Assembly (NCBI GenBank): GCA_017535945.1
Contig: JAFXTJ010000080.1
Span: 1-33,277 of the forward strand
Reading direction: 5' to 3'
Source of the DNA: Lachnospiraceae bacterium
Lineage (GTDB): Bacteria > Bacillota > Clostridia > Lachnospirales > Lachnospiraceae
DNA: 33,277 bases
Part shown: positions 1 through 33,277 of the stretch, piece by piece
How positions within the stretch are numbered: the first letter of the stretch is position 1
Layout of the letters: every line of letters starts with the position of its first letter
The notes under the pieces: model-generated
Told to the model about the DNA's origin: nothing
The model's input: the letters and a program-made list of their open reading frames with translations, nothing else
Database searches by the model: none
Program-made: the position numbers and the translations under genes

Positions 1-131
1 GTCGTGGATTTTCCGGCGCCGTTGTGACCGATGAAACCGTAGATATCGCCGCTCTCCACGGTGAGCGACACATCATCCGCCGCCTTTTTCCCGCCTCCGT
101 AGGATTTGGAATAATGTCTGATCTCAAGCAT
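1..131 (-). CDS. ABC transporter ATP-binding protein (N-terminal fragment)
   Basis: Only the first 43 codons are present; the gene runs off the left edge. Translating the minus strand from the ATG at 129-131 gives MLEIRHYSKSYGGG, then a stretch ending in the Walker A motif GHNGAGKST, the nucleotide-binding loop of ABC ATPases. The start is supported by an AGAAAGGAC ribosome binding site just upstream. It lies 65 bases after the response regulator and on the same strand, so the two may be co-transcribed. Response regulators next to ABC exporters often control peptide-antibiotic or cell-envelope stress pumps, but the substrate cannot be told from this fragment. Confidence in the ATPase call is high, in its role low. 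Confidence 0.85.
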   Translation of the reverse strand, partial: MLEIRHYSKSYGGGKKAADDVSLTVESGDIYGFIGHNGAGKST

Positions 132-196
132 CTGTCTGTCCTTTCTCTATCCTTATGTTGGTAAGCGTGTAAACAGCCCGGATTCTGTTTGTCATC

Positions 197-898
197 TCAA
201 TTCGCTTCGAATTTGTATCCCACGCCCCAGATCGTGGCCAACCGCCATTTCTCATGATCCCCGAGTTTTTCCCGGAGACGTTTGATATGCACATCCACCG
301 TCCGGGTATCACCCACATATTCATATCCCCAGATCCGGTCCAGCAGCTGTTCCCTGGTAAAAACATGATTGGGTGAGGATGCCAGGAAGAACAGCAGTTC
401 CAGTTCCTTGGGCGGCATATCGATCCGTTCTCCCTCGCGGATCACGGAATAGTTTGTGATATTGATGGATAACCCCGGATACTCCACTGCCTTGACATCA
501 TCCGCTGGATCACTGACCGGGCGGCTCTCCTGATATCGCCGCAGCACAGCCTTCACTCTGGCCACCAGTTCCTTGGAATCAAAGGGCTTCTCCATATAGT
601 CGTCCGCGCCCAGTTCCAGCCCGAGCACTTTATCGAATACTTCGCCCTTGGCGGAGAGCATGATGACCGGCGTCTTCGCATGGGTGCGGATCTCGCGGCA
701 TACCTGATATCCGTCCATGCCCGGCAGCATGATATCCAGCAGGATCAGATCCGGGCTGAAGCTCTTCTCCTCCCTGAGCGCCGATTCGCCGTCACCGACG
801 ATCCGGGTCTCAAAGCACTCCTTTTCCAGGTACAGAGCGATCAGCTCCGCGATATTCTGATCGTCATCCACGATCAGGATCTTCTGCTTCTGGGCCAT
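197..898 (-). CDS. OmpR/PhoB-family response regulator
   Basis: Two-component DNA-binding response regulator of 233 residues, the normal length for the family. The receiver domain covers about residues 5-120, with the acidic pocket D11-D13, the phospho-acceptor D55 in LLDIMLPG, the switch residue S82 and K104 in EKPF. The C-terminal winged helix is about 140-232 and ends with the typical TVDVHIKRLREKLG and IWGVGYKFE blocks. No sensor kinase is visible; it could lie beyond the left edge. The gene starts 15 bases after mutS2 ends, behind an AGGAAAAGGAA ribosome binding site, so it is probably read from the mutS2 transcript. The signal it answers to is unknown. Confidence 0.95.
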   Translation of the reverse strand: MAQKQKILIVDDDQNIAELIALYLEKECFETRIVGDGESALREEKSFSPDLILLDIMLPGMDGYQVCREIRTHAKTPVIMLSAKGEVFDKVLGLELGADDYMEKPFDSKELVARVKAVLRRYQESRPVSDPADDVKAVEYPGLSINITNYSVIREGERIDMPPKELELLFFLASSPNHVFTREQLLDRIWGYEYVGDTRTVDVHIKRLREKLGDHEKWRLATIWGVGYKFEAN

Positions 899-912
899 TT
901 CCTTTTCCTCCT

Positions 913-3306
913 CTACATCAATGTGACGATGGTCACTCCTTCGTCCCCTTCCCCGTATTCCCCGGCTTTATAATCCTTTACATACGGGACCGCCTCCAGG
1001 TGCTCCCGTACCGCGCGGCGCAGGACGCCGGTTCCCTTGCCGTGCACGATCCGTGCCGTCTTCATATGCGCCATATAGGCCTCGTCCAGATACCGGTCGA
1101 GCGCGGCGATGGCTTCATCCGCCGTCATCCCGAGCAGGAGACACTCCGTGGAAATGTTCATCCCGCGGGAAAGATCGACCTCCCGTTTCTTTTCCCCTCT
1201 GCTGTAAAGTGAACGGATCGCTTTTTTCCCGTCGCTTTCCTCTTTGGCATAAGCGAGATCCCGGACGTTGACCCGGCTTTTCATAATGCCGCAGGTTACG
1301 GTCAGTTCCCCTTTCTTATCCGGCAGGGTCGACACGGTACCGGTCAGTCCCATGGAAACGATCCGCACCAGGTCCCCGACATGCAGCTTCCCCGGATCGA
1401 CCGCCGGGTGAGCCGGCTTCTCCGCCGCCTCCCGCTCCGAGAGGCGCTTGTTTCTGGTGTTCAATTCCCTGCCGACACGGGTTCTTGCCTGCTCCAGCTC
1501 GCGTACGGATGCACCCTCCCTGTTCATCTTCCGGATGGTCTCATCGGCGACGCGCTTGGCCTCTTTCAGGATCTCCTTTGCCTCGCGCTCGGCTTCCCGG
1601 ATCCGCTTCTCCTTTGTCTCCTCCAGCTTCTTCTCCCGCGCCAGAAGTTTCTTCTCCTTATCCGCCGCTTCGACCCGGAGGGTCTCCAGCCGCGCTTTCT
1701 CTTCATCCGCCTTGCGTCGGCTCTCCTGCAGATCGGACAGCAGCCTGTCAAAGGAGCGGGAACCCTCATCGACCTGCTTCCCGGCGGCCTCGATCACCTC
1801 CGCGGGCAGGCCCAGCTTCCCTGCGATGGCAAATGCATTGCTGCTGCCGGGAACGCCGATGAGCAGCCGGTAGGTCGGCCGCAGGCTCTCCACGTCAAAT
1901 TCACAGGCCGCGTTCATCACACCGTCCGTGGTCATGGCATAGATCTTGCACTCACTGTAATGGGTGGTCGCCATGGTCCGGATCCCCTGTCCGTGCAGCC
2001 GACGCAGGATCGCCACCGCAAGGGCTGCTCCCTCCGTGGGATCGGTACCGGCGCCCAGTTCGTCGAACAGACACAGGCTCTTCTCATCCGCCCGGTCCAG
2101 GATCTCCACCACATTTTTCATATGACCGGAGAAGGTGGAAAGGCTCTGCTCGATCGACTGCTCGTCCCCGATATCCGCAAAGATCTCCGTGAATACAGCA
2201 AGCTCCGACCGGTCGCCTGCCGGGATCGCAAGCCCGGCCTGTCCCATCAACGCCAGCAGGCCCACCGTCTTCAGGGTCACGGTCTTGCCGCCTGTGTTGG
2301 GGCCGGTGATGACGAGCTGGTCAAACGCGTCCCCCAGATAGATATCGATGGGGACAACCCGTTCAGCAGGGATCAGCGGATGTCTGGCCTTTCTCAGGAT
2401 GAACGCCTGCCGCTCATTGAACTGCGGCACCATGCCGCCGATATCGAGGGCATATTTCGCTTTCGCAAATGTCATATCCAGAAACCGTGCCGTCTCCAGA
2501 TCAAACTCCAGATCATCCGCCTGCGATGCAAGTCTGGCGGACAGGAGCGCAAGCAGGCGCTCGATCTCCTCCTGCTCTTTGATATGCTCCTCCCTGAGCG
2601 TATTGTTGAGCGCCACGATGGATTCCGGCTCTATGAAGAGCGTCTGACCCGTGGCACTGGCGTCGTGCACGATGCCGTTCACCTGGGAGCGGCATTCCAC
2701 GCGCACCGGCAGGCAGTAACGGTCCCCCCGCATGGTGATCACCGCATCCTGCAGATACTGACGGTAACTCCCCGATGCCATGCGGTTCAGATCACGCCGG
2801 ATCTGCTCCCCTGCCGCGGCGATCCGTCTGCGGATCTGCTTCAGCTCCGGCGTGGCATCATCCGCGATCTCGCTCTCCGAAAGGATGCACCGCGAGATCT
2901 CATCCGAGATCTCCCGCATCGGTACCAGTGCCTCAAAATACGGTGTCAGCGAATCCTCCGGTGCCTCTTCTCCGGTCCCGTAACTCCTGATCCGCCCCAC
3001 ACCGCGCAGGAAAAGCGCGGTCCGAAGGAGTGCCGCCGCATCGAGACTCTGCCCGATCCGCAGCGCGTTCAACAGCTCCTCCCCGCGAAATACCGCGGAA
3101 AAGGAAACATCGCTTCTCTTCAGATAGCGCGTGACGGCATCCGCCGTGAAGCCCTGAAGCCGCAGGATCTCCCCGCGGTCATCAAGCGGGATGAGACGCA
3201 GACACTCCTCCCGCCCCGATGCGGAATCCGCATGCTCTGCCAGCGCGGTTGTGATCTTGTCAAATTCGAGAACCCGAAGTGCCCGTTCGTTCATCCTGTC
3301 CGTCAT
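913..3306 (-). CDS. mutS2: MutS2 (ribosome-rescue / anti-recombination ATPase with Smr domain)
   Basis: MutS paralogue of 797 residues, the family's usual length. MutS2 lacks the mismatch-binding domains of MutS. It acts on branched DNA or, in Bacillus, on collided ribosomes. Visible parts are the core helices (1-320), Walker A GPNTGGKT at 335-342, Walker B CLFDELGAGTDPTEGAA, a long charged coiled coil (about 515-625), a KOW-like segment after it, and a C-terminal Smr domain (about 715-797) with HGKGTG at 755-760. The first Smr motif, normally LDLRG, reads CLLLG (722-726), so the usual Asp and Arg are missing. The start at 3306 has AGGAAAG very close; the internal ATG at 3294 (MNERALRVLEF) is an equally plausible start. 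It heads a probable operon with the response regulator. Confidence 0.95.
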   Translation of the reverse strand: MTDRMNERALRVLEFDKITTALAEHADSASGREECLRLIPLDDRGEILRLQGFTADAVTRYLKRSDVSFSAVFRGEELLNALRIGQSLDAAALLRTALFLRGVGRIRSYGTGEEAPEDSLTPYFEALVPMREISDEISRCILSESEIADDATPELKQIRRRIAAAGEQIRRDLNRMASGSYRQYLQDAVITMRGDRYCLPVRVECRSQVNGIVHDASATGQTLFIEPESIVALNNTLREEHIKEQEEIERLLALLSARLASQADDLEFDLETARFLDMTFAKAKYALDIGGMVPQFNERQAFILRKARHPLIPAERVVPIDIYLGDAFDQLVITGPNTGGKTVTLKTVGLLALMGQAGLAIPAGDRSELAVFTEIFADIGDEQSIEQSLSTFSGHMKNVVEILDRADEKSLCLFDELGAGTDPTEGAALAVAILRRLHGQGIRTMATTHYSECKIYAMTTDGVMNAACEFDVESLRPTYRLLIGVPGSSNAFAIAGKLGLPAEVIEAAGKQVDEGSRSFDRLLSDLQESRRKADEEKARLETLRVEAADKEKKLLAREKKLEETKEKRIREAEREAKEILKEAKRVADETIRKMNREGASVRELEQARTRVGRELNTRNKRLSEREAAEKPAHPAVDPGKLHVGDLVRIVSMGLTGTVSTLPDKKGELTVTCGIMKSRVNVRDLAYAKEESDGKKAIRSLYSRGEKKREVDLSRGMNISTECLLLGMTADEAIAALDRYLDEAYMAHMKTARIVHGKGTGVLRRAVREHLEAVPYVKDYKAGEYGEGDEGVTIVTLM

Positions 3307-3330
3307 CTTTCCTGTGAAACGTGCATAGTT

Positions 3331-3336
3331 ATTATA
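3331..3336 (-). promoter_or_regulatory. -10 box of mutS2 promoter
   Basis: A perfect TATAAT reads on the minus strand 25 bases before the mutS2 start. No good -35 box is evident at 16-18 bases (TTTTGG is the nearest), so the call rests on the -10 alone. It lies back to back with the promoter of the HtrA-like gene. Confidence 0.5.
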
Positions 3337-3339
3337 ATT

Positions 3340-3369
3340 TTAGCACGGATTTCCAAAAGGTGGTATAAT
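3340..3369 (+). promoter_or_regulatory. Promoter of the HtrA-like gene, probably giving a leaderless mRNA
   Basis: TTAGCA at 3340-3345 and a perfect TATAAT at 3364-3369 are 18 bases apart. The ATG begins at 3378, only eight bases after the -10 box, so transcription would start at or next to the start codon. A second TATAAT at 3333-3338 on the same strand could instead give a leader of about 33 bases containing AAAAGGTGG, but that sequence is about 15 bases from the ATG. Confidence 0.5.
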
Positions 3370-3377
3370 CAACTCCT

Positions 3378-4790
3378 ATGAACACGGAAAACGAACAAAC
3401 CAACCCGTCTGCTCCCGCACCCGATGCCGGCAGTGCGCTCTCGCCGCTGGAGACCTCGGATACCGCATTCATCCGGGAGAAGATCAAGGCGCGCCCCATC
3501 AACAAGCGCAAACTATTCCGCAGGACGCTTGTCACCGGTCTGCTCGCCATCGTCTTCGGCGGTGTGGCCTGTCTGACCTTTCTGCTGCTGGAGCCGTTTT
3601 TCTCTTCACGGATCACGCCGGAGGAGACACCGGAACCCGTCACCTTTCCCACTTCGGATGACGAGATCCAGCCGGAAGATCTCTACGCCGATGACGAGGA
3701 GATCGCCACGGCACAGGAACAGATCGTGGCCGAGACCATCCAGGCCAATATCGAGGCCTCGGAGCAGGACCGGATCGATGCGGCGGTATCTACGGCTCTG
3801 GCCCGTCTCCATCTGAATAAAAACAATGCAAGTGAACTCTACCGCGCTCTGAAGCATGTGGCGGCGGACACCGAACGGTCTCTGGTGCTGGTGCGCAGTG
3901 CCACCACGCAGACCAGCTTCGTCGGCGGCACGATCGAACTGGACGGCGAAGTGCCCGGCCTCATCATAGCCGACAACGGCCTGGATCTGCTGATCCTCAC
4001 CTACGCCTCCATTCTGGATACCGGGGACGATCTGACCGTGACCCTGAACGGCGGAGAGGTGGAACAGGCCACGCTCAAAATGGCGGATCCCGGATCGGGT
4101 CTGTGCGTCCTCAGGGTCTCCAGACGGAGCCTGACCAGAGAAACACAGGAGCTTGTCGCACCGGCCCCCATGGGCTCGACCATCACGGATAATCTCATCG
4201 GAACCCCTGTCATCGCCGTCGGAAGCCCCATCGGGATCTATCCTTCCGTCTGTTACGGGATGATCGCCTCCGGCAAGATCCCGATGGAATGTGCGGACCG
4301 CGCACTGAAGCTCTTTGCGACCGACATCATCAGCGACACGGGCATGGGCTTCCTGTTCAACTATGACGGCCGCCTGCTGGGCATGATCTATCCCGGTACC
4401 ACGGAGGGCCTTGACAAAAACCGGATCCTCGCCTGGTCGATCTCCGAAAGTGTAAATCTCATCGAACATCTCTCCAACGGATCACCGGGCTCCTCGCTGG
4501 GGGTCTACGGGACCGACTTCACCGCCGCTCTGGCCGATGCCGGGGACCTGCCCGACGGCGCCTATGTCCTGCGCACAGAGATGAATTCCCCCGCGATGTC
4601 CGCGGGACTGCAGAGCGGGGATATCATCGTCTCCTTCAGTGATCAGCCCGTCACTTCCTGGAATGATTATGTCAAAACCCTGGAGGCGATCCCTCCGGGC
4701 GAGACCGTCACACTGGAGATCCTCCGTCAGGGTCCGGAGGACTATCTGTCCATGCAGCTCACCATGTCAACGAGAGAGGGGAATCCATGA
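3378..4790 (+). CDS. Membrane-anchored HtrA-like protein (S1C fold plus PDZ) lacking the catalytic triad
   Basis: 470-residue protein with a cytoplasmic N-terminus, one membrane helix at about 51-72, an acidic linker with a possible short coiled coil (90-140), a trypsin-like region (about 165-360) and a PDZ domain (about 372-465). HtrA landmarks can be aligned: LTYASILD (207-214) matches the TNNHVVD block, DPGSGLCVL (237-245) matches DPxSDLAVL, and DTGMGFLFN (320-328) matches GNSGGPLFN. At these places the catalytic His, Asp and Ser are replaced by S211, G241 and G322. It is therefore expected to be a non-proteolytic scaffold or sensor outside the cell. The only in-frame Met near the N-terminus is 3378. 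It overlaps the YhaM-type gene by four bases (ATGA), so the two are translationally coupled. Confidence 0.8.
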   Translation: MNTENEQTNPSAPAPDAGSALSPLETSDTAFIREKIKARPINKRKLFRRTLVTGLLAIVFGGVACLTFLLLEPFFSSRITPEETPEPVTFPTSDDEIQPEDLYADDEEIATAQEQIVAETIQANIEASEQDRIDAAVSTALARLHLNKNNASELYRALKHVAADTERSLVLVRSATTQTSFVGGTIELDGEVPGLIIADNGLDLLILTYASILDTGDDLTVTLNGGEVEQATLKMADPGSGLCVLRVSRRSLTRETQELVAPAPMGSTITDNLIGTPVIAVGSPIGIYPSVCYGMIASGKIPMECADRALKLFATDIISDTGMGFLFNYDGRLLGMIYPGTTEGLDKNRILAWSISESVNLIEHLSNGSPGSSLGVYGTDFTAALADAGDLPDGAYVLRTEMNSPAMSAGLQSGDIIVSFSDQPVTSWNDYVKTLEAIPPGETVTLEILRQGPEDYLSMQLTMSTREGNP

Positions 4791-5731
4791 AATTCATCAA
4801 AGACCTGATCGCCGGCGACCGCGTCAACGAGATCTATCTGTGCAAACAGAAAAACGCGGCGGTCACCAAAAACGGAAAATCCTATGAGAACTGCATCCTG
4901 CAGGATAAGACCGGCTCCATCGACGCCAAGATCTGGGAACCGGACAGTTCCGGGATCGGCGATTTCAAGGCCATGGACTATATCGAAGTGGTAGGGGATG
5001 TGACACAGTTCAACGGTGCCTTGCAGATGAGCATCAAGCGCGCCCGCTATGTCTCTCCGGATACCGTGGATACCTCGCTCTTCTTCCCCGTATCGGACCG
5101 GGACAATGACGCCATGTACGGGGAACTCTGCGGATTCATCGATACCGTTGAGGAGCCTCATCTCCGCCGTCTCCTGGAGGTCCTGTTCAAAGAGGATGCC
5201 GGTTTCATCCATGATTTCCGCAGATCCTCCGCCGCCAAATCCATCCACCACGGCTTCATCGGCGGACTGATGGAGCACTCTCTCGGTGTCGCCGCGCTCT
5301 GTGAGCAGTATTGCCTCTCCCGGCCGCTGCTCAACAGGGATCTGCTCATCACAGCGGCCCTCTGCCACGACATCGGCAAAGTGCGGGAGCTGTCCGCCTT
5401 TCCGGCCAATGATTACACGGACGAAGGGCAGTTTCTCGGCCACATCATCATCGGCGCACAGATGCTGGAGGAGCGGATCCGCGGGATCGAGGGTTTCCCG
5501 GAGGAGCTCCGCCTGAAACTCATCCACTGTATTCTGTCACATCACGGGGAATATGAATTCGGTTCGCCGAAAAAGCCGGCGATCATGGAAGCGCTTGCCC
5601 TGAACCTGGCGGATAACACGGACGCCAAACTGGAGTCCTTCCGGGAGATCCTCGAAGGGACCTCCGCGGAAACAAAGGGCTGGCTGGGATTCAACAAACT
5701 CTTCGAATCAAATCTCTATAAGAGCGTCTGA
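4787..5731 (+). CDS. yhaM: YhaM-family 3'-5' exoribonuclease (OB fold + HD domain)
   Basis: 314 residues, the same length as Bacillus YhaM, a manganese-dependent 3'-5' exonuclease that trims single-stranded RNA ends. An N-terminal OB-fold nucleic-acid-binding domain (about 1-90, including ILQDKTGSIDAKIW) is followed by an HD phosphohydrolase domain (about 150-290). Metal-binding residues are visible: H155 in HHGF, H164 in LMEHS, H194-D195 in CHDIGK and H219 in GHI, with LSHHGEYEFGSP later. The ribosome binding site GAGAGAGGGGA lies inside the end of the preceding gene, which it overlaps by four bases. Pairing an RNase with a membrane pseudo-protease may just be operon economy; no functional link is shown by the sequence. 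Confidence 0.9.
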   Translation: MKFIKDLIAGDRVNEIYLCKQKNAAVTKNGKSYENCILQDKTGSIDAKIWEPDSSGIGDFKAMDYIEVVGDVTQFNGALQMSIKRARYVSPDTVDTSLFFPVSDRDNDAMYGELCGFIDTVEEPHLRRLLEVLFKEDAGFIHDFRRSSAAKSIHHGFIGGLMEHSLGVAALCEQYCLSRPLLNRDLLITAALCHDIGKVRELSAFPANDYTDEGQFLGHIIIGAQMLEERIRGIEGFPEELRLKLIHCILSHHGEYEFGSPKKPAIMEALALNLADNTDAKLESFREILEGTSAETKGWLGFNKLFESNLYKSV

Positions 5732-5735
5732 AGGC

Positions 5736-6893
5736 TCAAAGCCTTGCAATAAACCGCTGCAGCCGCTCCAGCGCCCGTTTCAGATCATCCAAGGAATAGG
5801 CATAGGAAATGCGGATGTATCCTTCGCCGCAGTCACCGAAAGCCGTGCCCGGTACGACGGCCAGTTTCTCCTCCTTGAGCAGCCTCGTCACAAATTCGTC
5901 ACTGCTCATGCCGAACTGCCGGATATCCGGGAATGCATAGAACGCCCCGAACGGCTCAAAGCACGGCAGTCCCATCTCCCGGAACGCATGCAGCAGGTAT
6001 TTCCGGCGGCGGTCATATTCCTCCCGCATCATCGCCACATCCTCATCCCCGTTCCTCAGGGCCTCCACTCCGGCATACTGGCTGGTCGTGGGAGCACACA
6101 TGATGGCAAACTGGTGGATCTTGATCATCTGCTGCATGATGAGCTGCGGCCCGACAGCATATCCCAGCCGCCAGCCTGTCATGGCATACGCCTTGGAAAA
6201 TCCGTTGATCACGATAGTGCGGTCCCGCATCCCCGGAAGCGCCGCGATGGAGACATGCCTGCCGCTGTAGGTCAGTTCACTGTAGATCTCGTCCGAGATC
6301 ACATAGAGATCTTTGTCGATCACCACACGCGCGACGGCTTCCAGATCCTCCCTGTCCATCACCGCACCGGTGGGATTGTTGGGATAGGGCAGGATCAGGA
6401 TCTTGGTCCTGTCCGTACATTTCTCCAGGATCTCTTCCGGCTTCAGCCGGAAATCATTCTCCCCTTTGAGTTCGATGATGACCGGTTTCGCATCCGCGAG
6501 GACCGCACAGGGCTCATAGGATACATACGAGGGCTGCGGGATCAGAACCTCGTCTCCGGGGTTCACCATGGCCCGCAGAGCGAGATCGATCGCCTCGGAA
6601 CCGCCGACCGTCACAAAACTCTCGGTCATCGGATCATAGGTCAGTCCCTGCGTCCTCCTCATATAGGCGCAGATCTCTTCCCTGAGTTCCTTTAACCCCG
6701 AATTGGAGGTGTAGTAGGTACGGCCCTTCTCCAGTGAATAGATCCCCTCGTCGCGGATATGCCAGGGTGTGTCAAAATCGGGTTCCCCGACGCCCAGCGA
6801 AATGGCATCGTCCATCTCCTGCACAATATCAAAAAACCTGCGGATCCCCGAGGGACGGATCTCGGTTACCTTGTCGGACAGCGGATTTCTCAT
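5736..6893 (-). CDS. Class I/II PLP-dependent aminotransferase
   Basis: 385-residue fold-type I aminotransferase of the PatA/AspC-like group, acting in the cytoplasm on an unidentified amino acid. Visible motifs: LGVGEPDFDTP near the N-terminus, YTSNSGLKELR for substrate/PLP placement, NNPTG (172-176) with N173, DEIY (201-204) with D201 and Y204, and the PLP lysine K234 in GFSKAYAMTGWRLGY. A C-terminal Arg that binds the substrate carboxylate lies in GYIRISYA. It overlaps the upstream lrp-like gene by four bases. Lrp-type regulators commonly control the neighbouring amino acid enzyme, so this is probably a co-regulated pair for aromatic, aspartate or alanine transamination. The substrate cannot be chosen from sequence alone. 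Confidence 0.92.
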   Translation of the reverse strand: MRNPLSDKVTEIRPSGIRRFFDIVQEMDDAISLGVGEPDFDTPWHIRDEGIYSLEKGRTYYTSNSGLKELREEICAYMRRTQGLTYDPMTESFVTVGGSEAIDLALRAMVNPGDEVLIPQPSYVSYEPCAVLADAKPVIIELKGENDFRLKPEEILEKCTDRTKILILPYPNNPTGAVMDREDLEAVARVVIDKDLYVISDEIYSELTYSGRHVSIAALPGMRDRTIVINGFSKAYAMTGWRLGYAVGPQLIMQQMIKIHQFAIMCAPTTSQYAGVEALRNGDEDVAMMREEYDRRRKYLLHAFREMGLPCFEPFGAFYAFPDIRQFGMSSDEFVTRLLKEEKLAVVPGTAFGDCGEGYIRISYAYSLDDLKRALERLQRFIARL

Positions 6894-7390
6894 GGCGAAA
6901 CCATCTCCCTGGTATCTTCATATTTCTTCGTCAGGATCGTCCCGTGATCCTTATATTTCTTCAGGATGAAACAGGTGGCTGTGGACAGGATGGAATCCAT
7001 GGTGGAGAGCTTGTCGGACACAAAGCCCGCAACCTGCTGCAGCGTCTTGCCCTCAATGATCACCATCAGGTCGAAACCGCCGCTCATGAGATAGACGCTC
7101 TGCACTTCGGGGTATTTATAGATGCGCTCCGCGATGCTGTCAAAGCCGAGGCCTCTCTGCGGGGTCACGCGCACCTCGATCAACGCCGACACCTCCTCGA
7201 TGGAGGTCTTGGACCAGTCGATCATCGTGTGATATCCGCAGATGATCCCCTCCTCTTCCAGTGCCTTCAGCTCATTGGCCACATCGATTTCCTGCTCCGA
7301 GAGCATGACTGCGAGCTCATCGATCCCGATCCGGGAATTCTTCTCGATGAGGGGGAGCAGTTTTTTTCTGAGTTCCTTATTCTCCGACAT
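6890..7390 (-). CDS. Lrp/AsnC-family transcriptional regulator
   Basis: 166 residues with an N-terminal winged helix-turn-helix (about 5-60; NSRIGIDELAVMLSEQEIDV, then EEGIICGYHTMID) and a C-terminal RAM/ligand-binding domain (about 65-150) that normally binds an amino acid and assembles oligomers. The start at 7390 is set by GGAGGAATAAGGAT, which also contains the stop codon of the VanW gene four bases upstream, so the three genes form one operon. It overlaps the aminotransferase start by four bases and probably controls it. The DNA target and effector are unknown. Confidence 0.9.
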   Translation of the reverse strand: MSENKELRKKLLPLIEKNSRIGIDELAVMLSEQEIDVANELKALEEEGIICGYHTMIDWSKTSIEEVSALIEVRVTPQRGLGFDSIAERIYKYPEVQSVYLMSGGFDLMVIIEGKTLQQVAGFVSDKLSTMDSILSTATCFILKKYKDHGTILTKKYEDTREMVSP

Positions 7391-7394
7391 ATCC

Positions 7395-9002
7395 TTATTC
7401 CTCCGCTGGTGCTCCTTCTGCTACGGGTGCCGCCTCTGTCTCCGGCTGCGGTGCAGGTTCCACCGATCCCTCCTGTGTCTCCGGCTGCGGCTGCGGGGAC
7501 GATACGGCTCCCGCCCGGATCGCGGATGCGATCTGCTGTACCAGATCGATGGAGCCGGAGGAGATCGCCTGATTCAGCGCATTTTCCGCGGCGGGATCCG
7601 TGGTTGCCGTTCCTACCGTGGCGATCCGCGGCACCATTTTGTAATTGGAACTGTTGATCACATCTCTGCTGACCTGTACTCCATTCTCCGTAACGATCTT
7701 CCACAGCTGCGCGCGGTAGCCGATATGGGCGCTCTGGATCTGGACCTCTCCCGCGGGCAGGGAGGCATTGGCATTGATCACGTCTCCCTCCGGCATGATC
7801 TTCTCCAGTGTCTCGCTTTCAAAGGACACCTTGTGCCCGGGATCCCTGGTCTCCTTGCCGTAGATATTAAAGGTGATCCTCTTGTCGGAATCCGTGATCC
7901 CCTCGATGTAAATGGGCGTATCCAGATCATTGACGAACTTGAAATCCTTATTCGTGCTCTCCGCAATGGCGGCGTCCGCCGACGGAGAAACGTAGGTGAC
8001 GATCATGGAGTGATTATGCCGCTCCTTGACGGCCAGCTCCGCGAGCAGTACCGCATTATACAGCGTTGTGGATACCTGACAGATCCCACCGCCCAGTGAA
8101 TCCACCACCTGTCCGTTCTGATACGAAGCGGCCAGCTGATAGCCGTTGCCCTCCGTAAACGGAGTGATGGCGGAAAGCACGGAGAATTCCTGCCCGGGGT
8201 AGACGGTCGTATCATTGATCAGACGGCAGCCGTTCTCCACATTGGCGCTGCGTGCACCCCCGGAACTGCGGTAGCTGGTGGTATAAGTACCGAGGATGTC
8301 CTTTACGGACTCCAGTTCCTCCTTGCTCCCCATCGGTTCCTGCACGACGATCGCCAGCTCGATATCAGCGGGCCCGAAATCCCAGTCCTCCGACACCTTG
8401 CTCATGATCCGCTTCAGTGATTCCTCTTTGTCCAGCTCGCTGCCGCGATTCCCGTTCGTGATGACAAAAGCACCGTTCTGCCGGTGAAGCTCATAATTCA
8501 CCGCCTTCTGCTCATAGCGCTCCGCATTCTCCTCCAGCCATTCCCGCACCAGCTTCTCATCGAGCGTGACCTCGAGATCCAGATGCTTCATATGGTGTTC
8601 CAGATCCTTGAGTTCCTTATACCGCCGGACCGCGTTTCCGCGTTTGCCGTAGTTAAATGCCTCCTGCACGATCTCGGGATTCTTCCAGGACAGTCCCATG
8701 GCTCTGGGGGTCACCCCCTGTGCCTCTCCCTCGTCATCCTTCAGGGAGAGACGCACGCCGCCGGCATCCTCCAGAAAAGCCCCTACTGCAGTCTTTGCCT
8801 GATCTGCCGTCATCCCCCCGACATCCACTGGCCCGATATAGATCCCCCTCGGGATCACCCGGTCTCCCGCAGCCCCGCCGTTCGCACCCGCGTATACCAG
8901 CCCGCAGGGCAGAAACACGAAAAACGCGACGGCAAACGCCATGACCACACGCATCGCCACGCGTGTCCATCTATGATATAATGTTCCGGAATGCTTGTTC
9001 AT
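7395..9002 (-). CDS. VanW-family cell-wall protein with YoaR-like and G5-like domains
   Basis: 535 residues from the chosen ATG (MNKHSGTLYH), which has AAGGA nine bases before it. A membrane helix or signal peptide covers about 16-38 (MRVVMAFAVAFFVFLPCG). Next come a YoaR-like putative peptidoglycan-binding region (about 50-190, starting YIGPVDVGGMTADQAK), a VanW domain (about 235-370, with the cores INDTTVYPGQEFS, GGGICQVSTTLYN and RHNHSMIV) and a G5-like beta segment (about 400-470). A low-complexity Pro/Ala/Glu tail ends the protein. Proteins of this design are exported and thought to bind peptidoglycan; VanW has no firmly known reaction. It leads the operon with the Lrp regulator and the aminotransferase, an association with no obvious biochemical logic. 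Confidence 0.9.
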   Translation of the reverse strand: MNKHSGTLYHRWTRVAMRVVMAFAVAFFVFLPCGLVYAGANGGAAGDRVIPRGIYIGPVDVGGMTADQAKTAVGAFLEDAGGVRLSLKDDEGEAQGVTPRAMGLSWKNPEIVQEAFNYGKRGNAVRRYKELKDLEHHMKHLDLEVTLDEKLVREWLEENAERYEQKAVNYELHRQNGAFVITNGNRGSELDKEESLKRIMSKVSEDWDFGPADIELAIVVQEPMGSKEELESVKDILGTYTTSYRSSGGARSANVENGCRLINDTTVYPGQEFSVLSAITPFTEGNGYQLAASYQNGQVVDSLGGGICQVSTTLYNAVLLAELAVKERHNHSMIVTYVSPSADAAIAESTNKDFKFVNDLDTPIYIEGITDSDKRITFNIYGKETRDPGHKVSFESETLEKIMPEGDVINANASLPAGEVQIQSAHIGYRAQLWKIVTENGVQVSRDVINSSNYKMVPRIATVGTATTDPAAENALNQAISSGSIDLVQQIASAIRAGAVSSPQPQPETQEGSVEPAPQPETEAAPVAEGAPAEE

Positions 9003-9050
9003 CTGCGGGTTCCTTTTGATAACACTTGTTACATTATGGACTAAAGAAAG

Positions 9051-9080
9051 ATTATACCATGATTCTGCCAATATTTACAA
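9051..9080 (-). promoter_or_regulatory. Promoter of the VanW-lrp-aminotransferase operon
   Basis: On the minus strand TTGTAA (9075-9080) and a perfect TATAAT (9051-9056) are 18 bases apart. Transcription would start near 9044 and give a leader of about 42 bases with AAGGA before the ATG at 9002. The promoter lies partly inside the first codons of the divergent gene at 9059, so the two genes' transcription probably interferes. Confidence 0.6.
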
Positions 9081-9694
9081 GTTTTCTTATATTTGTTGCT
9101 CTGATCCGGCTCGCCATCCGCCGCGGCGATGACCGGAAAAAGGCGGAGGATGCCGAGTTTTTCCGCAGGGAGCAGGAAGCGAATTTTGTCCGAAAGAAGA
9201 GTCTGGATGATCTGGATTATATCCGGATCCCCGTTGACGATCTGCCCTTCGGCGCACCGGCGGGCAATGCCGCCGCTCAGTCCGCACAGGATACGATCCG
9301 GCGGCTGTCCGGCGAAAAGATCGTCAATCTCACCGGCATTTCCAATACGGATCTGAAACTGGCCTACGGAACAGCCAATATCACGCCGCTCACCCAATAT
9401 GACGTCAATTACATGGAACTGGCCCGCTCTCTGCAGAAGTGGGGTAAGGAGCTCTTCGCCGAACGGATGTATCCGGAGGCCGCGCAGGTCCTACGTTTTG
9501 CCATCGACACACGGACCGACATCTCCCAGAGCTGGCACCTGTACATCGACTGTGTCCGGATGCATCTGGGGCTCACCGAAGAGGAGAGCCGTGCGCTGCT
9601 TATGCCGCTCATCCCCGTCGCAAAATCCCTGCAGGCTTTATCGAGGGATTCGATCCTGCAGGAGCTCACGGAAGCATGCTCTGATCCGGAGTGA
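9059..9694 (+). CDS. Small membrane-anchored protein of unknown function
   Basis: 211 residues from the ATG at 9059 (MILPIFTSFLIFVALIRLAI). I do not recognise the family. An N-terminal hydrophobic helix (2-20) would anchor it, followed by a charged segment rich in Lys/Arg/Glu (21-50). The C-terminal half is helical (about 110-205). Its segment AKELFAERMYPEAAQVLRFAID-like helix pair, seen around YPEAAQVLRFAID, resembles a tetratricopeptide repeat, and this suggests a protein-binding role in the cytoplasm. Only a weak purine stretch (AAAGAAAG) precedes the start; a TTG at 9026 would add 11 residues but has no better ribosome binding site. Its 3' end overlaps the convergent galK by 29 bases. Confidence 0.7.
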   Translation: MILPIFTSFLIFVALIRLAIRRGDDRKKAEDAEFFRREQEANFVRKKSLDDLDYIRIPVDDLPFGAPAGNAAAQSAQDTIRRLSGEKIVNLTGISNTDLKLAYGTANITPLTQYDVNYMELARSLQKWGKELFAERMYPEAAQVLRFAIDTRTDISQSWHLYIDCVRMHLGLTEEESRALLMPLIPVAKSLQALSRDSILQELTEACSDPE

Positions 9695-10880
9695 TCTCCC
9701 GGGGACCGTCCCCGATCTCCACGATATAAAAGGCCGCTTCCAGACCGGTCTTCTCTTTGTAAACGGTACCCAGCCGTTCACAGTAGCCTGCCACATGTTC
9801 CTCTTCAACGATCGCCACCGTGCAGCCGCCGAACCCGCCGCCCGTGATCCGCGCTCCCAGGACTCCGGGCAGATTCCATGCTTCCTCCGCCAGGATATCC
9901 ACTTCCGGGCAGGACACATCGTAATCATCCCGTAGAGAAACGTGCGACTCGTTCATCAATCTGCCGAACGCCTCGATATCCCCCTGTTTCAGCGCCTCCA
10001 CGGCACGGATCGTACGCGCGTTTTCGTAGACCGCGTGTTTGGCCTTGCGGCGCGTATCCTCATCGGGGATCGCGTCCCTGATCTCCTCAAACCGCTCCGG
10101 GGTGAGTTCTCCGAGCGCCCGGATCGATGTAACCTTATTCAATGCTTCCACCGCCTGTTCGCAGGATCTGCGCCGGTCATTGTAGCCGGAATCCGTCAGC
10201 TGATGCTTCACACACGAATTGGTGATAACGAGCTTCTTATGCTCCAGCACCACCGGCGCATAGGTGTAGGACAGATCCGCCGTATCAAGGAAGATCGCAT
10301 GATCCTTTTTCCCCATGGCGGAAGCGAACTGGTCCATGATGCCGCACTGCATGCCGTTATAGTGATTCTCCGAATACTGGCCGATCTGTGCCAGTGTGAT
10401 GCCGTCCACATCGAATCCGTACAGACTTTTCAGCACAAAACCCGTCAGCACCTCCAGCGAGGCTGAGCTGGAAAGACCGGATCCGGCGGGGATATTGCCG
10501 GCGATCGCCATCTCAAAACCGGAGGACAAACGCATCCCGCGCCCCGCAAACGCCCACACGACCCCCAGCGGATACATCGTCCAGCCGCTCTTGCCCGCCG
10601 GTTCAAGATCCTCCAGTCCGTAACTGACCGGTGCATCACCCCCGGCATTGACGGAATAGAAAAGGATCCTGTCATCCGCACGCTTTCTCGCCATGGCGTA
10701 CGTCCCGATGGTGAGCGCACAGGGAAACACATGACCTCCGTTATAATCCGTGTGCTCACCGATGAGATTGACGCGTCCCGGTGCGAAAAAGAGGCGCGCG
10801 CCTTCCGTGCCGCCGTAGTATTTTACAAAACTCTCCTGCAGGTTTTTCAGGATCTCCCGCTCTGTCTCTCTTGCTTTCAT
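9666..10880 (-). CDS. galK: Galactokinase
   Basis: 404-residue GHMP-family kinase that phosphorylates D-galactose with ATP to galactose-1-phosphate, the entry step of the Leloir pathway. The galactokinase signature GRVNLIGEHTDYNGG is at 35-49 with the catalytic-site R36. The ATP-binding motif PAGSGLSSSASLE is at 131-143, the catalytic Asp is D183 in GIMDQFASAMG, and the third GHMP motif is GGGFGG (347-352). The start follows AAGGAG. It stands alone; galE is 21 kb away and galT is not in the window. Its last nine codons overlap the end of the convergent gene. Confidence 0.96.
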   Translation of the reverse strand: MKARETEREILKNLQESFVKYYGGTEGARLFFAPGRVNLIGEHTDYNGGHVFPCALTIGTYAMARKRADDRILFYSVNAGGDAPVSYGLEDLEPAGKSGWTMYPLGVVWAFAGRGMRLSSGFEMAIAGNIPAGSGLSSSASLEVLTGFVLKSLYGFDVDGITLAQIGQYSENHYNGMQCGIMDQFASAMGKKDHAIFLDTADLSYTYAPVVLEHKKLVITNSCVKHQLTDSGYNDRRRSCEQAVEALNKVTSIRALGELTPERFEEIRDAIPDEDTRRKAKHAVYENARTIRAVEALKQGDIEAFGRLMNESHVSLRDDYDVSCPEVDILAEEAWNLPGVLGARITGGGFGGCTVAIVEEEHVAGYCERLGTVYKEKTGLEAAFYIVEIGDGPREITPDQSMLP

Positions 10881-10919
10881 AAACGCTCCTTATCAGGTTG
10901 TTTCCGCTTCCGCACACCT

Positions 10920-10925
10920 ATTGTA
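10920..10925 (-). promoter_or_regulatory. galK: -10 box of galK promoter
   Basis: TACAAT on the minus strand lies about 40 bases before the galK ATG. No convincing -35 is seen, which would fit a promoter needing an activator. No catabolite-repression site was recognised nearby. Confidence 0.4.
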
Positions 10926-10979
10926 CCCCAATGACACGGAGTTTGCTCCTGATTTTTCAGAAATTTTAGAATTTCTCCC

Positions 10980-11008
10980 TTGACAATCGGGCGTCTCCTT
11001 TTTATCAT
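10980..11008 (+). promoter_or_regulatory. Promoter of the PP2C-kinase pair
   Basis: A perfect TTGACA (10980-10985) and TATCAT (11003-11008) are exactly 17 bases apart. An AT-rich inverted repeat, AGAAATT-TTAG-AATTTCT (10959-10976), ends three bases before the -35 and may be an operator. The implied transcript starts near 11015 and has a leader of about 120 bases. Confidence 0.75.
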
Positions 11009-11016
11009 CTTCTTTA

Positions 11017-11034
11017 CCGGCAGATCCCTGCCGG
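11017..11034 (+). other. Hairpin at the 5' end of the PP2C-kinase mRNA
   Basis: CCGGCAG-ATCC-CTGCCGG forms a perfect 7-bp stem with a 4-base loop, starting within a few bases of the predicted transcription start. No T run follows, so it is not a terminator. A 5'-end stem usually protects mRNA from decay; a regulatory role is possible. I recognise no known riboswitch in the rest of the leader (11035-11134). Confidence 0.5.
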
Positions 11035-11134
11035 CCGTGCAGACGTTCTCCCGCACGTGTCACCTATCGGATCAGGATCCGCACGCAGCGATCTTACTCC
11101 GTATCACCCCGTTTATTCCCCGGATAGGAGTATT

Positions 11135-11998
11135 ATGCGCTTCGCCGCGAACAAAGCCGTCCTGACGGATGCCGGCGCCAGGCATCTGGTCAATCAGGAC
11201 ACCGTTCTGTTAAAAGCTGCCGTGAGCAAACGCTACGGTCAGATCTTCTTTGCCGTTGTCTGTGACGGTCTCGGAGGCCTCTCCCGCGGAGAACTGGCGA
11301 GTGCCTTTCTTGCCAGACGGATGGAGGACTGGTTTGAACATGATCTCGTCCGGCAGCTGAAGCATGCCGCCGATCTGAAAGAGGATGTCCGCTTCTGCCT
11401 GCGGCGGGTCCGTCTCATGTGGGAGGATCTGTTCGCCGGCACGAATGATGAACTCGCCCGCATGGGCGGATCGAGGGGGATCCGCATGGGGACCACCGTT
11501 GTGGCATTTCTGATGATCGGCAGTCAGTATCTGGTGGCACATGTGGGCGATTCCCGTCTCTATCTGGCCGATGAGAGCCGGCTGCTGTGTCTCACCAGAG
11601 ATCATTCCCTGATCCGCCGGCAGCTCGATGCCGGCATCCTGACGCCGTCCGAGGCAGCGGCCTCTGACCGGAAAAGTGTGCTCCTGCAATGCATCGGTGC
11701 CTCCTGCAGGGTCCATCCCGATTTCACGGACGGGACGCTTTGCCGGAACACCTCTGTCCTCCTGTGTTCCGACGGCTTCTGGCGGAGACAGCGTGACGGG
11801 GAACTCTATGAAGCCATACGCTGTGACCGCGCAGGCAATGAAGAAGAGATGCGCCATACACTCGAGAGGATGACGGACTATGCCAGAAAACGCGGAGAAC
11901 ACGACAACATCTCCGTCATCTGGCTGTGGTTCGCCGCCGAAGCTCCGGAGGAAACCGTACCCGTTCCCTGCGCCGCCAGGCTGGCGGTGCAATGCTGA
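11135..11998 (+). CDS. PP2C-family Ser/Thr protein phosphatase
   Basis: 287-residue metal-dependent phosphatase of the PP2C/PrpC type, expected to remove phosphate from proteins phosphorylated by the adjacent kinase. Metal-binding aspartates are visible: D12 in TDAGARHLVNQD, D44 in CDGLGG, D213 in LLCSDGFW and D257 in EHDNISVI. The core strand HVGDSRLYL (136-144) and the LTRDHSLIRRQLDAG block (153-167) also fit. The usual DGMGGH reads DGLGGL, so the His after the glycines is absent, as in many bacterial members. The start is fixed by GGATAGGAG before the ATG at 11135. The stop overlaps the kinase start (TGATG), so the two are coupled. Confidence 0.93.
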   Translation: MRFAANKAVLTDAGARHLVNQDTVLLKAAVSKRYGQIFFAVVCDGLGGLSRGELASAFLARRMEDWFEHDLVRQLKHAADLKEDVRFCLRRVRLMWEDLFAGTNDELARMGGSRGIRMGTTVVAFLMIGSQYLVAHVGDSRLYLADESRLLCLTRDHSLIRRQLDAGILTPSEAAASDRKSVLLQCIGASCRVHPDFTDGTLCRNTSVLLCSDGFWRRQRDGELYEAIRCDRAGNEEEMRHTLERMTDYARKRGEHDNISVIWLWFAAEAPEETVPVPCAARLAVQC

Positions 11999-13110
11999 TG
12001 GCCGCGGCCGTACTGACCGTCGGCGAACTGATCGACGGCAGATACCGCATTCTCTCTCAGATCGGCCGGGGCGGGCAGAGTCTGGTCTATCTGGCGGTCA
12101 ACGAGCATACCGGCAAAAAATGTGCCCTGAAGCAGCTGCGTCCGGATCTGCCGGAACCCGCTCTTGCGCGCAGGAGCTTCCGTTCCGAGCTGGTCCTCCT
12201 GAAGGAACTGCGTCATCCGTGCATCCCCGCGATCCTGGATGTGATCGACGCGGAGGAACGTTCCCCGGTGATCGTCATGGAATACATCGAGGGACGGACC
12301 CTGTCCGTCCTCCTCAGGGAGCAGGGCGCCCAGCCGCAGGACATGGTGGTCAGCTGGTGTCTGAGCCTCTGCGGCATCCTGGAATACCTGCACACGCGGA
12401 CACCTCCGGTGATCTACTGCGATCTAAAACCCGGGAACATCATCCTGCGTGCCGACGGGACAGTGGCTCTCGTGGATTTCGGCGCAGCCATCCGCACCGA
12501 GAGCGGTGCCGGCAGCGGCGTTTCTCTGGGGACGCGCAGTTTTGCCGCCCCCGAGCAGCTGCGGGAAGGCAGCCGGATCGACCGTCGCACGGATATCTAC
12601 GCGTTCGGGCTCACGCTGTTCTCCCTGCTGACCGGCTCGCTCCCCTCCGCATATCCGAACGGACTTCCCGCCGTGCGGCGCTGTGATCCCGCACTTTCCG
12701 CGACACTGGAGCACATCATCCAGAAATGCATCCGCCCTCTCCCCGCAGCGCGCTACTCCTCCGTGCGGGAGATCCGACCCCTTTTGATCTCCTACCGGTC
12801 CAGGGACCGCATGCTGCGCATCCGCACCCTGACCCTGCGCTCCGCGGGCTGGAGTGCGTTCGCGGCCGGCGTCGTTCTGGCGATCGCCATCGGCCTGCTC
12901 GCGCGCACCCATATCGCATCCGCTTCGGAGAGCTCCCCGCCGGCACCGGAGGAACAGACGCTCAGTCCGGAGGAACTGGAATTCTATCTGGATCTGTCCC
13001 GGCGCATCCGGGATGACACACCCGCTCTCCTGAAGGCCGGCGTGGAAAAGGAGGAACTCGAGGAGATCCTGCGGTATATCGTGGAACAGCTGGAGGAGCA
13101 GGAAAAATAA
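11998..13110 (+). CDS. Membrane-anchored Ser/Thr protein kinase without PASTA domains
   Basis: 370 residues from the ATG at 11998; an ATG at 11992 adds two residues and is equally possible. Hanks-type kinase domain at about 15-268: Gly-rich loop IGRGGQSLVY (22-31), Lys K45 in CALKQL, helix-C Glu E64, catalytic D142 in YCDLKPGN, DFG 160-162 and APE 184-186. The HRD motif reads YCD, so the Arg that normally makes the kinase depend on activation-loop phosphorylation is a Cys (non-RD type). One membrane helix (about 284-302) is followed by a short, acidic, probably external tail of about 65 residues rather than the PASTA repeats of PrkC. It is translationally coupled to the PP2C gene. Substrates are unknown. 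Confidence 0.92.
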   Translation: MAAAVLTVGELIDGRYRILSQIGRGGQSLVYLAVNEHTGKKCALKQLRPDLPEPALARRSFRSELVLLKELRHPCIPAILDVIDAEERSPVIVMEYIEGRTLSVLLREQGAQPQDMVVSWCLSLCGILEYLHTRTPPVIYCDLKPGNIILRADGTVALVDFGAAIRTESGAGSGVSLGTRSFAAPEQLREGSRIDRRTDIYAFGLTLFSLLTGSLPSAYPNGLPAVRRCDPALSATLEHIIQKCIRPLPAARYSSVREIRPLLISYRSRDRMLRIRTLTLRSAGWSAFAAGVVLAIAIGLLARTHIASASESSPPAPEEQTLSPEELEFYLDLSRRIRDDTPALLKAGVEKEELEEILRYIVEQLEEQEK

Positions 13111-13114
13111 CCGG

Positions 13115-13131
13115 CTCAAGTCACACTTGAG
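13115..13131. promoter_or_regulatory. Perfect inverted repeat, candidate operator
   Basis: CTCAAGT-CAC-ACTTGAG has 7-bp arms and a 3-base spacer. It starts five bases after the kinase stop and ends eight bases before the -35 box of the HTH-alarmone hydrolase gene. No T run follows on either strand, so a terminator is unlikely. It is a reasonable self-binding site for the HTH protein encoded next. Confidence 0.5.
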
Positions 13132-13138
13132 AAAAGAA

Positions 13139-13167
13139 TTGAATCTTAAACGGATACTTGCTACTAT
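13139..13167 (+). promoter_or_regulatory. Promoter of the HTH-alarmone hydrolase gene
   Basis: TTGAAT (13139-13144) and TACTAT (13162-13167) are 17 bases apart. The transcript would start near 13174, about 50 bases before the ATG, with a strong GGAAGGAGGA ribosome binding site. Confidence 0.6.
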
Positions 13168-13225
13168 TAAGTGGATCCTTCGTCTATCATGATCCTGCAC
13201 GGAAGCGGCAGGAAGGAGGAGCAGC

Positions 13226-14041
13226 ATGAGTCTCGGCAATAATCTCAAGGCACTCAGGGAAGAACGGAAACTCACACAGGATCAGATCGCGGAAGCCCTC
13301 GGCGTAAGCTTTCAGGCGGTATCCAGCTGGGAACGCGACGAATACAAACCGGATACCGACAATCTCATCAGACTTGCGGCCTGTCTGGACGTCTCTGTCT
13401 CCGCCATCGTAGAAGAAAAACCGAACACTTTTAAGACAAAGGAAGCGATCTACAACTGGGAGCACATGAAGACCTACGTCAAGACGACGGCCAGGAATTT
13501 CAAACTCAACAACACACTGAAAGCCGTCGATTACGCGGTCGACGCCCATAAGGGCCAGAAACGGAAGCGCTCCGTCGTCCCCTATATCTATCACCCGCTC
13601 AATCTCGCCTGCCACGCCCTCTCCATGGACATCATCGATGATGCGATCATCGCTGCCTGCATGCTGCATGACGTCATCGAGGACTGCGGTAAATCGCTGC
13701 AGGAGCTGCCGGTCGATGAGGAGACCAAAGAACTGGTCCGGCTGCTGACACATGAGAAGACCTCCGGCGAAAACCGCGACGAGATCATGGACGCCTATTA
13801 CGGCGCCATCGTGGAAAACCCCAAGGCGGCGCTGATCAAATGCATGGACCGGTGCAACAATCTGACCACCATGTCCTGGGGCTTAAGCCGCGACCGGATC
13901 TACCGCATGATCAGGGAGACCGAGCAGTACTACCCGATGCTGATCAAAGCGATCAAGGCCACCACCGAATACAACAATGCCTCCTGGCTGCTGCGGTACC
14001 AGATTGAGAGTATGCTGGACATCTATAAACGGCTGATGTGA
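13226..14041 (+). CDS. XRE-type HTH fused to a RelA/SpoT-like alarmone hydrolase (HD) domain
   Basis: 271 residues. An N-terminal Cro/C1-type helix-turn-helix (about 5-62; LTQDQIAEALGVSFQAVSSWERDEYKPD) is joined by a short linker to an HD domain (about 90-270) of the (p)ppGpp-hydrolase type. The residues that bind manganese and substrate in Rel hydrolases are kept: AHKGQKRK (107-114), H123 in YIYHP, H148-D149 with E152-D153 in LHDVIED, and D208/N212 in KCMDRCNN. No synthetase, TGS or ACT domain is present, so it resembles a small alarmone hydrolase attached to a DNA-binding domain. It may destroy (p)ppGpp or a related nucleotide, or use the pocket to sense it and change transcription. Start and ribosome binding site are clear. 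It converges with the amidohydrolase gene. Confidence 0.88.
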   Translation: MSLGNNLKALREERKLTQDQIAEALGVSFQAVSSWERDEYKPDTDNLIRLAACLDVSVSAIVEEKPNTFKTKEAIYNWEHMKTYVKTTARNFKLNNTLKAVDYAVDAHKGQKRKRSVVPYIYHPLNLACHALSMDIIDDAIIAACMLHDVIEDCGKSLQELPVDEETKELVRLLTHEKTSGENRDEIMDAYYGAIVENPKAALIKCMDRCNNLTTMSWGLSRDRIYRMIRETEQYYPMLIKAIKATTEYNNASWLLRYQIESMLDIYKRLM

Positions 14042-14052
14042 AGAAGCAGTAT

Positions 14053-14790
14053 TCATGAAATATGGCTGATCGCTGCCGCGATATCCTCTTTTATCTTCTG
14101 ATATCCGGATGTCCTGTTAAGACCATGATCCATATATAGTCCCCGATTGAGTTCGATCATCACGGACCGTACCCTGCTGTCGCGACGGTAGTATTTCATC
14201 GGTACAAGACTGCCGGCAAACGGACGATCGACCGCCACCGAATACCCCCTGCATTGAAAAAACTGAAACAGACACTCCGTAAGATCATCCGGTGTGTGAT
14301 ACGCATCTGTTCCGATGCAGATATCGGGACGCGGCGTGTTTTGATCGGATTCGTAGGGAAGCGGAACGTCATGGAATGAATGCCCGTCAATGAGCAGGCA
14401 GGTTCCGAAGTGCCGGAGTTTCTCCTCAACGGCCCTTTCCAGCCGCTGATGATGCGGATCATAATAACGGGAAAGGATCTCCTCCCGGTGAAGCCTTGAA
14501 ATATGCTTCAATTCGCTCCCGTCGGAACAGGAGGTATAGACCGCGCCCATTCCGATCCGGGCCATTCCCTCATCCGCATCCTCCCGGAATCGCTCCGGAT
14601 CGCAGACCAGTCTCGATATCGGAAAGCGGATCATCGTATCTCCGGTATCATACAGATCATCGCAGTAATGATCCGTCATTACTGCGATCTCACGCGACAG
14701 ATCATGCGTGACAAAAAACAGCTGTTCCTCCGGGGGGATGCAGACAGATGCGTGCGGCACATGGATCACAACGGGTTGATTCTTTTGCAT
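14053..14790 (-). CDS. N-formylglutamate amidohydrolase-family enzyme under SAM riboswitch control
   Basis: 245 residues from the ATG at 14790, which is set by AAAAAGGAGG. Family features: IHVPHAS near the N-terminus (H10, H13), DHYCDDLYD (40-48), RLVCDPERFRED (60-71), a metal-site-like LLIDGHSFHD (132-141) and IELNRGLYM (212-220). Named members are zinc hydrolases that remove formate from N-formylglutamate in histidine breakdown (HutG). No hut genes are nearby, and the leader carries a SAM-I-clan riboswitch with a terminator, which normally shuts off methionine, cysteine or SAM genes when SAM is plentiful. The substrate may thus be a methionine- or SAM-related amide such as N-formylmethionine; this is inference. 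The family call is firm, the reaction is not. Confidence 0.85.
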   Translation of the reverse strand: MQKNQPVVIHVPHASVCIPPEEQLFFVTHDLSREIAVMTDHYCDDLYDTGDTMIRFPISRLVCDPERFREDADEGMARIGMGAVYTSCSDGSELKHISRLHREEILSRYYDPHHQRLERAVEEKLRHFGTCLLIDGHSFHDVPLPYESDQNTPRPDICIGTDAYHTPDDLTECLFQFFQCRGYSVAVDRPFAGSLVPMKYYRRDSRVRSVMIELNRGLYMDHGLNRTSGYQKIKEDIAAAISHIS

Positions 14791-14856
14791 GACAGCCTCC
14801 TTTTTGAATCCTGAAGAGGCTGCAAAGGACATCCTTCCCGTGAACAGAGTGCACAG

Positions 14857-14881
14857 AAAAGACCCATCGTCTCGACGGGCC
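14857..14881 (-). terminator. Riboswitch-controlled intrinsic terminator
   Basis: On the minus strand GGCCCGTCG-AGA-CGATGGGTC forms a 9-bp stem (two G-T pairs) with a 3-base loop, followed by TTTTCTGT. It lies between the SAM aptamer and the ribosome binding site of the amidohydrolase. Its 3' arm contains CGATGGGT, the same eight bases that form the 3' strand of aptamer helix P1 and the base before it, so P1 and antiterminator pairing compete. Confidence 0.85.
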
Positions 14882-14898
14882 TTCAGATCCTGACATTC

Positions 14899-14985
14899 AC
14901 CCATCGATCAAGCATTGGCACCTTACCCTTCCGGGCAGGTTGTCGTGCGGTCACAGGGCTTGTCCCTCGCGCACTCTTCATAGGT
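14899..14985 (-). promoter_or_regulatory. SAM-I-clan riboswitch aptamer, compact (P4-less) form
   Basis: The minus strand carries the SAM-I core in order. P1 is ACCTAT pairing with ATGGGT (14980-14985 with 14899-14904). The AAGAG junction follows, then P2 GTGCG/CGCAC with the internal GAGGGAC...GCCCTGTGA block, GACAACC, P3 TGCCC-GGAA-GGGTA, and AGGTGCCAAT. The element is only 87 bases and leaves no room for a P4 hairpin. The P2 loop CAAGC (14958-14962) is a perfect complement of GCTTG (14909-14913), which would make the pseudoknot. This layout resembles the SAM-I/IV variant more than standard SAM-I. It should bind S-adenosylmethionine and favour the downstream terminator. This element, its promoter and the terminator fill the 306-base gap between the flanking genes. 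Confidence 0.85.
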
Positions 14986-15001
14986 ATATATGTATATTAT
15001 G

Positions 15002-15030
15002 AATCTACCACATCCGCCGGCATATGACAA
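15002..15030 (-). promoter_or_regulatory. Promoter of the SAM riboswitch transcript
   Basis: Minus-strand TTGTCA (15025-15030) and TAGATT (15002-15007) are 17 bases apart, placing the start of transcription about ten bases before the aptamer. Two copies of the palindrome GCCGGC (15016-15021 and 15031-15036) flank the -35 box. Confidence 0.6.
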
Positions 15031-15060
15031 GCCGGCCACCCGCTTTCGCTCTGCTTCCGG

Positions 15061-15089
15061 ATGCCAACTCAGAGATCCTGTAGTATAAT
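15061..15089 (+). promoter_or_regulatory. Promoter of the TtcA-like gene, probably giving a leaderless mRNA
   Basis: ATGCCA (15061-15066, a weak -35) and a perfect TATAAT (15084-15089) are 17 bases apart. The chosen ATG begins at 15097, seven bases after the -10 box, so transcription would start at the start codon. No ribosome binding site precedes this or the two upstream in-frame ATGs. Confidence 0.5.
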
Positions 15090-15096
15090 GTTCCCC

Positions 15097-15984
15097 ATGA
15101 GCACAGAGTTTGAGACAATCGAACTGCCGGATCCGGACGATGCCGGCGCGGAGCGACTGGCCGCGATCGAAAAGAGCATCGTGAAAAAGTACCGTAAGCA
15201 GCTCTGGTCGCCGTTCACCAAGGCGGTCAAACTCTACCGGCTGATCTGTCCCGGGGACAGGATCGCCGTGTGCATCTCGGGCGGCAAGGATTCCATGCTC
15301 ATGGCCATGCTCTTTAAGGAACTGCTGCGGCACGGCGAACAGAATTTCGAAGCTCACTTTCTGGTCATGGATCCCGGCTACAACCGGGAGAACGCGGAGC
15401 AGATCAGACGCAACACCGGGATCCTGCGCATCCCGGTACAGACCTTCCGTTCCGATATCTTTGCGGCAGCGGATTCCGACGAAGCCGCCGCGGGCAATCC
15501 CTGTTATCTCTGTGCCAGAATGCGCAGAGGACATCTCTATGCCGCCGCGCGTGACCTGGGCTGCAATAAGATCGCTCTGGGTCACCATTTTGACGATGTG
15601 ATCGAGACGATCCTCATGGGCATGCTCTACAGCGGGCAGCTCCAGGGCATGATGCCGAAGCTTCACAGCACCAATTTCCCCGGTATGGAGCTGATCCGTC
15701 CGCTCTCGCTTGTCAGGGAGGAGGATATCATCCGCTGGGCTGCTTACAATGATCTGCAGTTCATCCGCTGTGCCTGCCGTCTCACGGAAAAAGCGGAGGC
15801 ACTCTCCGGGGCGGAACAGGTCTCCAAACGCGCGCGCACCAAAGAGATCATCCGCGAACTCAAAAAAGAAAATCCCTTCATTGAGATCAATCTTTACCGC
15901 AGTATGGAAAATGTGCATCTTGGGACGATGCGCGAATACAGAGACAAAGAAGGCGCGCGGCACAACTTCCTCGACGATTACTGA
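15097..15984 (+). CDS. TtcA-like tRNA thiolation protein (PP-loop ATPase)
   Basis: 295 residues from ATG 15097 (MSTEFETIELPDP). It is a PP-loop ATPase of the TtcA group, which adenylates a tRNA base (C32 in TtcA) and replaces oxygen with sulfur using an Fe-S cluster. The PP-loop is SGGKDS (61-66). CYLC gives C136-x-x-C139, and RCACR supplies C225/C227 where TtcA has its third cluster cysteine. GHHFDDVIET (162-171) is the conserved block after the cysteines. In-frame ATGs at 15061 and 15088 would lengthen the protein, but TATAAT at 15084-15089 lies over or after them, which favours 15097. Its last codons form one arm of the V-ATPase operon terminator. The exact tRNA target is not provable here. 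Confidence 0.85.
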   Translation: MSTEFETIELPDPDDAGAERLAAIEKSIVKKYRKQLWSPFTKAVKLYRLICPGDRIAVCISGGKDSMLMAMLFKELLRHGEQNFEAHFLVMDPGYNRENAEQIRRNTGILRIPVQTFRSDIFAAADSDEAAAGNPCYLCARMRRGHLYAAARDLGCNKIALGHHFDDVIETILMGMLYSGQLQGMMPKLHSTNFPGMELIRPLSLVREEDIIRWAAYNDLQFIRCACRLTEKAEALSGAEQVSKRARTKEIIRELKKENPFIEINLYRSMENVHLGTMREYRDKEGARHNFLDDY

Positions 15985-16000
15985 AGTGTGTCCGCGCGCC
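15942..16000 (-). terminator. Terminator of the V-ATPase operon
   Basis: GGCGCGCGG (15952-15960) and CCGCGCGCC (15992-16000) pair perfectly, and the stem extends inward through CACAACTTC / GAAGTGTGT with small mismatches around a 13-base loop. On the minus strand it is followed by TTCTTTGTCT. It begins 24 bases after the ntpD stop, and half of it lies inside the end of the convergent TtcA-like gene. No T run follows on the plus strand. Confidence 0.75.
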
Positions 16001-16023
16001 CCTTACCGTGACGTGTCTGCCGC

Positions 16024-16695
16024 TTAACCTGCGGCTTTCTTCTCTTCTTTTTCCTTGTAGTGATGCGCCTCTTCGAGCATCATATCCTTGACCTTCATGA
16101 GGCGGATCTGCGTGCTTCGCTCATTCTCATCCAGTTTCATGGAGATATACTTGATATCCTTCTGATACTGCGGGATCATGATGTGTTCGAGCGCATTGAC
16201 GCGGCGGCGTGTCTTCTCGATCTCCGCGGCCATGAGCTGACAGGCTTTCTCAACCTCCGCCAGTTTCACCATATCGGCCTGCACGGCGGCCAGAGAACTC
16301 ACCGCATCGTCCAGATCACTGGAAGTAAACGCAAAGCCATAGGAATAGATGTCGCTCTCATCGCTCGTGCGCGTCTTGACCGTGAACTGCGGGATGTTGA
16401 CGCTCATGACATTCTTGGGCGCCACTTCCACCTCGATCTCCTGCTTGGACGCCATGAACGCAACCTCCACGGTCTCATCACTCATGGCCGCGCGCGCGAG
16501 GGCGAAGTTCTTGTTCGCGGTCTTTAATCCTTCTTCGACACGCTGGCGCAGGCTCATGTTCACACGTACGAGATCGAGAAACTGGCGCATGAGCTCATCG
16601 CGCTTATCCTTGAGCAGCTTGTGTCCGCGGCTCGCGGTGGCAAGCTTTCCCTTTAATCGGGTGAGCTCCATTCTTGTAGGATTTACAGTAGGCAT
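16024..16695 (-). CDS. ntpD: V-type ATPase subunit D (central rotor shaft)
   Basis: 223 residues, close to the family norm. Subunit D is the coiled-coil shaft that turns inside the A3B3 head and links it to subunit F and the membrane ring. The N-terminus has the family hallmark MPTVNPTRMELTRLKGKL, followed by HKLLKDKRDELMRQF, and both termini are long helices. It is the last gene of the operon, separated from ntpB by 60 bases that contain a strong hairpin, and has its own AAGGGAG ribosome binding site. Confidence 0.95.
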   Translation of the reverse strand: MPTVNPTRMELTRLKGKLATASRGHKLLKDKRDELMRQFLDLVRVNMSLRQRVEEGLKTANKNFALARAAMSDETVEVAFMASKQEIEVEVAPKNVMSVNIPQFTVKTRTSDESDIYSYGFAFTSSDLDDAVSSLAAVQADMVKLAEVEKACQLMAAEIEKTRRRVNALEHIMIPQYQKDIKYISMKLDENERSTQIRLMKVKDMMLEEAHHYKEKEEKKAAG

Positions 16696-16722
16696 GTTGC
16701 TCCCTTTCTCCTAAGAAAGTTC

Positions 16723-16755
16723 GCACTAACGACCGAAAATACCGGTCGTAAGTGC
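16723..16755 (-). other. Strong intercistronic hairpin between ntpB and ntpD
   Basis: Directly after the ntpB stop codon the mRNA reads GCACT-T-ACGACCG..., with arms 16723-16735 and 16743-16755 pairing over 12 of 13 positions and a loop of about seven A/T-rich bases. The bases after it (GAACTTTCTT) are too weak a T run for full termination. It could block 3' decay of the upstream message or partly terminate transcription. Confidence 0.6.
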
Positions 16756-18129
16756 TCACTTTTTGTCGTAATACTTGTCTAAGTATTCGTCGCGGATACG
16801 CTTCAGCTCCGTCCTCGGCAGGATCCTCAGAAGCTCCCAGCCAAGATCGAGCGTCTCCTCGATGGAGCGGTCGGTGCGGTATCCCTGGGAAACATAGCGC
16901 GCCTCGAACTCATCGGCGAATTTCGCGTAGAGCTTATCGATCTCTGTCAGCGCCGCTTCACCCAGGATGACCATGAGTTCCTTGGCGTCCTTGCCGCGGG
17001 CATAGGCCGCAAAGAGCTGGTTCATCGTATTGGCGTGATCCTCACGGGTCTTGCCAGTGCCGATACCCTTATCCTTTAATCGGGACAGGGACGGCAGCAC
17101 ATCGATCGGCGGCTGCACGCCCTTGCGGTAGAGATCACGGGACAGGATGATCTGACCTTCCGTGATATACCCTGTCAGGTCAGGGATCGGGTGGGTCTTG
17201 TCATCTTCCGGCATCGACAGGATCGGGATCATGGTGATGGATCCGTTCTTGCCGCGCTGACGGCCGGCGCGCTCATACAGAGTCGCCAGGTCGGTGTACA
17301 TGTAACCCGGATATCCGCGGCGTCCGGGGACTTCCTTACGGGCTGCGGAAACCTCGCGCAGCGCATCCGCGTAGTTTGTGATATCGGTCAGGATGACCAG
17401 CACGTGCATCCCCTTCTCAAAGGCGAGGTACTCGGCTGCCGTCAGGGCCATACGCGGGGTTGCGATACGCTCGACCGCCGGGTCGTTGGCCAGGTTCATG
17501 AACAGCACGGCGCGGTCGATAGCGCCCGTCTCCTGGAAGCTTTCCACGAAGAAATTGGACTCTTCAAAGGTGATACCCATGGCGGCAAAGACCACGGCGA
17601 AAGGCTCCGTGGTGCCGACGACCTTAGCCTGTCTGGCGATCTGCGCTGCCAGCTGTGCATGCGGCAGACCGGATGCGGAGAAGATCGGGAGCTTCTGTCC
17701 GCGGACCAGGGTGTTCAGTCCGTCGATCGCGGAAACACCCGTCTGGATGAACTCCTCCGGGTAGTCGCGCGCTGCCGGGTTCATGGGCAGGCCGTTGATG
17801 TCCCTGCGTTCCTCGGGCAGGATATCGGGACCGCCGTCGATGGGACGTCCCAGACCATCAAAGACGCGGGAGAGCATGTCTTCCGACACACCCAGCTCCA
17901 TGCTGCGCCCAAGGAACCGCACCTTGGAGGATTCCAGATTGATACCGGTGGAATTCTCAAAGAGCTGCACGAGGGCGTTGCCGTCATCGATCTCCAGCAC
18001 CTTGCAGCGGCGCTTCTCGCCGTTTGACAGCTCGATCTCTCCCAGTTCGTCGTAGGCGATGCCTTCCACGCCCCTGACGAGCATCAGAGGACCGGCTACT
18101 TCCTGGATTGTCTTATATTCCTTGCTCAT
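16756..18129 (-). CDS. ntpB: V-type ATPase subunit B (non-catalytic nucleotide-binding subunit)
   Basis: 457 residues, standard length. Subunit B alternates with A in the A3B3 head and carries a degenerate nucleotide site. The P-loop region reads [17 protein letters not shown], lacking the GKT of the catalytic subunit, as expected for B. Other family blocks are [36 protein letters not shown] and [18 protein letters not shown]. Its ATG overlaps the ntpA stop by one base (TGATG), which couples translation of A and B and helps equal production. Confidence 0.97.
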
Positions 18130-19901
18130 CAGAACTCCTCCTTTGCCTGGGCGATCGCTTCCGCCTCCTGATGCAGGGTCTTCTCGATCTCGTTAAAGCG
18201 TGCGTCCACCTGATCCTCGGCGGTGTACTTGAAACGTCCGATCGCTTCGCGCACATCCATGTCCACGATCTTGTTGATGTCTGCACCTTTTCCTAAAGCC
18301 TCACCGCACACATCGTAGAATGCCATGACCAGCTTCATCAGCATGAACTGCTTGTGAGGCGAGGTGTAGGTATCCTCCTCCATGAACGCGTTCTGCTGCA
18401 GCAGGTCCTCACGGATGGAACGGGCCGCCTCCATCTTGAGACGGTCGGGTGCGGACAGCGCATCCTCACCGACCAGACGGACCATTTCCAGCAATGCCGA
18501 TTCTTCCTGCAGCAGGAGCATCACGCGGCTCTTGAGCGCCGACCACTCCTCTGAGACATTCTTGTCAAACCACCCATCCAGCTTGTCATACAGGGAATAG
18601 GATTCCAGCCAGTTGATGGCAGGGAAGTGACGCTTGTAGGCCAGATCGGAATCCAGTCTCCAGAAGACCTTAACGATACGCAGCGTCGCCTGTGTGACGG
18701 GTTCGGAGATATCGCCGCCGGCAGGAGAGACCGCACCGATAACGGACAGGGAACCCTCACGTTCTCCCTCGCCCAGCGTGATCACGCGGCCGGCACGCTC
18801 GTAGAACTGTGCCAGACGGGATCCCAGGTAGGCGGGGTATCCTTCTTCACCGGGCATCTCTTCCAGACGTCCGGACATCTCACGCAGGGCCTCTGCCCAA
18901 CGGGAGGTGGAGTCAGCCATCAGCGCCACCGAATAGCCCATGTCACGGAAATACTCGGCGATCGTGATACCGGTATAGATACTCGCTTCACGCGCCGCCA
19001 CCGGCATATCGGAGGTATTGGCGATGAGCACGGTACGCTCCATCAGGGAGTGTCCGGTCTTGGGATCCTTCAGCTCAGGGAACTCATTCAACACGTCGGT
19101 CATCTCGTTGCCGCGCTCGCCGCAGCCGATGTAGACGACGATGTCAGCCTCGGCCCACTTGGCCAGCTGGTGCTGCACAACGGTCTTGCCGGAACCGAAC
19201 GGTCCGGGAACAGCCGCCACACCGCCCTTGGCGATCGGGAACAGGGTGTCGATGACACGCTGGCCCGTGATCAGGGGCGTATCGGGAGACTGCTTCTGTC
19301 TGTAAGGACGTCCGCGGCGGACCGGCCATTTCTGCATCAGGCCGACATCCACACTCTTGCCGCTCTCATCCTTGATGACGGCGATCGTATCGGTCACCGT
19401 GAAGTCGCCCTCGGTGATCTTCTCAAGAGTTCCCTTGACACCGACGGGAACCAGGATCTTCTGGACGACGATCGGGGATTCCTGAACGGTCCCGAGGATA
19501 TCGCCCTCCGCAACGGCATCGCCCGCAGCCTTGACCGGGACGAAATGCCATACCTTGTCGCGCTTTAAGGAGGGCACTTCCACACCGCGCTTCAGGAGAT
19601 TGCCTCCCGTCACCTTCATGATATCATCGAGCGGGCGCTGGATACCGTCATAGATACTGCCGATAAGGCCGGGTCCCAGTTCAACGCTCATGGGCTGGCC
19701 GGTGGATTCCACCGGTGCGCCGGGTTTCAAGCCGGAGGTTTCCTCATAGACCTGGATCGACGCCTCATCACCGTGCATCTCGATGATCTCGCCGATCAGG
19801 CGCTCATCACTCACGCGGACGACGTCGAACATGTTCGCCTCGCCCATCCCTCTGGCGATGACCAGAGGACCTGCGACTTTTTTGATCGTTCCTGTACTCA
19901 T
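18129..19901 (-). CDS. ntpA: V-type ATPase catalytic subunit A
   Basis: 590 residues from ATG 19901 ([13 protein letters not shown]), placed by AAAAGGAG upstream; the open frame continues 35 codons further back but into the end of ntpG. This subunit hydrolyses or makes ATP. Walker A is GPFGSGKT (233-240) and the catalytic Glu is E262 in GCGERGNEM. The non-homologous insert typical of A subunits lies at about 115-190, and [27 protein letters not shown] is split here as [14 protein letters not shown] and [10 protein letters not shown] blocks. It is coupled to ntpB by TGATG. Confidence 0.97.
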
Positions 19902-19938
19902 GCGCTTGCTCCTTTTCTTAGACTCGATGCCATCCGCG

Positions 19939-20259
19939 TCAGTTGTTCGAGAAGAGAATATCCGATCCGACTGCCTGCTCAACGGACTTCCTGACATTGG
20001 CCACACCCGCTCCCGTATTGCCGTATACTCCCGGGATCTGGATGATCGCCGGCAGCATCTGCTCCCGGTAACGGTTCACTTCACCGGGGATCCGCTCCGC
20101 CAGTGCTTCCGTGATATAGATCACCGCGTAATCGCCTTCGGCCAGCTCCCGCAGCTTGCGGGAAGCCTGTGCGTCATCCGTCACGGGACAGACCTCCATT
20201 CCGAGGGCGGCGTAGCCGTAGATACTGTCTTTATCCCCCAGTACCGCCATTCTATACAT
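19939..20259 (-). CDS. ntpG: V-type ATPase subunit F (ntpG product)
   Basis: 106 residues from ATG 20259 ([16 protein letters not shown]); a second ATG at 20250 is possible. Subunit F binds the D shaft and helps couple rotation. The small Rossmann-like fold is seen as [17 protein letters not shown], then [14 protein letters not shown] and a final LPAIIQIPG block, all typical of the family. Its start overlaps the last codons of ntpC by eight bases. The position between C and A matches ntpG of Enterococcus. Confidence 0.92.
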
Positions 20260-21223
20260 AGGTTTCCCGTACCCTTTCTCTGATGGATTCCACGGAGAGA
20301 TCATTCACCTTGCCGGAGAGGATCATGCGCACACACTTGATCTCATTGTCTCTGGCCAGGATATAAGCCGCCAGAGGCCCGATCGTGAACGGATGATGGA
20401 TCTCCGGACGGATCTTGTCCATCAGCAGATTGTCACACCAGCGCTCAAACGCCGAAGGAGACTTGCGGATCTCCGAGATGGCATCGGCATAGACCGTCCG
20501 CTCCAGGGTCTCATAGAGCGCATCCACGGATTCGGCAGCCGCCTGTGCAAGCGCCGGGATATCCAGGGAATCGCACGGTGCGAGCGCCTTCTCCAGAAAG
20601 GCTTTGTCCTTCTTCATCAGGCAGGCACGGATCGCCGTCTTGATATCGGCACTGGCCACGGTGAGTTCCGCGTACATCCTGAGGATCTCGTTATCGGCGG
20701 CCTTTCCCGCTTCCGCGATCCTGATGAGCGCGGCACGGTCGATCATGATATCCGATAACTGTCCGTCGCCCGTATGCAGGATCGCGTCCATCGCGTCTCT
20801 GGCGATCTCCTGCATTTCCTCGGGCAGTGCGCCGAAATCCCTGTCTTTCACGGCCCGTCTGATGAGCTCGGGATCCACGGTGGTCTCCTTGCCGCGGATG
20901 AATACGCTGTCGCGGCTCTCCATCCGTGCAGACTCTTTGACCGCCGCTTTCAGATTGTGATAATCATTGGCATACAGAAAGACGTCAAACACGGACATAT
21001 CGGGCACCAGCTCCGCGATGAAAGACCAGGTCTTCTCGCGTTCATCCGCCAGCATCCCGTCAATGTCGGTGCCCTCTCCGTCACCCCAGCCATGGTCGGC
21101 CAGGATGCGAAGTGCCTCCGTCACTCCCGGAGCCGAGACGAGGGAATCCATCACCGGCGCCGCAAGTAACTTCTGCTCTTTGCCGCGCACGCGCGCGACC
21201 GCATAAATATACTCTTCAGGCAT
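20252..21223 (-). CDS. ntpC: V-type ATPase subunit C (d-type, rotor-ring adaptor)
   Basis: 323 residues, normal for the family. Subunit C is a funnel-shaped helical protein sitting on the K ring and gripping the D/F shaft. It begins MPEEYIYAVARVRGKE and ends with the LAAYILARDNEIKCVRMILSGK block that is strongly conserved in this family. The gene follows ntpE by 17 bases and overlaps ntpG by eight. Confidence 0.93.
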   Translation of the reverse strand: MPEEYIYAVARVRGKEQKLLAAPVMDSLVSAPGVTEALRILADHGWGDGEGTDIDGMLADEREKTWSFIAELVPDMSVFDVFLYANDYHNLKAAVKESARMESRDSVFIRGKETTVDPELIRRAVKDRDFGALPEEMQEIARDAMDAILHTGDGQLSDIMIDRAALIRIAEAGKAADNEILRMYAELTVASADIKTAIRACLMKKDKAFLEKALAPCDSLDIPALAQAAAESVDALYETLERTVYADAISEIRKSPSAFERWCDNLLMDKIRPEIHHPFTIGPLAAYILARDNEIKCVRMILSGKVNDLSVESIRERVRETYV

Positions 21224-21240
21224 TCCTCTCAGCCCCCATC

Positions 21241-21831
21241 TCAGAACAGCATCTTCTGAATCTTGTCCGAAAGCTCCTCGGCATTGGTCTCAAACAGTGC
21301 CGCAACCGAACAGTTCTGCTCGATCCCCTCATAGATGAGGAGGAAGCCGCCGTCGATGTCCGCTGCAGACTTGGAGAGCGCAAGGCGCCCGCCATGCTTG
21401 AATGCCGCATTTTCGATCCGGGTGGCATAATCCTGAGGAAGCCTCGCCAGATCGCGACTGTTGAACCGGATCTCTCCCGGCTGATCCAGAGCATTCTTCT
21501 CTACGAGTTTGATCATCGCGTCAAAATAAGCGGCATCCGGCATCGCAAGAAGCTTTTCCCTGGCTTTGTCCAATACCCCGGAGATCAGTTCCTGCTTCTT
21601 GGCCAGCAGGAGCTGACGCTTTTTTAAGGCAGCAGCCGAAACGGCACGGGACTTTCTGTCCGCCGCACGCTTCTCCGCCTCGCGCGTAAACCGCTCCGCA
21701 GCCTCACCGGCCTCTCTGTCGGCCTCGACACGGATCTGATCGGCTTCCTTCTTCGCGTCGTCCAGGATCTCCTGTACGCCGGCATCCGCCTCCGCGCTGA
21801 TCTCACTGAGGATCTTATCTAATCCCGCCAT
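21241..21831 (-). CDS. ntpE: V-type ATPase subunit E (peripheral stalk)
   Basis: 196 residues. The N-terminal half (about 1-90) is a long charged helix rich in Glu, Lys and Ala (EILDDAKKEADQIRVEADRE), which pairs with the ntpF product to form the outer stalk. The C-terminal half (about 100-196) is the globular part that contacts the A3B3 head and contains DIDGGFLLIYEGIEQNCS. GGAGG lies ten bases before the ATG. Order K-E-C-G is as in the ntp operon. Confidence 0.93.
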   Translation of the reverse strand: MAGLDKILSEISAEADAGVQEILDDAKKEADQIRVEADREAGEAAERFTREAEKRAADRKSRAVSAAALKKRQLLLAKKQELISGVLDKAREKLLAMPDAAYFDAMIKLVEKNALDQPGEIRFNSRDLARLPQDYATRIENAAFKHGGRLALSKSAADIDGGFLLIYEGIEQNCSVAALFETNAEELSDKIQKMLF

Positions 21832-21858
21832 GTGGTTTTCCTCCGATTCTGTGCCGTA

Positions 21859-22371
<513 letters not shown>

Positions 22372-22402
22372 TTATTGGGCTTACAGGTTACTGACCGGTG
22401 TC

Positions 22403-24412
22403 TTATTCCGACACGCGGTAATGCTTCGTGTTCTCGGTGAAAGGTTCGAACGGCTTGCCGCCGCCGTTGTAGAACTTACCGAAGAACTCGACGTACTCCA
22501 GACGATTGGTATGCACGTAAGCGCCCAGCGCGTTGATCGCCAGATTCAGCACATGGCCGACTACCACGATCAGTGTAAAGAGAATCGGACCGATCACGGG
22601 AGGAGCCGCCACCATGGCTGCCATGGAGTTGAACACGCTGGAGATAACGCCGGTCGCCAGACCAAGCGCCAGAAGTCTTGAATACGAAAGAATATCGGAC
22701 AGGTAGGAGCTGATGCCGTAAAGCGCGTATAAGCCCTTGCCGATCCGGAGTCCCCAGTTGGAGGAATCCCTGCCGCCGAAAAGGACAACACCGACGGCGC
22801 CGATACCCGCAAGGATCTCGAAAACGAGGATCACGGAAGCGGGGAGATTCAGATGCAGGCCGAACATCCCGCCGACCATGTCCGTATTGAGCAGGATCCC
22901 GATCGCCCCGACGAGGAGCAGATACCAGAAGCCGACATCATAGACCGCGTCCATCACCTTGCCCTGCTTGATATCCGTATAGGCTAACGCCCCCATGCCG
23001 ACAAAGATGTGGATGATGCCGATGATGAAGGCAACGCCCAGGACCGTCATGGGCTGCAGGGTGGGCTCGCACCACAGGGCCAGGGATCCGATCTCCGTGT
23101 GGAAGAACGTCCGCATGATCACCTGAGGCAGATCACCGAAGTAGGCGCCGAACATCACGCCCCAGAACATGGTGCCGATACCGGCGTACTGGAACATCTT
23201 GAGTGTCTTGCGCATCCCGGGCTCGATGGAATCCTTGTTCTTCGCGAGGACCACGGCAACGCCAACGACCATGATCAGTCCGTAGGCCGCGTCGGAGAGC
23301 ATCATGCCGAACAGGAAATAATAGAAAATGGACGCGAGGAAGGTGGGATCGATCTCTCCCTTTGCAGGCATCGCATAGGATGCGATCACGCCCTCGACGG
23401 GAGCGGCATAGCCGTTGTTGGAAAGTGCGACCGGAGCCTCCTCGTCCGGCGCGGGATCGGAGAATTCCACCACGCAGTCGAACCGGGTCGTGAGCAGTTC
23501 TTCCAGGTTTGCCGCATCACGCGCCGCCACGTAACCGCGTACGATAAAGACACGGTCCGTCTGCTCGAGGGAACCGATCACTTCGTATTTATCCGAACGG
23601 AGCCGGAAATAATCGGCGATAAACCGGATCTCATCCCGTCTGGGCGCGAAAGCCGCGATCTTTTTCTTTAACTCCTCGTCCTCTCCCGCCAGGCGTTCGA
23701 GCTTGACGGAAAGCGCTTCCTTCTGCTTCGCGGGCACATCGCCGGAAACCGCGGGGCGGGCGAAGCTCATCCTGCGCAGGGCTTCCTCCACCGCTTCCGC
23801 ATCCTTCTTGAGGCAAGTCACGGCGATACAGGTCTGCTCCCCGGAATGGGAGACGATATCCACTGCGGCCGCGTCGTTGCCGATGCCCTCACGGATCGCC
23901 TCCTCCGGGACATCATTGGGCAGTGCCCCGAGGAAGGTCCGGGTGCTCTTCGTCCCGGTAAAGTCAAGAGGATGCGAAAACTCCATCCAGGGCGCGATCG
24001 CCTCCAGCTGGCTCTCGGTCTTGGGGATCTCCGCGGCGATCTCCAGCCGCCTTTTGTTCAGGGACTGGATCTCGTAGACCATATCCATGATACGGTCACG
24101 CTTTTTCGTATTCGTCTCATAATCCGTGAGAGACATCCGCTCTCTGCCGGAGAAAAGTCCGCCGCCCGCGTTCTCGGGGGGACTCACGGCGTCGAGCACG
24201 GCCAACGACTGGCCCGCCAGAGTGATACTCTTTTCAAAAGTCGCCCGGATGCCCGTCGTGTCTGTCAATGTGAAAACCGGATCTGTTGCCGTCTCGCCCG
24301 GTTTCCGGATGCTGATCTCCATCACGCCCTGACGCTGCAGGAGTTCGAGCATCTGTTTGCGGTTCTTGCGCAGTCCTGCGATCAGGACCCGTTTCATCGG
24401 AAGTACAGCCAT
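22403..24412 (-). CDS. ntpI: V-type ATPase subunit I (membrane stator, a-type)
   Basis: 669 residues, standard length. The N-terminal cytoplasmic half (about 1-335) is helical with coiled-coil stretches and binds the peripheral stalks. The C-terminal half has about seven to eight membrane helices and supplies the ion half-channels. The essential Arg is R579 in SYSRLLALGLATG. GGAG lies six bases before the first ATG; a second ATG five codons later (MKRVLIAG) is possible. Order F-I-K matches the ntp operon. Confidence 0.95.
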   Translation of the reverse strand: MAVLPMKRVLIAGLRKNRKQMLELLQRQGVMEISIRKPGETATDPVFTLTDTTGIRATFEKSITLAGQSLAVLDAVSPPENAGGGLFSGRERMSLTDYETNTKKRDRIMDMVYEIQSLNKRRLEIAAEIPKTESQLEAIAPWMEFSHPLDFTGTKSTRTFLGALPNDVPEEAIREGIGNDAAAVDIVSHSGEQTCIAVTCLKKDAEAVEEALRRMSFARPAVSGDVPAKQKEALSVKLERLAGEDEELKKKIAAFAPRRDEIRFIADYFRLRSDKYEVIGSLEQTDRVFIVRGYVAARDAANLEELLTTRFDCVVEFSDPAPDEEAPVALSNNGYAAPVEGVIASYAMPAKGEIDPTFLASIFYYFLFGMMLSDAAYGLIMVVGVAVVLAKNKDSIEPGMRKTLKMFQYAGIGTMFWGVMFGAYFGDLPQVIMRTFFHTEIGSLALWCEPTLQPMTVLGVAFIIGIIHIFVGMGALAYTDIKQGKVMDAVYDVGFWYLLLVGAIGILLNTDMVGGMFGLHLNLPASVILVFEILAGIGAVGVVLFGGRDSSNWGLRIGKGLYALYGISSYLSDILSYSRLLALGLATGVISSVFNSMAAMVAAPPVIGPILFTLIVVVGHVLNLAINALGAYVHTNRLEYVEFFGKFYNGGGKPFEPFTENTKHYRVSE

Positions 24413-24437
24413 GTGTCGCTCCTATCCGTTAGATTGT

Positions 24438-24743
24438 TCAGGCGATCAGGGATTCGATCACCGCATCGATCGCCGCTGCCTCCTTGCTGCCCGCACGCGC
24501 CGCAAGTTCTTCGATCTCGCGGGCTGCTTCGGCTTCCGCCGCCTCCAGCAGTTCCTCACTCTCTTTGTCTGCGGACTTCATCTGTTCCTCGTCCCTGACC
24601 TTTAATCCGGCGAGGCGGTCGGAGACCATGGTCTTCGCTGCCGCGCGCGCCTCATCGATCATCTGCGCTGCCTTGTTCCTGGCCTGTTTTTCCTTATCCT
24701 GGGAAGCAATCTCCGCCTCGCGGATCGCGTCGATCGTATCCAT
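24438..24743 (-). CDS. ntpF: V-type ATPase subunit G/H-like peripheral stalk protein (ntpF position)
   Basis: 101 residues from ATG 24743 (MDTIDAIREAEIASQ), with GGAG eight bases upstream; a longer reading from 24770 would put the GGAGG inside the gene. The whole protein is one charged, Ala/Glu/Lys-rich helix (for example AAQMIDEARAAAKTMVSDRL) with no hydrophobic segment, as expected for the partner of subunit E in the outer stalk. It is the first gene of the operon, as ntpF is in Enterococcus. Identity depends on composition and position, since this family is poorly conserved. Confidence 0.85.
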   Translation of the reverse strand: MDTIDAIREAEIASQDKEKQARNKAAQMIDEARAAAKTMVSDRLAGLKVRDEEQMKSADKESEELLEAAEAEAAREIEELAARAGSKEAAAIDAVIESLIA

Positions 24744-24809
24744 ATCCTGTGCTCCGCCTCCTTCTCTCATCTGTCCCGTCACGGAAACAAAAACAACGTA
24801 ATCAGTTTA

Positions 24810-24832
24810 CTATAAAATCCTCTTAAAAGCAA
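24810..24832 (-). promoter_or_regulatory. Probable promoter of the V-ATPase operon
   Basis: The minus strand has TTGCTT, whose first four bases belong to one arm of the palindrome at 24829-24846, followed 17 bases later by TAAACT; a TATAGT overlaps just before it. The match is moderate. It faces away from the ABC transporter promoter. Confidence 0.45.
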
Positions 24833-24846
24833 TGGATTTTCATTGC
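24829..24846. promoter_or_regulatory. Palindrome shared by two divergent promoters
   Basis: GCAATG-GATTTT-CATTGC is a perfect 6-bp inverted repeat. Each arm supplies the first bases of a -35 box, one for the V-ATPase operon (minus) and one for the ABC importer (plus). A dimeric regulator bound here would touch both promoters. Confidence 0.45.
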
Positions 24847-24871
24847 AGAATCCTCCTGCCCGTGATATAAA
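24843..24871 (+). promoter_or_regulatory. Promoter of the amino acid ABC transporter operon
   Basis: TTGCAG (24843-24848) and TATAAA (24866-24871) are exactly 17 bases apart. Transcription would start near 24878 and include a small GTTTC-GTAG-GAAAC hairpin (24881-24894) before the AGAGGAGGAGA ribosome binding site. Confidence 0.75.
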
Positions 24872-24922
24872 GATACTGTTGTTTCGTAGGAAACACTGTA
24901 GTCGTAAGAGGAGGAGAATGAT

Positions 24923-25681
24923 ATGAAAAAGCTTGTTTCCGTTACACTGGTCCTGTGCATGATGCTCTCGCTTGCCGCCTGCGGCAGCAGCTCCAACGTG
25001 GAGGGTACCGCCAAGAAGGGCGTCCTCGTCATGGCGACCAACGCCGAATTCCCGCCGTATGAATACCATGAAGGCGACGATATCGTCGGCATCGATGCGG
25101 AGATCGCCGCTGCCATTGCCCAGCGCCTCGGCTGCGAACTCAAGATCGAGGACATCGCTTTTGATTCCATCATCCCGGCTGTCGTCTCCGGCAAGGCGGA
25201 CATCGGTCTCGCCGGCATGACCGTCACCGAGGACCGCAAGAAGAGCGTGGACTTCTCGGATTCCTATGCTTCATCCAGCCAGGTGGTCATCGTAAAAGAG
25301 GATTCCGGCATCACGGGTCTCGGCGATCTGGGTGCGGATTCGGTCGTGGGTGTGCAGACCGGCACCACCGGCGACATCTATTGCTCCGATGATGACAGCA
25401 TCGGTACCGTGGAGCGTTACAACAAGGGTATGGAAGCTGTCCAGGCGCTCACCCAGGGCAAGCTCGACGCCGTTGTCATCGACAGTGAGCCGGCCAAGGT
25501 CTTCGTCTCCGAGAATCCCGGCCTCGTCATCCTGGACGAGAGCTACACCGACGAGCAGTACGCCGCCGCCATCCGCAAAGACAACGCAGCCCTGCTGAAC
25601 AATGTCAACCAGGCACTCGCGGAGCTTAAGGCGGACGGCACGCTGGATGCCATCGTCGCCAAGTACATTTCGGCGGAATGA
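24923..25681 (+). CDS. Polar amino acid ABC transporter substrate-binding lipoprotein
   Basis: 252 residues. A lipoprotein signal peptide ends in LAAC with the lipid-modified Cys at position 20, so the protein is tethered outside the membrane. The mature part is a family 3 solute-binding protein: VLVMATNAEFPPYEY at the start, VGIDAEIAAAIAQRLG, and ADIGLAGMTVTEDRKKSVDFSD split across the hinge region. Members bind amino acids such as glutamine, arginine, histidine or cystine; the ligand cannot be fixed from sequence. It is first in a three-gene operon with permease and ATPase and is expected to be made in excess over them. Confidence 0.95.
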   Translation: MKKLVSVTLVLCMMLSLAACGSSSNVEGTAKKGVLVMATNAEFPPYEYHEGDDIVGIDAEIAAAIAQRLGCELKIEDIAFDSIIPAVVSGKADIGLAGMTVTEDRKKSVDFSDSYASSSQVVIVKEDSGITGLGDLGADSVVGVQTGTTGDIYCSDDDSIGTVERYNKGMEAVQALTQGKLDAVVIDSEPAKVFVSENPGLVILDESYTDEQYAAAIRKDNAALLNNVNQALAELKADGTLDAIVAKYISAE

Positions 25682-26376
25682 TCATGTGGGATCAGTTCGT
25701 ATCCGATCTCTATCTGAATTTTGTCAAGGATGACCGCTGGCACTATCTGACCAGAGGTCTCAGGACGACGCTCATCGTAACGCTGTTCGCGGCGCTGCTG
25801 GGCGTCATCCTGGGTTTCCTTGTCGCCATCATCCGCAACGCCCACGAGAATACCGGGAAGCTCAGGTTCCTGAACGGCCTGTGCAATCTCTATCTGACGG
25901 TGATCCGCGGCACCCCCGCGGTGGTCCAGCTGATGATCATCTATTTCGTCATCTTCGGCAGTGTGCGCATCGACAAGACCATCACCGCCATCATCGCGTT
26001 CGGCATCAACTCCGGTGCGTATCAGGCGGAGATTTTCCGTTCCGGGATCTCATCCATCCCCAGAGGACAGTTTGAGGCAGGGCGCAGCCTGGGCTTCAGC
26101 TACCGGCAGACCATGGTCCACATCATCATGCCACAGGCGCTGCGCGTGGTGGTACCCACCCTGTGCAACGAGTACATCACCCTGCTCAAGGAGACCTCTG
26201 TCGCCGGCTACATCGCCCTGGAGGATCTGACCAAGGGCGGCGACATCATCCGCAGCCGTACCTATTCAGCATTTATGCCCCTGATCGCCGTGGCGCTCAT
26301 CTATCTGATCCTGGTCCTGGTCCTGACCAGACTTGTATCGCTCTTAGAAAGGAGACTGGCCCGTGGCTTCCGTTGA
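25678..26376 (+). CDS. Polar amino acid ABC transporter permease
   Basis: 232 residues, typical of HisM/GlnP-type permeases with about five membrane helices. [16 protein letters not shown] begins the conserved membrane part, [17 protein letters not shown] is characteristic of polar amino acid permeases, and the EAA loop that contacts the ATPase is [24 protein letters not shown]. The gene overlaps the binding-protein stop by four bases (ATGA) and the ATPase start by 14 bases, so the operon is tightly coupled. Confidence 0.95.
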
Positions 26377-27127
26377 ACAGACCGCCGCAGATACAGGGGA
26401 TGTCCTGATCCGCGTCGAACACCTCTCCAAAAGTTTTGACGGACAGGTCGTCCTGAAGGATATCTCAACGAACATCAAAAAGGGCGATGTCGTATGCGTC
26501 ATCGGTCCCTCCGGCTCCGGCAAATCCACCTTTCTGCGGTGTCTGAACCGTCTGGAGGAACCCACCGGCGGCCATATCTATATGGACGGCATTGATATCT
26601 GCGATCCGCTCACGGATATCGACCGGCACCGGCAGAAGATGGGCATGGTCTTCCAGCAGTTCAATCTGTTCCCTCAGATGACCATCATGAAAAACCTGAC
26701 GCTGGCGCCGATGAAGCTGCAGAAGCTTCCGCAGCAGGAGGCGGAGTCCTATGCGCTCGATCTCCTCGGCCGCGTGGGGCTGGCGGACCGCAAGGATTCC
26801 TATCCCGGAGAACTCTCCGGCGGACAGCAGCAGCGTATCGCCATCGTCCGCGCTTTATGCATGCGGCCCGAAGTCATGCTCTTCGACGAGCCGACCAGTG
26901 CGCTGGATCCCGAGATGGTCGGAGAAGTATTAAATGTCATGAAGGATCTGGCGGCACAGAAGATGACCATGGTCGTGGTCACTCATGAAATGGGATTTGC
27001 AAGAGAAGTGGCAAGCCGCGTCATGTTCCTGGACGGCGGGGATTTTGTGGAAGACGGGGAACCGGAGGAGTTCTTCTCCAACCCGAAGAACGAGCGTCTG
27101 AAGAGTTTCCTGGGCAAGGTCCTCTGA
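26363..27127 (+). CDS. Polar amino acid ABC transporter ATP-binding protein
   Basis: 254 residues starting at a GTG with AGGAGA seven bases upstream. It energises the importer. Walker A is GPSGSGKS, the Q-loop is VFQQFNLFP, the ABC signature is LSGGQQQR, Walker B is [14 protein letters not shown], and the switch His lies in [13 protein letters not shown]. This set is typical of GlnQ/HisP-like ATPases. Eleven bases separate its stop from the end of the convergent LOG-family gene; no terminator is obvious between them. Confidence 0.96.
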
Positions 27128-27137
27128 CAAGGGATCC

Positions 27138-27707
27138 TCAGTAACCTCCGCTCGCGGTCCGGCCGCGTCCCTGAAAACCGTGGATGAAACGGTCGATCTC
27201 ATCGATCTCCGCGGAGAACAGCACCTGTTCCAGGGCTTCCTGTTCCATAAACCCCCTGTCGGTCATGCGGGTATACATCTCCCGGACAGGATCATAATAT
27301 CCGCCCTCATTGAAAAACACACAGGGACTGTCGTTAAGTCCCAGCCTCTGCCAGGAGATCACCTCGGTGATCTCCTCCAGTGTGCCCGCCCCGCCGGGAA
27401 GCGCGATCATTGCGTCCGACATTTCACACATTTTCTTTTTCCGGTCTGACATGCTGTCAGTCACGATACATTCGGAGAGACTCTCGTGACACCAGCCGAA
27501 TTCCACCATGAAGCGGGGGATCACGCCGGTGACCCGGCCGCCCGCGCGCAGCACCGTATCCGCCACGGCTCCCATCATGCCGACCTTGCCGGCACCGTAG
27601 ACCAGTTCATGGCCTTCCCGGGCGATCCATTCTCCCAGCCGGACGGCCGTCCGCAGGTACGCCGGATCATTTCCCTCCGCCGCGCCGCAATAGACCGCGA
27701 TCCGCAT
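27138..27707 (-). CDS. LOG-family nucleotide 5'-monophosphate phosphoribohydrolase
   Basis: 189 residues from ATG 27707, which overlaps the pncB stop by one base (TGATG). The Rossmann-like fold starts MRIAVYCGAAEGND. The family signature PGGAGTLEE holds the catalytic residues, and the SDRKKKM region precedes it. LOG proteins split a base from a nucleoside monophosphate; plant members release cytokinin, while many bacterial ones act on AMP-like or damaged nucleotides. Being coupled to pncB suggests a role in pyridine or purine nucleotide turnover, but this is inference. Confidence 0.9.
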   Translation of the reverse strand: MRIAVYCGAAEGNDPAYLRTAVRLGEWIAREGHELVYGAGKVGMMGAVADTVLRAGGRVTGVIPRFMVEFGWCHESLSECIVTDSMSDRKKKMCEMSDAMIALPGGAGTLEEITEVISWQRLGLNDSPCVFFNEGGYYDPVREMYTRMTDRGFMEQEALEQVLFSAEIDEIDRFIHGFQGRGRTASGGY

Positions 27708-29161
27708 CAGACGCCTCCGCTGCTCTGATACAGCAGCTTCATCTTCATGTCGTAAAGCTTCTGCGACAGGTCGATATGCACCTGGTTGGGATTGAACAGT
27801 CTTCTGGTCCCCTCCCAGAGCGTATCCTGCTCCTGCAGACAATACTCCCGGATCTTCATGGTGGCAGGCGACGTGTAGACACAGGCACCGTTCTCAAAGA
27901 CCGGGATCATGATCTCCCGCAGAGAATAGTCGCCGGGCTTGAACTGCGTCTTTTTCCAGGGTTCCGTCGGATCAAAGAGCATCAGTTCCTCCCGGTCCGA
28001 ATAGGTCTCGTCCACAAGACAGATGAGATCCGCCCGGATCTTGCCGTCCCCGTCATACACCCGGATGATCTTCTTGTTTCCGGGATTAGTCACCTTTTCC
28101 GAATTCTCGGAGAGCTTGATCTTGGGCTGGAACGTCCCGTCCTCTCCCATGACGGCAGCCAGCTTGTATACGCCGCCGAGTGCCGGATTGTCCTTGGCGG
28201 TGATCATATGGGTCCCGACCCCCCAGGAGGTGATGGCCGCTCCCTGCGCTTTCAGGGAGGAGATCAGCACCTCGTCGAGATCATTGGATGCGGAGATCAC
28301 CGCATCCGTGAAGCCGGCCTCATCCAGCATCTTCCGTGCCTCTCTGGACAGGTAGGCCAGATCCCCGCTGTCCAGACGGATCCCGTAAAAGGCGGAGCGG
28401 ATCCCCTTGTCTCTCATCTCTTCAAAAACGCGGATCGCATTCGGCACACCGGATCGCAGCGTGTCATAGGTATCCACCAGCAGGATACAGGCATTGGGAT
28501 AGAGCTCCGCATAGGAGCGGAACGCCGTCAGTTCGTCCGGAAAACTCATGATCCAGCTGTGGGCATGGGTGCCCTTCACCGGCACATCAAACAGCTGTCC
28601 CGTCAGCACATTGCTCGTGCCGATACAACCGGCGATGACAGCCGCACGGGCTCCGTAGACACCCGCATCCGGCCCCTGGGCACGCCGCAGCCCGAATTCC
28701 ATCACCCCGTCACCTTTTGCCGCATAGCAGATCCTTGCCGCCTTGGTGGCGATCAGTGTCTGGTGATTGATGATATTGAGGATCGCCGTCTCCATGAGCT
28801 GCGCCTCGAGGATCGGCGCGATGACCTTAACGATCGGTTCTCTGGGGAATATGATGGTCCCTTCCGGGATGGAATAAAGGGAACCGCTGAAGCGGAAATC
28901 CCGGAGAAATTCAAGAAAATCGTCGGAAAAGCAGCCTGTCGAGCGCAGATAATCGATGTCCTCTCCTTCGAACCGCAGGTTCTTCACATAATCCATCAGC
29001 TGTTCGAGACCGGCCATGATGGCATAACCGCCGCCGAACGGATTGTTGCGGTAGAACATGTCAAAGATCACCGTCTGGTTCTGATTGCGGTTTTTGAAAT
29101 ACCCCTGCATCATCGTGAGTTCATACAGGTCTGTTAACAATGTCAGATTCTGTCTGTCCAT
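27707..29161 (-). CDS. pncB: Nicotinate phosphoribosyltransferase
   Basis: 484 residues. The enzyme joins nicotinic acid to PRPP, with ATP, to make nicotinate mononucleotide in the NAD salvage pathway. Family features are LLTDLYELTMMQGYF at the N-terminus, FDMFYRNNPFGGGYAI, the substrate-site segment EFGLRRAQGPDAG, THAHSWIMSF, and the PRPP-binding VDTYDTLRSGVPNAI and GIRLDSGDLAYLS blocks. GGGAAGGAGC precedes the start. It sits between tadA and the LOG gene in one operon. The length fits the Firmicute form. Confidence 0.95.
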   Translation of the reverse strand: MDRQNLTLLTDLYELTMMQGYFKNRNQNQTVIFDMFYRNNPFGGGYAIMAGLEQLMDYVKNLRFEGEDIDYLRSTGCFSDDFLEFLRDFRFSGSLYSIPEGTIIFPREPIVKVIAPILEAQLMETAILNIINHQTLIATKAARICYAAKGDGVMEFGLRRAQGPDAGVYGARAAVIAGCIGTSNVLTGQLFDVPVKGTHAHSWIMSFPDELTAFRSYAELYPNACILLVDTYDTLRSGVPNAIRVFEEMRDKGIRSAFYGIRLDSGDLAYLSREARKMLDEAGFTDAVISASNDLDEVLISSLKAQGAAITSWGVGTHMITAKDNPALGGVYKLAAVMGEDGTFQPKIKLSENSEKVTNPGNKKIIRVYDGDGKIRADLICLVDETYSDREELMLFDPTEPWKKTQFKPGDYSLREIMIPVFENGACVYTSPATMKIREYCLQEQDTLWEGTRRLFNPNQVHIDLSQKLYDMKMKLLYQSSGGV

Positions 29162-29187
29162 GGCTGCTCCTTCCCGTTCACTGCCGC

Positions 29188-29703
29188 TTACTGTTCCTGT
29201 CTGTCGGAGACCGTCTCCCGTCCCCGTATCCCGTTATCCTGTGCCCTGAGCCGGCGGAAAAACTCCTGCAGCAGCTCCCTGCAGGGGGCCTCCAGAACAC
29301 CTCTGGTCACCTCCGCCTGATGCATAAAATCCGGATTCTGCAAAATGTTGATGATGGAACCGCCGCTGCCGGCCTTGTCCGAATCCGCCCCGATGACCAC
29401 CCGCGGGATCCTGGCCTGGATCACCGCGCCGGCACACATCTGACAGGGTTCCAGCGTGACGTACATCGTGCAGTCGTCCAGCCGCCAGTCCCCGATCGCC
29501 TTGTTCGCGCGCCGGATCGCCGTGATCTCCGCGTGCGCCAGCGCGGTGCGCTCCGTGTTCCTGCGATTATAGCCTCTTCCGATGATCTCGTCATTCCGCA
29601 CGATCACACAGCCGATCGGCACCTCGCCGTGCCGCATCGCCAGAGCCGCCTGGGCCAGCGCTTTCCTCATGTATTTTTCGTCCGGATCGCTCGTCGTATT
29701 CAT
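29188..29703 (-). CDS. tadA: tRNA-specific adenosine deaminase
   Basis: 171 residues. The enzyme converts A34 of the tRNA-Arg anticodon to inosine, allowing one tRNA to read several codons. The zinc site is complete: LAHAEITAI supplies the His and the catalytic Glu, and PCQMCAG supplies two cysteines. MRHGEVPIGCVIVRNDEIIG at the start is characteristic, and it ends in the usual charged tail (FFRRLRAQ) with a few extra residues. Start 29703 has AGGA somewhat far away; ATG 29670 (MRKALAQAALAM) is an alternative. It is divergent from the Rrf2 regulator. Confidence 0.95.
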   Translation of the reverse strand: MNTTSDPDEKYMRKALAQAALAMRHGEVPIGCVIVRNDEIIGRGYNRRNTERTALAHAEITAIRRANKAIGDWRLDDCTMYVTLEPCQMCAGAVIQARIPRVVIGADSDKAGSGGSIINILQNPDFMHQAEVTRGVLEAPCRELLQEFFRRLRAQDNGIRGRETVSDRQEQ

Positions 29704-29759
29704 CTGGCATCTAATTCCTATTTATGTTATAGTATATGTATGAAAGGGGCATATTTCCC

Positions 29760-30194
29760 ATGAAGATCTCTACCAAGGGCCGGTATGCCCTGCGCGTGAT
29801 GATCGATCTGGCGCAGCATGATACCGGCGAATACATCACTCTCAAGGATATCTCCGAACGGCAGGAGATCCCGATCAAGTATCTCGAGCAGATCGTATCC
29901 GCTCTGGGCAAGGCCGGTATGCTCTACAGCATGCGCGGCTCCGGCGGCGGCCACCGTCTGGCCAGACCTGCCGCGGAGTTCAAAGCCGGAGAGATCCTGC
30001 GCGCGATGGAGGGAGATCTCAAGCCTGTCGACTGTTCCCGGAAAGGTCCCGATCCCTGCCCCCGCTTCGGCAGCTGCCCTGCCTCCTGTTTCTGGCAGGG
30101 ACTCGAGAAGACCATCAACGACTACATCGATCACTATACCCTGCAGGATCTGGCTGATCAGGACAGCGGCGACGACTATAACTACTCCATCTGA
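29760..30194 (+). CDS. Rrf2-family transcriptional regulator with a cysteine cluster
   Basis: 144 residues from ATG 29760 (MKISTKGRYALRVMIDLA), with GAAAGGGG ten bases upstream. The winged helix covers about 1-80 (LKDISERQEIPIKYLEQIV, then the wing RGSGGGHRLARP). After it come C92, C100, C106 and C110, spaced C-x7-C-x5-C-x3-C. IscR and NsrR use three cysteines here to hold an Fe-S cluster; the spacing here differs but cluster binding is plausible. No isc/suf genes adjoin it, so its targets are unknown. It is followed by the SRP RNA promoter ten bases after the stop. Confidence 0.9.
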   Translation: MKISTKGRYALRVMIDLAQHDTGEYITLKDISERQEIPIKYLEQIVSALGKAGMLYSMRGSGGGHRLARPAAEFKAGEILRAMEGDLKPVDCSRKGPDPCPRFGSCPASCFWQGLEKTINDYIDHYTLQDLADQDSGDDYNYSI

Positions 30195-30203
30195 CTCCCG
30201 ATA

Positions 30204-30232
30204 TTGACAAACCGGCTGTCGTCCGCTACGAT
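30204..30232 (+). promoter_or_regulatory. Promoter of the SRP RNA gene
   Basis: Consensus TTGACA (30204-30209) and TACGAT (30227-30232) are 17 bases apart, directly before the RNA and ten bases after the Rrf2 gene stop, as expected for a strong stable-RNA promoter. Confidence 0.85.
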
Positions 30233-30235
30233 AGG

Positions 30236-30341
30236 GGTCGGCCGTCGGTCCCGTGCAAGGTGGGCCCGTGAACCGTGTCAGGTCGGGAACGAAGCAGCAC
30301 TAAACGGATCTCCGCCTGTGTTGCGGGGTGCCGGCGGCCTC
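30236..30341 (+). ncRNA. ffs: Signal recognition particle RNA, small bacterial type
   Basis: About 106 bases; the ends are approximate. The conserved Ffh-binding core GTCAGGTCGGGAACGAAGC and AGCAGCACTAA is present after GTGAACC, with a GGAA tetraloop closed by C-G/G-C pairs. The outer stem is GGCCGTCGG (30240-30248) with CCGGCGGCC (30331-30339). SRP RNA with Ffh carries nascent membrane proteins to the membrane. There is no Alu-domain extension as in Bacillus scRNA. Its 3' end stops about four bases from the convergent PucR stop codon, and I see no clear T-run terminator. Confidence 0.93.
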
Positions 30342-30344
30342 TGA

Positions 30345-31364
30345 TCATTCGCTTTCCAGGTATTTCAGATAACTCTCCACCATGAGCGAGATCTTCAGCG
30401 TCAGTGCATCGTCAAAATCCCTGATATCCAGTCCGATCTCTTTCTGCAGTCTGTCGATCCGGTAGACCAGCGTATTTCTGTGTACAAAGAGTTTTCTCGC
30501 CGTTTCGGACACATTGAGATCATTCTCAAAGAACTGATCGATCGTGATCCGTGTCTCTTCATCGAGTTCCAGCGTTTTGCGGTCTCCGAACACCTCCGTG
30601 ATGAACATCCGGCAGAGGTTGGCAGGCAGCTGATAGATAAGTCTCCCGATCCCGAGGTTCGCATAGGCGTTGATGGCGCGCTCCGCGTAAAAGATCCGGC
30701 CTACCTCCAGTGCCAGCATGGCTTCCTTGTATGATTTGCTCAGATCCTTGAGTTCGGTGACCGGTGTGCCGTAGGCTACCCGCGCATTGATCATCGCCTC
30801 CGAGTTGAGCGTCCCCACAATGGAGGCCGCCACGCGTTCCAGTTCCTCCGGTCCGTCCTGTTCCGCCAGTTTCTTGATGACGATCACATTATTCTCATCC
30901 ACGGTCGTCACATAATCACCGCCGGCCGGGGCGAACATCCCGCTCAGATAGTCTGCCGCCGCCGTGTCCTCAACGGAGCCGACTTCCGCCAGATAGATCA
31001 CCCGGCGCACGCCGTCCTCGATCCTGAGTTTCCCCGCGCGGTTATAGATATCCACGAGCAGGAGATTGTCCAGGAGCAGATTCTGGAAAAACTTGTTCTT
31101 ATCAAACCGGTCCTGATACGCAACGAGCAGCTCATGAAGCTCCGCCGCGGCGATCCGGGCCACCATCTCCGCCTGTTCCCCCGATGCCGCGACGGTATAA
31201 CGGATCTGTTCATCGTCCCATACCGGCGTCCTCTCCTCCGGAAAGCCTTCTCCGATCATGACCACCGGCTCGTTTCCCGTATCATACACCGCGATCCCCG
31301 CGCCGGTGACGGAAGAAAGTTCCTCCATCGCCCTGCGGATCGTCTGCTTAGAGATCATGCTCAC
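30345..31364 (-). CDS. PucR/CdaR-type transcriptional regulator
   Basis: 339 residues. A variable N-terminal sensory part (about 1-130) and a GGDEF-like middle (about 150-260) lead to a C-terminal PucR-type helix-turn-helix (about 275-335) with NVSETARKLFVHRNTLVYRIDRLQKEIGLD, written here in two parts: NVSETARKLFVHRN and TLVYRIDRLQKEIG. Such proteins activate purine, diacid or sugar catabolism genes. It overlaps the 87-residue unknown gene by four bases and is last in the galE operon, so it may respond to a sugar or regulate that operon. The effector is unknown. Confidence 0.88.
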   Translation of the reverse strand: MSMISKQTIRRAMEELSSVTGAGIAVYDTGNEPVVMIGEGFPEERTPVWDDEQIRYTVAASGEQAEMVARIAAAELHELLVAYQDRFDKNKFFQNLLLDNLLLVDIYNRAGKLRIEDGVRRVIYLAEVGSVEDTAAADYLSGMFAPAGGDYVTTVDENNVIVIKKLAEQDGPEELERVAASIVGTLNSEAMINARVAYGTPVTELKDLSKSYKEAMLALEVGRIFYAERAINAYANLGIGRLIYQLPANLCRMFITEVFGDRKTLELDEETRITIDQFFENDLNVSETARKLFVHRNTLVYRIDRLQKEIGLDIRDFDDALTLKISLMVESYLKYLESE

Positions 31365-31624
31365 TCCTCCAGGACCTGTATCTCCATGTAGTCAAACGGG
31401 ATGCTCTCCATAAACGCATCCCCTGTAAAGCGGCACTTGTCATGCTGTTTAAACTCCTCCACCGTGGAGGAGAGCCAGATGGGCCGGGGCAGATCGAATT
31501 CCACACAGGCACGGTCAATGGCTTTCTTGATCTTGCGGGTACGGTTGTCCGGCCCGTCATCCGTCACCACCAGATCCCGCAGCAGGCGGTTCTCCGCCAT
31601 CAGTTTCACCCACAGCCGGAACAT
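31361..31624 (-). CDS. Conserved-looking small protein of unknown function
   Basis: 87 residues (MFRLWVKLMAENRLLRDLVV...). I do not recognise a domain. The protein is soluble and mixed in charge; it has no signal peptide or membrane helix. The start is supported by AAGGA eight bases upstream, which overlaps the galE stop, and the end overlaps the PucR start (ATGA). This tight coupling on both sides shows that it is a real gene expressed with galE and the regulator. Confidence 0.75.
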   Translation of the reverse strand: MFRLWVKLMAENRLLRDLVVTDDGPDNRTRKIKKAIDRACVEFDLPRPIWLSSTVEEFKQHDKCRFTGDAFMESIPFDYMEIQVLEE

Positions 31625-31633
31625 GGTACGTCC

Positions 31634-32650
31634 TTAATCCGTATACCCGTCCGGGTTATTCTTCTGCCAGCGCCAGGAGTCCGCGCACATTTCACGGATC
31701 CCGTATTCGGCTTTCCAGCCGAGTTCCCGCTCCGCTTTCTCCGGAGAAGCATAATTCTCCGCGATATCGCCGGCCCGGCGGCCCCTGATCACATAAGGGA
31801 TCTTCTCGCCGGTCACCTCCTCAAAGGTGCGGACGATCTCCAGCACGCTGTATCCGGTGCCGGTCCCCAGATTGTAGATATTGAGTCCGCTGCCCGGAGA
31901 GAGTTTCGCAAGCGCCTTGACATGTCCCCTGGCCAGATCAACGACATGGATATAATCCCGGACACCGGTGCCGTCCTTGGTGGGATAATCATCGCCGAAA
32001 ACGGACAGTTCCGGCAGTTTCCCGACCGCCACCTGCGTGATATAGGGCATCAGATTGTTGGGGATCCCGTTCGGATTCTCGCCGATGAGTCCGGAAGCGT
32101 GTGCGCCGATGGGATTGAAATACCTGAGGAGCACGACATTCCATTCGGGATCCGCATGCTGGATATCGGAAAGGATCTGCTCCAGCATTGATTTCGTCCA
32201 TCCGTAGGGATTTGTGCAGGCCTTCTTCGGGGACTCCTCCGTCACGGGCACCGCATCGGGATCGCCGTAGACTGTGGAGGAGGAAGAGAAGATGATATTC
32301 TTCACGCCGTGCTTACGCATTTCATCCACGAGGGTCAGTGTCCCCGTGATATTGTTGTCATAGTATTCCCAGGGCTTGGACACGGATTCCCCCACCGCCT
32401 TGAGCCCCGCGAAATGGATCACGCTCTCTATCCGCTCCGTCTCAAAGATCCGCTGCAGCATGGCGCGGTCGCGGATGTCCCCTTTGTAAAAGACCGGTTT
32501 TTTGCCCGTGATCCGTTCAATGCGTCCGAGAACCCGCTCGTCCGCGTTGTCGAGATTGTCCAGGATCACGGTATCGTACCCCTCCTGCAGCAGTTCCACC
32601 ACGGTATGACTGCCGATGAATCCCGCGCCTCCCGTAACCAGTATCGCCAT
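31634..32650 (-). CDS. galE: UDP-glucose 4-epimerase
   Basis: 338 residues, the usual length. The enzyme interconverts UDP-galactose and UDP-glucose with bound NAD. The NAD-binding GGAGFIGSH is at 7-15, [12 protein letters not shown] follows, the catalytic SSSTVYG gives Ser/Thr, and [10 protein letters not shown] has the Tyr-x-x-x-Lys pair. YFNPIGAH is also typical of GalE. AAAGGAG lies just after the stop of the pyrophosphorylase gene 14 bases upstream. Together they would make and interconvert UDP-sugars for galactose use, glycans or capsule. Confidence 0.96.
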
Positions 32651-32664
32651 AGCGTGACTCCTTT

Positions 32665-33277
32665 CTACAGTTCGATCCCGTTCTGCTTGCAGAGTTCCCT
32701 CGCGCTCTCCACGGAATCAATGCCCGTGGGGTTCTTGATGGGAGCGAACTCTCTCTCCCGCACCACCTCAAAGGACAGGCAGGTGGAAAACTGGTGGATC
32801 ATATCCAGCACCAGCTGCTCAAACTTGCATCCGTTGGGTTCTGCGGGTTTCACCGGCGCTCCGTTCTCATCGATGTGAGGGATCTTCTTCTCAACCACAT
32901 GCAGGGGCAGCGGATCCTTTACGATCCGTTCCAGTGCCTCCACGCTGAAAAGATAGTTCAGGATCACGCCGAAATTATATGCCGGATCTCCCTTCTCGTC
33001 CCGGGCATCCATCATATCCTGCGACAGTTCGTAATATTCAACAATGGAGGGACGGCCGTCCTCGAGACAGACCACACCGACCCGCTCGTCGGGCGCCGCC
33101 TTGCGCACCACCTTCTCGCCGGCTTCCACGCCCGCCTCGATCGTCGCACCGACAAACACCGGATCCGCGATCCGCTGCAGGACATTATCCACCGCAAAGA
33201 TGTTCATCCAGCGGATCCCCTCCGCATGGACCAGATCCAGCAGCCCCGCCCGGACCATGGAGGCGAACCAGCCCGCA
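32665..33277 (-). CDS. UDP-sugar pyrophosphorylase, UDPGP/UAP1 type (C-terminal part)
   Basis: The C-terminal 203 residues are in the window; the gene continues past the right edge, where the frame is open ([16 protein letters not shown]). These enzymes join UTP and a sugar-1-phosphate to give a UDP-sugar. The resemblance to the eukaryotic-type UAP1 family is seen in [35 protein letters not shown], the [11 protein letters not shown] block and [10 protein letters not shown] near the end. This differs from bacterial GalU and GlmU. It leads galE in the operon, so glucose-1-P, galactose-1-P or N-acetylhexosamine-1-P are possible substrates; it could stand in for GalT/GalU. Confidence 0.88.

Follow-up and report, generated by a model that had tools for sequence, protein, structure and literature searches.

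Riboswitches of the SAM-I (S-box) class repress the genes behind them when SAM is plentiful. Protein turnover in bacteria naturally yields N-formylmethionine, and hydrolysis of this compound by formylmethionine deformylase (EC 3.5.1.31) is a long-known activity. Among described systems, two come close to the arrangement presented here. SAM-I(Xcc) of Xanthomonas is described as acting mainly at the level of translation, with an anti-SD that binds initiator tRNA (PMC7270179). In the dual expression platforms of PMC2258182, the terminator stem contains the SD, and one aptamer is predicted to act on both transcription and translation.

In this study, we analyzed a stretch of 33,277 nucleotides from a Lachnospiraceae bacterium (contig JAFXTJ010000080.1, hereafter the window), for which a promoter, a SAM-I-clan aptamer, an intrinsic terminator, and a ribosome binding site had been predicted from the sequence in front of a single gene of the N-formylglutamate amidohydrolase family. 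Beyond this original prediction, our analysis added an SD-hiding layer, the reduction of P4, and occurrences in phages.

Organization of the locus

The amidohydrolase gene is solitary, with a divergent PP-loop gene upstream and a convergent HTH-HD gene downstream. The PP-loop gene is TtcA-like yet stays under the cut-off (181 vs 272 bits), and a cluster for a V-type ATPase is located beyond it. The following features were assigned:

15002..15030, minus strand: promoter-like site TTGTCA-17-TAGATT (consensus scan)
14898..14986, minus strand: SAM-I aptamer (RF00162) with P4 almost absent (Rfam covariance model and alignment)
14980..14985, minus strand: P1 5' strand, ACCUAU (alignment A3)
14974..14980, minus strand: UGAAGAG, end of the P1 5' strand plus J1/2, proposed anti-anti-SD (complementarity to the anti-SD arm; weak in the window by shuffling)
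14899..14904, minus strand: P1 3' strand, AUGGGU (leader alignment)
14900..14907, minus strand: antiterminator strand (UCGAUGGG), overlapping the P1 3' strand (ON-structure alignment)
14872..14879, minus strand: terminator 5' arm, alternative partner of 14900-14907 (ON-structure alignment)
14857..14882, minus strand: intrinsic terminator, hairpin 14860-14882 plus U-run to 14857 (minimum-energy fold and alignment; unlisted by the consensus scan)
14825..14836, minus strand: small hairpin AAGG-AUGU-CCUU with an AUG (fold; part of Lachnospiraceae leaders only)
14793..14823, minus strand: SD-hiding hairpin, anti-SD arm 14814-14823 and SD arm 14793-14802 (fold and alignment)
14796..14802, minus strand: SD, AAGGAGG (read from the sequence)
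14053..14790, minus strand: PF05013 amidohydrolase gene, 245 aa (ORF and profile searches)
13226..14041, plus strand: HTH + HD_4 (RelA/SpoT-like) gene, convergent with the amidohydrolase gene on its downstream side

Both the promoter and the ribosome binding site were found as predicted, the former as the promoter-like site ahead of the leader and the latter as an SD directly in front of the single gene. Over the whole stretch and both strands, the consensus scan revealed two promoter-like pairs, while 0.1 were expected in shuffles. For the terminator, the picture is mixed: the hairpin is present in the minimum-energy fold of the window and 96.0% of its cells pair across 15 leaders, but its U-run is short (UUUUCU) and a simple consensus scanner listed no terminator within the stretch.

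A SAM-I aptamer with reduced P4

A search with Rfam covariance models bore out the predicted aptamer as a match to RF00162 at 14898-14986 (minus strand), scoring 56.7 bits (E 1e-10) against a gathering score of 44.4. P1, P2, P3, and the conserved core of RF00162 are all present, while most model positions of P4 are deleted in the model alignment, so that the P4 hairpin is missing. Following GGUGC(C/U)AA, all 15 leaders found in front of the amidohydrolase (FGase) gene and its homologs (see below) read (A/U)GCUUGA(A/U)(C/U)GAUGGG, a fixed short 3' part of P4. Because the RF00162 model classes the leader as SAM-I despite the loss of P4, we filed it as a SAM-I variant, and judged by its sequence it is a distinct and unusual subtype. 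From its match to the model, the aptamer of the window would be expected to bind SAM. Across the 15 leaders, four pairs of P2 were changed on both sides with all cells paired, P3 was nearly invariant, and P1 displayed no pair changed on both sides, its two outer pairs each failing in five leaders.

Terminator, antiterminator, and SD-hiding hairpin

The 3' strand of P1 is complementary to the 5' arm of the terminator, forming an antiterminator with one compensatory pair; antiterminator columns 91/138 read C-G in ten leaders, U-A in four, and are gapped in one. Aligned across the 15 leaders, the OFF structure (P1, P2, P3, and terminator) had 96.0% of cells paired and the ON structure with the antiterminator 99.1%, compared to at most 48.3% in slid-register controls. 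The both-sided pair count of the OFF structure was reached by 4 of 500 shuffles, that of the ON structure by 218 of 500, i.e., with no excess over shuffles.

Behind the terminator, a second hairpin was identified in a set of 16 leaders, consisting of the 15 FGase leaders and L071, a further copy of the subtype. In the minimum-energy fold of the post-terminator sequence, an anti-SD arm covers the SD in 15 of these, and L013 uses a neighboring stretch instead. On alignment A4, 94.5% of the cells of this hairpin were paired versus at most 75.6% in slid controls; its both-sided pair count was reached by 411 of 500 shuffles and thus shows no excess. The P1 5' strand and J1/2 offer the anti-SD arm a second complementary partner. 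This second pairing runs over 6 to 12 contiguous pairs in FGase leaders (13 in L071), and in half of the set (8/16) it extends into the P1 strand with 10 to 13 pairs. Its register is shifted in L023 and L051-L053, and the longest match of L006 and L013 does not fall in the anti-SD arm. In the common register, 92.3% of cells were paired versus at most 68.8% in slid controls (n=16). Columns 7/212 harbor U-A in seven, C-G in six, and U-G in three leaders, columns 9/210 are unpaired in five, and 15 of the 16 leaders have U as the anti-SD base of column 207, which gives a wobble with a G of the SD and a Watson-Crick pair with J1/2. While the both-sided pair count of the second pairing was reached by 145 of 500 shuffles, its covariation score was reached by none of 500.

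Comparison with shuffled sequences gave different results for single leaders and for the set. The seven contiguous pairs of the window are weak, being reached by 131 of 500 shuffles in the contiguous-match test, and the same holds true for L008 (188/500) and L013 (104/500). L004 and L022 show a stronger second pairing than the window. By duplex energy, the window match was reached by 19 of 500 mononucleotide shuffles (z -2.1) and 23 of 300 dinucleotide shuffles (z -1.5). The mean z for the 15 FGase leaders was -3.7 against mononucleotide shuffles and likewise -3.7 against dinucleotide shuffles, and a mean z of -4.6 was obtained for 16 distinct leaders of the subtype from phages and other loci, some of them near copies (22 tried, three duplicates dropped, L083, L094, and L107 unparsed; L085, L086, and L089 left out). 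Control leaders of metK, each represented by the 60 bases directly ahead of the SD (nine tried, L066 unparsed), had a mean z of -0.2 (n=8), yet two of them, L001 (-3.0) and L061 (-1.8), match well.

The computed OFF structure was more stable than the ON structure in all 16 leaders. With the antiterminator forced, the SD hairpin was favored in eight leaders and the second pairing in four, with neither above 0.5 in the remaining four; the values for the window were 0.89 for the SD hairpin and 0.11 for the second pairing. Therefore, a translational step would need folding during transcription. The anti-SD arm is transcribed before the SD and would meet a free P1 5' strand only in the absence of SAM, which would make the choice a co-transcriptional one.

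By eye, the AUG of the small hairpin starts a frame closed by a stop in L004, L005, L007, and L081; this frame has seven codons (MSFAASL) and traverses the anti-SD arm. The AUG shares the reading frame of the gene in the window and L009 but not in L013, and the remaining leaders do not have it. A leader peptide starting there was rejected as a general part of the element, since the frame differs or is absent among the leaders.

Distribution of the gene and its leader

Protein searches of genomes resulted in 36 loci including the window, after merging of the duplicates L006/L015 and L009/L014 and exclusion of plasmid matches. The leader was found at 15 of them, namely the window, L004-L010, L013, L022, L023, and L051-L053 by Rfam and L081 by sequence, so that the aptamer recurs upstream of a homolog at 14 other loci (13 by Rfam). 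At 19 loci (L011, L012, L016-L021, L024-L033, and L035), RF00162 remained below the cut-off; among these, L011 is without the first 31 codons, L012 is frameshifted, the partial ones are L011, L026, and L027, and the sequence upstream of L026 is limited to 142 bases. Two loci, L034 with a run of N and L054 with no upstream DNA, stand outside these counts. Every complete gene found at no less than 49% identity (tblastn) bears the leader, and these genes belong to two bacterial classes, as L022, L023, and L051-L053 come from a family of another class of the same phylum. Complete homologs at 39-46% identity (tblastn; L016-L019, L024, and L025) are without riboswitch. The expectation that homologs carry the element was thus borne out for the closer relatives and failed for the less similar ones.

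Within the genus of the window, the gene occurred in only 4 of 79 species, and all four have the leader. Mapped on a tree, the leader-bearing proteins were clustered (2 changes versus a shuffled mean of 11.3), though not in a single supported clade. The genus members L004 and L081 group with L009 of another genus (support 95/96), which agrees with a joint transfer of gene and leader. Comparison of 18 loci (L051-L053 and L081 being outside this set) revealed no conserved operon partner. The neighbors differ save for an HTH-HD gene near some of them; as they vary while the leader persists, the riboswitch stays with the gene when its place changes. Counterparts of the window's HTH-HD gene recur in L006/L046, L036, and a second locus of genome G099 (L071/L079), and a search of the other loci yielded only a weak match in L043 (30% identity).

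Among plasmids, 196 records matched the protein, all below 60% identity and with about 40% for the best rows listed, while the leader of the window had no match. In viral contigs, the amidohydrolase gene was not found. Two side observations concern more distant genes: the leaderless homologs L038 and L041 (family f5) overlap with a next gene that resembles a serine hydrolase (by eye), and on an Enterococcus faecium plasmid a distant PF05013 gene ends a folate gene cluster (L060, 163-6170).

Properties of the amidohydrolase

The protein belongs to PF05013, the FGase family (E 3.7e-49, 168.3 bits versus a gathering score of 28.9). With the model for the HutG N-formylglutamate deformylase (TIGR02017), it reached 56.9 bits, far under the equivalog cut-off of 278.75. 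Furthermore, hutU (TIGR01228), the only gene of the pathway searched, was absent from all 16 genomes with the gene or a relative, of which that of the window (G000) is 81.9% complete; in the control for this search, a signal was detected in 5 of 14, above cut-off in four. Histidine breakdown is therefore unlikely as the role of the enzyme. The putative catalytic residues H13, D40, R60, D64, R67, H137, and E213 are shared by all 33 aligned homologs, which makes an active enzyme likely as far as residues can tell. At window positions 190, 211, 215, 216, and 219, two HutGs from hut operons (L055 and L056) have R, Q, A, Q, and H, whereas all 14 aligned leader-bearing proteins (L081 was outside the alignment) have P, M, N, R, and Y. 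The sole solved structure matched by sequence, 2q7s (E 1.6e-11), is named an N-formylglutamate amidohydrolase.

As SAM-I riboswitches repress at high SAM, the amidohydrolase would be made when SAM is short. Domains of the MetH-type S-methyltransferase (PF02574), the sole methionine gene searched, were detected in 11 of 11 genomes. The enzyme is therefore no plain substitute for methionine synthesis, and methionine auxotrophy as a reason for the gene found no support.

RF00162 searches of ten gene-bearing genomes (G1205 was left out) resulted in exactly two matches each, and the second match precedes metK in nine, including the genome of the window. In the tenth, G099, it is another copy of the P4-reduced subtype.

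The P4-reduced subtype in phages and other genomes

The signature of the subtype was found in 9 of the 397 genomes from the family of the window, three of which (G000, G099, and G416) carry the FGase gene, in 5 of 121 genomes of the other family, in each case at an FGase locus, and in 19 IMG/VR viral contigs (L092-L110). RF00162 was above the cut-off in 17 of 19 variant loci scanned (6 genomic and 13 viral), with L085 and L089 below. In 13 of the 19 viral contigs, the first SD-preceded ORF encodes a protein family of about 100 aa, including three sets of identical proteins, and the same is true for L084, L085, and L087. For the members tried, Pfam gave no hit above the cut-off and PHROG none under E 0.02. 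The complete Ruminococcus phage NatCom_28274 also encodes a relative, at a distance of 2.2 kb from a gene for a DNA methyltransferase; the leader there (locus L111, about 5825-6297) was recognized by eye. These occurrences raise the question of why phages would sense SAM.

Apart from that, the second copy in G099 (L071, 662-1587, minus strand) lies before a MORN-repeat ORF, and the next gene encodes a relative of the phage proteins of about 100 aa (best BLAST 31.7% identity, E 1e-14, small set), with an HTH-HD gene adjoining. In G385 (L083, about 1-1587, minus strand), the subtype precedes a metK-like ORF of 337 aa, which has 42.9% identity (E 4e-29) to MetK of the window genome.

Discussion

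We consider it somewhat probable that an OFF switch of this unusual SAM-I subtype controls a single orphan amidohydrolase, which likely frees methionine from an N-acyl-methionine. With SAM bound, P1 would form, allowing the terminator to fold and transcription to stop, and in transcripts reading through at high SAM the SD would stay hidden in its own hairpin. At low SAM, the P1 3' strand would pair with the terminator 5' arm and thereby cause antitermination, while the freed P1 5' strand together with J1/2 would capture the anti-SD arm, leaving the SD open and the gene translated. The enzyme would then most likely release methionine from its N-acyl form, thus restoring the pool of methionine and SAM. 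Our guess for the substrate is N-formylmethionine or another N-acyl-methionine, the former being our first choice. An amidohydrolase raising methionine is the simplest reading; the substrate may also be one of the other N-acyl-methionines, and the enzyme may serve a purpose beyond methionine supply. The suggested orphan hydrolase for methionine or SAM supply fits the SAM switch conserved with the gene, metK as the other target in 9 of 10 genomes, and the missing hutU; the general occurrence of PF02574 does not favor its use in place of methionine synthesis.

Whether both control levels exist is the point on which a plain S-box transcription attenuator would differ, with the SD hairpin and the J1/2 match as mere by-products of an SD-like J1/2. 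Any anti-SD arm would partly match J1/2, because J1/2 (AAGAG) resembles the SD (AAGGAG), giving about five pairs for nothing; in line with this, the match is weak in the window, L008, and L013, and folding with a forced antiterminator prefers the SD hairpin in half of the leaders. Such a by-product would hardly explain why the match continues into the P1 strand for 10 to 13 pairs in 8 of 16 leaders, why columns 7/212 vary on both sides while a U-G wobble is kept in the SD hairpin, and why phage leaders also have the second pairing whereas metK leaders on average do not. We regard the plain attenuator as doubtful, though worth serious attention.

Regarding the enzyme, hydrolysis of N-formylglutamate or another N-acyl-glutamate appears very improbable. 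Formate could feed methyl-folate via one-carbon metabolism, SAM control would then reflect one-carbon supply (formate to folate to methionine), and both the name of the PF05013 family and the PF02574 domains in all 11 genomes agree with this; the low HutG score, the lack of hutU, and the five HutG-shared residues that differ in 14 of 14 leader-bearing proteins speak against it. Another explanation, which we hold to be improbable, is an alarm for SAM depletion used by mobile elements and their hosts, with the amidohydrolase gene serving as cargo or in defence and having nothing to do with methionine supply. It would account for the phage family behind the subtype in most viral contigs and the complete phage record, for the patchy occurrence of the amidohydrolase in one genus, and for the second copy in G099 with its phage-protein relative. 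The phage protein, as another user of the subtype, is without known methionine link, and this was counted against the methionine explanation. Conversely, no viral contig with the amidohydrolase was found, the neighborhoods examined by eye share no common mobile element, and G385 has the same subtype in front of a metK-like gene. A broader version of the favored methionine reading, in which the P4-reduced subtype uses both P1 strands in phages and bacteria and controls an N-formylmethionine-hydrolyzing enzyme in two classes, we regard as speculative and unlikely in its entirety.

In the literature searched, a SAM riboswitch and an N-formylglutamate amidohydrolase were not found together; riboswitch combined with formylglutamate yielded only a polyamine paper, judged by title. 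Among the matches listed, no title pointed to phage SAM riboswitches (SAM riboswitch and prophage) or described the P4-reduced subtype or its gene. The main text of PMC3766115 does not contain "formyl", and the examined parts of PMC11477304, PMC2258182, and PMC2965389 do not mention formyl compounds. Likewise, the searched literature revealed no gene for formylmethionine hydrolysis, which the N-formylmethionine reading, if true, would supply for this activity. SAM regulation is a strong functional lead for an orphan enzyme that can be checked by a few assays, and the leader would be a natural case of one aptamer helix driving transcription and translation control via its two strands, in bacteria as well as phages.

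Compared to HutG (TIGR02017), the enzyme shares the PF05013 family and the putative catalytic residues, but its score is far under the cut-off, its genomes are without hutU, and several residues of the two HutGs are missing. With regard to the dual platforms of PMC2258182, one aptamer is likewise predicted to serve transcription and translation, whereas terminator and SD hairpin are separate elements here. SAM-I(Xcc), according to PMC7270179, has in common with our leader the SAM-I aptamer, an anti-SD hiding the SD, and two control layers; our leader differs in having a terminator as well, and in the P1 5' strand as the proposed partner of the anti-SD. For the SAM-I (S-box) family RF00162 itself, the whole model is matched, with P1, P2, P3, the core, and a transcription terminator downstream, while here P4 is mostly deleted in favor of a fixed GCUUGA(A/U)(C/U)G and both strands of P1 also match downstream elements of the switch.
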